64,000 nt of DNA from Sporisorium sorghi (Eukaryota; Basidiomycota; Ustilaginomycetes; Ustilaginales; Ustilaginaceae). The DNA lies in assembly GCA_023212695.1 (NCBI GenBank), contig JALCCG010000005.1, positions 124,491 to 188,490 of the forward strand, read 5' to 3'. Positions 1 through 64,000 of the stretch are shown piece by piece. How positions within the stretch are numbered: position 1 is the stretch's first letter; every line of letters begins with the position of its first letter. A program made the position numbers and the translations under genes. Below the pieces are notes generated by a model that was not told where the DNA came from, did no database searches, and saw nothing but the letters and a program-made list of their open reading frames with translations.

Positions 1-3000
1 ACCACTGTACAATATGCAATCTTGCCATAGACACCGCCGACACCACACGAATGACGGCGCACGGAGACCCGGGACGAGGATCTCACATACGGAATCACCG
101 ACACGAGCAGAATGACACTCGCCGGACATCTTGGCTGCAGAGATTGCTTTACAGCAAAAGGATGCGAGACATGAGAGAGAGGCCATATCGTTGTCTCTCG
201 GTCCATGTTCGCTGATCAGCGCCGACGAGATCGCCGTGTTTGGCTGCTCGAGCCGCTGTTGACCTCCAGGTGGAAGGACTGCATTGCTTGACGACACTCG
301 AGACGGGTTCATGCAGCTCAGCAACCACATTCCACTTGACCGCAGCCAGTCGGCATCAAGGGAGCAGGGCATGATCTACACCAATCATGCCGATCTAGGC
401 ATTCTCTGGGTCAAGCACTCTCGGTTACCCACGTCCACCCAAGCGTCTCTGTCAAGGCGCACATGCCTCGTGCCCATCACGCAATGGTACGCCTCATCGA
501 CGACAAAGTCGAAGGATTGCGTCGGAGAACGTTGGCTTTCCTTGGCGATTTTGCTGCTGCACAGCAGACCAGACACGAAACAAGGCAAAGAGAGATGCAG
601 CTGCGCAAGCATCTGGGAGCTGTGGCCGTCTTGCCACCTTCCTCGCCGAGACTGCGTTTGCAGCCACGGGACCGACTTTTCCAACGGAATCGAAACAGAA
701 CGACACCCAAAGCGTGTTTCGTCGTCGTCGTAGTTGCCTCGGGTAACTCGCTACCACACCCTCGACTGTGATTTTTACCCACGCCTCTTTTTCGCGCGCA
801 TGCGTAGATCCTGTTTGGGCGTGGTATGTGCATAGCACCTTTTCAGCCGTGCCACACACCGCCACCACCGACGACCGCATGCGCAGGTGTCTGGGCGCTC
901 GGCTTTGATTCAAAATGGTTGGTGCAGTGCGTTTCTTAGCTAGCACCCGTCTTCGCTTGGCGGTTCGACCGAGGTCGCAACAGCATTGTCCGAGACGGTC
1001 TGCATACAAGCGCACCTAAAATCGTCGCTGGACTGCAGGGTTCCGAGCTCCTCATCCGGATCCACGACGAGCTCGGGTGCACGCCGAGCTTCGGTTGCAC
1101 GCGGTCTTGGACTCGACATCTCACCTTCAGCTCATTTGCCAGCTGCGACCGTTCTGCGAGAACGAGTGTGGCCTCATACGGCAAGCGATCTCCGACTTGA
1201 CGCTGGACACTGGAAAGGCCGATTTGCAATCAGGCACGGTTCGGGCGGCACGGCATGAAAGAACCTATCTTTTTCTCTGCAACAATGTCCCAATCTGACG
1301 GCCCCATTCATGCGACTCAGTCAAGGCCAAGGTCTGCTGCCCATCACATGCGTCCTTATGCAACCGTGTCGCGCTGTCCAGTTGACCGCTGCCCCGATAA
1401 GCAACGGAACAACAACTGCACACACACACGCTGCCGCACACGCATACTTCCCTGCGCGCGCGAAAGAAAAAGGCAAAACGCGAAGATCAAAAATAGTCGG
1501 GACGAAACACGAAGATGCGAATGCATGGTCGAGCAAGCAGGTCGCCCATTTTTCGCACACCATGAGATCGTTGCATCTCGGCTGAGACAAGCGAGAAGGG
1601 AAAGCTCACTCTGGGTCGACCATTCGAACGGACTGGCGGTCGGTCCTCTTTTTCGCCTGTCTTCCCTCACCGACCCTAACGATAGCGCAACAGGAAGCGT
1701 TGCCAAGCGAGGCGATGCCCCTTGCCCATGTCGCTGTTGTTTTGCTTTTCCCGCTCCCGGATCCGCAGATGTGCCTTCAACACAAGCGAGGTCGAGCAAA
1801 GTAGCGAGCAACGGGACGGTTGGCGAATGGTTTCATTCGGATCCGAGACTCGAGATTGGGATCAACAATGCTTGTCAATTGTCCTGCTGTCGACTCCGCG
1901 GACCTCGCGTGCTCCTATTCGTCGTAGGATCTGCGATTGGAATACGGCGAAAACGACGGGATCAGACGTACTCGCCCCCGCTGCAATGTGTTTCGCTGCA
2001 CGTCCATCCCTGTCCTTGATGGATCCTACAGTACTTCCGACACGTTGCCTCTCTATCAGCTTGTTGACCGATGGAATGGGCTCAGGGCATACTGGGGAGT
2101 TTCATTGGCCGATCAGCTCAAACAGCCAAGGGCTATCTACGCAGGCTGCAGACCAGAAAAGTTTCGCCGAGAGGGGTAGAGCGGGCAGAAGAACCCCCCG
2201 CATCATTTTCACAGTGGTGTCTTTCGATTGCGCCACGGTATGGGGTCCTGTTCTAACTTATCTCGACACTCGTTTGCGGACTTGTCTTACCGAGGATTAC
2301 CGTGATTTAGCGCTTACCAGGGCAAAAAAGACAAGGTCACCCCTGCGGAGGGTGACGCGCGTCATCAAGATTTCGTCATGGGTATTCCGTCGACTGGAAG
2401 CCTTGCTTGCGAGCAACTCGCTCGTCGTGACGAGCTGATCCGTTTCAGCTTAGCTTCTGTCTCGGCTTCTCACCCCCTGCGCACGCCAACAATACGATAC
2501 CTTAGACCTGGGTGACGAGTCGTATCTCAAACCGTGACATCGTAGACGGTCATCTTGCCACTCCCAGCGGAGCACTCGTTCCGAAATCCACGCCTGGTCA
2601 GCTTGGCAGAGCAAGAAAAGCGAGATTTCAGGCGCCGCTTGTGCAGCATTGGTGCATGAAGAGGTAGAAAGCGCAGCGGCTCATGCAAGGGTACCAATGG
2701 CACCTCCTTTGTTCGGTGAATTTACTGTACCAAAGTGCAGCGAGCGAGGCTGGCGAGTCGTTCTCTCATCTCCAAAAGACCCGCCTTGCCAATCGCTCGT
2801 AATCTGGATGGCAGTCGCATCGAACTCGGTCATCCCAAGTCACGACGGAGCAGCGTCTATTTGGAGGTCCATGCTCTGACGTAGGGGAGAGAAAGAGAGA
2901 GCGCGCGCGCAGCTAAGCGAGGAACAGACGCAGGCGCCACAGGAACGGGACCAACACCCCGGAAGTGCAGGAACGAGTCGAGGGAGCAGGAACAGGACAG

Positions 3001-4038
3001 GAACACGAGGACACGGACACGGACACGGCCACGGCCAACTCATCACGTTGAACAGCCGAGCGAGCGGAACTCGAAAGGCAGTCAAGCATGAGCACCATCA
3101 CGAGCAAAGCAAATAAAAGTCGAAGGCCGAGTTCCGACCGAGCCAAGCATGGCGCTAAGATGCTGTCTCACAAGGCATGGCTAGGAGGAGATGAGGCAAG
3201 AGGAGCAAAGAAGAATCCGCGACATTTGACAGGTGAAACACATCCATGAATCGACATGCGAACAGAAGAAAGGGGAGGAAGCGATCCAAGAAAAAGCCGC
3301 CAGCTATGCAGCATTGATTGTCTTGGAGGAAGGCGGGCTTGCAGCTGACATCCCGACGGAAGCATGGGTTCTCACCTCTTGTCTTGTTTTCCGAAGCCAG
3401 ACGACAGACACACGGAGCAAACACGCCATGACACGCACGCACGCACGCATGGCGGTCGTCGTTGATCGTTGGTCGCTCGACCCCCAGTCGCCGGAGTACA
3501 GAAAGAAAGGGCGAACCGATCCATAATTATTCGAAGGGCGAAACGAGACAAAAACAAACGACGACGATGATTCTTGTTCTTCTACGATGGGCCGAAAGAA
3601 AAGCGAGGCTGGCGGAGCTTGAAGCTTCTCGGCTAGCCGTGAGAACTTGGTGGTGGTGGTGTCGCATTGCTGATGCTGATGGCATTCATCCAGCAGAAGC
3701 GCTCACATGATTGACCGCTGAGGTACCTATCTACCAGTCAGTCGTATCTTTGCACGGCGAATCAAGTTGAAGGCAAAAGTCAGCCGAGCGAAAGCATGTC
3801 ATCATGTCGGCCATTGAACGCAAAAACGCAAAACACATCAGCACGCGGACCACGCAGCATACAGTAGACGATCTTTCGACGGGGCTTCCCTGCCGAACTC
3901 GTGCATCAACAAAAGTACGGACTCGTGTTTGCTCGCTTGGCACCTCTGTCCAGCTTGCAGGAACACATCCATCAAAGCAAGCGAGCCGGCGAGCCAAGCA
4001 ACTTCGGACGATCCCGTTGCACACGAGGATGTGATGCG

Positions 4039-4040
<2 letters not shown>

Positions 4041-4082
<42 letters not shown>
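4041..4082. repeat. (CT)21 microsatellite
   Basis: Uninterrupted run of 21 CT units in non-coding DNA. Similar but shorter CT runs occur at 7351-7380, 43094-43121 and 63264-63299, all in intergenic DNA. Confidence 0.95.
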
Positions 4083-4085
<3 letters not shown>

Positions 4086-6924
4086 GTCAACAGGCGGTCA
4101 GAGCGCTTTCATTGTTTCCCACGCTCGACGCATTCTTTACGTGCAGATTGCATTGCGTCGGGAAGCTGCCCAGGTTGCCGTGGATCAGCTGCTTTCTCAG
4201 CCGTACATTGATTTCTCTTTGACGTGATAGGAGCAGCTGCTTCCAACGGAAAGAAATGCGCAAGTGGGTGAGAAATCATCTCCTTTTTGTTGTGGCTTGC
4301 AGACGGAGAGGACTTGGCGCATCAAGGCCGTTTTTTTTTTCTTTTGTTTTTTTTGTTTTTTTTTTTTTTTTTTTTCATCAGGAGGAAGCGAGTTGCATCA
4401 AACGATAGACGCGAGCATAACCTTCTGAAACCGCGGAACTTGGGTAAGCATGAAACCGAAGCCCGTCCTGCTGCTGCTATGATGGAGCACGAGGAAGCTC
4501 TGTTGTGCGGAGAGGGGATGAAGGGGAGAACATTCATGGAGAATGCGATAGCGGTACTTGGACAAGATTCGAGTCCTGATTCTTCTTCGATGCAGTTTGA
4601 AAGGGGAGAGAGAAAATTGCAGAGGGAGCGACTCGGTCGGAGAAAACAAAGGCGCATCCGACGGGTCACAAACAAAAAGGATGCTCCGATCTTGCGCCTC
4701 GCATGAGGAAAAAAAAAAAAAAGAAAGAAAAAAAAAGGGCAAGCGAAGAAACGCTTCACGCAACAGGGCTGACAGCGCAAGAGCCCCAGCATGATGTCCA
4801 TGTGATGCGCGACGGCACTTGACCACTTTCGACTCGAGCCCTTGCTTCTATCCATGCAACATCGATCCAGCTCAGCCCATCAAAAGCACCGAGCAGGATG
4901 GGAAGCAATCTGTTTCACTTGGCTCCTCCAAACCCCGTCATGGGAAAGAGAACAAGGCTGTTGCTGCAACTTGCTCATGCTCACGCGAGACAAACGGCAT
5001 TTCTGGCGGGTCGGTATCTGGGATCATGCCAAAAATGCCAAGCTAGGCCAGTAAGCTCAATCTCTAAAGCCAAAAAAAAAAAAGACTGGGAACGAGGCGG
5101 CCGAAACGGACAGCATCGGCCCCCGACTATGCCACTAAGGCAACCTTGCTCCGCATGGCGGTTTTTTGTTTTTTTTTTTGTTTTTTGTTTTTTGTTTTTT
5201 TTTTTTTTTTCCCTTCTCAGCTCCAGCCGTCTTTCCGAACCTTGTTGACCAAGCACGACTGACAGCACACGTCTCACAACATCACAATTGCTGCCTGGAC
5301 GGACGAAGAGCTTTGAATGGGCCAAGCTCTGTCGATGTGTCTCTTGTTGTAAGACACTTGTCGAACGACTCCCGCGGAAGGAAAGAAGGACAGAAACGCG
5401 ACACAATACACGCTCGGCAGCAAAGCCAGGATCTCGCTCCCATGCGGCAAAACAAAAAGAGGGGGGCCGGAAGACGCCAACGTGCGCGCGCTTGCTTCCT
5501 CGCTATTGTTCCTCGACTGCCGCGGAATATGGCATTGAACAACCGCCATTGTGTTTACTGTAAGGTTGATTTTGAGGCTCTGCACGATCCCTTGCTTGTC
5601 TGTGTCTCGCTTTGGGTTCCACGCCCGTCTAGTCCGGAGTCGGAGCAGAAACCAGTAAGAACAGGGTCGCGTCTGCCTTCCCACGCTGGAGGCAAGAATG
5701 CCACGGGAGACATTTGATTCGTTTTGACTGCTGCTTGGCTTCTCCATGAACCGTCTTCTTGGGATTGTCAAAGGAAGTCGGCATGCACACAGCTTTACAC
5801 AAACTTCGCCCCGCTGGTCCCCGGAACGAGGCTGACGGTAAACACGATCGGTGACGAGAGATTGCCGTTCATCGATTGGATCTGACGGTAGTGTATCGGA
5901 TGTTCGCCGCTTGCATGCAATGCAGCTGCTCCAGCAGGCAGGCAGCCATATCCAGAAGGAACAAGTCGACATCGAATCAAGAGCGGCAGACAGCACGAGC
6001 AGCACCGGCATTTGCATAGAACCTGCTGCCCTGTCTTCTTTTTCCTTAGCGCGATTCTGCATTAGACGTGCTAAAATCCGGCCGCTGGCCGAGAGAGCAG
6101 CCAAAATCTCTCCGGTCGCAGTTCAACCGACAAGCAGAGCTGATAAAATTTTCAGAAAGCGACACTCTTCCATAGCGTCAAAACTCCGATTCCCACGCAC
6201 GCAGCGGGCAAGCCGATCGTCACATGCACACATGCGCACTGAGCGAAGAAGCGGTGCATTAGCGTCTTGCTCAGCGGGCTGTTTGTAGACAAAAACACGG
6301 CGCTTCCGCAGAAACTGCTGAGCTGAGCTAAGCTGAGGGATAGAGCATGAAATTCATTCCGTCTCTGCAGGGATGTGCCGATGCGTGTACCCCACTCCGA
6401 CCCTCCGTTTCGACGATAACGACGCTCGGCAAGTCGGGCAAACCCACGCCTGGGATGAAACCACGAGAAAGAGGAAAAAAAAAAAAAAAGAAAAAAAAAA
6501 TGTCTCGCTTGGTCGCTTGTCTGGCTTTCTTTAATTTATCCGACGCCATGCGATTTCCACGGATTTTCCGTCCTCCGTGTGTGAAGGGCAAAAACAACAG
6601 CTCTTCATTCCACCATCATGAGGACTACGTTCGGGAGGCAGGGACGGAAACAAAGGGTCATCACGAGGGCAGGTCATGCTTCTCTCAAAGGACAGGCGGG
6701 TAAAGCAAGGTTCCAAGTCATGCGAGCATGTCTTGCCAGTGGAAAACTGCAAGTGGGCAGGTGGAACAACACGCAGTCTACAATGCGCGAAGCAGCACGA
6801 CCCGACGATCTCTTCCTTGTCCACGGGAAACATCGGCCCCGAGATAGCCCATTGCGCGCGCGCTCGCGCCTACAGCGAGCAAAGGGTGGGGGGGGGGAGA
6901 TCAAAAGAGAGAGAAGGTGGGCGG

Positions 6925-7015
6925 CATTGAATAAAAATAAAAAATAAATTAATAAAAAATAAAAAGATAACATGCCCTTTTTTATCCAGAAAATTTATTA
7001 AAAAAGAAATAAACG
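6925..7015. repeat. AT-rich patch with AAAAT-type repeats
   Basis: About 90 bp composed almost only of A and T with AAAATAAAAAATAAATT-like runs, in otherwise GC-rich DNA. Comparable short AAAAT runs lie at 12972-13008 and 61614-61640. It could act as a nucleosome-poor element or origin-like sequence, but nothing in the sequence proves this. Confidence 0.7.
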
Positions 7016-7345
7016 TCGACATCGTCACAGGATGAGCCATGCTTCTCGCTCGCTCGCTCGCTCGCAATCACACTCTTTGCGAGCTGTGTGGATTTTGAAC
7101 GTGTTGGCCAACTGATGGGGACAATAGAGCTCATTTTTCCTGCCACTCACTACTCTCCTGCCGCCGCCACCGCCTTTCTCGCTTATCGACAAACCAGGCA
7201 CCAGACAGACATGCAAGTTGTCTTGTATCTCTGGCTCTCTGCGACCTCGGAACACCCTGATCCCTGCCTCGCTTCGCTTTGACCGACGACAAGCTTTCGT
7301 GAGCAAGCAAGAGGAGCAGCAGCAGCATGCGTGTCAAGACGCTTC

Positions 7346-7350
<5 letters not shown>

Positions 7351-7380
<30 letters not shown>
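7351..7380. repeat. (CT)15 microsatellite
   Basis: Uninterrupted dinucleotide run upstream of the pyrimidine-rich leader of the gene at 8687. Confidence 0.95.
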
Positions 7381-7382
<2 letters not shown>

Positions 7383-7876
7383 TCGTGTCCGTTGCCGACT
7401 CTCGTTGAGAATGTCTCTCTCACTTTATCCGTCTTTCTGTGGTCCCCGGTGCATCGCTGATTGCTGCTTTGCTTTGCTTTGCTTAGGTGCACATCGCTTC
7501 GATGCAGCGGCAGCATCAGCAGCAGCTTTGGCATCGCACCCATGCTGTCGATTCCCACCGTGGAAAAGAAGCCTCGCTGCACTGCTAATGCAATGCAAAA
7601 CATGCATGACTGCAGAAGCTCGTTCCCTTGCTTGCTTCCGCCCCATCCTGCCCTGAGAGACAGACGGAGCGTTGCCGCCTTCGCCGCCGCCGCCGCCGCA
7701 GCAGCAGCAGCAGCAGCAGCGATTCACTCTGCATCTTGTCCCACTTTTCCGTTTATTGTCTCTGTCCATTTGTCCGTTGTGCTTTGTCATCTCCGTAGGA
7801 GCAGCGAGGCGAGAGACAGGGCGCAAAAGCAATCGACTTCGCTCTCCTGCGTGTCTTACCCGCTCGCTCTCTATCA

Positions 7877-7910
<34 letters not shown>

Positions 7911-8686
7911 TTGGGTGGATGCAGTTTACCGCCCAGCACAACACCCGCTTTTTTACTAACAGCTTCTAGTGCTGTCCTTTCATCTGAGACGCCGTTGCCG
8001 CCCGCCCTTCCGTCACTGTCGCTGTCGCTGTCCGCTGTCAGTCGCCTGTGTCGTTTTACCTTGCGTCGTGTCTCTCAACTCCGACCATTCCAGCGACCTT
8101 GCTCCGTGGCGTTGTGTGCTTCTCCTCCTTGCTTGTCTCCGTCGCTTCTGTCATCGCCCGCCTTGTCTTGCTAAAGCTCGGTTGATCCGGCCAAAGCAGC
8201 GTCCTGCGCCTTGCATCAGCCAGCAAAAGCAGCAAAAGCAGCAATAGCAGCAAGACACTCGTATGCCTGCCACCCAGATTTCCATTCTGTGTATGTTCGG
8301 TTTGTTCTGTCACTGTTCTGCTCAGCTTCATCACCTCACTCAGCCTCAGCCTCTCTCTCACTCTCTCTCCCCTTTTATAGTCACCCACGTCCGACTCAGC
8401 TAGCGTCCACTTCCATCTCTTCGTCCCTTTGTTCCCCTTCCCTTTGTCGACCATTCTACATCTCTCGAGACGCTGCAGCTTGACTCCCTTCTACATCATC
8501 CACCAACAACAACAATCTACTTCTCTTCTCGTCCACATCGATGTCAGAGCAGAATCATCCGTTTCTACTCGACTGCGCGCTCTTCTGATCTCATCTAACG
8601 CCATCTCGAACCATTTGGATCCTGTTGACTTCGACAGACAGGCCAACATCTGACTGCCGCAGCAACCGGCGTCGTCGGCTCAGATA

Positions 8687-10981
8687 ATGCGAAAGAATCC
8701 TCTCTATCAGGATCGTCAATATCAGGAAGCCACTCCTTCCAGCTCGACTCCCTTTCCATCCTCGTCGTCTCTCGTCACCACCACTACTCTTCCTCCTATC
8801 ACCTCCTTGACACGTAGCACCGCCAACCACGCCCGAAACTCGATTGCCTCCACCTCTTCCTCTCATTCGGTGGCTGCCTCTCTGTCACATTCCGTCTCGT
8901 CCGATTCCTTGTCGAGTCGTTCCAGTCCTCTCAACGAGCCCCGAAGCCCCTACGAAGGCCAGCCTCTTCTCGCTTCAAGGCGATACGCTGGTGCAAGCAG
9001 CGCCACTTGCTCTGCCATGTATCACGTACAGCACCCAACATCCGCAGATGCTCACGCCCCCCACCCTTACCACCACCACCACCACCAAGACGCTTCACCA
9101 CGTCACACTCGCCCTGTCGAGGATGGCTCGCATCTCTGGGGAGACGGCATGAAGGGCATCTGGAACAACCTCACCGGTGCTCCGCATGGCAAGCCTCGCT
9201 CTCAGCTGCCTGCAACCTCCACCACGACCAAGGGCGAGCACCTCGAGCCTGCACGTCCTGCCGATGTCGAGGCGGCCACCTCCATCTGGGACGTTCCTCG
9301 TGACACCGTCGCCATGACCATGGGTTTCCAGGGCAGCTATCAAGATCACCCTTTCCCATCACAGCAGGGCTGGCAGCAACAGCAGCAGCCACATCAGCCC
9401 ACGCTTCCATCCTACTCGGCCGGTGCTGATTCGCAGCAGCAATCGCATCTTGGCTATTCGTCGTCGACGTCGACGTCGTCCTCGTCCTACTCCAACATGC
9501 CTGCACCCTCAGGACTGGCGGGAGCGACCACCGACGCTACCCGATCGCGTGGCAGTTCGGACGCTGGAGCCGTCGGCGGCGATCGTCTCTATCCGCGCAG
9601 GCCCAACTATCCGCACGCCAGATCCACCGACGCCTCCTCTACCGATGCGCCGCACAACGGCCAGTGGTGGTCGGCGCCCGACTCTCACGCCGCTGCCGTC
9701 GACGATGCTTCCGCCGCGGGACACTATGGCGCACGCCGTCTGCAGCCGCCCCCGCTGCCCGAGACGCGCTCTGCATCGCGACCTACTTGGCCCAACACGA
9801 GCGGCTTCGATGCGAGCAGCTACGAGTTCCCTCAGTCTAGCTTGGGTAAGCGAGGGTACGACGAGGAAGCCATGGGTGGATCGACGCAGAGCGGTGCTGG
9901 CAGCGACGCAAGTGACAGCGCTGCACGCAGATACTCTCTGACAGCCAACATGTCGCTCTCGAGGCCGTCGGCACCCATCAGCAGCATGATGAACAACTAC
10001 CTTGCTTCGCATGCCGACCCTCGTCGACCTTCGCTTCCCTCGGACCCGTATGGACCGCCGCAGCCCGCGACTGCAGCGTCAGCGGCGGCAGCAGCAGCGG
10101 CGGCGGCGGCGGCGCAGCGCGGTGGTGGATATCCCAGCCCGTCGCAGTGGAGTCCGTGGAGTCACGCCGCGTCGCAACCTGGTGTAGCTGGCTCGATGAG
10201 CACCTCTAGCTCGTCGCCCATCTTGCCTGGATGGCGCGACAACGGCGCGGCTATGCGATACGCCGGCGTCGAGGCCAGCTACGCCTCCCCAAGCGGCATG
10301 CCCGGCAGCAGCGACAAGCGTCAACAGCGCGATCGCTCCTCGTCCTCGGCTTCGGCCGCGCAGCAACAGGCCAACGTCCTAGCCAACACTCCGTTCCACA
10401 TCACCACGGACATTGTCCTCCGCGCGCCCGCCGGCAGCAAGATGGAAGACGTCTACTACGACCAGCACTGCGAGCTGCGCACGGGTCTGGCGGACCCGCC
10501 CAAGTCGGACTTCGAGGTGGACAACGAGGAGGACCGTCCGCGTCGGCAGACGGACAAGCTGCGTTTTCCGGGCGATCTGTATACGCCGCGATGGGTGCGT
10601 GGCTCGGGCAATGCGCGCGAGGCGTGGTGCGGCCGGTGCGAGAGCGGCAACTGGCTGCAGTTGAAGAACTCGCAGTACTGGTATGACCAGGTGCACAAGC
10701 ATGGGATTTCGTCGGTGTCGGGCTTGCGCTTTACGGCGCCGACGCATCTGAAGGTGTATGCGGATGCGGCGGGGACGGTGGAGGGTAAGTGTCATCAGTG
10801 TAAGGAGTGGGTGTTGATCTGTACGGCCAAGAGGCGTAGGAACTTTGCGGCGTTTTTCAAGCATGCGCATGCGTGCCATTCGTACAGGAAGGCGAGCGCG
10901 GTGGGCAATGGGCCGTATGTCGAGCACAATCCGGGAGGGCACAGGAACAGCAAGAAGGGCAGCAGCGGTGATTCGGTTTGA
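8687..10981 (+). CDS. Rua1-C domain transcriptional regulator
   Basis: Single-exon gene, 764 aa. The first 560 or so residues are low complexity (Ser, His, Gln, Ala runs, including a polyalanine tract near residue 465), typical of a fungal regulator. The C-terminal 200 residues match the domain named after the Ustilago regulator Rua1 (formerly DUF4451). Visible zinc-ligand candidates are CGRC, then NWLQLKNSQYWY and HGIS, then CHQC and the final HAHACH. In smut fungi Rua1 controls the ustilagic acid glycolipid cluster; this is a family member, not shown to be Rua1. I see no separate classical C2H2 finger pair. The ATG follows a long CT-rich leader. It converges with the PDI gene 194 bp away. 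A nuclear DNA-binding role is inferred from the family. Confidence 0.8.
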   Translation: MRKNPLYQDRQYQEATPSSSTPFPSSSSLVTTTTLPPITSLTRSTANHARNSIASTSSSHSVAASLSHSVSSDSLSSRSSPLNEPRSPYEGQPLLASRRYAGASSATCSAMYHVQHPTSADAHAPHPYHHHHHQDASPRHTRPVEDGSHLWGDGMKGIWNNLTGAPHGKPRSQLPATSTTTKGEHLEPARPADVEAATSIWDVPRDTVAMTMGFQGSYQDHPFPSQQGWQQQQQPHQPTLPSYSAGADSQQQSHLGYSSSTSTSSSSYSNMPAPSGLAGATTDATRSRGSSDAGAVGGDRLYPRRPNYPHARSTDASSTDAPHNGQWWSAPDSHAAAVDDASAAGHYGARRLQPPPLPETRSASRPTWPNTSGFDASSYEFPQSSLGKRGYDEEAMGGSTQSGAGSDASDSAARRYSLTANMSLSRPSAPISSMMNNYLASHADPRRPSLPSDPYGPPQPATAASAAAAAAAAAAAQRGGGYPSPSQWSPWSHAASQPGVAGSMSTSSSSPILPGWRDNGAAMRYAGVEASYASPSGMPGSSDKRQQRDRSSSSASAAQQQANVLANTPFHITTDIVLRAPAGSKMEDVYYDQHCELRTGLADPPKSDFEVDNEEDRPRRQTDKLRFPGDLYTPRWVRGSGNAREAWCGRCESGNWLQLKNSQYWYDQVHKHGISSVSGLRFTAPTHLKVYADAAGTVEGKCHQCKEWVLICTAKRRRNFAAFFKHAHACHSYRKASAVGNGPYVEHNPGGHRNSKKGSSGDSV

Positions 10982-10982
10982 A

Positions 10983-11005
10983 GGGGGGGGGGGGGGGGGG
11001 GGGGG
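10983..11005 (+). repeat. Poly(G)23 run directly after a stop codon
   Basis: A run of 23 G starts one base after the TGA of the Rua1-C gene, so it lies in its 3' UTR. Such a run could form a G-quadruplex in RNA; it is also a likely place for sequencing-length error. Confidence 0.9.
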
Positions 11006-11175
11006 TTGGCATGTTGTAATGTGATGGAATTCATATGAACATTGACTCGAGGTGCAACAGAGAGCGCAGTGCTTCGCGCTTCTCACAAAGGGTTTGGACC
11101 GAGCTTTGCATTGAGCGATGTTGATGCGAATGAGAGCCAAGCAAGGAGCAAGAGGGATTGGAGAGCGAGAGCCAC

Positions 11176-12795
11176 TCACAGCTCGTCATGAGCCGCAGCC
11201 GCGTCCTTTTTGCCATCCTTGATCTGCGCCTCGCGCTCCTCGATCCTTTTCGTGATCTCGTTATACATCCTCTCGACCCTTTCGATCTTGTCGTCACTAA
11301 CAGCAGGGTCCTCGTTACCCTTGTCCCTGACCATCTTCATCATCTCCACATCCGAGATCAAGTAGCGCGCCAGCCACTTTTCGCTATCCAGTGCCATCTG
11401 CTGCGCCTTTTCCGGGTCTTGGGCGATGAGCTTCTCGGCGGCTTTCTGGGCTTCCTGGAACTGAGTGGCGTGGTCGCTGGACCAGTCGACGTGTTCGCCC
11501 TCGAGCCAGCGCTGTAGGTTCTCCTTGAGCGAGATGTCGTCGGACGTGGTGTGGGAGGTGACTTTGTAGGTGGAGGCCGAGTCGGGGTCGGAGTTGGACG
11601 AGGAGAAGGAGGCGCTGCGGTCGGTGGTGACTGTGCCGTCGGAGTCGGTGGAGGAGGAGTAGGACGAGGAGGACGAGTGGGACGAGCCGTGCGCGGCCGA
11701 GTGTGCGTCGTTGTCGACCGTCGGTGGCTGTGCCTTCTCGGTGTCGGTGGTGTTCTGTTCGGCGTCCGCGGCGGGGGCGGCGGCAGTGCCATTGCGCAAG
11801 TCGTTGTTCTGCTTGATGGCCGTGTTGAGCATCGCGGCGAGTTCTTCCATCTTCTTGCGCTTCTCGTCCTCGGTCATGTCCTCCTCGACGCGCCATTCTC
11901 TGTTGGCGCCCTGAGGAACATGGTGAATCTCCTCGTCGAGCTTGACGGGCTTCTTCTTCGGCTTTGCTTTCGAGGGCGCCTTCTTCGGCTTGCCCGCCTT
12001 GGCCTCGGGGACGGTCTCCTTGATCCACGCGTGGAGCTCGTGGTACTTCAGCGCGCCCCTATACACCCTGATGCTGGCCTTATCCAGCTCCTCCCCCTCC
12101 TCCCGCGCAGGCACGACGATGAGCAAGGGCAGCTTGTCCTCCGTAACCTCCACGCCGAGATGCACCCTCGCCGCGGCCTGCACAGGCCTCTGATCCCCCC
12201 TCAGGAACGCAAACGCCAAACTCGTCCTGAAATCCAACGCCAAACTCTTGTACAGCGCCGAGCTCGTCGGCTTCTTGCTGAACAGAATCACCTTGGGCGT
12301 CGCCTCGTCCGCGCCCGCCCACTCCTGCAGCTCCTCCGCCTTCAACTTCTTCGCGCCCATCGGCAGCGCATCCACCATGTACGCCGCAATGTCCTTCGCG
12401 GAGCGTGGGCCCTGGTAGTCCTTCGGCAGCCGCTTTTTGGTGGAAGGGAACAGCTTGAGCGTGGGGAAACCTTGGATGCGGTACTTGCCGCACACAGGCT
12501 TGTTCTTGTCGTCGTCACAGTCGATCGACGCCATTTTCACGACGCCGTCGAGTTGAGCGGCGACTTTGAGATAGTCGGGGACGAGCTTTTGACAGTGCCC
12601 GCACCAGGGGGCCGTGAAGGCGACCATGGTGGGCTTTTCGATGTCGAGCACCTCGCGCTTGAAGTTCGTGGCGTCGACGATGGTCACTTTGGAGTTCTTG
12701 GGGAAGAGCGCCGCCGAGGAGGAGGGGATGAGGACGAGGAGGATGGAGGCGAGCAGCAGGAGGCTGCATTTCAGCGTGAGTGTGTGTGGTGGCAT
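11176..12795 (-). CDS. ER thioredoxin/protein disulfide isomerase family protein (Mpd1-like)
   Basis: 539 aa from the ATG at 12795. An ORF extends 50 codons further upstream, but this ATG is followed directly by a clear signal peptide (hydrophobic core residues 10-22, cleavage near residue 29). One thioredoxin domain follows with the active site WCGHC (Cys65 and Cys68) and the cis-Pro segment GFPTLKLF. A second, redox-inactive thioredoxin-like region is likely to about residue 300. Then come a Lys/Pro-rich linker, a Ser/Asp-rich segment and a helical C-terminus ending in HDEL, the fungal ER retrieval signal. It should form or isomerise disulfides in the ER lumen. With one CGHC site it resembles Mpd1-type proteins rather than two-site Pdi1; the long tail is unlike yeast Mpd1. 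Confidence 0.85.
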   Translation of the reverse strand: MPPHTLTLKCSLLLLASILLVLIPSSSAALFPKNSKVTIVDATNFKREVLDIEKPTMVAFTAPWCGHCQKLVPDYLKVAAQLDGVVKMASIDCDDDKNKPVCGKYRIQGFPTLKLFPSTKKRLPKDYQGPRSAKDIAAYMVDALPMGAKKLKAEELQEWAGADEATPKVILFSKKPTSSALYKSLALDFRTSLAFAFLRGDQRPVQAAARVHLGVEVTEDKLPLLIVVPAREEGEELDKASIRVYRGALKYHELHAWIKETVPEAKAGKPKKAPSKAKPKKKPVKLDEEIHHVPQGANREWRVEEDMTEDEKRKKMEELAAMLNTAIKQNNDLRNGTAAAPAADAEQNTTDTEKAQPPTVDNDAHSAAHGSSHSSSSSYSSSTDSDGTVTTDRSASFSSSNSDPDSASTYKVTSHTTSDDISLKENLQRWLEGEHVDWSSDHATQFQEAQKAAEKLIAQDPEKAQQMALDSEKWLARYLISDVEMMKMVRDKGNEDPAVSDDKIERVERMYNEITKRIEEREAQIKDGKKDAAAAHDEL

Positions 12796-13146
12796 CGTGA
12801 CCAGTGAGTGAGGTAATGGTGATGGTGGTGGCAATGCGAAAGAGTGTTGCGGGTCAAGTGTTGGTTGGTTTTCCCCACACAGCGTCGCACAAAGTTGACG
12901 TGGAAGCCTTCGTTCGGCGTTTGCCGAGCCAGATTTAGAGCTCATTGCTACAACCTAACATCTTTGCGAAAAAATTTAAATAAAAATAAAATAAAAATAA
13001 AAATAAAATCGCTCGGAACTCGGCTTTGGTTCAAGAAAGCTCGTTTTTGGCCCTTTCTTCTTGCTCCCTTCCTCCTCCAGCAAAAGACCCTATCATCTGG
13101 ACACCTACACCATCCGCATGACCCACGCACGCTCACAACAGCTCCC
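12796..13146. promoter_or_regulatory. Divergent promoter, PDI-like / PPR-like genes
   Basis: 351 bp between two divergent start codons. It contains an A/T tract with AAAAT repeats at about 12972-13008, probably nucleosome-poor. No other element is recognised. Confidence 0.6.
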
Positions 13147-15912
13147 ATGAGGCGGTCGAACAGCGCTCTGCCCGCCACAGACGCATGTCGCGCCTGGTTG
13201 CAGCCCGGAGCGCAACGCCAGCAACGCCGCGTGCTCAGCTCGGCCGCAGTCTACCCCGGCTACGCTTGGCCGCTGGCTTCGGGCTCGGCTTCGAGTTCGA
13301 CCTCTGCTTCTTCGTCATCGCCTCTTTCATTTCTCTTTTCCGCCGCAGGGTCGTCGACAAAGACAGCGCGGACAAGCCGCCCGCTGTTCGCCCTTGCATA
13401 TTCCACCTCGAACCCGCCGTATCCGCTTCCTGGGTCTAACAACGACATCGACCCGCGCGGCGTCGACTACTCGCTCTTCGAGCCGGAGGACGATACGTAT
13501 ACCCAACACGCGACGACATTGAACACATCCGACGACACCAGCGCAGTCCAGCAGCAGGACGACTTCTTCACAGCATCACCGATAGGCTCGACCGCGGCAC
13601 TGTCAGCGCCGACCCAGCTGCTCGTGCGACTGATCGAGCAGCACGAGTACGAAGCGGCGACGACGGTGCTGCACGAGCTGCAAGCCTTGCGGTCGCCGCT
13701 CGACGAGCCGCTGCCGGTGTTCTCCAGCGCGGCGCTGTGGGCGATCCGGCAGGGGAGGAAGAAAGATATGCTGGCGTGGATGCGGCTCTGCCCTGGGTAC
13801 ACGCCGGGCACCAGGTACCTCAACACGGCCTCTTCGGTTACATACGCTCGGCAGGCCAGATCGATAGCGACGAACTTTAGGAAGTGCTTCATGGTGCTGC
13901 TCGACTCGTACGGCGACGATCTGCGGTTGCTGCAGCAGGCGAGCGTGGTGGCGGCGCAGAAGGGCATGTGGAGCGTGCTGCAGTCGACACTGGCTCAGAT
14001 TTTGAGATTCGGCGTGGGACGGGTGCCGGGTTCGGAGCGGGAGAATCCGGAGCTGGCGTGGCAGTATTTTCGTCGGCTGGTGCTGGCGAATCAGAGCCAG
14101 AGGGGGTTGAAGGATGAAGCGAAGCGGCAGGGGATAAGGGCGGCGACGCTCGAGCTGCGCGCGCTGTACAACCTCGGCATCCGCACGCTGGCGCTGGCTG
14201 GGCGGCTGGACGGGGCGGTTCATTGGGCGCACCGGTGTGCAGACTCGGGCAGCTCGAATGCGTTGGCGCAGATCCTTGTCGTGGAGGCGTTTACGGAGAA
14301 CCTGCTCGTGGAGGAGCTCGTCAAGGCCGGTGGCGCGTATGTCGGACAGGCTCGGTCGCTGGCGGATGAGCTGGCGTCGGTGGGACGGTCGGCGCGGCGT
14401 CGTCGGATCAATGTCGATGCTGTCGTTGCGCGGGTCGAGCGGGAAGAGAAGTTGAGAGGGGACGAAGTGGAGTATGCGCACAGCGGGGGTGTGTCGCAGG
14501 TGGACAGCGCGCTGAGGGCGTGTCTCGAGCAAGGCGATGCGGTTGCGGCGAGGGAGTATCTGCTCTCTGTTTTACGGTCAGCTACGCGGGTACGCAGTGG
14601 GGAAGACGACAACCTGCCTCCCCCCGCAGAAACAGACGAGTCGACCTTCAGCCACCTCCCCTCAGCGCGCACACTCTCCGAACTGCAGGACACAGCGCAC
14701 AAGCTCGGCACGATCGCCGTAACCTCCTCGCTCACCGAGACCGACATGCACCACCACCACCACCACCACCACCACCACCACCACACCCCCGACCCAACCC
14801 TGACCCCGGAGTCCTTGACGGCAGAAGACTTCCTCCGCCCGATCCGCACGCGCCTGCTCACCGTGCGCGGCGGCGCCGGCCTCTGGGAGACCGCGCGGCT
14901 CTTCGGCCTGGTCCACAAAGCCCGCTACCGCGACGCTGTGCACTTCTACACCGGTAAGGCCGGCTTCAAGCTTCCCTGCGCGGGCATCACCAACGACCTG
15001 ATCTCCCTGGCGCTCGACACTGCCCCACCTCGTAGCGCTGAGCTGGACGGCGCACAGCGGGGGCGGCAGTGGCCGTCGACGCACGCGGTGAATCTCATGC
15101 TGCGTGCGCTTGTGGGTGTGTGTGTTGACGCGAGGGATTACGGTAGGTTGCGGCGGGTGTACTGTATGTGGCGCGATGCCTCGCTCCCTCGCGAAGGTGG
15201 GGAGGGGGAGGAGGGGATGGTGTTTGAGCAGTGGCCGCCGGCGCAGCGCCCGAGCAGCTGGACGTTCGACGCGTTCGTGCGGGCGTTTGCGCGGCTCGAC
15301 AACGAAAAGCAAGCGTGGGGGTCGAGCCAGGCAGTGATGGACGTGATCCGCGACATGACTGCGTTCCACGTGCAGCCGAGCATCAGCACGTGGACTATCG
15401 CGCTCGAGTGCCTGGCGCGCGAAGGCCGCTCCCGCTGGACCGCCACCACCGACACCCTGGCGCGCACGATGGGTATCAATACCACACCATCCGCCTCTCG
15501 TTCGACGAAAGCGGTACAGGCGAGTTTCCCACCGGCGAACCTGGCGACGTACACGGCGCTGATGCGCGCGCTGCTGCGCGTACCGCATACGGCGGGTGGG
15601 AGCATGCTGGAGCAGGCGACGGCGGTGAGGGATGATTTGTTGGTCAGGACGCTGGATCTGGACGTCGCGGTGCGGGGGCCCGTGCTGGCGGAGGAGGAGG
15701 AGGGCGAGTTCTGGGCGGATTTGCTAGAGAGGTGGCAGGCGCTCCAGCAGGTGTGTGAGGGGGATGGCCGGGATGGCAGGGATGGCAGGGACGAGAGGGA
15801 GAGGTGGGACGCGCGAGAGGTGCTCAGCGCCAACCAGGGTCGTACGCTCGAGGCGTTGCGCGAGGTGTGGGTCGCAGAGGGCGGCGTAGATGGCAAGCGC
15901 GAGCAGGATTAG
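13147..15912 (+). CDS. Probable mitochondrial PPR-like protein
   Basis: 921 aa from the ATG at 13147. The frame is open from 12844, but the upstream part crosses the A/T-rich promoter tract and looks non-coding. The N-terminus is rich in Arg, Ser and Ala with no acidic residue for the first dozen positions, as in a mitochondrial presequence. The body is helical and rich in Ala, Leu and Arg. Segments around residues 640-780 have the spacing of pentatricopeptide repeats (HAVNLMLRAL, SSWTFDAFVRAF, STWTIALECLA). This suggests RNA binding in organelle gene expression. A run of 12 His (about residues 534-545) encoded by CAC repeats sits between the two halves. The repeat assignment is by eye; a specific orthologue is not claimed. 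Confidence 0.55.
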   Translation: MRRSNSALPATDACRAWLQPGAQRQQRRVLSSAAVYPGYAWPLASGSASSSTSASSSSPLSFLFSAAGSSTKTARTSRPLFALAYSTSNPPYPLPGSNNDIDPRGVDYSLFEPEDDTYTQHATTLNTSDDTSAVQQQDDFFTASPIGSTAALSAPTQLLVRLIEQHEYEAATTVLHELQALRSPLDEPLPVFSSAALWAIRQGRKKDMLAWMRLCPGYTPGTRYLNTASSVTYARQARSIATNFRKCFMVLLDSYGDDLRLLQQASVVAAQKGMWSVLQSTLAQILRFGVGRVPGSERENPELAWQYFRRLVLANQSQRGLKDEAKRQGIRAATLELRALYNLGIRTLALAGRLDGAVHWAHRCADSGSSNALAQILVVEAFTENLLVEELVKAGGAYVGQARSLADELASVGRSARRRRINVDAVVARVEREEKLRGDEVEYAHSGGVSQVDSALRACLEQGDAVAAREYLLSVLRSATRVRSGEDDNLPPPAETDESTFSHLPSARTLSELQDTAHKLGTIAVTSSLTETDMHHHHHHHHHHHHTPDPTLTPESLTAEDFLRPIRTRLLTVRGGAGLWETARLFGLVHKARYRDAVHFYTGKAGFKLPCAGITNDLISLALDTAPPRSAELDGAQRGRQWPSTHAVNLMLRALVGVCVDARDYGRLRRVYCMWRDASLPREGGEGEEGMVFEQWPPAQRPSSWTFDAFVRAFARLDNEKQAWGSSQAVMDVIRDMTAFHVQPSISTWTIALECLAREGRSRWTATTDTLARTMGINTTPSASRSTKAVQASFPPANLATYTALMRALLRVPHTAGGSMLEQATAVRDDLLVRTLDLDVAVRGPVLAEEEEGEFWADLLERWQALQQVCEGDGRDGRDGRDERERWDAREVLSANQGRTLEALREVWVAEGGVDGKREQD

Positions 15913-16203
15913 AGGCTCAATTGCCCCCCGACGACACTCGTCCCAGCTTATCTCTCCCCCGCATAGACCAAAAGTGTACGACGCCGACGGTCATCTGACA
16001 TTCACCACAGCCTTCCTCAACCAGTGCTAGAGGGCAGCCGTCATTGTTCATGACACTAAATTTACGATCTTGATTGAGGTTTCGCTGCCAGTGTGCGTGC
16101 TGCATCAAGGCAGCAGCCACCGCCGTCGCACACACCTTTTCGATACCGTCATGTTGGCTTGGGGTTCTGTCGTATCTGCCCAAGCGTGTGTTTGTGTGCT
16201 GCA

Positions 16204-16953
16204 TCAAGGCCGAACACCCGTGATGGCGAGAAACGGAAACGCCTGCGCCTGACCCGACTCGACCGCCTTGTCCACGCGGAAACTCTCAAAGACCGTCGAC
16301 ATGGTCAAACCCAGCCTGGACGAGGATGTTGTGCATGTCGTCGCGCTTGAGGCCGTGGCGCTCGACTCCGGCGTGCTGTGTCGCATCCAGTCGCGATCAT
16401 GAATACAGTGTCAGTAAAGGCTCCGTCCGCACCTCTGCGTAACGTCGGGAGGAAGCGTGGCACTCACCTTGTCCTTGGGATGGAAAGCCTCGGCCTGTGG
16501 GCCGTCATCCTCGAAATCCGAGATCCACACTCTACCACCTTGCCTCAGCGTGCCCCACATCACGCGCACCAACGCCCGCCATATCCGGCACGTGGTGAAA
16601 CACCAAATGGCTCAGCACGGCATCGAAACCCCCTTCTCCCAGTACGGCATCGTTCGGGTCCTCGAGCAGCTTCACCTCCGCCCTCACCTTGTCCTGCAGC
16701 CCCTGCTTTGCGACCTTGGCGCGGAGCATACCGATCATGCCCGGAGCGGTATCCAGCGCGGTGACATGCGCGACATGCTGCGCGAGCGGGACAGTGAGCA
16801 GGCCCGTGCCGCAGCCGATCTCGAGTACCCGTGCAGGTGTCGAGCGCAGGGAAGTAAGAGAGCGGTGCGAGAGGATGGCCGACAGGCATGCCGACAGGCA
16901 TAGACGGGACGACTCGACGACTCGACGACTCGATGACTTCGGGTTCGGTGAAT
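16204..16953 (-). pseudogene. Decayed SAM-dependent methyltransferase gene
   Basis: The minus strand encodes a class I methyltransferase with motif I VLEIGCGTGLLTVPLA and downstream HLVFHHVPDM. The gene looks broken. No ATG precedes it before the tRNA gene. The N-terminal part contains a perfect 12-bp tandem duplication (16878-16901) and repeated GACTCGAC units. A one-base shift near 16573-16578 ends the frame; the other frame continues with RVWISDFEDDG and AEAFHPKDK. A plausible intron follows (16376-16467, GTGAGT donor), then an exon reading HAGVERHGLKRDDMHNIL, another shift near 16298-16304 and the end FPFLAITGVRP. Two frameshifts and a missing start argue for a pseudogene; assembly errors cannot be excluded. 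Confidence 0.65.
16878..16901. repeat. Perfect 12-bp tandem duplication
   Basis: GCCGACAGGCAT occurs twice without a gap inside the decayed methyltransferase gene, followed by several GACTCGAC-like units to about 16935. Confidence 0.9.
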
Positions 16954-16961
16954 ACAAGGCC

Positions 16962-17061
16962 TCCCAGTTAGTACAATGGTTAGTATAGGGCACTCTCACT
17001 TTACCGTTGTACGGATCGAAGGGTTACTGCTCAGATCAGGGTTCGATTCCCTGGCCGGGAA
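16962..17061 (+). tRNA. tRNA-Glu (anticodon CTC) with a 28-nt intron
   Basis: The sequence folds as a tRNA: acceptor 16962-16968 with 17054-17060, D arm GTAC/GTAT, anticodon stem GGGCA (16988-16992) with TGCTC (17028-17032), anticodon CTC at 16995-16997, T arm CAGGG/CCCTG around TTCGATT, discriminator A at 17061. A 28-nt intron (16999-17026) sits one base 3' of the anticodon, the standard place. The acceptor stem has one A-C mismatch at the fifth pair and one G-T pair, so the copy may be slightly degenerate. Box A and box B are both intact. Confidence 0.88.
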
Positions 17062-17552
17062 CTTTCCTTTTTTGCTTCTCTTTTTGCGCTGCGAAGAGAC
17101 TGGAAGCGGTGGAGAAGCGAAGGACCCATGGATGCTCAATGTGGAACGAGTGGTTTGTTTTGTATGTATGTCGTACGACCTTGCTGAGGGAAAACGGTGT
17201 GCAGAAAGGGGTTCAGTAGCTCAGGGTCGAAGTAGGCCACGTTGCTGCGCCATTCAGAGACAAGGGGGGGAAAGGTAGGCGAGAGAGGGTCTGGTGGTGT
17301 CGAGCTGGCTGTGCGCTACGAAGTGATGATCAGAAAATTAGAGAAAAAAAAAAAAGAAAAAAGAGGTTCAAAATTGAAACAAAAAAAAACAAAAAAACAA
17401 AAAACAAAAAAAAAAAAAGGGAGAGAGCGCACGGCTGCTTTTTCTCGAATTTGTCGTCGCTGCTGCTGCTGCTTTGCTCGGTCTTACTTGTAAACTCAAG
17501 CTTCAACGTTAAGCTTACAGCACAGGCACACACAGGCACGACACAAAGACGC

Positions 17553-17591
<39 letters not shown>

Positions 17592-17949
17592 TCAGCAACA
17601 ACCACGAGACACCTCTCAGCCTCGATTCTGTAGGGTCACTCGCACCGACGGTGCTGGTCACGCTCGGGAGCACGATTCCGACCGTTTTGTGTTTTTGTCG
17701 TGGCATCTTCGGCTGCTTGATTCCGAACCACGACCGAGCATCTCTCTCTCTCTCTACAACGACCATCGTCATCCATCTCTAGAGCCCTGGGGTAGCGTGG
17801 TCAGCCCTCACCCCCCCCGCGGCAAGAATACCCGCGGCTCAGCACCTCCGTCTGCAGCATCGACATCAAGTCGCCGAGCTGAACGGCAGCAGCATCTTTG
17901 CCACTCTTTCACATAAAACCACCCTTTTCCTTCATTCACCTTCGCAACC
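17062..17949. promoter_or_regulatory. Upstream region of the sterol acyltransferase gene
   Basis: 888 bp with no supported gene. It holds A-rich runs (about 17343-17419), a GAC microsatellite near 17549-17590 and a CT-rich stretch shortly before the start codon, which probably marks the core promoter. Confidence 0.55.
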
Positions 17950-20160
17950 ATGACCAGCAAAGATACTATACGAGCGCCACTCCCCGTCGACGAAGACTTC
18001 CTCCGCAAACAGCACCCCAAAGTAGCGCAGATCATCTCGGAGGACACTGAGGATCCAGCCCACACCTCGATCGTCAGCACACCTACGTCCGAGATGCTGC
18101 CCTCGTCCTCCTCAGTGCCCTCGACGCCGCTCAACGGGCGCAGCACACCAGACTCTGATGCCGAGCCCACCGTCGCCACGTCCACGGTGACCACCACCAT
18201 CTCGGACCCACGCGGCGGCACGACGGGCACGTCGACGGTCGAGTTCCAGCACATCGGCGTCAAAGCGCTCTCGCACCGCGTCGGCAAAGACGGCGCGATC
18301 CACCTCAAGCCCGTCGTCGTCGTCGTCGCCTCCTCCTCGTCTCGCACCAAAAAAATGCGCGCCGTCGTCAGCTTCAAACCGCGTCGCAGCCATTTCGACC
18401 GCTTCAACGAGCACTCGTCGCGCGACCAGTTCCGCGGCTTCTTCACGCTCTTCTGGGTGTGTCTCGCGCTGTTTGTGCTCAACACCTTCTACACCAGTTT
18501 CGCGAGTACGGGTAAAGTGCTCAGCCTCACGTTCGCCACGCTGTTCAGCAAAGACGCTTGGATGCTGGCGCTGTCGGACGCGGTGTTGATCGGATCGCTT
18601 TTCGTGTGCGTTCCGTTTGCGAACGTGTGCAGGAGGGGATGGGTGCGGTATTGGCCAACGGCGGTGGTGCTGCAGCACCTGTGGCAGGCTGCGCTGCTCG
18701 GGGTGGTGATCAAGTGGGCGCGCTACAGAGAGTGGCCGTGGGTGCAGAGTGGGTTTTTCGTGCTGCACACGCTGGCGATGCTCATGAAGATTCACTCTTA
18801 CATGAACATCAACGGCAACATGGCCGACACGTACCACCGCATGCGCAGGGTCGAGGCCATGCTCGAGGAGCGCGTCGCTGAGGTCGAGGGGTCCGAAGCG
18901 GGCAGGGGCGAGGAACAGCTGCGTGCGGCGTGGGGCAAGGCGGTCAAGCAGGCGAGGCTCAGTGGCGGGTTTGCGGATCGCGATGCGAGCACGGCGGCTG
19001 CGCAGGTACTGGCAAAATGGTCGGCGCTCGAGACGCAAAGGGGCAGCGATTCGAGTCGATTGAGATCGGGTCAGGTGCTTAATGCGACCAAGGGCGACGA
19101 TCCGGCAGAGCCGCAGTTGGTGGTCGAGGAGCAGCAGAACCGCCAGCTGCCAGTGGATGATTCGGAAGGCGACAAGAAGCTCAGCAAGGAAGAGCACAAA
19201 CAGCTCCACAAGAGTGTCTCGGAAAAAGAGAAAGCCGAGCGCGATGCGAGCAGCACCAACAGCAACAGCAAAGCACAGCTCAGCCGCAAACCCTCCAGCA
19301 CCTCACGCAGCGCACACGAGCACACGATCCGCGACCCGCACCCGCTCTCCTCGCACCCAGACGCCCTCATCTCGGACCTTGCACGCGAGATCGAAGTGCT
19401 CCGCGAAGACCTACTCTCAACCCGACCATCCGACCCCTCCCCCGACCTCATCCACCAACACCCCGTCATGTGGCCATCCAACGTAACCTACGCCAACTTC
19501 TGGGACTACCTCCTGGTCCCCACCCTGGTCTACGAACTCTCCTACCCCCGACTCAAAACCATCCGCCCGCTCTACGTGCTCGAAAAAACCCTCGCGACAT
19601 TCGGCACCTTCCTCGTCATCTACGTCATCACCGAGCACTGGATCATGCCGTTCACGCCCACAGCCGACACGCCGTTGCTCCGCACATTCCTCCAACTTGC
19701 GGTGCCGATGATGATCAACTACCTGCTGATCTTCTACATCATGTTCGAGTGTATCTGCAACGGGTTTGCGGAGCTGACGCGGTTTGCCGATCGCGAGTTC
19801 TACCTGGACTGGTGGAACGCCACGAGCATGGACGTGTTCAGCCGCAAGTGGAACAAGCCGGTGCACTCGTTTTTGCTGCGGCATGTGTATGCCAGCACGA
19901 TTGCGGCGTGGGGGGTGAGCAGGAGCATGGCGATGTTCCTGACGTTTCTGCTGAGCTCGTTGGTACACGAGTTGGTGATGGCGATCGTTAGTGGGAAGAT
20001 TAGGTTCTATTTGTTTGCGGCGCAGATGGTGCAGCTGCCGTTGATAGTGTTGAGCCAGGTGCCGTTCATCAGAAGGAACGAGACGCTGGGCAACATGATC
20101 TTTTGGATTGGGTTGATGGCGGGTTTCCCACTGCTTAATATTGGTTATCTTGTGTATTGA
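17950..20160 (+). CDS. ARE2: Sterol O-acyltransferase (ACAT/ARE family, MBOAT)
   Basis: 736 aa, one exon. This ER membrane enzyme transfers a fatty acyl group from acyl-CoA to ergosterol or its precursors to make steryl esters for lipid droplets. The N-terminal 150 residues are polar. Several hydrophobic helices follow (first near residue 162), then a polar Lys/Ser-rich loop (about 310-495), then the conserved membrane core. Family signatures are visible: FYLDWWN near residue 617 and the presumed catalytic His in LVHELVM near residue 672. A MKIHSY segment near 280 also matches the family. Fungi often have one or two such genes; the symbol denotes the family and does not distinguish ARE1 from ARE2. 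Confidence 0.88.
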   Translation: MTSKDTIRAPLPVDEDFLRKQHPKVAQIISEDTEDPAHTSIVSTPTSEMLPSSSSVPSTPLNGRSTPDSDAEPTVATSTVTTTISDPRGGTTGTSTVEFQHIGVKALSHRVGKDGAIHLKPVVVVVASSSSRTKKMRAVVSFKPRRSHFDRFNEHSSRDQFRGFFTLFWVCLALFVLNTFYTSFASTGKVLSLTFATLFSKDAWMLALSDAVLIGSLFVCVPFANVCRRGWVRYWPTAVVLQHLWQAALLGVVIKWARYREWPWVQSGFFVLHTLAMLMKIHSYMNINGNMADTYHRMRRVEAMLEERVAEVEGSEAGRGEEQLRAAWGKAVKQARLSGGFADRDASTAAAQVLAKWSALETQRGSDSSRLRSGQVLNATKGDDPAEPQLVVEEQQNRQLPVDDSEGDKKLSKEEHKQLHKSVSEKEKAERDASSTNSNSKAQLSRKPSSTSRSAHEHTIRDPHPLSSHPDALISDLAREIEVLREDLLSTRPSDPSPDLIHQHPVMWPSNVTYANFWDYLLVPTLVYELSYPRLKTIRPLYVLEKTLATFGTFLVIYVITEHWIMPFTPTADTPLLRTFLQLAVPMMINYLLIFYIMFECICNGFAELTRFADREFYLDWWNATSMDVFSRKWNKPVHSFLLRHVYASTIAAWGVSRSMAMFLTFLLSSLVHELVMAIVSGKIRFYLFAAQMVQLPLIVLSQVPFIRRNETLGNMIFWIGLMAGFPLLNIGYLVY

Positions 20161-20918
20161 TGTCTAGTAGAAATACATGCTTTGCGGCAGTGTGTGGTCA
20201 GCGGATTGTTGGGCTTTTGCGAGGCGCGCGCACAAGATGCTCCGTCGGCCCAGCTTCGGATGAAGCCCATGCAGATGCATGTGCAGCGGGAAGCATGTCT
20301 CGAGCGATGCTTCCAAGATCTAGAACCTTTCTCCTTTGTGACAGCTCCTACGACGTGAAGATAATCCGTGCCTCCCTTTGTTCGTCGTCGCTTTGAGAAA
20401 ACCGCCGCCGCTCGCTGCTGCATGAACGCATGAAAGCGGGTCGGGGTCCCCTTTGTCCATCGCGCAAACTGCCCTTTGTTCTCGCCTGCTTGTAGCCGTC
20501 CCCAAATGAGAGCGAGTAGCCGCATTCGGATCGCCCAATGAAAGGGCCGCCCTCGCGCCGCAAACGGCGAACAAAGCGTTGACCTTTACAATGCGCTGTC
20601 TGGACGCAGCTGCACCGCGGAACGTGAGCTGCGGGCGAGATGAAGGCCAAGTGGGCGAATGGGGTGATTGAGATGGGTCGTGCGCCTTTTCTTGGTGCGA
20701 AGTTTGGTGGGTCTAGAGAGAAAGGGGATGCCGAGGGCAAGCGTCAAAGGGAGGGCTTGTTTGTTTGACAGCTCCTCGCTCTTTTGTCCTCATACAAGAC
20801 CGCCTCTCCTAGTCAAGTCGAGTATAAGAAGCACCCCCCCACTCCGCACCCTCTCTCGCCCCTCTCACACCACTTTCACCTCTCACCTTCCACACCTTCC
20901 ACGTCCACGCCTCTCGCA
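20161..20918. promoter_or_regulatory. Upstream region of the 601-aa unknown gene
   Basis: 758 bp without a supported gene. TATAAG at 20823-20828 lies about 90 bp before the chosen ATG and is followed by a CT- and CA-rich leader. Confidence 0.55.
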
Positions 20919-22724
20919 ATGACAGTCGCCACACGTCCCCAATCCACCCCTCCTTCTCCCCCACCTCTCCCCGCCTTCCCGCAATTCCAAAACTTCCGCC
21001 CGCTCCGGTACCAAACCACCGAAGCCCTCGACCGCTTTTTCGGCACCACGCCCTCTCAACGTCGCGAGCAGCGCCTGCGCGTACGCGAGTCCGACGGCCA
21101 GGTCTACTTCGACTGGATCGAGAAGGACGAGTGGCAGCACCTGCTGGCCACGGGCTCTCTCACAAGCCCCAGCTCCCCCGACGTGGAGCAGCGGCGGCGG
21201 AGCAGCGGGATGACGTGTCTCACGCTCGCGTCGCCGTTGGGCGAGGCCTCGGCGGTCGGGAGGAGGGCGAGCGTGGGTGGCGAGAGCCCGTTGAGTGCGA
21301 AATTTGAGGGGGAAGAGAGGCGGGGTAGAAAGTGTACGGCGAGGCAGGGGAGGGTTGATGATCGCGTGCCGCTCAGCAACCTCAGTGTCGATGACGAGAG
21401 CTGGATCAACGCTGCCCAGTTCAAGGCGCAGAGCGACGACGGGTACAGCCCGTGTGAAGGCGATAGCATCCGTATCGCGCGCCTCCCGCTCAGCAGGCGC
21501 AAGCTCGACCCCCACACACTCGATCAGGCCTTCGGCACCCCTTCCACCGCTACAACACGCACACACAAGCCAGCCACACTCGTCATCCCCACCAACCACC
21601 AAGATTCGATCGAGCTAGACGCCAGCCCCACAGACTCGAGCTTCCCAAACAGCCCAGCGACGACTACATTCGACAGCGCGGTCAGCGGCGCACGTCGCGG
21701 CACGTTCGGGGCGCTGCTCCCGCCTGCGCCTCTCCCTGCACGGGCGGTGGTGGGCCAGAGGGCGAGGCGCTCGAGCGACACGCGAGTGGCTACGCCGCCA
21801 GCGTCGGCTGCGATGGAGTTCCTTGCGTCGCCCACGCCCACCAGCACTTTTGGCTCGCAGCCAGCCGGTACTGCAGCGAGACTCAGACACGCCGCGTCGT
21901 TCGACACTAAAACGGACAGCTTCCCGTTCGACAGCGATTGCAGTGCACAGTGGGGCCAGCGGCAGCGGTGGCGCTCGGCCGAAGCTGCACCCACTCGGCC
22001 AACGCACGAGGGTCCCAGGCTGCGCAGCGTGCGGTCCGTCGCGTCGCTGCACGAGTCCGGTACGACTTGCGCAGCCGTGGCGGTGGAAAGGGAGAAGGGC
22101 AGGAGAACATCTACATCGTCAGACGGATCCTCGGCGTCCGAGACGTGCTATACACCTTTAGCGCCTCGCGTGGGCGCCAAGAGGTTCGACAAGACTCGCC
22201 TGCTGCATCTGGATCCCACACCTTCGGCTGCAGGCTCGCCGGTGATGCGCTCCGTCGACCTCGTACGGCCGATGCGCGATCCGCTCGCCACTAAAATCAG
22301 CATCAACACCACCCCTGCTACGAGTGCAGCCGACACAGCCGCCACGCCCCACAGCAGCGTCGCTGAAACTCAAACTGCACGCCCGAGCACCACCACCTCC
22401 CTCCTCCGCACAGGCCCCGAAGTGTACATCGGCCTCGACATCCCCTGCGCCAGCATACACCTCCATTCGGATCCGGAGGACAACGTCGAACCAGCGCTAG
22501 CGCTCACGCTGTCAGCGAGCAAGTTGAGGAAGTTGAAAAAGTCCAAGTCTGCCGCCGCTGCTACCGAGGTAGATGGTGGGCAGAGTGTGGGGCACCTGAG
22601 GAGCGCGTCTGCTGCGAGCCACTCGACTGCGACTGCGGCTGGTGGGGGTGGGCAGAGGCTCCAGCAGCAGGGTGGATATGCGAAGGGCAGCTCGAGGTGG
22701 TGGAGCCATATCTTGCATGGGTAG
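20919..22724 (+). CDS. Conserved-looking protein of unknown function
   Basis: 601 aa from the ATG at 20919; the frame is open from 20784, but that part lies between the TATA-like site and this ATG and reads like leader. I do not recognise a domain. An ordered N-terminal block (about residues 20-75) contains FQNFRPLRYQTTEALDRFFG and DGQVYFDWIEKDEWQHLL. The rest is Ser/Thr/Pro/Ala-rich with scattered basic patches and looks disordered. A Leu/Lys-rich segment (KLRKLKKSKS) lies near residue 530, and the protein ends with SSRWWSHILHG. It converges with SSZ1 at 197 bp. Possibly regulatory or cytoskeletal, but nothing supports a definite function. Confidence 0.7.
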   Translation: MTVATRPQSTPPSPPPLPAFPQFQNFRPLRYQTTEALDRFFGTTPSQRREQRLRVRESDGQVYFDWIEKDEWQHLLATGSLTSPSSPDVEQRRRSSGMTCLTLASPLGEASAVGRRASVGGESPLSAKFEGEERRGRKCTARQGRVDDRVPLSNLSVDDESWINAAQFKAQSDDGYSPCEGDSIRIARLPLSRRKLDPHTLDQAFGTPSTATTRTHKPATLVIPTNHQDSIELDASPTDSSFPNSPATTTFDSAVSGARRGTFGALLPPAPLPARAVVGQRARRSSDTRVATPPASAAMEFLASPTPTSTFGSQPAGTAARLRHAASFDTKTDSFPFDSDCSAQWGQRQRWRSAEAAPTRPTHEGPRLRSVRSVASLHESGTTCAAVAVEREKGRRTSTSSDGSSASETCYTPLAPRVGAKRFDKTRLLHLDPTPSAAGSPVMRSVDLVRPMRDPLATKISINTTPATSAADTAATPHSSVAETQTARPSTTTSLLRTGPEVYIGLDIPCASIHLHSDPEDNVEPALALTLSASKLRKLKKSKSAAAATEVDGGQSVGHLRSASAASHSTATAAGGGGQRLQQQGGYAKGSSRWWSHILHG

Positions 22725-22921
22725 AGGCGCAGGGTGGTGGCGGTCGTGTTGGTGTGGGTTCGTTCTTCGTGTGTACCTCTAATCCCAGTCGCTCATTCCG
22801 CAAGCAATCGTATCTCACTTCATTCTTGTAGACAGCATCACACTCTCGTGCAATCATAGACCAAAAACAAAGTTTGAAAAGCCACTACAGCCGGAGAACC
22901 TCTATGCAATCTCGCTTTTAC

Positions 22922-24749
22922 CTAAAGAGCCAGCTTAACGCCCTCGCTCGAGCCCTCCTCCTTCGCCTCCACCACCAGGCTACCCGGCTTGGTCAGCGTC
23001 AACTCCAGCTCGACCCGGCTCGCGCCCTTGCCCGGCGTCTTGACCTCGAACAGCGCGACATTCTTACCGCTCGGCTTAGTCACGGCCGTCTTGACCTGTT
23101 CGGGCTCGAGCGGCTCGTCGTCGTCGTCGTCGTCCAGCTCCTCGTCCTCCTCCGGCTGGATGGTTTCGGTGTGTACCTCGTCGACGCCTTGGTCGAGGGT
23201 GAATGCGACGCTGGCGGCGCCCTTGGCGACGGGGAATCGGAACGCGCGGCGGACAGGGTACGGCGTGTACGCAGGGACGAGCGTGATGAACTTTCCGTCG
23301 AGCACAAGCCCCAGCGGCGCCGAGGTGGTCTCGACCTTCAAATCGGCAACGGCAGCGACGGGGACAGCGGGAATAGCGCGCATGTACGCCGCTTCCTTCG
23401 ACCCTTCCGGCGCAGCAGCGATGACTTGGGCGTGCACAGCGCAACCCCTCGCAATCACCTGATCGGCGTCGATCGAAGCCGTGATCACCGCTCCGCCGTC
23501 CTCGGCATCGCCAAAGAGCCCGGCCAGCCTATCCGCCAGCCCGGTCAACCTCGCACTGCCGCCAGCCAGCACCACTTGGTCCACCTGACAAGCCTCCAAC
23601 CCGGCCTCGGCCAGCGCCTTCTCCACCCCGCCCACAACCTTGCCATACGCAGCGCCCGCCAGCATGTCGAAGCGCATACGGTTAACGCTGCCCGTGAAAT
23701 CCACACCCTCGGCGAGGCTCTCGACGGAGCACGTGGCGGAGTTGGACGCGGACAGCGCGCGCTTGGTGAACTCGGCCTCGTTGCGCAGCTTGGCCCATGC
23801 GCGCTTGTCAGTGTCGGCGATGGTGATCTTGGTCTTTTTGGTGAACTCCTTGGCGAAGAATGCGACGAGGGCCGAGTCGAGCGTGGTGCCGCCGACGGCG
23901 GCGTCGTGGAGGTAGGCGAGGGCGGTGTAGAGTCCCGCGCGGGCCGAGAGGACGGTGACGTCCGTGGAGGAGCCGCCCATGTCGACGACGACGACGTTGC
24001 GGTCGAGCGCCTTGGCGGTGGGGTAGGGTGCGGAGTCGACGCCATCGGGGTGGGCGGGCAGCTGCCCAGGTCCAGCAGGAGCGGTCAGACCGTACGCAGC
24101 AAGCGCGGCAGCCGAAGCAGGGATGATCTGGAGCACGATCAAACCCGCCTCCTCCGCAGCCGCCTTCAACGCACCAATCTGCGCCTCAGGGAACCACTGC
24201 GGCACACTCAGCACCGCACCCGCAATCGGCACACCCGACAGGAAATCCTTGGCAGTCAAAAACAGACTGCGCAGGAATCGCACGCTCACATCGTGCACGC
24301 TGAGCGTCGTCTCCTTGCCGTCAATCTCGACCTTGAACCCGGGCGCCCCGCCGACGTCGATCACGGCAGCAGACGCGCGCTCCTTTTCGGACTCCGAGAG
24401 CGACGAAAACGGTCGGCCGAGCAGGTTGACAAAGTTGTCAATGACGTTGGGAGCGTTGCGCACGAGCTGCGGCGTGGCCTGGTTGGCGAGGTAGACCTGG
24501 TCGCCGTTAAATGCGATGCGCGTGGCGAGCTGACGTTCGCCGTCTTCGTTGGCAATGACGTCGGCGCGGCCGCTGATGAAGCAAAGAATGAAGGCGAGTG
24601 AAGTGTCAGTGGATCGCTCTCAACCCGTACAAAGCTGGGCACTGTTTCGAGGGGGGGGGGGGGGATACTCACTGTTGGTTGATGCAGGCGATCGACGAGT
24701 ACGAGTGGCCAAAGTTGATGCCGATGACGGCACCTGCTGCTTCAGTCAT
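22922..24749 (-). CDS. SSZ1: Ssz1, Hsp70-like subunit of the ribosome-associated complex
   Basis: Two exons: 24673-24749 and 22922-24572, giving 575 aa. The 100-nt intron has a GTGAGT donor, a 14-base C run (minus strand) and a CAG acceptor; joining restores the Hsp70 N-terminus, VIGINFGHSYSSIACINQ. The ATPase domain shows DVGGAPGFKVEIDG, LSVPQWFPEAQ, VVVDMGGSSTDVTVL and VVLAGGSARLTGLADRL. The substrate-binding part is short and ends in an acidic stretch and a beta-rich tail. In yeast Ssz1 pairs with the J-protein zuotin at the ribosome exit tunnel and stimulates the Hsp70 Ssb. Overall order and size match Ssz1 (538 aa in yeast) rather than canonical Hsp70 (about 640). It diverges from the RNase H2C gene. 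Confidence 0.9.
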
Positions 24750-24888
24750 GTTGGTGTGTGAATGTTTTGGAGGGTGATGTTGATGGTGGTGGTGTGAGGA
24801 CGAAACAAGCACCCGTCGTTCGATCGAGGCTTGAAGATGCACGTTTTGCAGTCGCTGTCGCTGTCGCCGTTTTGTGGCTCAACCGTAG

Positions 24889-24932
<44 letters not shown>

Positions 24933-25181
24933 AAAAGTTTCTTCTAAATCTTCGCTTTTCATCGCCTTTCTTTGCCCGATTTTGGTCAAAAGCAGCTCAA
25001 GCTTCCGATCTCGTACGAGAGAACTGGGGGCAATTTACGCGCACACAGCCTTTTGCTCGCTTCACGCGTTGTCGTTCAAGAAATGTGTGTTGGTCTCGAC
25101 GATGCTTGCTATCAAGACTGCTTGCTCCTCGAATCCATCATCACAGCCACAGCTCTTCACAGCCACACCACCGCAACCAAA
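24750..25181. promoter_or_regulatory. Divergent promoter with a 42-base poly(A) tract
   Basis: 432 bp between the starts of SSZ1 and the RNase H2C gene. It contains an uninterrupted A run at 24889-24930. Long dA:dT tracts exclude nucleosomes, so this may be shared promoter architecture. Confidence 0.65.
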
Positions 25182-26063
25182 ATGACAACCGGACAAGCGA
25201 TCACCCTCCTTCCACCGCCCATCGACCTCACCCTCGACAACAACGACTCCCTCCCGCAATGCACCGCCAACCTGATGCCGTTTAGCATCGACTACGACGG
25301 CCCTGCGCCCATCGATGCGTTTCTCGTGCAGCGGCGCGCCGATCCTTCCTCTTCTTCTTCCGGCGGTGGCGAGAGTGTGACGGGGGAAAGTGTAAGGGAC
25401 AGCTTCATGTCGGCGTTTCGAGGGCGGGCGATGCAGTCGACGCCGTTGGCGCTGCCCAAAGGGTATGTGGCCAAGGTGGCGTGTGTTGCGCAGGTTGTCG
25501 AGCGGTCGAGCGGTGGAGGTGGCAGTGGTGGTGGTGGTGCGGTTGCGGTGGGGAGCGGTGTGGACGAGGCGGAGAGGGAGAAGAAGCGCAGACGGACAGC
25601 TAAACAGCCCCCTGCGCGGCAACAGAAGTTCTCCATGGACAGTGACGACGACGATGACGACGTGCACTCGATACACGCTGCATCGCCACCACCTCCTCAA
25701 TCAACCGAAACTCAACCCGCAGCAGGATCCACCCCTCCCAGGGCAGGCGCCACGATACACATCACGCCAATCGCCCAGGTCCACCCAAACCATTTGACCG
25801 TCTGGGGCCCCGACGGACCCATCGACAAGGGCGACGACGCCTTCTTCCGCACCATAGGCGAGTGGTATAACGTCGTTGTGCCGTTGGTGAGTCTCCGATC
25901 CTCCCCCTTCACATCGCTCTGTCCCGACTTGTTCTCCGTTGAAAGGGTGGCAGCGTCGACGGAGCAATGTAAGGGTTGTGCTGGAGACAATGTGGTTGTT
26001 CACGCTGACAGCTCTCTCTGTTGAAATGCTTTCTCGTGGCGGAAACGGTAGTTACACGCTTGA
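25182..26063 (+). CDS. RNH203: Ribonuclease H2 subunit C
   Basis: Exon 1 is 25182-25886 (235 codons) from the ATG in AAAATGACA. It has the two conserved blocks of the RNase H2 C subunit: LPQCTANLMPFSIDYDGPAP with the following FRGRAMQSTPLALPKGY, and LTVWGPDGPIDKGDDAFFR. Between them is a disordered insert with Gly-, Lys/Arg- and Asp-rich parts (DSDDDDDD). The subunit is a scaffold in the heterotrimer that removes ribonucleotides from DNA. Exon 1 ends at a GTGAGT donor. The terminal exon is uncertain: an acceptor at 26051 after a CTGAC branch-like motif would add only Leu-His-Ala and a stop (26052-26063), similar to the short end in relatives. An acceptor at 26011 would add a longer, unlikely tail. 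Confidence 0.75.
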
Positions 26064-26379
26064 AAGGCGGACAATCGTGGTTTGTGTCAACCCGCAGAGG
26101 AGTTGCCGCTTCCCGCAACATCCGCACAAAGAACACCTTCAATGCTTGGCCATTCCCATCCGCACTATCACACTCAATCGCAAAGGAAAGCAATGGAACG
26201 CAAATGACATAAAGGCACGCATGTGTCTGCTCGTCTGTGTTTCTCTCTCACACACACACACTCCGCGTGCGGCTGCTTTCTCTTCATCGATCTGCCAGCT
26301 TTCAACTGCCATCGCCATCCTCTCAGTCCTGCCTTTGTGCCTTCCTCAACCGACCTTGACCATCATCGAAAGCGCAACA
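26064..26379. promoter_or_regulatory. Upstream region of the histone H4-like gene
   Basis: 316 bp with a short CA run (about 26252-26262) and a pyrimidine-rich leader. No histone-type promoter element is recognised. Confidence 0.5.
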
Positions 26380-27053
26380 ATGGGTGGAAGTGAGTCGCAT
26401 CGCTCTTGGAGCTTTTCCACATTCTCGGCAGTGCAGAGTCTGACATTTTGCTTCCCCTCGCCGTCCGATTGACACAGAGACATTCACCGTGAGCTCGCCC
26501 TTCCTGCATTCCTCCAATCCGACTCCTTGTCAAGCCGTACTGAATCTTCTGACCCTGCTGTTCGTCTCCTCCGTCGCACAGAGCATCAAAACGCTCCCGG
26601 GCCAAGGCAACACGCGCACCGCGGACCGCGCCACCAAGCGGTACCGCGCGCAACGCACCGCGCTCGAGCGCATCACGAAAGGCTCGATCCGCAGGCTTGC
26701 GCGTCGTGGCGGTGTCAAGCGTAAGCCTCTCTCCCCCCCCCCCCCTTTCCCTTTCTCCGTGAAGCACTGTGTGCTGACCTTTTCTTTTCGCTTGTGCGTG
26801 GTCGGCGGTGCAGGTCTGGCGGGCACGGTGTACGAAGAGACGCGCTTCATCCTGCGCGACTTTCTCGCGCGCGCTGTGCGGGATGCCATTGTATACTCGC
26901 GTAAGTCTTGTCCTCTTCCCTCCTCTCTCCGCCGAACCGCACGCTAACCTCTCCTCCTCTGCGCAACAAGAACACTGCAACCGCAAAACCATCATGACGA
27001 TGGACGTGATCTACGCACTCAAGCTCCAGGGCCGCACGCTGTACCACTTCTAA
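26380..27053 (+). CDS. Divergent histone H4-like protein
   Basis: Five exons give 109 aa: 26380-26389, 26478-26488, 26582-26720, 26814-26900, 26971-27053. All four introns (88, 93, 93, 70 nt) have GTGAG or GTAAG donors and AG acceptors, and most have CTGAC or CTAAC branch-like sites; phases match at every junction. The histone fold is clear: [13 protein letters not shown], then [12 protein letters not shown], then [17 protein letters not shown] at the end. Against canonical H4, recalled from memory, about 45 of 72 fold positions agree by hand count, very low for H4. The tail does not keep the GKGGKGLGKGG acetylation region, and the K16-RHR-K20 stretch reads KRYRA, so K20 is Ala. Canonical H4 has 102-103 residues. 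It converges with the esterase-like gene, stop to stop, 17 bp apart. Role unknown; a specialised H4 variant is likely. Confidence 0.85.
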
Positions 27054-27056
27054 CAA

Positions 27057-27068
27057 CCCCCCCCCCCC
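27057..27068. repeat. Poly(C)12 between two convergent stop codons
   Basis: Twelve C fill most of the 17-bp gap between the stop of the H4-like gene (27051-27053) and that of the esterase-like gene (27071-27073). Confidence 0.9.
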
Positions 27069-27070
27069 AA

Positions 27071-27856
27071 TTAACCCACTTGCACAACATCACCCTCGAT
27101 CTCCCAGCTCGTCCTATGCCGCAAAAACCGGCTCCAGAAGTGCATCGCGCAATCCCACTCTTTACCCTGCAGCATCGCCTCGTCCTGTCCATTCGAAAGA
27201 GGCAGACGGTGCAGTGTGAGTGCGGCGCTGGCTTTGCGGTGCGATGCCCAGCGTGTTGAGTTTTGCATGTCGGTAGCCGAGCGGTAGATGTGCAGCGCCG
27301 GTGTGGACGCGGGCTGTTGCGTGGGGTGGGAGACGAGTTCGCCCGCGACGGAGACGATGCTTCCGAGCGCTTGATTGGTGTGAGATGCGGACCAGCGGAC
27401 CATGGTCTCCAAGGCGACGGTGGCGCCCTGGCCGAAGCCGAACATGTGGATTGAGCCCGCTGCCCAGCCGCATTGCGCGATGAGGTGTTCGAGGACGGCG
27501 ACGATGTCGGCGACGGTGCGTGTTGGGTCCGGTTTGGTGAGCAGCTCGCCGAACGCGTCGAAGGTGGGGTACCACATCCAGTGCGGGCCTTCGAGGAACG
27601 GAACCGCGTGTGGGGCTTGCAGCGTCAGCACCGCCGTCTGCGGCAGCGTTGCCTGCAGTGTCCGGCCAAGCCCGAAGAACGCTGCGTCCGAATCGCCCAG
27701 CCCGTGCAGCAGCACGAGCAGGTTCGAGTCCACCCCGCTCGGCGACGCGCTGTAGTGGTGCCCTGAGAACTTCGCCAACGCTCCGGACGGCAGGAGAGGC
27801 TTCTGCACCTTTTCCGACCGGGTCGCATCCACACGAACCTCCTTTGGAGACGACAT
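27071..27856 (-). CDS. Phospholipase/carboxylesterase-like protein without the nucleophilic Ser
   Basis: 261 aa from the ATG at 27856 (MSSPKEV). It has the alpha/beta-hydrolase fold of the acyl-protein thioesterase group: LLVLLHGLGDSDAAFFGLGR as the oxyanion-hole strand-loop, HAVPFLEGPHWMWYP, and the elbow region IHMFGFGQGATVALE. At the elbow the usual G-x-S-x-G reads GFGQG, so the catalytic Ser is Gly; the DNA reads TTC GGC CAG unambiguously. It may be a catalytically dead paralogue or may use another residue. The ORF is open 39 codons further up, inside the MoaD gene. The MoaD stop codon ends 8 nt before this ATG on the same strand, so the two may share a transcript. Cytosolic; substrate unknown. 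Confidence 0.78.
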   Translation of the reverse strand: MSSPKEVRVDATRSEKVQKPLLPSGALAKFSGHHYSASPSGVDSNLLVLLHGLGDSDAAFFGLGRTLQATLPQTAVLTLQAPHAVPFLEGPHWMWYPTFDAFGELLTKPDPTRTVADIVAVLEHLIAQCGWAAGSIHMFGFGQGATVALETMVRWSASHTNQALGSIVSVAGELVSHPTQQPASTPALHIYRSATDMQNSTRWASHRKASAALTLHRLPLSNGQDEAMLQGKEWDCAMHFWSRFLRHRTSWEIEGDVVQVG

Positions 27857-27864
27857 CGAACTGT

Positions 27865-28230
27865 TTAGCCACCGGAGACGGGCGGGATCGCAGCAACTTC
27901 CTCGCCACCGCGCAGAGTCCAGTCGGCAATCTCGTCGAGCTCGATCAAGGTGTTGTCCACCGACCACCGGCACGTGCGCAGCACCGCTTCTGCTCCGTGG
28001 GCGGCGTACTTGTGGCCGATGAGGGTGACGAGCGCGCTGAGTGGGTACGGCGTTGAGGGGAGCGGGAGCGTCTCGGATGAGTGGCCGATCGTGGTGCGCG
28101 CCGCGGCAAAGTAGAGGACGCGGATCGAAGGTGGGCCGCCTGCGAGCAGCACAGAAGACAAAGGGTGAGAGTGTCAGCGAGGTGTCGGGGTGAGTGTGAG
28201 GCGCTGCAGAGACGGAAACTCACTTGACAT
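27865..28230 (-). CDS. Molybdopterin synthase small subunit (MoaD/MOCS2A type)
   Basis: Two exons: a 7-nt first exon 28224-28230 (ATGTCAA) and 27865-28139, giving 93 aa. The 84-nt intron has a GTGAGT donor, a CTGAC branch-like site and a CGCAG acceptor; it must be removed to give an ATG start. The protein has the ubiquitin-like pattern of MoaD: RVLYFAAARTTIG at the start, LVTLIGHKY in the middle, WTLRGGEEVAAIPPVSGG at the end. The C-terminal Gly-Gly is where the thiocarboxylate forms; an E1-like enzyme (Uba4/MOCS3 type) activates it. It supplies sulfur to make molybdopterin, needed by nitrate reductase and sulfite oxidase. The esterase-like gene begins 8 nt after its stop. Confidence 0.82.
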
Positions 28231-28301
28231 GATCCTGATGCCGACGAGAGATGGTGGTGATGAATGAACGAGTGTGTCGACACATTTGAGTTGTTTCGTG
28301 C

Positions 28302-28328
28302 TTTTTTTTTTTTTTTTTTTTTTTTTTT
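28302..28328. repeat. Poly(T)27 tract upstream of the MoaD gene
   Basis: Twenty-seven T on the plus strand about 70 bp before the MoaD start (poly(A) on the coding strand), between that gene and the end of SGT2. It probably belongs to the MoaD promoter. Confidence 0.9.
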
Positions 28329-28521
28329 GCCTCCACAAAGCATCATCCACCGGCCATCTCCGAGCGACACCATGCCATCTCAAACACACTCTCTCACCGA
28401 TCTTCCACTCCCACTCACAGCCTCAATAGCAACTCCGCACACACGAGCACGGTATCCGAACCACGCATTGGTATCAAAATCACATTCACAAACCCGGAAT
28501 CCTCCATACAAACGAAACCCC

Positions 28522-29586
28522 CTAACCATACATGTTGTTGTTGTTGCTCCCACCGCTGCCCGCACCACTTTCCCTTCCAGCACCGCCCATAAAGCTCCGC
28601 GCCATCTCGCGCATAGCAGGGTCGTTCATCATGGCATTCATATCCGGCATGCCCCCACCGGCACCAAACCTCTCGGCAGCCTGACGCAGCATGGGGTTGT
28701 TCATCAGCGACGCAAGGCTGTCCGGATTGGACATCAAGTTCTGCGCCATCTGGGCGATCATGGGGTTGTTCATCATCGACGCCAGGTCGGGCATGCCGCC
28801 GGCGCCTCCAAAGTTGGGGAATCCGCCTGCACCGGCACCTGCGTCGGCAGCGGGAGAGGGCGAGGCGACGGCGTCACGCGAAGCCGTGTTTGCCGATGAA
28901 GAGGAAGACGACGAGACTTGCTCCTTGGACGCGGCGAGGCCCTTCTTGAGCACCTCGTTGGATGGGTCCACCTCGACGCCCTTCTGGTACGCCTCGACGG
29001 CCTCCTCGTATCGGCCTGAACTGAACAGCGCGTGGCCGAGTCGGCTGTACGCCTTGCCGAAGTTGGGGTCGATCTTGCTCGCCTGCTTGGCATCGTCGAT
29101 GGCCGAGTCGTGCTGGCCGATCTGGCTGAACGCAGCGGCACGATTCGAAAAGTAGACGGGCGAGTTGGGGTTCAGCTCGATCGCCTTGCCGTACGCCTCG
29201 ATGGCAGCGCCATAGTCCTTGGCCGACATGGCCTTGTTGCCCTCCGCCTTGAGCTGCTCCGCTTTAGCCAGGTCGTCTGCTGATGGAGTAGCGCTGGAAG
29301 TGGTTGCACTCGAGGAGGAGGAAGCAGCGGCAGGTGCCGTAGCAGCAGCAGCGCCACCGCCCATCTTGGCCTGCGTTTTGAGGAAGATATCAAAGATAGC
29401 CTGCAGTCCCGGTCCGGATCCGTACTGTGCCTGCTGCTCCGCCGACGACGTGTCCACACCGAACGCCTCCGAGACGCTCTTGGCGGCTTGCTGCAGCTTG
29501 CCCTTCTGGTCGGCGGAGACGGACGCCGACGACTGCTCAAGCCACTGTGCGACGGCGTATGCCAATGGTGTCTGTTGCGACGACAT
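28522..29586 (-). CDS. SGT2: Sgt2/SGTA-like TPR co-chaperone
   Basis: 354 aa, one exon. Sgt2 binds tail-anchored proteins after synthesis and passes them to the Get4/Get5-Get3 system; its TPR domain binds Hsp70 and Hsp90 C-termini. The order matches the family. An N-terminal dimerisation region (residues 1-75) contains QWLEQSSASVSADQKGKL. Three TPR motifs span about 105-220 (AEGNKAMSAKDYGAAIEAYG, NRAAAFSQIGQHDSAIDDA, LGHALFSSGRYEEAVEAYQ). The C-terminal Met/Asn-rich substrate-binding domain has repeated MNNPM motifs, and the chain ends GSGGSNNNNMYG. Its length is typical of the family (about 310-350). Confidence 0.93.
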   Translation of the reverse strand: MSSQQTPLAYAVAQWLEQSSASVSADQKGKLQQAAKSVSEAFGVDTSSAEQQAQYGSGPGLQAIFDIFLKTQAKMGGGAAAATAPAAASSSSSATTSSATPSADDLAKAEQLKAEGNKAMSAKDYGAAIEAYGKAIELNPNSPVYFSNRAAAFSQIGQHDSAIDDAKQASKIDPNFGKAYSRLGHALFSSGRYEEAVEAYQKGVEVDPSNEVLKKGLAASKEQVSSSSSSSANTASRDAVASPSPAADAGAGAGGFPNFGGAGGMPDLASMMNNPMIAQMAQNLMSNPDSLASLMNNPMLRQAAERFGAGGGMPDMNAMMNDPAMREMARSFMGGAGRESGAGSGGSNNNNMYG

Positions 29587-30501
29587 TGTTGTGTGTATGA
29601 ATGGAGAACTGTTTGCGGTGCAAAACGAGGGGGGGCGATGGGTCAGTCAATGCTCTTTCTTCTCGGCAAAGTGAAAGGCGGCTCTTCTCGAGTGCAACTC
29701 GAATCAGAATGCTTCGTATCTGCATGCTTGAGCTAAGCAGTCTAACATGTATATTGTGAAAGTGAAAAGGTTGTGATCATCATAAGATTGGCGAGCGACC
29801 TCGAGCCTGTTGCTGAAGGGGGCGAGTGTCGTCGAATCCTGAAGAAAGCGTCCGCAAGGGAGAAGGGGCTGAGGTCAACTTACACTGAAGATGAAGCGCA
29901 ATCCGGTCGACTCGAAGGGTGTGTGTATGTTTGCGAGGGGGGATGATTGTGAAGGAGCGGATGCAAGAAGTAGAGGCCGCTATAAGAAGCTGCTGGTGAA
30001 GGCCGTGAGAGAGGGAATGAAAGTGGCAAGTGCGCGCTTTCAACTCCACGCACCACGAGCCAAAGATGCGAAGACGTGGCCTTTGGCTTCAGCTGCTGTT
30101 TGGCTCTGTTTCTCTCTCCGCTTTCCTTCGTTGGCCGTCTCTCAGCTTCCAGCTCGCTCTCGAAGCGGCTTGTGAATTTTGGCGCGCGCCCGTCTCAGAG
30201 TGTTAGTATCGACTCAACACACAAATTCAAAGGCTGCAAAAATCCGTCGTCACCTCGTAGGCAGCGAACAGCATCCTTCACTCCTGATCTGTGATGAACG
30301 ATCAAGTTGTAGCAGCGAATCCAAATGACTGAATGAGCGAACAGAACGAATGAATGTACCGAGAACAAATAGAAAATGTCAATGAAGACGAAAGAAGCAG
30401 AAACCCGAGAGGGGTTGGGTTTTTGAGAGCAGCCATGGTTGGGCACAGCGCAAGGCAATGACCGAAGGTGGTATGGCGGGGTACGCAGGTCAGGGCTATG
30501 C
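29587..30501. promoter_or_regulatory. Upstream region of SGT2
   Basis: 915 bp between the SGT2 start and the MPS1 stop, both on the minus strand. No further gene, RNA or repeat is recognised. Confidence 0.5.
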
Positions 30502-33402
30502 CTACTGCTGCTGCTGGTGATGCTGTTGCTGATGCTGTTGCTGATGCGCCGCTGCCTGCTGCAGATTCGAAAAGAGCAGATCCGCCTTCTCAATCACATT
30601 CTCCTCGGTCAGCTCCTGCTGCAACGACAACGACCTGATCCTCGCCACCAAACTGCGCAGCGTCCTCCTCGAAATCGTCACCTTCTCCTCCAGATCCACC
30701 ACCACCTCGGGCTCCTCGTCCATCATCTCCGCCTCCCCGTCCGCATACTTGCGCAAGAACGGATGCCTCAACAGCTGCGGGATCGTCGCCCTCTCCTCCG
30801 AGCCATACCGCAGCGCCGACTGGACACAGTCCAACAGCTCGTCGTCCACCTCCATCCGCTCCGGGTACCGCGGATCCCTGTATCGATTCCACACAATCTC
30901 GTGGTGCGGATCCACAATCGCCTCGAGCTTGCGATTCGCCGGAATGCGGTCGAACGGTGGCCGACCCCAAATCATCTGGTACAGGATGCATCCCAACGAC
31001 CATACGTCGCTCGGCTTGCCCGCCTTGTACACACGTCTGCCCTTGGCGCGCGCAATCTTGATCGCCTCCGGAGCCATGTAGTTCGGGGTGCCGATGATGT
31101 TATCGCGCGAAATGTGCACCGTCCCCTTGGGGATCTTTTTGGAGATGCCGAAATCGATCAGCTTGATGCGGTTGTCAACCATCAGAAAGTTGGCCGGCTT
31201 CAGATCGGCATGCACCAGGTTGGCCTCGTGGATAAAGTGCACCGCTTCGAGCATCTCGCGGAAGTAGTGCGCGATGGCCTCGCGCGGCAGCGGTGCTTTC
31301 TCGGCCAGAAGCGTCCCAAAATCGCCTTCGCCGAGCTCGATGAGGATGCGCAGCTTGTCCGGGTTGCTGTTCTTGTCCACAGTGACGTGGTGTCCGAAAT
31401 AGCGCAGCAGGTACATCTCGCTACCTTCGAGATCGGAGAGCGTGCGCAACAGGTTGGCTTCGGCGATGAGATCCAGCTTGTCCTGCTCGCTCTCGATCTG
31501 CTTGAGGTCGACCTGCTTGAGCGCGAAAAACGCCTGCTGCTCCTCGGGCACCGCCATCTCGTCCAACATCTGCGTTTCCGGGTTTCGCATCTTTTGGCAC
31601 ACAGGTCCGCGAAGCACGTGCACCGTCGAGAAGCCTCCTTTGGTCAGCTGCTTTCGGCGGAAGCGGAAGCCAGGCAGCTTGACGCAGCGCGTCGATCCCG
31701 AGATCTCTTTGAAGAAGCGATCTTGCTGGCTGAGCGGCTTTTGCATCTGTCGTGTCGTCTCTGCCCAGATGGCCTCGCCTCGAATTTCAGAGTAGAGACG
31801 GCAAGCTTCCTCTTCGGCAGGCTCGTCGTCGTTCTCGCGTGTAGCTTGTGTCGATGCGACCGAGGCGGCGGATGACATGGACGTTTCGGGTCTGAGCAAG
31901 CCGCCGTTGTTGTGCTGAAGATTGGACGCGGCTCGCTGACCAGCACGCAGCTCGTTGGCAGAGGGCGCAATCATTCGACGATGCGCCATGGGATCGAGGG
32001 GAGCAGCAATGTTGGAAGCGAGAAAGTTGTGGATGGCCTCAGCCTGCCCCTTGGTAGGGTGGATGGAGCCGTTGGCTTGCTCGAGCACCGCTTTGCGTGC
32101 AAAGGGATGGGCTTCGTTTCGGCGAGGCGGCGGTGGCTGCATATCGTAGTCTTGGTCTTGAGCTTCAGCACTGTTCGAGCGCTTGGATTCCGGGCCTGGA
32201 GACCGCACCAAGGACGCTCTCTCCATCATCTCTGCCCTGATCTTTTCCTTTTCCGCATCGTAGCCGTATGGCAAGAAGCGTCTCTCGGGTCTCTCGACTG
32301 CTTCTGCTGAACCAGGTGCTGCGCCAGGACCGGATCCGTAGCCTGAACCTGAACCTGACCCGGAATTGGAGCTGCCGTCTTGATTGTGACCGTTTCCGGG
32401 ACTGGCACTTTGCGCATCTTCTCTGCTCTTGTTGGCTCCATTTGCACCAGCGCCCCCTTCCTCCTCGAGATCGTCGTCCTCGTCGTCCGAGTATCTCCTG
32501 ACAACCCTCCTTGCTGGCGGATGACGGTTGGACGAGCGCGTAAGGGTGCGCAGGCTTCGTGCTGCGCTGCGTTGAGCTGTGGCTGGAGCAGCAGCGGCAC
32601 TGGATCGAAGTGCACGACCTGCCATGGCAGGGGTGCGGTAGCCACTGGACGGCTGTACGCTTGACGCAGCAGCAGCAGCGGTAGAAGTCGCAGCAGCTGT
32701 TCGCGGGACCACATCGTCTGGAGTGTCACGCTTGACAGAAGCACGATCCTCGATAGGAGCGTACCTCACCTTTTTCTCGTCTTCCTCGTCGGCCTTCTCG
32801 TTGCTGCGTCTGCGAGTGGGCAAAGCTGCACTGCTCCTCAGCTCTGCACCACCATCGAAGGGCGGTGAAGCCGAGCCATGCAGGGCCGCTGCTGCTTTGG
32901 CCGAGCGTAATGGTGGCGAGCTCTTGGACCGCAGGTCGTCATGATGGAAACCTGCTGCCGATGCAAAGGGCGAAGATCGACTGAGTGGCTCCTGTGACTG
33001 CACATCCCTGAAGATGCTCGATGCTCGAAGATGCTGCAGCTCGTCTCGTTGTGATGAAGCAGCAGGCACGGCTCGTCGACCGGTACCTGGCGAGTCATCG
33101 TATGGATCTGAATGTGTCTCTCTTTGCGCCTCGGAAGAGATGCGATACGATCTGGCGCGCGGAAGAGTGATGTTGGTGTGAGCGTGTGAAGTTGCACTGA
33201 TCAGCGGTGCCGGCGCTTCCGATTCTGACTCGGCTTCTCCGAGGAAGTGACTGACGGGCGCGGGCGGTAGCGGACTGTCGCCGATGGTGGCGTTGGCTCG
33301 GTCACTGGGTGTCTGATCTGGCATCGCGCCTGCATGCCTCAACGAGCGACGAAGCACCGGCGTGGATGGCGGCAGGTCGGCGTATCGAGAGACTGCAGTC
33401 AT
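30502..33402 (-). CDS. MPS1: Mps1/TTK dual-specificity protein kinase
   Basis: 966 aa, one exon. Mps1 acts in the spindle assembly checkpoint at kinetochores and in spindle pole duplication. The N-terminal 560 residues are Ser/Ala-rich and disordered. The kinase domain spans about 570-885. Its glycine loop reads LTKGGFSTVHVL; the catalytic loop is LVHADLKPANFLMV, with HAD where most kinases have HRD, as in the Mps1 family; then come LIDFGISKK, GTPNYMAPEAI and DVWSLGCILYQMIWGRPPFD. The segment IVDPHHEI is typical of Mps1/TTK. An ALKQVDL motif carries the ATP-binding Lys. The C-terminal tail is Gln/His-rich (CAG/CAT repeats). The start is the first ATG in the frame. Confidence 0.93.
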   Translation of the reverse strand: MTAVSRYADLPPSTPVLRRSLRHAGAMPDQTPSDRANATIGDSPLPPAPVSHFLGEAESESEAPAPLISATSHAHTNITLPRARSYRISSEAQRETHSDPYDDSPGTGRRAVPAASSQRDELQHLRASSIFRDVQSQEPLSRSSPFASAAGFHHDDLRSKSSPPLRSAKAAAALHGSASPPFDGGAELRSSAALPTRRRSNEKADEEDEKKVRYAPIEDRASVKRDTPDDVVPRTAAATSTAAAAASSVQPSSGYRTPAMAGRALRSSAAAAPATAQRSAARSLRTLTRSSNRHPPARRVVRRYSDDEDDDLEEEGGAGANGANKSREDAQSASPGNGHNQDGSSNSGSGSGSGYGSGPGAAPGSAEAVERPERRFLPYGYDAEKEKIRAEMMERASLVRSPGPESKRSNSAEAQDQDYDMQPPPPRRNEAHPFARKAVLEQANGSIHPTKGQAEAIHNFLASNIAAPLDPMAHRRMIAPSANELRAGQRAASNLQHNNGGLLRPETSMSSAASVASTQATRENDDEPAEEEACRLYSEIRGEAIWAETTRQMQKPLSQQDRFFKEISGSTRCVKLPGFRFRRKQLTKGGFSTVHVLRGPVCQKMRNPETQMLDEMAVPEEQQAFFALKQVDLKQIESEQDKLDLIAEANLLRTLSDLEGSEMYLLRYFGHHVTVDKNSNPDKLRILIELGEGDFGTLLAEKAPLPREAIAHYFREMLEAVHFIHEANLVHADLKPANFLMVDNRIKLIDFGISKKIPKGTVHISRDNIIGTPNYMAPEAIKIARAKGRRVYKAGKPSDVWSLGCILYQMIWGRPPFDRIPANRKLEAIVDPHHEIVWNRYRDPRYPERMEVDDELLDCVQSALRYGSEERATIPQLLRHPFLRKYADGEAEMMDEEPEVVVDLEEKVTISRRTLRSLVARIRSLSLQQELTEENVIEKADLLFSNLQQAAAHQQQHQQQHHQQQQ

Positions 33403-34120
33403 GTTGTCCTCTGGGCGGCGTGCCGGTGGTGGTGGTGGTGGTGGTGGTGTTGCAAGAAGGTGCTGCTGCTAAAAACGAATCTATGGTCCTTTAGAGCGCC
33501 CAAGATGGCTGCATGGCTTTTGCCGGCTCTATTCTATCCAGTCCGGAAGCGCCGGTCTTGTTGGCTGCTGACGATGATGATGATGATGATGATGCCACGA
33601 TTGCTTCACGTTGCAGATAGCGACAACGAAAAGGAAGGACAAATTCAAGCTCGAGTGGCTTAGTGTGAGGCGGAAGGTAGCGTGAGAAGCCGATTGTCGA
33701 TGAGAGCAAAGAGAATGCAAAGTGGAATCTCGACCAAGCTCGCATACTCTCTCCGTCTCCGTCTCCGTCTCTCGCTCTCTCCCTTTGCTCTGTGCGATTA
33801 TTCTCAATCTCATGCTCACCCACAAAGCATTCCCCCCCCCCCCCATCCACACCCTTTCCTCGAGACCATTTGATCCCACGACTCGCCTTGCTCATGACTG
33901 CCTTGCGAATGCTACGCTCTATTCACAACCTTCCGTCACTGCGATGGAAGAGCCTTCTCGCAGCGGCATCCAAAACTGCACAAGCTCGAAATGGAGCAAA
34001 TCATAATCAACACACGCGCCTCAGTTGCAAATCCGAAAAAAATCACAACCGCGTGTCACTGCATCACGTGATTCCATTTCCAATTTTTCAGCAATTGTGA
34101 GATCGAGCAGCTCTGTACCT
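33403..34120. promoter_or_regulatory. Upstream region of MPS1
   Basis: 718 bp between the MPS1 start and the amidase stop (both minus). It holds CAC/GTG triplets just upstream of MPS1, a GAT run near 33574-33594 and a C run near 33832-33844. No gene is supported. Confidence 0.5.
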
Positions 34121-35770
34121 TCAGCCAGCAGCCCGAGCTGCAGTCAAGGCTGCCCACAGCTGCTCGGCATAGCCCAGCACCGCTTCCTCCTCGTACCTCC
34201 TGCCTACGATCTGGATGCTGACCGGCGCATTCACCAGCTTGTCCGCGTCCCACTTCTTGGACCACTTCTCGTCGTCCTCCGACAGGAACTCGCTGCGTTT
34301 CGGAGCCTTGCCATCGACAGCTGGATCCACCTTGGTGATGGGCAGCGCCACAGCAGGGTAGTCGACCACATTGAACAGGCCCGTGTAGGCGACGTAGAGG
34401 TCGTTGCCCGGTGCGATAGCAGTGTACGCCATACCGGGTACGATGAGCAGATCGATTGGACGTCCGTCCTTGGTCTTCTTGGCCGTCGCATTCCAGTGAT
34501 CCAGATACTCCTTTTGGAACGCGAGCTTGCGCTTGTTGGCCTGCCATACCTGGAAAGCCGTGTACTCGGTCTGACCAATGCCCGAAAGACACGGTCCCAG
34601 CGGCTCGTTGAGCGGTGCGATCGACGCCGAAATGTCCCTGCCGCCGTCGGCGACGAAAGCCTCGGTCAAGATCTCCAGCGCCTCGGTCGTCTTGTAAGGC
34701 TCAAAATCGATCACGTTCACGTGCTCTGGAAGCGCAGAGAGCACCTCCTTGATGGCTCGCTCGTACGGAGGCATCGGCTTGACGTGGCCGTCGTGCCACA
34801 TGACGCCAATGTTGAGCTTCTTCTGCGTACGCGCCTGCTGGAATCGCTCCTCGTTCCACGGCATCGACGGCGTCTGTGGGTCCAACAGCCACGGCTGCTG
34901 CGCAAGCACCGCCTTGGAGAACTCGGTCAACCCGGACAGAGACCGACTGAGCGGACCCAGCACCGACGGAAGCGTGATCTGACCGAGCAGCGTGTTGACG
35001 GCGCCTTCGTAGGGGAAGCGGTGCGAACACGGTCGGAGTCCAAACACGCCGCACAGCGCTGCAGGGATGCGCACTGAGCCACCCACATCCGTGCCTACAC
35101 CCAGAGGCGACCCCTTGATAGCCACCAGCGCGCCCTCTCCACCCGAAGACCCACCTGGATGCAGCGTGCGGTTGTGCGGGTTCAGCGTCGTACCCCAGAG
35201 ATGATTCGAAGTTTCCGAGTACATGATCGTCTGCGGCAAGTTGGTCTTGACAAACGGAACCGCACCCGCCTTCTTGAGAAGCTCGACCAGCACCGAGTCT
35301 GACTCGGAGGGCTTGTTCGCGTAGCTGATGTAGCCAATAGTGGCGTCTGACCCCTTGATCTGGAACTGGTCCTTGACGCTCATCGGCAAGCCATGCAGTG
35401 GACCGCGTACTTTGCCCGTCGATTTCAGCTCGGCATCCAGCTCAGCCGCCAGCTTCCTGGCATCGTCAAAGTGGATCTCGGTCAGAGGGTTAACCAGTTG
35501 ATGTGCAATGCACGTCCTCTTGATGAAAGCCTCCAGCACCTCGACAGCTGTATAGTGGCCACTCGCCAGCTTTGTCAAGAGAACTGAGACGTCATCGGTC
35601 TCAGTGATCTCGATCTCGCGCTCCGAAAGGATGCCCGTCTTGCTCGGGAAGTCGACCACAGAGTCCGTGCTGACAGCGGGCAGAGACGACTCTGCGACCT
35701 TGTAGGCTTCGGGAATGAGCGCCTCTCTCTGGGCACGCTTGGCCTCGGCCACTTCTTGCCACGTCGACAT
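34121..35770 (-). CDS. Amidase (amidase-signature family, acetamidase-like)
   Basis: 549 aa, one exon. The family hydrolyses amides to a carboxylate and ammonia with a Ser-cisSer-Lys triad. All three sites are visible: Lys in LPMSVKDQF (about residue 132), the cis-Ser in PGGSSGGEGALVAI (about 206), and the nucleophile Ser in GTDVGGSVRIPAALCGVFG (about 232). The N-terminal EVAEAKRAQREALIPEAY and the ITETDDVSVLLTKLASGHYT block match fungal general amidases of the AmdS/acetamidase type. There is no signal peptide, so it is probably cytosolic. Its substrate (acetamide, fatty acid amide or other) cannot be told from sequence. Confidence 0.9.
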   Translation of the reverse strand: MSTWQEVAEAKRAQREALIPEAYKVAESSLPAVSTDSVVDFPSKTGILSEREIEITETDDVSVLLTKLASGHYTAVEVLEAFIKRTCIAHQLVNPLTEIHFDDARKLAAELDAELKSTGKVRGPLHGLPMSVKDQFQIKGSDATIGYISYANKPSESDSVLVELLKKAGAVPFVKTNLPQTIMYSETSNHLWGTTLNPHNRTLHPGGSSGGEGALVAIKGSPLGVGTDVGGSVRIPAALCGVFGLRPCSHRFPYEGAVNTLLGQITLPSVLGPLSRSLSGLTEFSKAVLAQQPWLLDPQTPSMPWNEERFQQARTQKKLNIGVMWHDGHVKPMPPYERAIKEVLSALPEHVNVIDFEPYKTTEALEILTEAFVADGGRDISASIAPLNEPLGPCLSGIGQTEYTAFQVWQANKRKLAFQKEYLDHWNATAKKTKDGRPIDLLIVPGMAYTAIAPGNDLYVAYTGLFNVVDYPAVALPITKVDPAVDGKAPKRSEFLSEDDEKWSKKWDADKLVNAPVSIQIVGRRYEEEAVLGYAEQLWAALTAARAAG

Positions 35771-36214
35771 GATTGCTGTGGCGAGGCTTGGAAGGGATTG
35801 ACGAGGTGATGATAGAAGTGATGGTTAGCGAGGAAGCGTTTCTTGCATTGCCATGCTCAGCTTTTCTCGCGTTGGACCCCTTATCTTAGCGCACGGATCT
35901 TCAAAACGGCTCTCTGTTCGAAATTCATAGCCGCGCGTCACCTTTTCTTTAGACGGCAAACCGACTTCCTCAGTGAGGTTTCATCCTGTCCCTCGCTCTC
36001 ATTTCTCACACAGACCGGCAGATGCAGCTCTCACCTAGCGACTTTCAATCACAGCATGGTTGCAATCTGAACAGAAAGGTGCGGTGTTGAGACAGGAGCT
36101 GCAGAGGTTTTGGGGAGAAAAGCGGCAATAGGGCAGCGCTCGAAAGGGATTTTTTGACGGCTGTCGAACTGTGCCGCCGGCTTGGATTGTGCGAAAAGGA
36201 GCCAAAGCGAGCCT
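35771..36214. promoter_or_regulatory. Upstream region of the amidase gene
   Basis: 444 bp between the amidase start and the multicopper oxidase stop (both minus). No distinct element is recognised. Confidence 0.5.
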
Positions 36215-39200
36215 CTACTCGGACGCGTACTGCTCAACCTCATCGTCCGACGTCTCGTCACTGTCCTCACCGTCGTCATCGCTGACACCGTCAGTAGAGA
36301 TTGCAGGCGCAGCACTGGTCGCTGAAGTAGCTGCATCCACGGCCGTGAGTGCCCGCTGCGTCACATCGGCAGTAGCCGACGGGAACACCGGATTATCGTA
36401 AGCAAGCTCGTCGTCATTGGCAGTTGCACTCGGGTCCGCAATCGCTGCAGTCGACGTCTCATCATACGAGGAATAGGCCAGGAATGTCGCAGTGGCCGAG
36501 TACGTCCCGTAGTTGGCGGCGCTGTCCGCCGTCGAGGGGGCAATCTGGGTAGTGTCAGCCGGAGCAACGAGGCTGTTGAGCACAGGGGTGTGCAGTGCGG
36601 TCGCAGAAGCTTGGGTTGGAGCGGCCGCAGCAGCAGCACTAGACGCCGCCTTGGTGAGAGCGCTCGTGACGACCTGCTGTGTTGCGATCTTGGAATAGAC
36701 GTGCGTGGAGCTCGCGAGGGCGGTCGTTGCTGCTGCGAGGTTGGTCCCGACCGAGCTGGCCAGAGTCTTAGCAGCGCTTGCACTGCTAGCAGATGAAGTC
36801 TCCTCGTCGCTCTCGTCTTCAGTCTCGTCGTCGTCAGAGTCCGTGTCGCTGTCGGAGCTCGACGCAGTCTGTGTACTGAGCGAAGACGCGGTTCGACTCG
36901 TCGTCCTGGTCGCAGCTTCTGTCTGGTCCTCATCGTCATCAACATCAATCGCTGACGTGGTTTTAGTAGCACTGAGCTTTGAGGAAGAGGCCGACCCCAG
37001 GGTGCTGTACAAGGTCGAATAGGCAACCAGACTCGCACGCGTGAGAGCACTGCTGGCTGGAACCGTTGTCTGCTGGGCCACCCCGACTACGCTCGAGCTT
37101 GCGACTGCCGTGGCTGTAGCAGGTGCCGTGGCAGTCACGGTGAGAGTCAGCGTCGAATGCGGAGCCGCGGTAGCCGAAGTGACAGCCGCCAGGGTCTGTG
37201 CCGCATTCGCAGTCACCACCTTCGTCGTGTAAGCGATCGCGACCACAGTCGACTGTGCGGCCGTCGCCACAGACGCCGCCGAAGCAGAAACACCCGTGAA
37301 CGTCGTCAAGAAGTCCGACACGGTCGCCGTGATAGCTGTCACTTCCTCGGTCGCCGTAGCCTGCGCCAGGCTCAACTCTTCCTGCAGCGAGCTAGTGATC
37401 GATTTCTGCACGCTGTTCGAGCTGGCAAACAGCTGAATGCTGTTGGCGAGCGACCTCGGATCGCCCCACGGCGTCACCGTCTCCGTCACGGCAGGAGCGA
37501 CGTACTTTGCATTGACAGAGCCGGTCGCCCAACTCGCCTCGAGCACTTGTCCCAGCTCGTCGTTCTGCGTCTCGACCCAATTGGCAGGCCGAGCCTTGAT
37601 CGCCTCGCTAAAGTTGCCGCCAGCAGGGATCTTTTCGAGACCCTCGAGCAATACAGCTGCCATGCCTTCGATGGCGTGGTCATCAATGTGGCAGTGGAGG
37701 ATGTTGGCCGCCGCATGGTCGACAATGTAGCGGATGACGACCCAAGAGTTGGAGTCGATGTCGAAGCCGTCTCTGAGAGGAGGATTGTCGAGATTGAATT
37801 TGACGCCTTGCTCTTGCGCTTCGGCGACAGTGTCGGCAGGGAAAGGTCCAGCGCCGCTACCGATGATCCAGAAGCGTCGCGAGTGCATGTGGAACGGATG
37901 AGGACTGTTGGGGCCGCCCACGATCGAGTAAATGTTGTTCTCTATGATGAGATCTACCACCGTGCCGAATGGGATAGCAGCGTACGGAGTCATCTGATTC
38001 GATGTGGCATTGCCGTCCGTTGCATTGAACAGCATCGGTCGTTCGTCGGCCAAGTGGGCCGTGTCGAGAGGCATCGTCGCCAGCTGCCAGACGTTGAGGC
38101 TGTTCTGCGAGGCGACCGCATGGAGCGTCATGTTGGAGGTCTGAGGGACATCGCTGATCGGATCGAAGGGCGCACTCAAGTTCTGCTGCCATTTGACGAC
38201 GGAGGGATCCACGACGAACCCGCTCATCGGCACGTGGGCGTCGGACAGAGTTCGCATCGCATATCCAAAGTCTTCCTCCAGGCTCGGAATCCACTGACCA
38301 TCGACGCCGTCGATGTACGACAGGAAAGCGTGCCCCTCGATAGGTTGCAGCGCACGAGCACCCGTCAGACGGATGGGAAAGATGTTCCCGTCGAGATCCG
38401 GGTCGAGTTCGATCATCACGCTCAACCGACTACCGATTGTGATCTGCGCGACGTCAACCTTCATCGGTTCGATGTAGTGGCCATCAACAGCGACAAGATG
38501 AAGCTTGTGTCCGTCGACGGAGATCTGGTAGTACCAATTGGTTGCGGTGTCGATAATCTGCAAGTTGAGCCACTTTCTGCCCTCCTTGATGGCCTTGGCA
38601 GCGCTGAACACCGTCAGAGGAGCCGTAGTGTTCTGGCAGACGCCTCCGTATCTCGTGTCGAGCGTACCCTTGACCGTATATCCGTCTTTAGGCGGCACGA
38701 GCGAGATGCAGCCCTTGGACGTGATGCCGTCCGGATTGGTCGAGCTAAAGTTCTTGAGCAGGCTCGCCTGCACGGGCGACATGACCGTCGACCAGTTGCC
38801 CACGCAGTACTGTCGACCTCGGCCGTTGATCTGGAGCGAATCGAAGCACGCCGGCGGGACCCCGGTCTCATGCACCACCAGCAGCATGTCCGTGTGGTTG
38901 ATGTGCCAGTGGTCCGAGAGCGACATGATCTGAAAGTCGTTCTCGGCCGCCTCCATCTGGTCGATGTCGTCCTGGTCCTCGCTGATCAAGCTCCACGGTT
39001 TCTTGCGATCCGGTTTGGGCCGGATGTAGATGGTGCCGCGCAAGCCGTCGGCGTAGTAGCCTCGCTCGTGGCTGTGGTACCAGTAGCCGCCGTGCTGGTT
39101 GATCAGCTTGAAACGATAGGTGTATGATTCGCCCGTGTAGATGTTCCACTGCGACAAGCCGGGCACGCCGTCCATCTCCGGTGTGCCGATCTGGTGGATG

Positions 39201-39706
39201 CCGTGCCAGTGGATGGCAAAGGGGACGGGACCCTGGTTGTTGACCGTGATCTCGACATCGTCGTTCTCGTCCCAGACAAAGGGGTCAGCGGGGAACTTGC
39301 CGTTCATGAGAAAGCCGAGCCTCTCGAAGCCGTCGGGACTGATGGTGCCCTGTGTGACGGTCAAGTTGTACGACTTGTCGGGAGGCGGGAGAGCGTCGGC
39401 ATCGCGCTGGTAGAGATGCGTGGGATGGACGAAACCACTAGCAACGGAGCCCGAAGAGATCAGCTCGTGTCGCTTGCGGAGCAGCTGGCGGTGATCGTTC
39501 TCGACGCCGAAAAAGGGCGATTCGGCACGTTTGACCGCTGTGCCAAAACCATCGCCGGATACCAACGGAGAGACAGGGATGGCCGCCGATAGAGCACTCG
39601 ATGGACCGACAAACAGGAAAAGGACCAAAGCGACCAGGGACAGGTAGATGGACAGAAAGCGATGGTTTCCTCCGCATCTTCCCGGAAAACCGTGTGGGGT
39701 CCGCAT
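36215..39706 (-). CDS. Secreted multicopper oxidase with a long Ser/Thr/Asp-rich tail
   Basis: 1163 aa, one exon. The N-terminus is a signal or membrane anchor segment (hydrophobic about residues 18-38). Three cupredoxin domains follow with all copper motifs: HWHGIHQIG (about 164), WYHSHERGYY (about 210), HPFHMHSRRFW (about 605) and ILHCHIDDHAIEGM (about 668-682). The residue at the type 1 copper axial position appears to be Met, where laccases usually have Leu or Phe. Such enzymes oxidise phenols or metals while reducing oxygen to water. After residue 700 there are about 450 residues rich in Ser, Thr, Ala and Asp, ending in an acidic DDDGEDSDETSDDEVEQYASE-like stretch with no hydrophobic GPI tail. 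It may be a wall-bound laccase-like oxidase; the substrate is unknown. Confidence 0.88.
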   Translation of the reverse strand: MRTPHGFPGRCGGNHRFLSIYLSLVALVLFLFVGPSSALSAAIPVSPLVSGDGFGTAVKRAESPFFGVENDHRQLLRKRHELISSGSVASGFVHPTHLYQRDADALPPPDKSYNLTVTQGTISPDGFERLGFLMNGKFPADPFVWDENDDVEITVNNQGPVPFAIHWHGIHQIGTPEMDGVPGLSQWNIYTGESYTYRFKLINQHGGYWYHSHERGYYADGLRGTIYIRPKPDRKKPWSLISEDQDDIDQMEAAENDFQIMSLSDHWHINHTDMLLVVHETGVPPACFDSLQINGRGRQYCVGNWSTVMSPVQASLLKNFSSTNPDGITSKGCISLVPPKDGYTVKGTLDTRYGGVCQNTTAPLTVFSAAKAIKEGRKWLNLQIIDTATNWYYQISVDGHKLHLVAVDGHYIEPMKVDVAQITIGSRLSVMIELDPDLDGNIFPIRLTGARALQPIEGHAFLSYIDGVDGQWIPSLEEDFGYAMRTLSDAHVPMSGFVVDPSVVKWQQNLSAPFDPISDVPQTSNMTLHAVASQNSLNVWQLATMPLDTAHLADERPMLFNATDGNATSNQMTPYAAIPFGTVVDLIIENNIYSIVGGPNSPHPFHMHSRRFWIIGSGAGPFPADTVAEAQEQGVKFNLDNPPLRDGFDIDSNSWVVIRYIVDHAAANILHCHIDDHAIEGMAAVLLEGLEKIPAGGNFSEAIKARPANWVETQNDELGQVLEASWATGSVNAKYVAPAVTETVTPWGDPRSLANSIQLFASSNSVQKSITSSLQEELSLAQATATEEVTAITATVSDFLTTFTGVSASAASVATAAQSTVVAIAYTTKVVTANAAQTLAAVTSATAAPHSTLTLTVTATAPATATAVASSSVVGVAQQTTVPASSALTRASLVAYSTLYSTLGSASSSKLSATKTTSAIDVDDDEDQTEAATRTTSRTASSLSTQTASSSDSDTDSDDDETEDESDEETSSASSASAAKTLASSVGTNLAAATTALASSTHVYSKIATQQVVTSALTKAASSAAAAAAPTQASATALHTPVLNSLVAPADTTQIAPSTADSAANYGTYSATATFLAYSSYDETSTAAIADPSATANDDELAYDNPVFPSATADVTQRALTAVDAATSATSAAPAISTDGVSDDDGEDSDETSDDEVEQYASE

Positions 39707-40847
39707 CGCGCTCGGCGAGTTGGACTGCCAGTCGTCGTGAATGATCGAGATGACGAAGATTGCAGGCTGATTGGATATATTAGTGAAGATTAGAGGTGAG
39801 CTCGAAGCTCGAAGCTGGTGGGAGTGAAAGAGTCGGCTGCAATCGATGTTGGGAAGACAGGGATTTCGTCGGTGACGAGTGGCGCATCTGACCTCTTCTT
39901 ATACGCTGCGAGAGAGGCTTCCCAGCTGCGCATGGGGCAAGCTCTGCTCTCTGAGTCGACGAAGATTTGACTGCTTGACTGCGCTGCTGCCAGAAGAAGG
40001 CGAGGTCCGAGGCATACTGCGATACGCCATCGGCACGTCCGACGGCGACGGCGAGGAAGAAGCAGGCGCAAATCACAGCCATTCGAGCTGCCTTTTCCTT
40101 CCGTCGGCTCCTCCATACCGCAAATGTGACTGATCGATCGAAGCAAACAGACTTGACGAGATGAGCAGTCGGCACAGCCTTGAGGCTTTTGCCAGTCCGA
40201 TAGACGAGGAGCAGAGGCAGGAAGTGACCAGCTCGATATCGTGTCGGATCAGCCGAATGCGCGCTCCCACGCTCGCCAAGCGAAGAGCAATCGTGATCAT
40301 TCTTCGAGCTTGCTTTTTGTGGCGCTTCGCACGTCGGAAAGCTTCCGAATCCGAACAAAAATATCCGGTCAGCAGGATTGCGATTGCCTCGTCACAGTCC
40401 GAACTTCGGATGAGCCGCTTGTCGATCGTGGCGAGCGAGATCGTTGCTGTCGAAATGTTCAGACTCGATGCGCTGCGAGGGAAGCAGAGACCTCCCGGGC
40501 TTGATTCTATGAAATGATATTGTTGTGTCAAAACTAGGAGAGACAGAGAATGACGGCAGCACAGCAAACAACCCCAGATACAGAACGTGAATGACTCGAA
40601 TGAAATGAGCATGATGGAGCAGAAAGTGAAAAGAAGAAGAGAGGCGAGAGTGCAAGATGCAAGCTGAGAGCAAGTGCGGACCTTGAAATTGGGGTCTTGC
40701 TTCCCTTGCAACGCCTCCCACGGACGATGATGCGTCGCCAGGCCGAATGAGGGCCATACTTACAGAGTGAGCCCAAAACCATTCTTCGAGCCTGAGCGAC
40801 CGCTGCTCGCCGAGCTGCTTCCCCAGATTGAGTTGCGATGCACACGC
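39707..40847. promoter_or_regulatory. Upstream region of the multicopper oxidase gene
   Basis: 1141 bp between the oxidase start and the HMG-CoA synthase stop (both minus). Short frames exist on both strands, but none has a recognisable domain. Confidence 0.5.
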
Positions 40848-42437
40848 TCAGTTGGCGTTGGCGGGGATGCGGCCGTACGTCCTGCGGTACATATGGTCCA
40901 CGTTCTTGAGGTAGTAAGCGCCCGGCCACAGGTTCTCGAGCAGGCCGACGGGCTTGTGGTTGACGGCGTTGTGCGTAGCCTCGCGCGTCTTGAGCGCCTC
41001 GACGTAGGTCTCGCAAGGAACAACCTTCATGCTGGCGAGGCGGTTCTTGAGGTCAGCCGCCTTGACGAGCTGCTCCGTCGAGCCGTTGACGCGGATGACA
41101 AACATGGAGGCGGCAGCACCAGAGCCGAACGAGTATAGGAGGATGCGCTTGCCCTGGATCTCTTGCGAGGCGACGTTGGAGAGCAACGAGACGAGACCGC
41201 CGTAGAGCGAAGCAGTGTACATGTTTCCGCATCGTCGCACCGTGTCCATGCCCGGCTCGAGCTTGGTCTGCTGTGCCTCCTTGCCGAAAGCGGCAAAGGC
41301 CTTCTCGACGTCCTTGTTGGTGATGGTCGATTTGCGGTCGAGCTCAGCAAAGTTGGCAGGGATCGAGGCGTATTTTTCGTTCTTGGGATCCGAGAAGAAG
41401 TCGTTGTAGAGCAATCGACCGAAACCCTTCTGAACGAGCTTCGAGTACGGGCTGTGGAAGAGCGTGAAGTCAAAGTCGTCGACCTTGATCGAGGCGAGGT
41501 TGGAGGCATCCGAGTGGCCGTTGACACCGTTGGCGGCGGCACCGTCGCGGAGCTTGGCGGCACGCCGACGGTAGGCGTCGTACGTCTTGTCGAGGCAGCC
41601 AAGGTAGGCCTGGATGGTCTCGGGGCCGTCGACCTCGGGGTATTCGGACGAGAGGTTGGGCTTGTAGAAGTCCCAGAAGTTGCTCATGTGCGTGCCGTGA
41701 GCGGGTTCGAGGACGAGCGGAGCGTCGGGGCCGATAAGCATGGCCACGGCACCAGCACCACCGACAGGGCGTGCCGAACCCTCGGCGTAGATGGCAATGT
41801 CACCGGCAACGACGATGGCGTCGCGGCCATCCCACGAGCTGCTCTCGACCCAGTTGACAGCGTTGAAGAGCGCAGCGGTACCACCGTAGCAGGCGTTCTT
41901 GCTGTCGATGCCCTCGATGTTGTTGTTGCCAGCGGGGCCAAAGAGGTCCATCAGGACGGTCTTGACCGACTTGGACTTGTCGATGATGGTCTCGGTGCCG
42001 ACGTCGAGACGGCCGATGCTGCGGGGGTCAATGTTGTTCTTTTCGAGAAGGCCAGAGACGACGGAAAGAGCAAACGAGTTGATGTCCTCGCGGTCGTCGG
42101 TGCAGGCCATGTACTTCTGGCCGAAGCCGATGGTGTACTTGCCCTTGGCTACGCCGTCAAAGTCCTCGAGCTCATCTTCCGAGATGCACTGTTAGTTGAT
42201 CGACCAGCGCGCAAAGAGAGGTAAAACTAGTGTCAGCGTCCAGAAATCTTCAGCGGTGTGGGGGAGAGGAAGTGCGACGACGTTGCAGTCTGCAGCCGCG
42301 GCGCTTGTCGCCATTTATCGTCGCTGCACTGCTAGCGTCGAGGAGGAGGAGGAGGAGGAGAAGGAGAAAGCACTCACCCTTCGGGGAAAGTAGATCTCGA
42401 TGGCCTTGATTCCGACGTTCTGAGGACGAGTCGACAT
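40848..42437 (-). CDS. ERG13: Hydroxymethylglutaryl-CoA synthase
   Basis: Two exons: 42378-42437 (20 codons) and 40848-42188, giving 466 aa. The 189-nt intron has a GTGAGT donor and a CTAACAG branch/acceptor. The enzyme condenses acetyl-CoA with acetoacetyl-CoA to HMG-CoA in the mevalonate pathway. Visible features: IKAIEIYFPRR and FDGVAKGKYTIGFGQ at the N-terminus, VGTETIIDKSKS, the nucleophile Cys in KNACYGGTAALFNAVNW (about residue 117), the catalytic His in FTLFHSPYSKLVQKGFGRL (about 265), and GSGAAASMF near the end. Length and order match cytosolic fungal HMG-CoA synthases. With the sterol acyltransferase at 17950 it is the second sterol gene here. Confidence 0.95.
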
Positions 42438-42823
42438 GTTGAAATGTTGAGTGGATGGTGGTTGGAAGGAGTGTGAAGGGAACCTGTGTGCGAGGTGAGC
42501 GGAAGGAGGTGGTGAGAGGCAGAGGAGGTTGGTTGTGGAGAGGTGGAGAGAGAGAGAGAGATTCAAAAGGTGGGTGCGAGGCCGAGAACGCACATGACAC
42601 GCTCAAGTTGCTTTCAATTCAAAATCAGTCAATACTTCCTGTTCTGCAAAATTGCCCACACGCAAGCACGCTCGCTCGCTCGTTGTTGGTTCGCTGGTTG
42701 GCCGAAGAAGAAATGCGACCCAAAGTTGCAGCCTGCATGAAGCTTCAACCTTCGAAGAGGTGAGAAGAAATCAACCCAAAAATGCAAAAGGGGAAATTTC
42801 GTGAGAAACGGGTCAACAGGTGG

Positions 42824-42865
<42 letters not shown>

Positions 42866-43445
42866 GGTTCGACAACGCGTGAGCGTGACGGAGGGCAGGC
42901 ACTGGAGCAGTCACGAGCTTTTACCTGTTCGTTTGTTTGTCTGTCGGGTGGCGGCGGCGGCGGTCAAAGCGCGCGTTGCAGATCACAGCGAAGTTGATTA
43001 TCGCCCAAGAAAAAAAGAACGAACAAACAGTGCCAGTCTGCAGGCAGGCAGAAGAAAAAGTTGGGCTCGAGTCGCCTGACGCGAACAATGGGCACACGCT
43101 CTCTCTCTCTCTCTCTCTCTCCCTCTGCGAAATCGTGCCATTTTGCGGTTGCTCGCTGCTGCATCGGGCAATTTTTGTTTCATTCTTCCTCCTTGCTCTC
43201 CCTCAAAGTGGGTCGATTTTGGCCCTTCTCAACAACGAACGCGTGATGGTGGACTGCGAGTCCGTTTTGGTCCGCGCCCAGCGACTCCTTGATCGCCCGA
43301 TTTGCCACGATCGACTCGTATCTTCCCCTTTGAGTCATGGAGTCAAGACTGCGATCACCTTAGAAAGCACCAAATGTTTCCATGACATTGAGACGATATG
43401 CCTCTACAGAGCGGAGAGCGTGAATGCGTAAGAGCTAGGATCGAC
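42438..43445. promoter_or_regulatory. Upstream region of ERG13 with a 39-base poly(A) tract
   Basis: 1008 bp between the HMG-CoA synthase start and the U2AF stop (both minus). It holds an A run at 42824-42862 and a CT run at 43094-43121. No gene is supported. Confidence 0.6.
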
Positions 43446-45590
43446 TCACGAACCAAACGCAGCACCTTTGGCCTGGGCAGCGGTATCGTCGGCATTGTGT
43501 CCGCCGTCCTCGTCGCCCGGCCAGTCGTCCTCCTTCAAGAACGCGCAGATGACCGTCCTACCGCCAAACTGACGACCCGCGATCGCGCGCAGCGCCTGGG
43601 CACAGTGCTCCGTCTCGGCGTACCGCACGTACACTCTGCCCACACCCTCGCGCTCCGCTTCTCCGGCAGGCTTGTTGTCGCCGCTGGCGCCGTCTGCGTT
43701 GCTCTCGTCCTGGGTGCGCTTCCACTGGTGCGCAGCTGCGCCTTTGCTCTCCTTCGCCGGCCGGGGCACACGCACGTCGGTGACAGCTCCATACTTTGTA
43801 CACTCGTCGCGGATGTCTTCGACGATGTCGGCGTACTCCTCGTCGTCCTGCAGCTCTTCGGGCGTTACCATGTTGAGCATCACCATGCACGACGTGGGCT
43901 CGCCAGCGTCGCCGCCCTCGCCAGCGAACTTTTGCACCGAGCTCGGCACTACCGCACCGCCGAGAGCGCCCGCGTTGGCACCCGTGGCAGCGAGCGCCTG
44001 CGCCTTCTTCTCGCTGCCCACGCTCGCGCGCTGCACGACCAGGTTGCGGTCGCCCAGCTCCATCCCGTTGAGACCCTGGCACGCGAGATCGGTCAGCGCC
44101 GTGTCGACGTACTCGCAAAACGCGAACCCTTTGGACGCGCCCGTGCCTGTGTCTTTTACTAGATTGAACGCACGCAGCTCGCCAAACGCCTGCAGCAGCT
44201 CGATCACCTGGTCGTCCGTCAGATACGTCGGCAATCCACCGACAAAGATCTTGTATGGCGAGTCGGGCACGTTGGTGCTGATCACACCGGGCACATGGAT
44301 GTTAGCAGCAGGACGCACGTCGGGGCCCGTGTAATCCTTGGGACGTCGAATCTTGAGCGATTGCGCCTGGAACACGATGCCATCGAACGACATGGCGTTG
44401 GTCGCCTCTTCCGGATGGCGGAACTCGACAAACGCATAGCCCTTGTCGACGTTGACCTGCGCCGACACGGCTGGCTCGCCAGGTTCGGTGCCGAGCTTGA
44501 GCTTGAGCATCTGCTCGTTGAAGAATGCGACGATGTTTTGCTCGTTGGTTTGGTGCGTGACGTTGCCGACGTAGAGCCGGCGCGCTTGTCGGTTGGCATT
44601 CTGAGCAGCGAGTTCGGCTGCAGAAGGTCCCTGCTGCTGCGATGAGGGATAGGAACCATTGTCGACGCCGCCAAACCCGCCTTGGGGCGAGTAAGGTTGA
44701 CCGTGAGGCGGCTGTTGCGAGCGCGGATACGCATGCTGTGGATGCGTATTGGGATGCGGATACGCCTGATCGTGCTGAGGCGGGTAAGGCTGTCGAGCGT
44801 GCGCATGCGGTCCACCGCGAGGAGGATGGATGGGCTGCCCACCCATGTGGATCGGTGGCAGCGGCAACCCTACACCGGGCGGCACACCTGGACCATTTAC
44901 GCCGAGATTGACGGGCGGCATACCCACAAGTCGAGTCTGACCAGGAATGCCAAACAGACCTGTAGCTTTGGCGGCGAGAGCGCTGGTGCCTTCGAATCCA
45001 GGTGCGGGGATGTCCCATTTCGAGTCAGTCCTGACGTGCTCGCTGATAGGGATGGTGCCTTCAGGTGTGGGGCTGCGACGTACCGACGGACTGCTGTCAC
45101 GCCCTTCAGCACTCCTCCAGTCGCCGCCTCGACTGCGACCGCCTCGGTCGTGGTAATAGTCGTCGCCGTCGTCGTATCTGGACCGCTCCCTGCGAGACGA
45201 GTATCGATCGTCGCCTCGGTCGCGGTAATCTCGCCGATACGAGTAGCCGTCCCTGCCATCCCTTCCGTCGCGACTTCCTCGACTTGCGCCTCCGCTGTAG
45301 TAGTCGTCGTCTCTGCGCCTGCGACGACGCTGTTCATCCTCATCCCTGTCGCGTCGATCCCGATCGCGGTCATCCCGCTGCGACTTGCGTGGATATCGAT
45401 CCTGGTCGTCCCGGTCGTCTACATCTCTGCGTTTGCGTGAGCTTGTAGATGCACTGCGATCGTCTTCGTATGCATCTCTCCCCGACCTGCGATCTCTGCG
45501 GTCTCGGTCTCGACCCGAGGAGCTGTTGGTGGCTTTGCTTCGAACCTCGTCCTCGATGCCGGCCAAGAAGGCTTCGGAAGAATCCGCCAT
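43446..45590 (-). CDS. U2AF large subunit (splicing factor)
   Basis: 714 aa, one exon. The large U2AF subunit binds the polypyrimidine tract and recruits U2 snRNP to the branch site. It starts with an Arg/Asp/Ser-rich RS-like region (about 20-200) and a Pro/His/Gln-rich linker. Then come RRM1 (about 333-415; RRLYVGNVTH, GYAFVEF), RRM2 (about 447-525; YKIFVGGLPTYLTDDQV, GFAFCEY), and a C-terminal UHM-type RRM (about 565-690; SCMVMLNMVTPEEL, GRVYVRYAE, FGGRTVICAFLKEDDW). The UHM binds SF1/branch-point protein in relatives. An Asp/Asn-rich insert lies inside the UHM. It diverges from PRP40 with 304 bp between the starts. Confidence 0.94.
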   Translation of the reverse strand: MADSSEAFLAGIEDEVRSKATNSSSGRDRDRRDRRSGRDAYEDDRSASTSSRKRRDVDDRDDQDRYPRKSQRDDRDRDRRDRDEDEQRRRRRRDDDYYSGGASRGSRDGRDGRDGYSYRRDYRDRGDDRYSSRRERSRYDDGDDYYHDRGGRSRGGDWRSAEGRDSSPSVRRSPTPEGTIPISEHVRTDSKWDIPAPGFEGTSALAAKATGLFGIPGQTRLVGMPPVNLGVNGPGVPPGVGLPLPPIHMGGQPIHPPRGGPHAHARQPYPPQHDQAYPHPNTHPQHAYPRSQQPPHGQPYSPQGGFGGVDNGSYPSSQQQGPSAAELAAQNANRQARRLYVGNVTHQTNEQNIVAFFNEQMLKLKLGTEPGEPAVSAQVNVDKGYAFVEFRHPEEATNAMSFDGIVFQAQSLKIRRPKDYTGPDVRPAANIHVPGVISTNVPDSPYKIFVGGLPTYLTDDQVIELLQAFGELRAFNLVKDTGTGASKGFAFCEYVDTALTDLACQGLNGMELGDRNLVVQRASVGSEKKAQALAATGANAGALGGAVVPSSVQKFAGEGGDAGEPTSCMVMLNMVTPEELQDDEEYADIVEDIRDECTKYGAVTDVRVPRPAKESKGAAAHQWKRTQDESNADGASGDNKPAGEAEREGVGRVYVRYAETEHCAQALRAIAGRQFGGRTVICAFLKEDDWPGDEDGGHNADDTAAQAKGAAFGS

Positions 45591-45894
45591 GATTGCGTAT
45601 CGAATCGCCTAGAGCTGTGTCGCAAGCGTTGAGCGTGAGAAGGATGAGTGATGTCAAAGCGGATGGAGCGAAGCAAAGCAAAGGAAGAGCCGAAAGTGAC
45701 CCGCGACTGTCTGGAAATGCGAAATCAACTGCAAAACGCCATAAATTCTCGGCTGCTGCTCTGCTTTCTGTTTCCCGAAATCCGATTTCTTGAAAAAGCT
45801 TTGCAAGAAAGGGTTCGAAGAAAGAAGAAACTCAGCTCTCAACTCCACCATCTCCCTCTATCGCAAGACAATCCGTCCACTCACGCTGCCCAAC
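45591..45894. promoter_or_regulatory. Divergent promoter between two splicing-factor genes
   Basis: 304 bp separate the U2AF ATG (minus) and the PRP40 ATG (plus). No TATA box is evident on either strand. Confidence 0.6.
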
Positions 45895-47868
45895 ATGTCA
45901 GCGCCATCCATACCCTGGACAGAGCACCACACACCCGAAGGCCGCCCCTACTGGTACCACACCCTCGAACGGCGCTCGGTATGGGAGAAGCCATCGGAGC
46001 TCAAAACCCCGCGCGAACGAGCGCTCGAAGCGACCCCCTGGAAAGAGTACAAGTCGGGCGATCGATCGTACTACGTCCACAGCGTTACCAAGCAGTCCAC
46101 GTGGACGCTGCCTGCTGAGCTCAAGCAGATCCTGGATCAGTACCCTGTCGATGGTGCTCCTACTAGCTCGGCCGCGGCGTCTCCGCAGGTTGGGAGTCAT
46201 TCGCAGTCTCCCGCGTTTGCGCGGTCTCCCATGGCGTCGCAGAGTCCGTTCCCTGCAATCGGTGGACATTCCTCGCCAGGTGGTGCAGCGAGAGGCGCAG
46301 GAGTGAACTCGCCCACCCCCATCCTCCCTCGCACTGCTGCTTCCGGCTCCAACACCCCCCTCACACCCAACACCGCCGCAACACCCGCCTCCCGCCCCAC
46401 CGCTCCACCCGCAACGCACCAAACCATGTCCGGCACAACCGAGCTCAACTTCAAAGGCGACAAGGAAGCCGCTGAAGCCGCGTTCCTCCAACTTCTCGCC
46501 GACACAGGCGTCGACGTCGACTGGACCTGGGAAACCACCATGCGCAGCATCATCACCAACCCGCTCTACAAGGCGCTCAAGACGATCGCCGAGCGCAAAG
46601 CTGCGTTCCACAAGCACATCGATGCGCTGCGTCGCACACGAGCAGCCGAGGCGGCGGCGCGGCGGGAGGCGCTGCTGCCGGCGTTCCGCGAGCTGGTGGC
46701 GCGGGAGAAGAGGGTGAAGAGCTATTCGAGTTTTGCGACGGTGCGCAAGTTTGCGGGGGGTAGTGCGACGTGGAAGCGCGCAGGGGGGGAGGAGGAGGCG
46801 AGGGAGCTGGTGGAGGCTGTGTTGAAGGAGATGAGGGAGGCGGAGAGGGAGGAGGAGGAGCGCGTGAGGAAGAGGAACAGGCAGATGCTCATGGCGCTGC
46901 TGACGACGTTCGAGGCGGATGTGTTTACGCGCTGGCGCGATGCGCACCGGACCATCCTCGAGTCGCAGGAGTACATCGATGATGCGCATCTCAGCACGAT
47001 GGATCTCGGCGACATGCTCGCTGTATTCGAAGAGCTGATAAAAGGCATCGAGCGGGACGCGGACGCAGCTGCGCGCAAAGAGGCAGATGCCAAGCGCCGC
47101 CGCGAGCGCCAGAACCGCGATGCGTTCAAAACCCTCCTGCGTTCACTGCGCGACGAAGGCCGGATCCAGGCGCGCTCGACGTGGGGCGACGTGTATCCCC
47201 TCATCAGAGACCACTCGGCTTTCCGCGCCGCGCTCGGCCAGCCCGGGTCGACGCCACTCGACCTATTCTACGACCTAGTCGACGAGCTCGACCAGCAGCT
47301 CGAAAAACAAACCGCCGACGCGCTCCAGCACATCACCGCACAGGGACACGACGTCACACCCTCAACTACCCCCGACGAATTCGCCGCCTGGACCGCAGGC
47401 GTAGACGTCCCCCGCGACACACTCGACCAGATCTACCGCGAGCTCGTGGCGTACCTCGCCGACGAGGCGGAGCGCAAGAGCGCCGAGGAGCGCCGCAAGC
47501 TCGAGCGCAAGTTCCGGCACCAGATCGAGGATCTGCGCTATGCATTCAAAAAAGTGGATCCGCCGCTGGACCTCGATGCGGCCTGGGCGGACGTGCTGCC
47601 GAGGGTGGAGCACCTGGACGAGTACAAGCAGGCGCAGCGCGAGGATGGAAGGGTGGCGCAGTGGGCGTGGGACAAATTTGTGAGGCGGCAGAGGGAGAAG
47701 GAGCGCGAGGGGGTCGAAGGGAGGAAGCGCAAGGAGCGCGGTGCGTCGCCTGAGAAGGTGAACGGTGAGTCAGGCGAGGGTCAGAAGGCCGAGGAGACGG
47801 CTGCGAAGAGGGCGAGGAGGGAGAATGGCGATGACGACGACTCGGAGCCGGAGGAGGGTCAAGTGTAG
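45895..47868 (+). CDS. PRP40: Prp40-like U1 snRNP splicing factor (WW and FF domains)
   Basis: 657 aa from the ATG at 45895 (MSAPSIPW). The frame is open from 45790, but that part is promoter-like and the first WW domain begins right after this ATG. Prp40 belongs to U1 snRNP and bridges the 5' splice site to branch-site proteins. Two WW domains lie near residues 6-36 (IPWTEHHTPEGRPYWYHT) and 47-77 (TPWKEYKSGDRSYYVHS). A Pro/Ser/Thr linker follows, then several FF domains (about 185-600), e.g. EAAFLQLLADTGVDVDWTWE and YKALKTIAERKAAFHKHI. The tail is rich in Lys, Arg and Glu and ends EPEEGQV. Confidence 0.93.
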   Translation: MSAPSIPWTEHHTPEGRPYWYHTLERRSVWEKPSELKTPRERALEATPWKEYKSGDRSYYVHSVTKQSTWTLPAELKQILDQYPVDGAPTSSAAASPQVGSHSQSPAFARSPMASQSPFPAIGGHSSPGGAARGAGVNSPTPILPRTAASGSNTPLTPNTAATPASRPTAPPATHQTMSGTTELNFKGDKEAAEAAFLQLLADTGVDVDWTWETTMRSIITNPLYKALKTIAERKAAFHKHIDALRRTRAAEAAARREALLPAFRELVAREKRVKSYSSFATVRKFAGGSATWKRAGGEEEARELVEAVLKEMREAEREEEERVRKRNRQMLMALLTTFEADVFTRWRDAHRTILESQEYIDDAHLSTMDLGDMLAVFEELIKGIERDADAAARKEADAKRRRERQNRDAFKTLLRSLRDEGRIQARSTWGDVYPLIRDHSAFRAALGQPGSTPLDLFYDLVDELDQQLEKQTADALQHITAQGHDVTPSTTPDEFAAWTAGVDVPRDTLDQIYRELVAYLADEAERKSAEERRKLERKFRHQIEDLRYAFKKVDPPLDLDAAWADVLPRVEHLDEYKQAQREDGRVAQWAWDKFVRRQREKEREGVEGRKRKERGASPEKVNGESGEGQKAEETAAKRARRENGDDDDSEPEEGQV

Positions 47869-48299
47869 ACGACTCCGCTTTGTGAGGCAAGAGATTGACG
47901 TTTCAAACTGCTCCGCATCGTTGCACGAACGTCCTGTTGTGCATCGCTTTCCCCAGCCTGTGTTTGCCTCACGTGTGAGCCTCTGAGCAGGTCCCATCTC
48001 GACATCGACGTGCGACAGTCCCCTCGCTCCAGACCAAAACACACACGCAACCACAGCCATCCACCTTGCAAGACTGTTGAACAGAGGTTCAAGATTCGAC
48101 GGAAACAGCGAGGCGTGCAAAACAAGAAACGGTAGGTAGTACAAACGAGACTATGGTCCGGGAGCCTTCGTGGCCCTTCAGCGCCATGTCTGTGCGAGGG
48201 TTGGTGGGTGGTGGTAGTGACGAGTGAGTGAGATGGGTCAGAATGTTCCATAGTGTGTGACGACAAGAGATATCCAGAGCAAGATCTTCCTTCAAGACC
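47869..48299. other. Convergent 3' regions of PRP40 and CDC55
   Basis: 431 bp between two convergent stop codons. It should hold both 3' UTRs and terminators; nothing else is seen. Confidence 0.5.
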
Positions 48300-50236
48300 C
48301 TACGCCATCGGGATACCTGCCGGATTGTTGGCCGAGAAGATGAACAAATTGTTCGTTGCAGCGATGGCGATCGTGTTCTCCTTTGGGTGGTAGCTAGCGT
48401 GCAGGATCTTCTTGTTGAAGTCCGGATTGTCCAGATTAATCTGACCCGGAGCGCCCAGTGTGCTGTTGGCGCCCTTGTTGCCCTTCTTGCCAGCCCCCGC
48501 CATGCGCTTGGCCTTGAACGCCGACTTGTCCGCCTGCAGCACCACGTCCGAGCTGTCGTCCTTGTCGAAGATGTGGAAGTAGTTGTTGTAGCTCCCCGTA
48601 AGCACTTTTTTACCGTCGGGACCCCAGAGCGCCTCGAACTTGTCAAAGATGTGGTCGTTCTCGTACAGGTCGCACAGCTTCGAACGGAGATGGTCGTGGA
48701 TCGGGATGGTTTTCACCGGCTTGTTCTCCATGTTGACGTCCCAGATCTTGAGCGTGAGGTAGTCGCGCGAGAGAATGTAACGTCCGTCTCGCGAGAACTT
48801 GACGTCGGATATGCTGCTGATGATCTCGCTGAAGAACGACTTGCTCGCCGGATCTTCTTCCTCTTCAAACTGCTTGGCGTGCGCATCGCACAGCGCCGAG
48901 TCGCGCATGTCAGCCAGCTTGATGGTGCCCTTGGAGCTCGAGTAGACAAACTGGTTGCAGTGGATCGGGTGGAACTCGGCAGCCGTAATGACTTCTGTCA
49001 GCTCCTCCATGTTGACCGGCTTAATGTCGACAATGTCTGTGAGAGGCAGCAAAACGAAGAGTCTGTCAGCAACCACCATCTGCGAGTTGGGAGCGCCTCC
49101 GCACGCCACACTTACTGAAGCTCTGATCGCTGATGTTGAGGTTCCACAGGTTGATGCGCAGATCATCGGCACTGATGTACGTCTCGCCATCCGAGTTGAC
49201 GGAGATCGAGTTGATGTGGTAGGCATGCGCGTTGGCGTAGATCTTGCGTGGCACGGCGGCGATGATGGTGTCGACGGGTGTGAGGCGGGGCAGACGAAGC
49301 CCGACACCGCTGCCGGGCACTGGTGTGGGGACGGGAAGCAAGGATGGGTGCACATCTGGGTCGCGCGTCTGGCCGTAGCCCATGTCGTTGTGGTTGTTCT
49401 CGGCTACGAGCTTGAGTGTCTTTTCGAACACCTTCCAAAGCTTGATCGTCTTGTCTGTAGCCGAGTGTGAATCGGTATAGAGAAAAAGTCAGTGTGCTTC
49501 GTCTTGAAAGCAGAAGCGTGGGTTTGATACGCACCATTTGTACTGAGCAAAAAGTGAGCAGCATTCTGTCTTTTGCACCACTTGATCTTGTTGATCTTTT
49601 CTTCGATTTCGAGCGACTTGAGGTAGTCGAACTCTGGCTCGTGCGACTGGAACTCGGTGTGGAACTTGTACTCGCAGCCCTTTTTCTGTTGGATAGCACA
49701 GGAGGAAGGAGGGGAAAGCAATCAGTATGCGAGACTCGACGACAAACAGCTTTTCGATCGCAAATGACGACGGCTGGGGCTACTTACAGAGTCATTGCGC
49801 TCGAAGAGAACGACACGACCACCCTTGTCACCTGTAGCCAGATAGTCACCGGTATGGTCAAACTCGACCGTCGAGATGATATCGGCTGTTGAGCACAAAG
49901 ACAAGCAACGAGAGAAGTGAGGCGAGATTGATGGTCAGTGGCGTGTCGAGACGGACGAGCACCGGCACGCGACGGAAAGGCGGAAGCCAAGTCTTCAACC
50001 TGCTTGCTCCAACGTAACAGCTCTGACTGCGGGCAGGGGGTCATCCCGCAAAACGAGCCATAATCCGCACTATCGCGACCCCAGCTCCGCTGATGTATGC
50101 AACGACAACACGACGGCTGCCAATCCGGTGGTCTTTGTGCAAGCAACTTACCTTCGGTGATCTCCTCGACCTCGCCCTTGTCTCCGAAGCACTGGGCGAA
50201 GCGCCATCCTCCGGACGGATCTCCGTCCTTCTCCAT
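48300..50236 (-). CDS. CDC55: PP2A regulatory B subunit (Cdc55/PR55)
   Basis: Five exons: 50152-50236, 49788-49885, 49535-49685, 49116-49454, 48300-49036, giving 469 aa. All donors are GTAAGT or GTGCGT, acceptors are CAG, and every junction keeps phase. The B subunit is a seven-blade WD40 propeller that gives protein phosphatase 2A its substrate choice in mitosis and morphogenesis. Family segments are clear: [83 protein letters not shown] Gly/Pro-rich insert lies near residues 135-165. Length agrees with fungal homologues (about 450-530). It is the most intron-rich long gene in the window. Confidence 0.95.
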
Positions 50237-51622
50237 TATGGTATGATTCGGGTGTATGAGAGCGATGTAGCAGTGTTGGCGATGCGAATGTCCAGAACGA
50301 GGCGGAACGGAGCTCGAGAGGAAATGCTTTGCACCGTTGTACGAGCAGCTAGTGGAGCGGCAAGTCGATCAGGCGTGGTGCAGGTGATTGTTGAGCGCGC
50401 TGAGGACGTATTGCTGGCAAGTCGATCTAAGAAGCAGCGGAGGCAAAAGGTGCTGAGCTGGAGGATGGTGGTGGTATGCAGCTAAGCTTGGAATGTCGGA
50501 GACGATCCACGAAGGAGCAATGCAGTGACAACGAGCGCGTGTGTGTGTGTGTGTGGCTGAAGAGAGAGAGGCCGTGTACACGCAGGATCGGTTGCGACGA
50601 GAAGATCGACTGCTGGAGAGCGACGTCGATGTCGAGCACCGTCGTTGGTCGATAGCACGTAGTCGGGACGCGTTTGGCCCAAGTTCCGGTGCGAGCCGAG
50701 TTGAGAGATCGACAAACAGTGGTCCAGAAGGTCTCGATCGCCTTGTGTGTTCTGCAAGAAGAAGCGAGCAGCCGTAGTATATTGCCGTTCGTTGCAGAGA
50801 GCGCGTTGCGTTGCGTAGTTTGATTCGTGTGGCAGGTCGAGGATGTGGTTGATGGCGATGAATAGTCAAGTTGGTGGAGGACGATTAAAATTGATTGGCT
50901 GTGGATTATTTTTCTTTTTGCGCTTGATCGGTGCTTTTTTGCCTGAGAGAGAGTCAGTCACGCCAACGGTGCGCAGCGGCAAATGTGATTTTATTTTTTC
51001 CCTTTTTTTTTTTTCCCCGACCACATCGCGCTCTGCTGTCACAAGTAGACGCATTTTTCTGCATTTTTCCTCCTTGGTTGCAGCTCCGCGAGAATTTGTT
51101 GCAAGCAGGCCTGCGCCGCCACACGAGTCAGGCGAATTCAGCTTTGGGTCGCACAAAAAGCGCACTGACCTGATTGACGATGGCTAGGTGTATCGATGCA
51201 GAACCGTGCCCTTTCACTTTGTCCTTGCTCAATAGACGGCGGCGTAGAGAGAGAGCAAGGGCACGGATCATCGTGGACCTCGCATCTTTACCGCTCATTG
51301 CTTAAATTTTCGTGCTCGCCAGGAAAACAGCTTTGCAAAAAATGGTACCGAAAAATACAGCCACAAAAAAGGCGCAGGAAAAAAAAAAAAAAAAAAAAAA
51401 AAAGTCGACTCGAGTGTGCACAAGCCATTTTTCATTTCCTCTGCCTCCATCAGATCGGGGAACAGGGATCGGCTCGCTGCTAGTGCCGATTCGATCGCGG
51501 TGTCAGAAACCAATCTTCCTCATACAGCATTCAGCGGCCAGCGTCTTTTGCACACACACACACACCTCGGACTCAGTAGACACAGTCAACAAGGAAAGGC
51601 ACATGAACAATCATATTGATGA
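50237..51622. promoter_or_regulatory. Upstream region of CDC55
   Basis: 1386 bp between the CDC55 start and the BIM1-like stop (both minus). It holds a GT run at about 50539-50553, a T run near 51003-51014 and a 25-base A run at 51379-51403. No gene is supported. Confidence 0.5.
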
Positions 51623-52324
51623 TTATGCCAGCGACAGAGCCCCAGCGAGCAAAGCGGGGACCAGCGCGAGGCCGAGCACCGGCACCGACGCCATGGCAAC
51701 AGCGCCGTTGCTGTTGGACTTAGCCGGCGCAGACGACGACGACGACGGCGCGGCACTCGAAGTCGCGGCCGATCCCGAGCTTGCACTCGAGCTACTCGCC
51801 GCCTCCCCACTTCCCGCAGAAGCAGCCGTCAGCGCATCGGTACACGTCACATTCGCGCCCACCTTTGCATCGTCCGTGAAAACAACATCCGAGCACTGGT
51901 ACAGATGTCCGTGCTCCGTACTGATAAACTCGACCATGATCGTCGCATTCGTGCCCGCTGAAGCTCCAGCATCGGCACTTGCGTTGGCGTGGAAGCAGAA
52001 CTCGCCCTCGCCCTTGATCGCCAGGTCGTGCCGCAGCGGCTGCGCGGCCAGGAACGACTGCGCCGACGTCGGCACGCCGTACGAGATGTAGATGTTGACT
52101 GTCGCCGAATCGTGGTGGCTGTCGATCTCGACGGGACCGTTGCGGTAGTACCAAGGCTGGCGCGGGAGGGAGACGTTGGGAAAGCCGCCGCAGAAATTTT
52201 GCGGTTCGAGGTCTTCGTCGAAGCCGCGCGTGGCTGGGTAGTCGAGCGTGAAGTGGGCTGTGGCTGAGGAGGCGAGGGCGAGTGCGGCGAGCACGACGGA
52301 GGTTGAAGGTGACGTGAACTTCAT
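51623..52324 (-). CDS. BIM1/X325-like copper-binding GPI protein
   Basis: 233 aa from the ATG at 52324 (MKFTSPST). The frame is open further up, but a TATA-like site lies about 100 bp before this ATG and a signal peptide starts at it. Predicted cleavage after SSATA leaves His at the mature N-terminus (HFTLDYPATRGFDEDL), the histidine-brace arrangement of the X325/LPMO-like family. Two Cys pairs and LRHDLAIKGEGEFCF follow. After residue 170 comes a Ser/Ala-rich stalk, then a hydrophobic C-terminus suited to GPI attachment. In Cryptococcus, Bim1 works with the Ctr1 transporter in copper uptake; this family is not known to cleave polysaccharides. A Ctr-type gene lies about 10 kb away. Confidence 0.85.
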   Translation of the reverse strand: MKFTSPSTSVVLAALALASSATAHFTLDYPATRGFDEDLEPQNFCGGFPNVSLPRQPWYYRNGPVEIDSHHDSATVNIYISYGVPTSAQSFLAAQPLRHDLAIKGEGEFCFHANASADAGASAGTNATIMVEFISTEHGHLYQCSDVVFTDDAKVGANVTCTDALTAASAGSGEAASSSSASSGSAATSSAAPSSSSSAPAKSNSNGAVAMASVPVLGLALVPALLAGALSLA

Positions 52325-52422
52325 CGTGAGCTTCTTATTCGTGGATGACTGTGTGAGGGTGAAGTTGGAGAGAGAAGGATCGACCAGAGGAAGAGAAAGG
52401 GGACCTTCTTCAAGAGTCACTC

Positions 52423-52429
52423 CTTTATA
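52423..52429 (-). promoter_or_regulatory. TATA-like box of the BIM1-like gene
   Basis: TATAAAG on the minus strand about 100 bp before the ATG at 52324, a usual place for a fungal TATA box. Confidence 0.55.
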
Positions 52430-52995
52430 CGAAACCCTCACTGAGCTCTCAACCAGCACTACCGCAAGCGAGCGTCGAGTTCCGCCCTCTCACTTGGCCT
52501 GAAACAAAAGAATCGGTGCCAAAGGAAGTTCATTGTCTTCGCCACCGTCGGGCCCCTGATGAGAAGAAAGAAAAGGCGCCGAGCACGCACCTTGCCTCCC
52601 CACTTTTACCTTGACAACCGAAGGGTCCGACCGACGGTTTCGGACACACACTCCGAGCCTTGACTTAATTTCAAGGCGATCCAGCAGGCACGCACGCCCC
52701 AGAGTCTAGAATTCCAGCAAGAAGAAAAGCCAAGAAAAAGGCTCCGAGGTTCTTCTCGTTCGAATGAAGATCTTCATCTCGTCGGTGGTTCCTTTCCTCT
52801 CAGCCGCAAGTCTGCTTCACTTTCTCAGCGAAGGTGCAGCCTCGCGATGGGGCCGAATGCTTCGAGCCCCCCGCTTTGGCGACCACACCCGCTTCTGTGT
52901 CGACCAAGTTGCGACTCGCCTCCGCGACGCCACGTGGGCAAGATCGGTTTTTTTTCACATCGGAAAAAGTCGAGTGATTTGTAACTACCACACCG

Positions 52996-53510
52996 GCTAA
53001 TACAGTGCCTCTGTATCAGCCATTTTTGATACAGCACTGATGCAGCCCTTGTATGTGAGCTGTGCATTGGTTTCGATACAGCAGCAAGCATGTGTACTAG
53101 TGGTGTATTGGTCTGGGCTGATACAGAGGATGTGTACTAGCTGCTGTATCAGCTTCGATACAGCCGGTCCAAAAAAGCGCCAGAAAATGTTAGACCTACC
53201 TTTCCGTACGGTAGATTCATTTGATTTTCGAATTCTATGGGGTAATTAATTGGGATGCATCCAGACCCTTGGAAAAAAAGCATGCGCGGTAGCGCAGTGG
53301 AAAAAAATGTAAAATTTGGAAAAGTGTTAGAGTGAGACGAGAGGTGGAGGTTAAAACCCTGAAGAGAGAGAGCTTTCTTTTTCGCTTTCTTTTTTTTGGC
53401 CAAATGTTAAGTTAAGCATGTGCATATTTTGCACAGCACGTCTCTGTGAAGACAACATTAGCTAGTATATCAGTCTTCATGTACGAGTGTTGTATAAGCC
53501 AGTGTATCAG
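52996..53510. repeat. Array of TGTATCAG / CTGATACA motifs in both orientations
   Basis: Full or near copies lie at 52996-53005, 53011-53020, 53028-53034, 53075-53081, 53117-53126, 53144-53153, 53157-53163 and 53503-53510. A TGTGTACTAG direct repeat occurs at 53091-53100 and 53131-53140. Copies in opposite orientation could form hairpins. It may be a relic of a mobile element or a binding-site array; I cannot tell which. Confidence 0.6.
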
Positions 53511-53928
53511 TCATACACAGGACGAGTATTTCCGATGTGTTTTGCTACACAAATTGTTAGACCAGAAGATGCATCCCTCGAACAGCGAAAAAAAGACGGC
53601 TTGGCGTGCACGGATTGTGGAGGCTTGCGCTGCGGCATCGTGACATCACCGAGGATGCTCGTCGCGATGTCGAGCCGGTCTCGGGACCCTTGTTTGGCAT
53701 GGCAACCGGAATTCTCTGGTGGAGGGATGGATTAGTCATACTGCCTTTGGCTGTTTGCGTTCGTGCTCGTGGCAGCAATGAGCCCGTCGACCAGCGCATG
53801 AAGACGACATGGAGGTGTGGACGCAGCCGAGCGCCGACTTTGGGCGATCCCAAGTCGCTTTGAAGAGACCTCGACATCTTCCACAGCCACCACCACCATC
53901 ACCGTCTCTCACATCAAATTTGTCAACA

Positions 53929-54334
53929 ATGTCGCTGCTCCGAACCACCTTCACCTCGCTGCGCACTGCCTCCTCGCCGGTCGCGCTGGCAGGCCGTCGC
54001 ACGCTCACCGCCACTGCTGTAAGTCTGCCCTCGCCCTACTTCCACACTCCCGCCTCACGCTCGACTAACCCATTCCCTCCGTATGCCCTCGCAGCTCCGT
54101 CGCACAGACGACCCAAACATCCTGAACAAGGACACGCACTCCGGCGCATCCGTCAAGGCCGACAAGCACGCTAAGGACCCGCACACGCTCCAGCGCGAAA
54201 CCGCCCAGTCCGCCAACGCATCCCAGGCCAAAAACGACGCCCCCACCCACTCCGAGGACGCCGTGCACGGCGAAAAGCACTCCAAGAGCCCGGAACAGCT
54301 CCAGAAGGAGACCGCGGACAAGCTGCACAAGTGA
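53929..54334 (+). CDS. Small probable mitochondrial protein, function unknown
   Basis: Two exons: 53929-54018 and 54095-54334, giving 109 aa. The 76-nt intron has a GTAAGT donor, a CTAAC branch-like site and a GCAG acceptor, phase 0. The first 30 residues are rich in Arg, Ser, Thr and Leu without acids (MSLLRTTFTSLRTA, AGRRTLTA), a good mitochondrial presequence. The mature part is very hydrophilic, with two related units: SGASVKADKHAKDPHTLQRE and SEDAVHGEKHSKSPEQLQKE. I do not recognise a named family. It could be a small stress-type or assembly protein; this is only a guess from composition. Its 3' end converges with the LUFS-domain gene at 195 bp. Confidence 0.72.
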
Positions 54335-54529
54335 AATGCACCGCGTAACATAGGTGTTTAGCTCGAACACGTCGCTCATGTGCAATCCAAAGTTCTCAAG
54401 CACAGCAGTGGCAGTGCAAGAAGTGCGAAACGAGGGAGGGCTGTGATGCTGGAAAAGATGCGTTCGAGTATGCTGGGGGATATCACAATGTTCACAACCA
54501 AGAATGCTCCTTCTGCCAGTCTCTCGCCG

Positions 54530-54798
54530 CTACACACCTCCCATCTGCCTCGCCAGCGCCGCCGCGTCGCCCCGACCCAACTGCGTCAACTGCGTCAACT
54601 GCATCGAGTTGGACAGCAGCACATTGAAGTCGTGCTCCAAATCGGCAAACGGTGTCGGCGGTGCGCTGATGTTCCCGTTCCCCTCCGCCTGCTGAGGCTG
54701 CATCATGAACCCGCTCCACTCTGCATAGCCATCCGCACCGTCCATCTCACCGCCGCTACCCGACGAAGCGTTGCCCAGCACGGACGGCTTGGCGACAA

Positions 54799-54830
<32 letters not shown>

Positions 54831-56407
54831 GATGGCGGCAGGTTGAGCTGATACAGTGCCGCTGCAGCGCCGTCTTTCTGTCCCGCTGTATTCTGCAGCG
54901 GCGGCCGTGCGGCGGCCGCTCCGGAAGGTAAGCCTGAGAATGTCTGCGATGGATACCGCGCGCCGCCGCCATTGTGGTTGAACTGAAGCTGTTGTGCAGA
55001 CGCTGCCGGATCGAGACTGTTCGGCAGTACCACAGGCCGTTGCTACTGCTGCAGCGGCGGTACCGCATGGTACATCTGCTGCTGCTGTTGCAACTGATGC
55101 TCGTGCCAATCGCTCACCGGGCTGACCGATGACCCGGCGAGCCCCGAGGCGTACAGCCCGGTCTTGTTTGGGCTGCTGCTCGCAGACAATACTGCCGGCT
55201 CGGGCGCCAATACAGACGGCCGCCGTGGTGGCGGGTTCATCGCATGCGCCGAGGGCGTAGGCGCGCTCGATGCCGGGCTGTGCTGCATCATGGGATGCGG
55301 AGATACCTGCGAAAAGGCGCCCGTCGTCGCGCTCGAAGGCGTCAGCGGCGACGCTGCGCTCGGCACAGCAGCAAGGGCCGAGTACGACAGACGCCGCCTC
55401 GTTCCCGCCGCCTGACTCGATGGCCCTGCCGCCGCTGTCCTGTTGCGATCCGCATCCGAATTAGGTGAATCCTTCCGTTTGCGTCCCGCCTTCTTGTTGT
55501 TGGAGTCTGTCGACGACACCGCTTCCTGCTGCGTGCGCGCTACCGTCGTCTGCCCCTGCGCCTGCGCCTGCATCGACACACTTCCAGGCACAAGCGGCTT
55601 GGGAGGCTGCAAGCCGTGCAAGCGCGCCAGTCGCAGCTGTGCGTCGTTCTGCGCCGTCTGCAAGCGTGTGACGCGTTTGGCGAGCGCGCTCTTCTCGTCT
55701 GCGGTGAGTTGATCGATCTCTTTGGCGGACAGGTTCATCATGTCCATGCACTGTTGGATGGCGACGCGGCTGGCAGGGCGTGCGAGACCGAGCTGGTGGC
55801 TGACCTCGAGGTCGAGTTGCGGGAATGTCGAGGTCGAGAGTCGGCGCTGCTGCTGCTGCTGGACACGCTGCTGGTCAGGAGGCGATGCTACAGCAGGCCC
55901 ACTGGCTTCCGAGCGTTCACCCTGCCTGTCCAACGAGCTTGTTCCCGCTTGCGACGTTCGTCTGGTGGCAGCCGGCTGCTGTGAGGTCGTCCTTGCAGGT
56001 GCTCCCACCTGATGCGCGCCGGTTGGATACGAAGACGCCATGTTCTGCAGCGTGGGCTGTGAAGTGGCAGATCTTGGCTCGGACAGGCCCGGTGGTCGAG
56101 AAAGTGCATACGCTTGAGCATCTGCCGCGACGCGGCCATTGCCAGCCACATTGTGATCGAGCGACCTGGCTGCAAACACCTCCCAAAACACCACCCACCA
56201 CTCGAACAGCAGGCTCTGGGGCGCATCGATGGGCACTTTGGGTTCAGGGTCCAGTCCGGCTTCGAGGCGTAGCGCCAAGGCAGCCTGCGAGTATCCTCGT
56301 TTGCGCAGGTAGTCGCACACGTAGACGTGCAGCATCTGGTCGCCTTCCCACGAGACGGGCGACGAGGCGGCTGAGGCTGGATACGAGCCGCTGCGGCTGG
56401 CGTCGCC

Positions 56408-56445
<38 letters not shown>

Positions 56446-56458
56446 GACCGAAGTTCAT
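54530..56458 (-). CDS. LUFS/LisH-domain (Flo8/Som1-like) regulator with an in-frame TAG
   Basis: The ATG at 56458 opens a Gln-rich protein (MNFGRQ and an 11-Gln run). A LisH/LUFS domain spans about residues 42-98 (MLHVYVCDYLRKRGYSQAAL, LLFEWWVVFWEVFAA), as in Flo8, Som1 and plant LEUNIG, regulators of adhesion and morphogenesis downstream of cAMP signalling. The rest is Ser/Pro/Gln-rich. The frame meets TAG at 55043-55045 after 471 codons (PPLQQ stop), but the same frame then stays open to a TAG at 54530 (VVLPNSLDPAAS and a second poly-Gln), about 170 more codons of the same composition. A 75-nt GTGAGC-CAGTAG intron would remove the stop in frame, but it has no branch site or pyrimidine tract. 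So the product is either 471 aa or about 617-642 aa. Confidence 0.75.
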
Positions 56459-58310
56459 GGTTGGCGCTTGATGTGCGGGGGATCCGCGACGCTGGCTAAA
56501 CCGTAGCGCCCGAGTTGTCGTTGTGAGCTTTAAGCTGAACGGTAGGGAGATGGGCGAGACATTTGGTAAGAGCCGAAGGGGTAGGACCCAGTTCAAGACG
56601 GCGTTCTCGGAGGCAGACTGCGTGTATTCCACCTTTGTCGTTGTGATGTCGTGTGTGTGAGCTTGCACAATCGTGTCGTTCAGTGCGCCTCAGGTTGTCG
56701 AGGCTGCTTGTGCAAGAGCCGAGCGAGCGCAGCGCGGCAGCCAGGTTCGCCACCGCACGCCAGCTCCTCTGATCCGGTAACCAGTGAGCTGAGTCGTGTC
56801 GTGAAGCGGAGTAGCCAAGTGGATCTTTTGTTAAGATGCTTCCCGGTGAGAGCCAAGAGAGAATCGGTTGTGGTTGATGGTCTGAACCGTCAAAGTCGGG
56901 TCATGGCTGCGCTTTGTGTGGGTGTGTGGCAGTCTCGTGTTCTTCCGAGAGAAGATGGTGGTCAAGATGTAGGAAGCAAAGAAAGGGGTCGCTGCTGCTA
57001 TGCTGCACCTCAACTTGATCGCGCAATCGGCTCAGCTCAGTTGGCTCATGACAAAGCTCGACGAACTGACGGAACAGGCCCGAAAAAAGAAGAAGAGAGA
57101 GCGAATAGAATTCAGACTGGGAAGGAGAAGCATCATCAAAGTGGCCTAGAACTTGGATGAGGCACTGCGCAGCGCGTGGAGCTGTGTGTGGCTTGAACCT
57201 TGTGTTGCCTCTTCTGTCGAATTGACACTTGGCTTGACTGCAATGCGCAGAAAGCGGCAACCTCGCTAAGATCACGAATCCATCTCCATCTTCCCGACAA
57301 GCCGAACTTGAGCAGCAGCACGAGGCGTCGCGCTTCTGCTGCATCTTCTCTCTCTCTCAAAAACATCTCAAACGCCAATGTCCGAGCACTTGGACACGCA
57401 CAAATGAAATTCAGACGAATATCAAATCAACTTCCGCTCGTCTGCGCAGCGTGTGATGCGTGCTTTTCAGCGTTCGGAAAGTTGTGCCGCGCCGCCCAAA
57501 TCCTCAATGGGGTGGACAGGAAACAGACTAAAGTAATCATGCGAACATCACTTGTCGGAGTAACAAAGAGAGCTCTGCAGAATTTTGCTGAGGATTGTTG
57601 GTTCGATCGATCGTTCTTCTGTTCCTTGGTAATCGCGCTCATGTGGTGCTCTTCTGGAACATTTTTTTTCGACGGTGGGTCCAGAGCCAAGTGCTCTTCG
57701 ACGCCTCGTTTTCCCTGCGCAATAGAGTCACGAGTTGCAGCTTCGCACAGCATCGATAGTGAGAAAATGTACCGCAGTCTGAGCTTAACTTATCAAGCTT
57801 CTGCGACTGCAGCAGCTGCATCACCTTGGCATCCTCTCGTCGTCGTCGAGGTCTCTCTCACCACTCGCGACTCGCAAGACGCGGTCCAAGGACTCGGACT
57901 CAGGCTTTGCTTGTTTTCCGAGTCGACCTCTTACTATTCTTGCCGAACCGCGTGTCTTGTGCGCGTATCTCCCGCCATCAGCACCAGTGCATCGCTCCCC
58001 TCCCCTCGCTGCCACTCGAGTTCCGATGGAAGCAAAGCGTTCGGGATGCTGCATTTGCGATCGTGTGCATGTGCGTCTAAAGTGCATGTCCGCTCGTATG
58101 CATGTGTGCACCCGGAGGAGGCGCCGATCGTTGCTGCTGCTGCTGCTCGTCTAGATCAACGCTCACACCCCGCGCCATTGTGCTTCCCTTATCCGACCAT
58201 CTCTCTCCCCATCGCATCCAAATCATTGTGAAGAAAAGCATCTCGTTTCGTCATCGACTGCGTTGCATTGTGTCACGTCCCCCAATCCATTCTGAGCGTT
58301 CGCGGTGTCC
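56459..58310. promoter_or_regulatory. Upstream region of the LUFS-domain regulator
   Basis: 1852 bp between the regulator start and the VPS9 stop (both minus). Frames on the plus strand (e.g. 57200-58231) have no recognisable domain. It is the second longest gene-free stretch inside the window, again before a regulatory gene. Confidence 0.5.
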
Positions 58311-58721
58311 CTACTGCATCTCCAACAAACGATCGATCGCCGTCTCGACGTTGCCCTCGCATCCCTGCAGCACCATCTGGATCACCCCCTCGTCCACCGT
58401 GGGGAAGATCGACTTGAGCGTCTCGACGCTCGCCGAGTTCTGCGCCGCTTCGTCCGCCTGCACCGCGTCCAGACGCTGCTGGTCCATCAGCGACCGCTGG
58501 ATCGCCTGTTCCGTTTGTGCATTTTCAAACGCGATGTCCTCCCGACGACCCGCCTGCAGTCGACCTTGGTCTGCCACCTCTCCTGCTGCTGGGCGCGATG
58601 GCGTGCCGCCGACGTTGAATCCACGTCCAAAGTCCTGCTGCATGCGCATGCGTCGACGCATCTGTTCCGCTGCTGCCGCCGAGTTGGACGTCGACAGCGA
58701 CGCATCACCCTCGTCCGAATC

Positions 58722-58756
<35 letters not shown>

Positions 58757-61469
58757 AGTAATCCGCATCGCGCTGGCCTCGACCGCCGCCCACCGTCGTC
58801 GCCATCAGATTGCGCCTGCCCGCCGATTCGTCGTCAAACATCGTGTCGTCGATCGAGTAGTTCCTCTGCGGCATGTTGGGTCGCAGCAGCCGAGGCGGTG
58901 CGTTGGGCGCCCCTCCACCCGCGCTAGCATGGTACGGGTGGAAACCGTCCTGGATCAGATCGCCCGTCGACGGCGTCTGCGGCTCATCATCGACCAGCAT
59001 CGCCGTCGATCTGCGACCCACCTGCTGCCCCGGATAGCCGGCTGTGCGTGCCTGTGTCCCGCTGTCCGACGACGTGTCGAGCGAGCCAAACAGCCCACCG
59101 AACAGCTTTGAGCGCGACGTCGACGCCGTCATCCCACCCGTGGAGCCGGAGCCGGAGCCGGCCGCAGCGGCAGCCGGCGGCGCGGGCGAGTTCTGCCTCT
59201 CGGTCGACGCGCCGCTGTCGTTGTTGCTGGGAGTGCGGATGCCTTCGATGCCCTCGTTGATCAGTCGGCCGAGCGCACCCATGGGCCGACTCAGTCCGGT
59301 GCGTGCCGCTTCGCCTGTTCTCAGGAAGAAGGCGCGCGTGTCGTCAGCGAGCGACGCTGCCATCGGTGTGAACGGAAGCGCCTTGGCGGCCTCTTCACCA
59401 GGTCCAGAGGGCGCCGAGACGCTGTTGGCGCTGACGCTGCGTTGATGCTGTGCGTTGCCGAAAGGAGGCTGTGCGCCTCTGGGCGGAGCAAGCAGGCTGG
59501 CTTCCGATGCTGTTCCTCCTGCTCCTGCTCCCGCTGCCGCTGCGGTAGTGGACGATTCAGGCTCTGCCATCGACGAGACCGCCTCTTCTACACGCTTCTC
59601 GAATTCCTCTTGCGTAATGTTGCTGAGCGAAGTGTAGTCCATCGTCTCGATAAACGCAATGGCGCCCATCAAGCTCGACAGGTAATAGCCCGACTCGCTC
59701 GAGAGGCGATCCGGGTTGCGGAAGCGGCTGATGTACTCGACGTTCGAGATGAGGTGCTCCGGATTCGCCTTGAGCACCACAAAGATGAGCACGGGGATGA
59801 ACGTGTCTGCATTCTCCTGTGTCGAGAGATGTCGAATCATGCCAAAGATGACCTTGCAGCAGTTGAGGATGCAGATGAGCTTGTCGCGAGGCGCCTTGTA
59901 GTGGTTGATCTTGAGCAGCTCCTGGATCGAGAACTCGATAAAGCCGCGAGAATGGTCGCCGACGGGCACGTCGAGGTGCTCCTCGCTCAACCAGCCAAAC
60001 AGGCCGATGCGCTGCCTCAGCACCCTGTCGCGCTCGAGGTCGTCGGTCTGCACCGCCCACCTGCCTTCTTTTTGGACGGCGGGCGTGAAGGTGTAAGGGT
60101 AGAGCCGGTTCATGACGAGCTTCTCCATAGCCTCCTTTGCATTTTCAAAGTCGCTGTCGCCGAGGTCCTTCCAGACGTCGCACTCCCTCATGCGTGCGGC
60201 GATAAAGTCGAGAAAGTCAAAGATGAGCTTGATCTGGTCCTGCGTGCGGTAGGGCTTCTTGGCGAAACCCTTGATGAAGCTGCGGACGTATTCGCCGACG
60301 GGTTGTGCGCTTCGATGCTTCATCTGCTCGAGGAAGCGGTTGAAGTCGAACGGCAGCTCCTCCTTGGCCTGCGTTGCTGGAGGTGGGCCTTTGCCGATAC
60401 GGATGCCGCCGCGTGGCGTTTCCTTGGTTGTGTCGCCTTGTGCAGCCTTCTCGCTTTCTGGTGCAGCGACGTCGGCTGCGGCTCTTGAAGACTCTGCGTT
60501 GTCTGATGCTTGATTCATGGGCGTAGTGTCCTGGCTAGATTCCTTGGCTTCATCGCTCTTGCCCTCGGCGGCACGCGTTGTATCGATGGGAGTAGTGATG
60601 CGCTGTGGTGTGTCGGTCGAGGAGCGCAGCGCTGGCGAGTCTCGGCCAAAGGCGTGCGCAACGGCTGCGACGCTCTCGGGGTCAGCTAGAGCTTCTCGGT
60701 CTGGTCTCGCAGCTTTTTGCGCAGCAGTCTGTGTGGATGGCGTGTCTGGTGAGGCGACGTTATGCGTGGTCGTGCCGGCTGCTGTCTTTTCTGGAGGCGG
60801 TGGCGCTTCCTTGGTTGGAAGAGTAGGAGGCGAGGTGCTGTCCTCGGCCTGAGCGTCCGTATCAATGCTGGCAGGCTGCTCGTCGGATTGAGCGACAACT
60901 GCTGCTGGCTCATCGGTCGATGCGTAATCAGCTGAAATCGGATGAGATGGCGGCGAGACCGGAGCTTGTTCGTCCTTGCGATCCTCGAAAGCAGCAGAGG
61001 TCGGAGCCTCCGATGTGGAGCTGCTCGTCGCTGGCTCAAGCTGTTCGGCAGCGCCGATGGCAGACCATTGCGCTTTCACATCCTCTTCCTTCGGTTCAGT
61101 CTCGTCGCCCGCCTCTTTTCCTGCGTTGTGCTTGCTTGCCTCGCTGTTCGATTGCTGCTCAGTCGGAACCGTTTCCGACTCTATCGCTTCCTTCGCAGTC
61201 GTGTCGGATTCAGAGACGTCGACCTTTCCAGCGTGTGAATCATGCTTTGCAAGACTCAGCCTGTCCACGTCGTCAGCAAGCGTCTCGGATGCGGTCGAGC
61301 AAGTGCGCTGTTCCTCTTCTGCTTTCTCTGCCTTGGTGTTTGCTGATGTGTCTTGTGCAGATGGCTCGTTATCTTGAACAGTTGATGTGCCTGACACGAT
61401 CGAATGCCTCTTGTTGTCGACTGCCTCGTCCGAGCCAGACCCGATGATATGGTCACTCGATGACGCCAT
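58311..61469 (-). CDS. VPS9: Vps9-type Rab5 guanine nucleotide exchange factor
   Basis: 1052 aa from the ATG at 61469 (MASSSDH). The frame is open to 61670, but that part spans an AT-rich tract and reads as leader. Vps9 activates Rab5/Vps21 in endosome fusion and vacuolar sorting. The N-terminal 390 residues are Glu/Ala/Ser-rich and disordered. The helical bundle and VPS9 domain span about 395-635 (QIKLIFDFLDFIAARM, KLICILNCCKVIFGMI, DTFIPVLIFVVLKANPEHL, ESGYYLSSLMGAIAFIETMD). A disordered part with an Asp run (about 905-915) follows. The last 40 residues form a CUE ubiquitin-binding domain (VETLKSIFPTVDEGVIQMVL, CEGNVETAIDRLLEMQ), which ends the protein. It is longer than yeast Vps9 (451 aa) because of the disordered parts. 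Confidence 0.93.
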
Positions 61470-61890
61470 GATGGCTACCTTGAGAAGAGCCAGAGTCGCA
61501 GCTCCGTGATGAAGATGGTGATGGTGACGAGCGAGATATGCGCAGTAAGCAAGACCTGAAACCGAGTGTTGGGTTTTGGTTCTGCTGCCGTGCGCGTGTG
61601 AGGTGTGCGTTTCAAAAAAAATAAAATAAAAAATAAAAAATGCACGTTCCATGTGCGTGCTCGGCAGCAAACGCTGCGGCCAACAAATTCGCGGCTCCCA
61701 CCTTTGACCGCAGCTACGAGGTCAACAACTCACTCATTTCGACTCCTTCCAACAATGACGACATCGACGCCAGCTCGGAGGATCAAAGCTGATATACTCA
61801 GCTCACTGCATCCTTCGACCAGGGGCAACGCAACTTCATTCAGCAGCAGAGACATCAATCGTCAGAATCTATTCATGTCGTGCGTCGTGT
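61470..61890. promoter_or_regulatory. Upstream region of VPS9
   Basis: 421 bp between the VPS9 start and the Ctr stop (both minus). It includes an AAAAT-type tract at about 61614-61640. Confidence 0.5.
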
Positions 61891-62807
61891 CTATACACAG
61901 CAAGCCCCCGAACCGTAGCCGTGGTCCGGAAGCGTCACCACATGGCGTTTGAGATGGCTCTCCTCGTCCGAGACACTCGACACGCTCGCAGAATCCTTGT
62001 TGGCGCCCGGCTGGCAGCAAGAGGAGGCAGCAATCTCTGTCGGGCGCGCATTGACACCGGTTTCTGCAGAGTAATCGTGGCCCATCTGGTCCACATCGAC
62101 GAGGTGCGCCGACCCGAGCGTGTCCCAGGTGGAAAAAAAGTGGCCAAAGATGCCGCCGAGGACGATGGCAATGATGATGTAGCCGTTGAATGTCATGGCG
62201 ATCAACATGATCAAGTACTGCAGAGGAGGTGATGCGGATCGACAAGAGGTCAGCTTCTGCAACGTCGCAACACAGTTAAACACGCCGACGAGACACTTAC
62301 AGCACCGGTGAATTGCACACCATACAACAGCGAACGGAGGAGCTGCTGCCACATCTTGGGTCGGAAGCGCATCGAGTCGAGCGCGGCTTGGCGGTAACCT
62401 GACTTGCTAGCGGGAATGCCAAAGAAGATGGAATCAAGATGCTCAAGCCTCTGGCTCAAGGTCAAGCGATCCTGCGACGGCTCCGACTCGGCTAGGCGCG
62501 AGGCCATCTCGGCCTTGAGGTGCTGAGTGTGGCGCCTCGTCTCCCGTCGTTGCACCATGGCTCGCTCGAGGATCCATCGATCAAACTCGCGGCTCCATCG
62601 TCGCACCGTCTCGATGAGGAAGACGATCAAGAAGACGCCGATGCACGTTCCGGCGAACTGCGCTTCGGTCGTGATGTGCCATGACGAGGTGAGCACACAC
62701 GTGTTGATCGTCTGCCAGTTGCCGAGCATGTTCATCGAGCAGGCGCTGGAGGACGGGTCGCCCATGCCCGACATACCGGACATGCTAGAGTGGTCGTGCG
62801 AAGTCAT
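61891..62807 (-). CDS. Ctr-family high-affinity copper transporter
   Basis: Two exons: 62301-62807 and 61891-62217, giving 277 aa. The 83-nt intron has a GTAAGT donor, a CTGAC branch-like site and a TGCAG acceptor, phase 0. The chosen ATG (MTSHDHSSMSGMSGMGD) begins a Met/His-rich copper-binding N-terminus; the frame runs further upstream without such features. TM1 lies near residues 49-71 (GTCIGVFLIVFLIETV), followed by a long cytosolic loop. TM2 and TM3 follow (YLIMLIAMTFNGYIIIAIVL), including a MxxxM motif and a G-x3-G helix pair (LGGIFGHF). The C-tail has Cys pairs (SSCCQPG and final ACCV). It forms a trimeric Cu(I) channel in the plasma or vacuolar membrane. Confidence 0.92.
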
Positions 62808-63259
62808 GCTGCTGATGTGATGGGTGAGGTTGCAAGCAAGGCAATGGATCCGATGGGCAGAGGATAGACAGCGGGTCGAAACTTGCTTGCTGGGTGCAGT
62901 GGTCCTGTTAAGTAGTCGAGTCGAGATGGAGCAATGCCGCAGAGCTGATGGCGAGAGCGTTTGTATGGCTTCGGACACTTCTGTCGGAGAAAGGCTGCGA
63001 GCAAGATGGTGGGGACGTCGTTCCGAATGAGTTCGGGAAGCAGAGCCCCTAAAAAGCAGCTTCAAGTCGCGGAAACGAAGTCGATCTGAGCGCACGAAGA
63101 AAGTGAAGCGGTGGTTCCGCTTTGGTCACTGTAGAGGTGCGTGCGTCGAGAAGTGGGCGGAACGTTGAATGAAGTAGAAGAAGAAAGGATGTGTCGGAGG
63201 AGCAGAAGCTGATGAGCCTGCAGCTCTGTTCACTTTGTTCATTCGAAGGCGTCCTGCAA

Positions 63260-63301
<42 letters not shown>

Positions 63302-64000
63302 AGCCTTCGGATCATTGGGCCGACCTCTTCAACGAACGAGAGCAGCAGTTGCAGCGCCAGACTGATGAAACTTGTGACATCTCTTGCAACAAAGGTACCG
63401 AGCTGCTCGGAGCGTTTTCGCCGCTTCTTTTTCCTCCCCAAAAAGGGACATCCCATCCGCAAGCTTAACGAGAGCTGCTTCTCGGAGCCTTTTTCAAAAT
63501 TAATTTCGATGAAAAACGCCTTTCAACCCTGAAATTCCAGAGCGGTGAGAAAGTCTCCAGGCTCTCTTTTCTGTTCCTATTCTTTGCTCTTGTCCTCGCC
63601 ATCAGCCAGCCTTGCGTGTCGGAAACAAGTCGGAAAGGAGCCGCTGCAACAGACGACGCCAAGAGACAAGTCGCATCTGCCGAATGCTTCTCATCCGCCT
63701 CGGCCTGTTGCCGATCCTATCAACGAACCAAGACAACCACACACACACACACACACAAACAACTTCAAAGCAAGCTTCGATTGCGCCAACTGACTGGTGA
63801 ACAAGCTTTCGACAACTGGCGGACGCGACATTTGGCCTGGCGTGCTGCTGATGAATGCGACGGTCCCTTTTTCTGAGGATAGAATTGGCTAGTGACGGAG
63901 AGACATATCGAGCTGGTCGTGCAGGTAAGGTGTGGCGGTGTGAGGTCGAGGCACCAGCTGAACCGAGTCAAACGACAGATCGCGATGGCTCGGTAGCATT
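62808..64000. promoter_or_regulatory. Upstream region of the Ctr gene and window end
   Basis: 1193 bp with no supported gene up to the window edge. It holds a CT run (63264-63299) and a CA run (63739-63757). I could not point to a convincing copper-response element. Confidence 0.5.

Follow-up and report, generated by a model that had tools for sequence, protein, structure and literature searches.

Histone H4 is normally among the least variable proteins in nature, and, to our knowledge, few variants of it are known. What is to be made of a gene of the smut fungus Sporisorium sorghi whose product has the H4 histone fold in a strongly altered sequence, how is it maintained, and what could it do in chromatin? 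We addressed these questions in a 64,000-nucleotide stretch of contig JALCCG010000005.1 (the window, here and below), in the rest of the genome, and in protein databases. Our proposal, drawn from sequence comparisons, is that the gene probably encodes an H4 variant of the Ustilaginales, one that goes back to an old H4 duplication, has stayed near the gene for RNase H2 subunit C (RNase H2C), is held by selection, and acts as a minor nucleosomal H4 lacking most of the tail marks. The same window encodes, at 8654-10981 (+), a protein with an Rua1_C domain; this family takes its name from Rua1, a transcription regulator with a role in ustilagic acid synthesis.

The H4-variant gene lies at 26380-27053 on the + strand. 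Its five exons of 10, 11, 139, 87, and 83 nt give a 109-aa product when spliced (P numbers designate database models):

26380..26389, + strand: exon 1, 10 nt, M-G-G and the first base of K4; the start MGGKTFTS is also found in P0002 and P0003
26478..26488, + strand: exon 2, 11 nt, the remainder of K4 and T-F-T
26582..26720, + strand: exon 3, the remainder of the rewritten tail, the KRYR basic patch, and a 10-residue stretch; orthologous stretch in P0177, P0184, P0192, and P0198
26814..26900, + strand: exon 4, the long central helix with the signature RFILRDFL; orthologous in P0002-P0004, P0043, P0052, and P0065, and as RFILQEFL in P0046
26971..27053, + strand: exon 5, a 23-residue stretch and the stop; orthologous in P0043, P0046, P0052, and P0198
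26390..26970, + strand: overall span of introns 1 to 4 (26390-26477, 26489-26581, 26721-26813, and 26901-26970), phases 1, 0, 1, 1, with GT..AG borders

The preliminary description, made from the DNA letters, had given this five-exon, 109-aa gene at these coordinates, and they proved right, with intact splice borders and an open frame. All four introns are GT..AG introns of 70-93 nt, and each carries one CTNAY motif 27-40 nt ahead of its acceptor, where simple arithmetic expects about 0.5-0.7 per intron, so that these motifs lend the splicing weak support. In-frame stops lie inside introns 1 and 4. Neither intron 2 nor intron 3, both 93 nt long, contains one; hence, their removal is not forced by the sequence alone and their retention would leave the frame open. 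Introns 3 and 4 stand at the same place where orthologue models run into them (P0184; P0177, P0043, P0046, and P0052; translated junctions read by eye). The N-terminus MGGKTFTS is built from the two tiny exons and the beginning of exon 3, and its recurrence in the models of Ustilago sp. UG-2017b and Pseudozyma hubeiensis supports both tiny exons; the Kalmanozyma brasiliensis model (P0004) begins MPPRPQQS instead. The Ustilaginales genomes studied in PMC10262431 have a mean of less than one intron per gene, which makes four introns within 330 nt unusual. This intron richness recalls an idea of the authors who described H4E, the ascomycete H4 variant, namely, a cDNA-derived copy that gained its introns later.

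The upstream neighbor on the same strand is the RNase H2C gene:

25182..25886, + strand: RNase H2 subunit C exon 1, upstream neighbor, identified by Pfam RNase_H2_suC (46.1 bits versus a cut-off of 20.8) and by homologues
26052..26063, + strand: RNase H2 subunit C last exon, L-H-A-stop, placed by eye after ..GGTAG; seven homologue models end LHA, LHG, or LHE
26064..26379, + strand: gap of 316 bp from the RNase H2C stop to the H4-variant start, presumed 5' UTR and putative promoter

Four database models (P0177, P0184, P0192, and P0198), one each from Sporisorium reilianum, Ustilago trichophora, U. nuda, and Testicularia cyperi, extend from exon 1 of RNase H2C into the H4 gene and join the two parts in frame. 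Taken at face value, they would describe an RNase H2C-H4 chimera, in which the H4 exons serve mainly as the 3' part and RNase H2C exon 1 is spliced to H4 exon 3; as both window junctions are phase 0, the same join would be open in S. sorghi. Against this, three of the four joined models continue into an H4 intron and have incorrect ends. The same MGGKTFTS start heads two stand-alone models, P0002 and P0003, both tiny exons are present in the window and bordered by GT..AG, and the seven other RNase H2C models have ends of their own. The joined models are probably annotation errors in need of correction, and a genuine chimera seems to us barely credible. Two of these four RNase H2C proteins joined to histone H4 exons are called Histone H4 in UniRef.

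That the 109-aa protein is of the H4 type is clear from its sequence, which contains the H4 histone fold with a 24-residue stretch. Its best match among PDB sequences is histone H4 (E = 8e-30; phmmer). Over core positions 29-100, it is identical to an animal-type H4 at 46/72 positions, in agreement with the preliminary estimate of about 45 of 72, and to the canonical H4 of its own genome at 43/72. The latter is an intact gene on contig C261, divergently transcribed from an H3 gene, and the assembly (23.2 Mb, 469 contigs) holds at least one such canonical H4 among the best-scoring candidates covered. The two proteins share the histone fold, including a common 19-residue stretch; however, the canonical gene has one phase-0 intron after K20 and the variant gene has four other introns, and the variant tail is rewritten. 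The other histone-fold genes elsewhere in the genome include a second H3, a CENP-A-like H3, and an H2B (names given by eye). The canonical H4 (L021 2361-2609 and 2694-2756, - strand) is somewhat unusual itself, with 66/72 core identities to animal-type H4 and a final A, and the CENP-A-like H3 at L011 (G000:C304:4400-4744) has its own kind of tail and, judged by eye, an additional stretch within the fold region, SYEHGECGSG.

A histone fold may also belong to a non-nucleosomal protein with another partner, as in CENP-T or TAF6, and the only Pfam-A matches of the variant point in this direction, namely, CENP-T_C with 26.3 bits (cut-off, 28.1) and TAF with 19.9 bits (cut-off, 21), both below threshold. 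Yet the canonical H4 itself passes the CENP-T_C cut-off with 30.9 bits, so this family is not specific and does not provide a sharp test, and a better CENP-T match lies elsewhere in the genome (C409, 40.7 bits). Moreover, the best 60 of 90 PDB matches of the variant are all named histone H4, one of them jointly with H2A, and the residues we take to contact DNA, H3, and H2B are mostly kept. We consider such a non-nucleosomal role very improbable.

Seven other named species of the Ustilaginales have orthologues. The 65 matches from a search of 5.8 billion proteins included three named variant-type relatives (Ustilago sp. UG-2017b, P. hubeiensis, and K. brasiliensis), whose models have C-termini that are apparently wrong or without the HCNRKT stretch. 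In a profile search with 7988 candidates scored and 7557 matches, the best 120 matches added no other named member, and U. maydis is not named among the matches listed in the protein, profile, and RNase H2C searches. The RNase H2C protein search returned 25 proteins, including that of the window, and eight of the 24 other homologues are linked to an H4 variant, four by the joined models and four by a contig of the same base count as one bearing a separate variant protein (553027, 423475, 563724, and 9559 bases); for the other 16, no H4 variant was seen among the database proteins. Three of these four equal-sized-contig cases are named Ustilaginales. Equal base counts are a strong but indirect sign of one shared contig, which does not imply adjacency. 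The fragments P0043, P0052, and P0065 carry the RFILRDFL signature, with no link to RNase H2C. Testicularia belongs to the Anthracoideaceae and Sporisorium to the Ustilaginaceae; since the variant and its RNase H2C link occur in both families, the gene and its place should be at least as old as the family split, barring transfer. Two other database H4s, P0023 and P0107, have RFVLRDFL, like the smut variant, but a more canonical tail, and could be further variants or cases of convergence.

Trees were built from an alignment of 72 columns with two H4E rows, so labeled by organism and sequence. P0065 was excluded, and position 74 of P0043 and P0046 is E, as in the unspliced reading, where splicing would give Q by our reading. 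The 11 variant rows form one side of a branch at 77/0 in the 35-row set, in which some rows are misregistered or misaligned at the end, and at 58/98 in the 30-row set left after dropping P0063, P0096, P0099, P0100, and P0111; neither branch is starred. When 76 of 170 further rows were added (106 rows), 10 of the 11 variant rows formed a starred set, and forcing all 11 together was 15.1 log-likelihood units worse (p-AU 0.34), which does not reject a single clade. The bootstraps had not settled in any of these trees. The comparison rows of this set were drawn from searches made with the variant, so that residue counts in it lean toward the variant. The trees neither joined the variant with H4E nor rejected such a clade (AU p 0.156 with 30 rows and 0.24 with 106 rows); the H4E study (PMC10878826) had similar trouble in deciding on a common origin by trees. 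A recent copy of the canonical H4 of S. sorghi was considered as well and is weakly rejected: forcing the 11 variant rows together with this H4 gave an AU p of 0.014 (30 rows, one of several tests on a short alignment), and the introns differ too.

The neighboring gene offers a yardstick for constraint. In 28/28 pairs of eight species, the variant (exons 3-4) is more identical than the adjacent RNase H2C exon, although the pairs are non-independent, U. trichophora is represented by exon 3 alone, and the local alignments clip diverged ends such as the T. cyperi tail. For the window and S. reilianum, for example, identity is 69/75 for the variant and 158/227 for RNase H2C, and an example with a narrow margin, S. 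reilianum versus P. hubeiensis, has 43/60 and 156/231. These are protein identities, not dN/dS, and they argue strongly against neutral drift of the variant. A pseudogene was thus ruled out, given the intact splice borders, the orthologues open in the parts covered, and a conservation above that of RNase H2C. The preliminary description had seen a diverged H4 variant and no pseudogene here, and had proposed a look for smut orthologues and for a canonical H4 elsewhere in the genome; both exist, and the RNase H2C linkage, the conservation above the neighbor, and the shared derived residues bear its view out.

The survey of residues counted, at each position, only the orthologue rows that cover it. 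Fully kept are R35, R36, R39, R40, and R45 (8/8), Y72 (10/10), H75, R78, K79, and T80 (5/5), and K91, R95, T96, Y98, and F100 (6/6), and mostly kept are D68 (9/10), R67 (8/10), K31 (7/8), and K44 (6/8); Y88 is kept in 5/6 rows and is L in the remaining one. Most of the residues that we presume to contact DNA, H3, or H2B thus appear conserved in the variant. Changed throughout are G56F and E63 to A or T (both 10/10) and A76C and K77N (both 5/5), R92 is L in 5/6 rows and K in 1/6, and G99 is H in three of six rows and Y in the other three, so that the C-terminal end reads LY(H/Y)F. The variant ends at F100, 2 aa short of canonical H4, and the final glycines are absent.

The tail before I29 is longer than in the canonical H4 of S. 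sorghi (37 versus 29 residues, both including Met) and poorer in lysines, with three in the three MGGK-start models versus five, at positions 4, 10, and 26 (window and UG-2017b) or 4, 10, and 22 (P. hubeiensis). In the alignment to the canonical tail, only K16-R17 match the KR of the variant basic patch; K5, K8, and K12 face Q, T, and D, and K20 stands opposite a one-residue gap. The variant accordingly does not carry the canonical set K5, K8, K12, K16, and K20, but, as one of its lysines aligns with K16, the loss of tail sites is incomplete. A motif of its own, S-x-K-x-LP-x-Q, occurs in 4/4 rows compared.

How far these features speak for a function is best judged against the main rival, a surplus H4 paralogue that is still nucleosomal and has no special role, tolerated as a backup under weak constraint. 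Single orthologues differ at some canonical contact positions, and the codon adaptation of the variant is ordinary, as would suit a backup; so would the nearest functional parallel, the H4E of Aspergillus nidulans, whose deletion gave no detectable phenotype (PMC10878826), which suggests that such variants may matter little. However, the derived G56F, A76C, K77N, and G99H/Y are held across species, the tail motif recurs (tempered by LAGQ in S. reilianum and by T. cyperi, which is without the motif), and the H4 part is the more conserved in every pair with RNase H2C. We judge a mere backup rather unlikely.

Codon usage gives a hint of the amount of protein made. Adaptation to core-histone usage is 0.35 for the variant, 0.65 for the canonical H4 on C261, 0.64-0.80 for the four core histone genes (leave-one-out values, with two of the four genes partial), and 0.31 for the CENP-A-like gene. 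The variant is not coded like a bulk histone. Among nine other window genes, eight have values of 0.24-0.37 and one of 0.62; the value of the variant is thus ordinary within the window and argues only against bulk-histone expression. Restricted expression is one of several things that this would fit, and the preliminary description had suggested a specialized variant, perhaps for meiosis, spores, or a particular chromatin domain. Nevertheless, K. brasiliensis and P. hubeiensis have kept the gene, both formerly placed in Pseudozyma, a group without a described parasitic stage, and no paper on the variant was found in the literature searched. The genomes of relatives called asexual that were studied in PMC10262431 retain most of the core meiosis genes, so that a meiotic role is conceivable; we regard a life-stage-specific H4 for meiosis or teliospores as unlikely.

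We propose instead, as the preferred reading of the locus, a selected minor nucleosomal H4. The variant would be made below the level of bulk histones, pair with H3, and stand in for canonical H4 in a limited number of nucleosomes, wrapping DNA and docking H2A-H2B much as H4 does. The A. nidulans H4E, which is nuclear and interacts with H3 (PMC10878826), is an ascomycete parallel that we count in favor of this nucleosomal reading. With a tail lacking K5, K8, and K12, the sites of acetylation, and K20, a site of methylation, such nucleosomes would be blank to the enzymes and readers of those sites, and R92L together with a C-terminus without the final glycines may retune H2A-H2B docking. A further-reaching version, which is conceivable although on balance doubtful, is that of an order-wide and unreported smut variant, independent of ascomycete H4E, that takes the place of canonical H4 in a defined compartment of chromatin and renders this compartment blind to signaling through K5, K8, K12, and K20. 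If true, fungi would have invented a modification-deaf H4 a second time, in parallel. The locus also illustrates how tiny first exons and erroneous "fusion" gene models can keep a conserved histone from view.

Among the known systems close to the smut variant is H4E, which Flipphi et al. 2024 (PMC10878826) found in Pezizomycotina, basal Taphrinomycotina, and Glomeromycota by a search of fungal genomes; they also noted that H4 has diverged in Rozella, in Microsporidia, and in certain Saccharomycetales. The main text of that paper contains none of the words "basidiomycet-", "Basidiomycota", and "Ustilag-". In the open-licence literature searched, including parts of PMC10878826, PMC3029354, PMC10262431, and PMC13052989, we found no report of a smut H4 variant, nor is it mentioned in passages of PMC10126416, PMC10399791, PMC2442719, and PMC5307856. 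The H4E of A. nidulans (hheA, including the Neurospora H4v; PMC10878826) resembles the smut variant as a divergent H4 beside canonical H4 genes, with a rewritten tail poor in modifiable lysines, a longer N-terminal tail (in the smut variant, 37 residues versus 29 in canonical H4), several introns at places unlike those of canonical H4, and a wrong database gene model. It differs in its phylum, in its neighbor genes, in its C-terminus, which is longer in H4E and shorter than canonical in the smut variant, and in its introns, compared here by phase: a typical H4E has phases 2,1,2,0,0,0,0, some genes having an extra 3' phase-1 intron and those of Glomeromycota a single intron, versus 1,0,1,1 in the smut variant. 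The H4.V of Trypanosoma, set beside the smut variant by description only, is likewise an H4 variant with a single copy, separate from the genes for canonical H4, but it belongs to trypanosomatids and marks transcription termination sites (PMC13052989). Human H4G is also shortened at its C-terminus; it is, however, nucleolar and matches H4 with 85% identity where the two overlap (PMC10878826), the smut variant being more diverged. With H4E described in Ascomycota and Glomeromycota, the smut variants would form a second fungal family, linked to the same neighbor in several Ustilaginales, an order that includes laboratory-tractable smuts, and this second family would offer a comparison for the purpose of a lysine-poor H4 tail.
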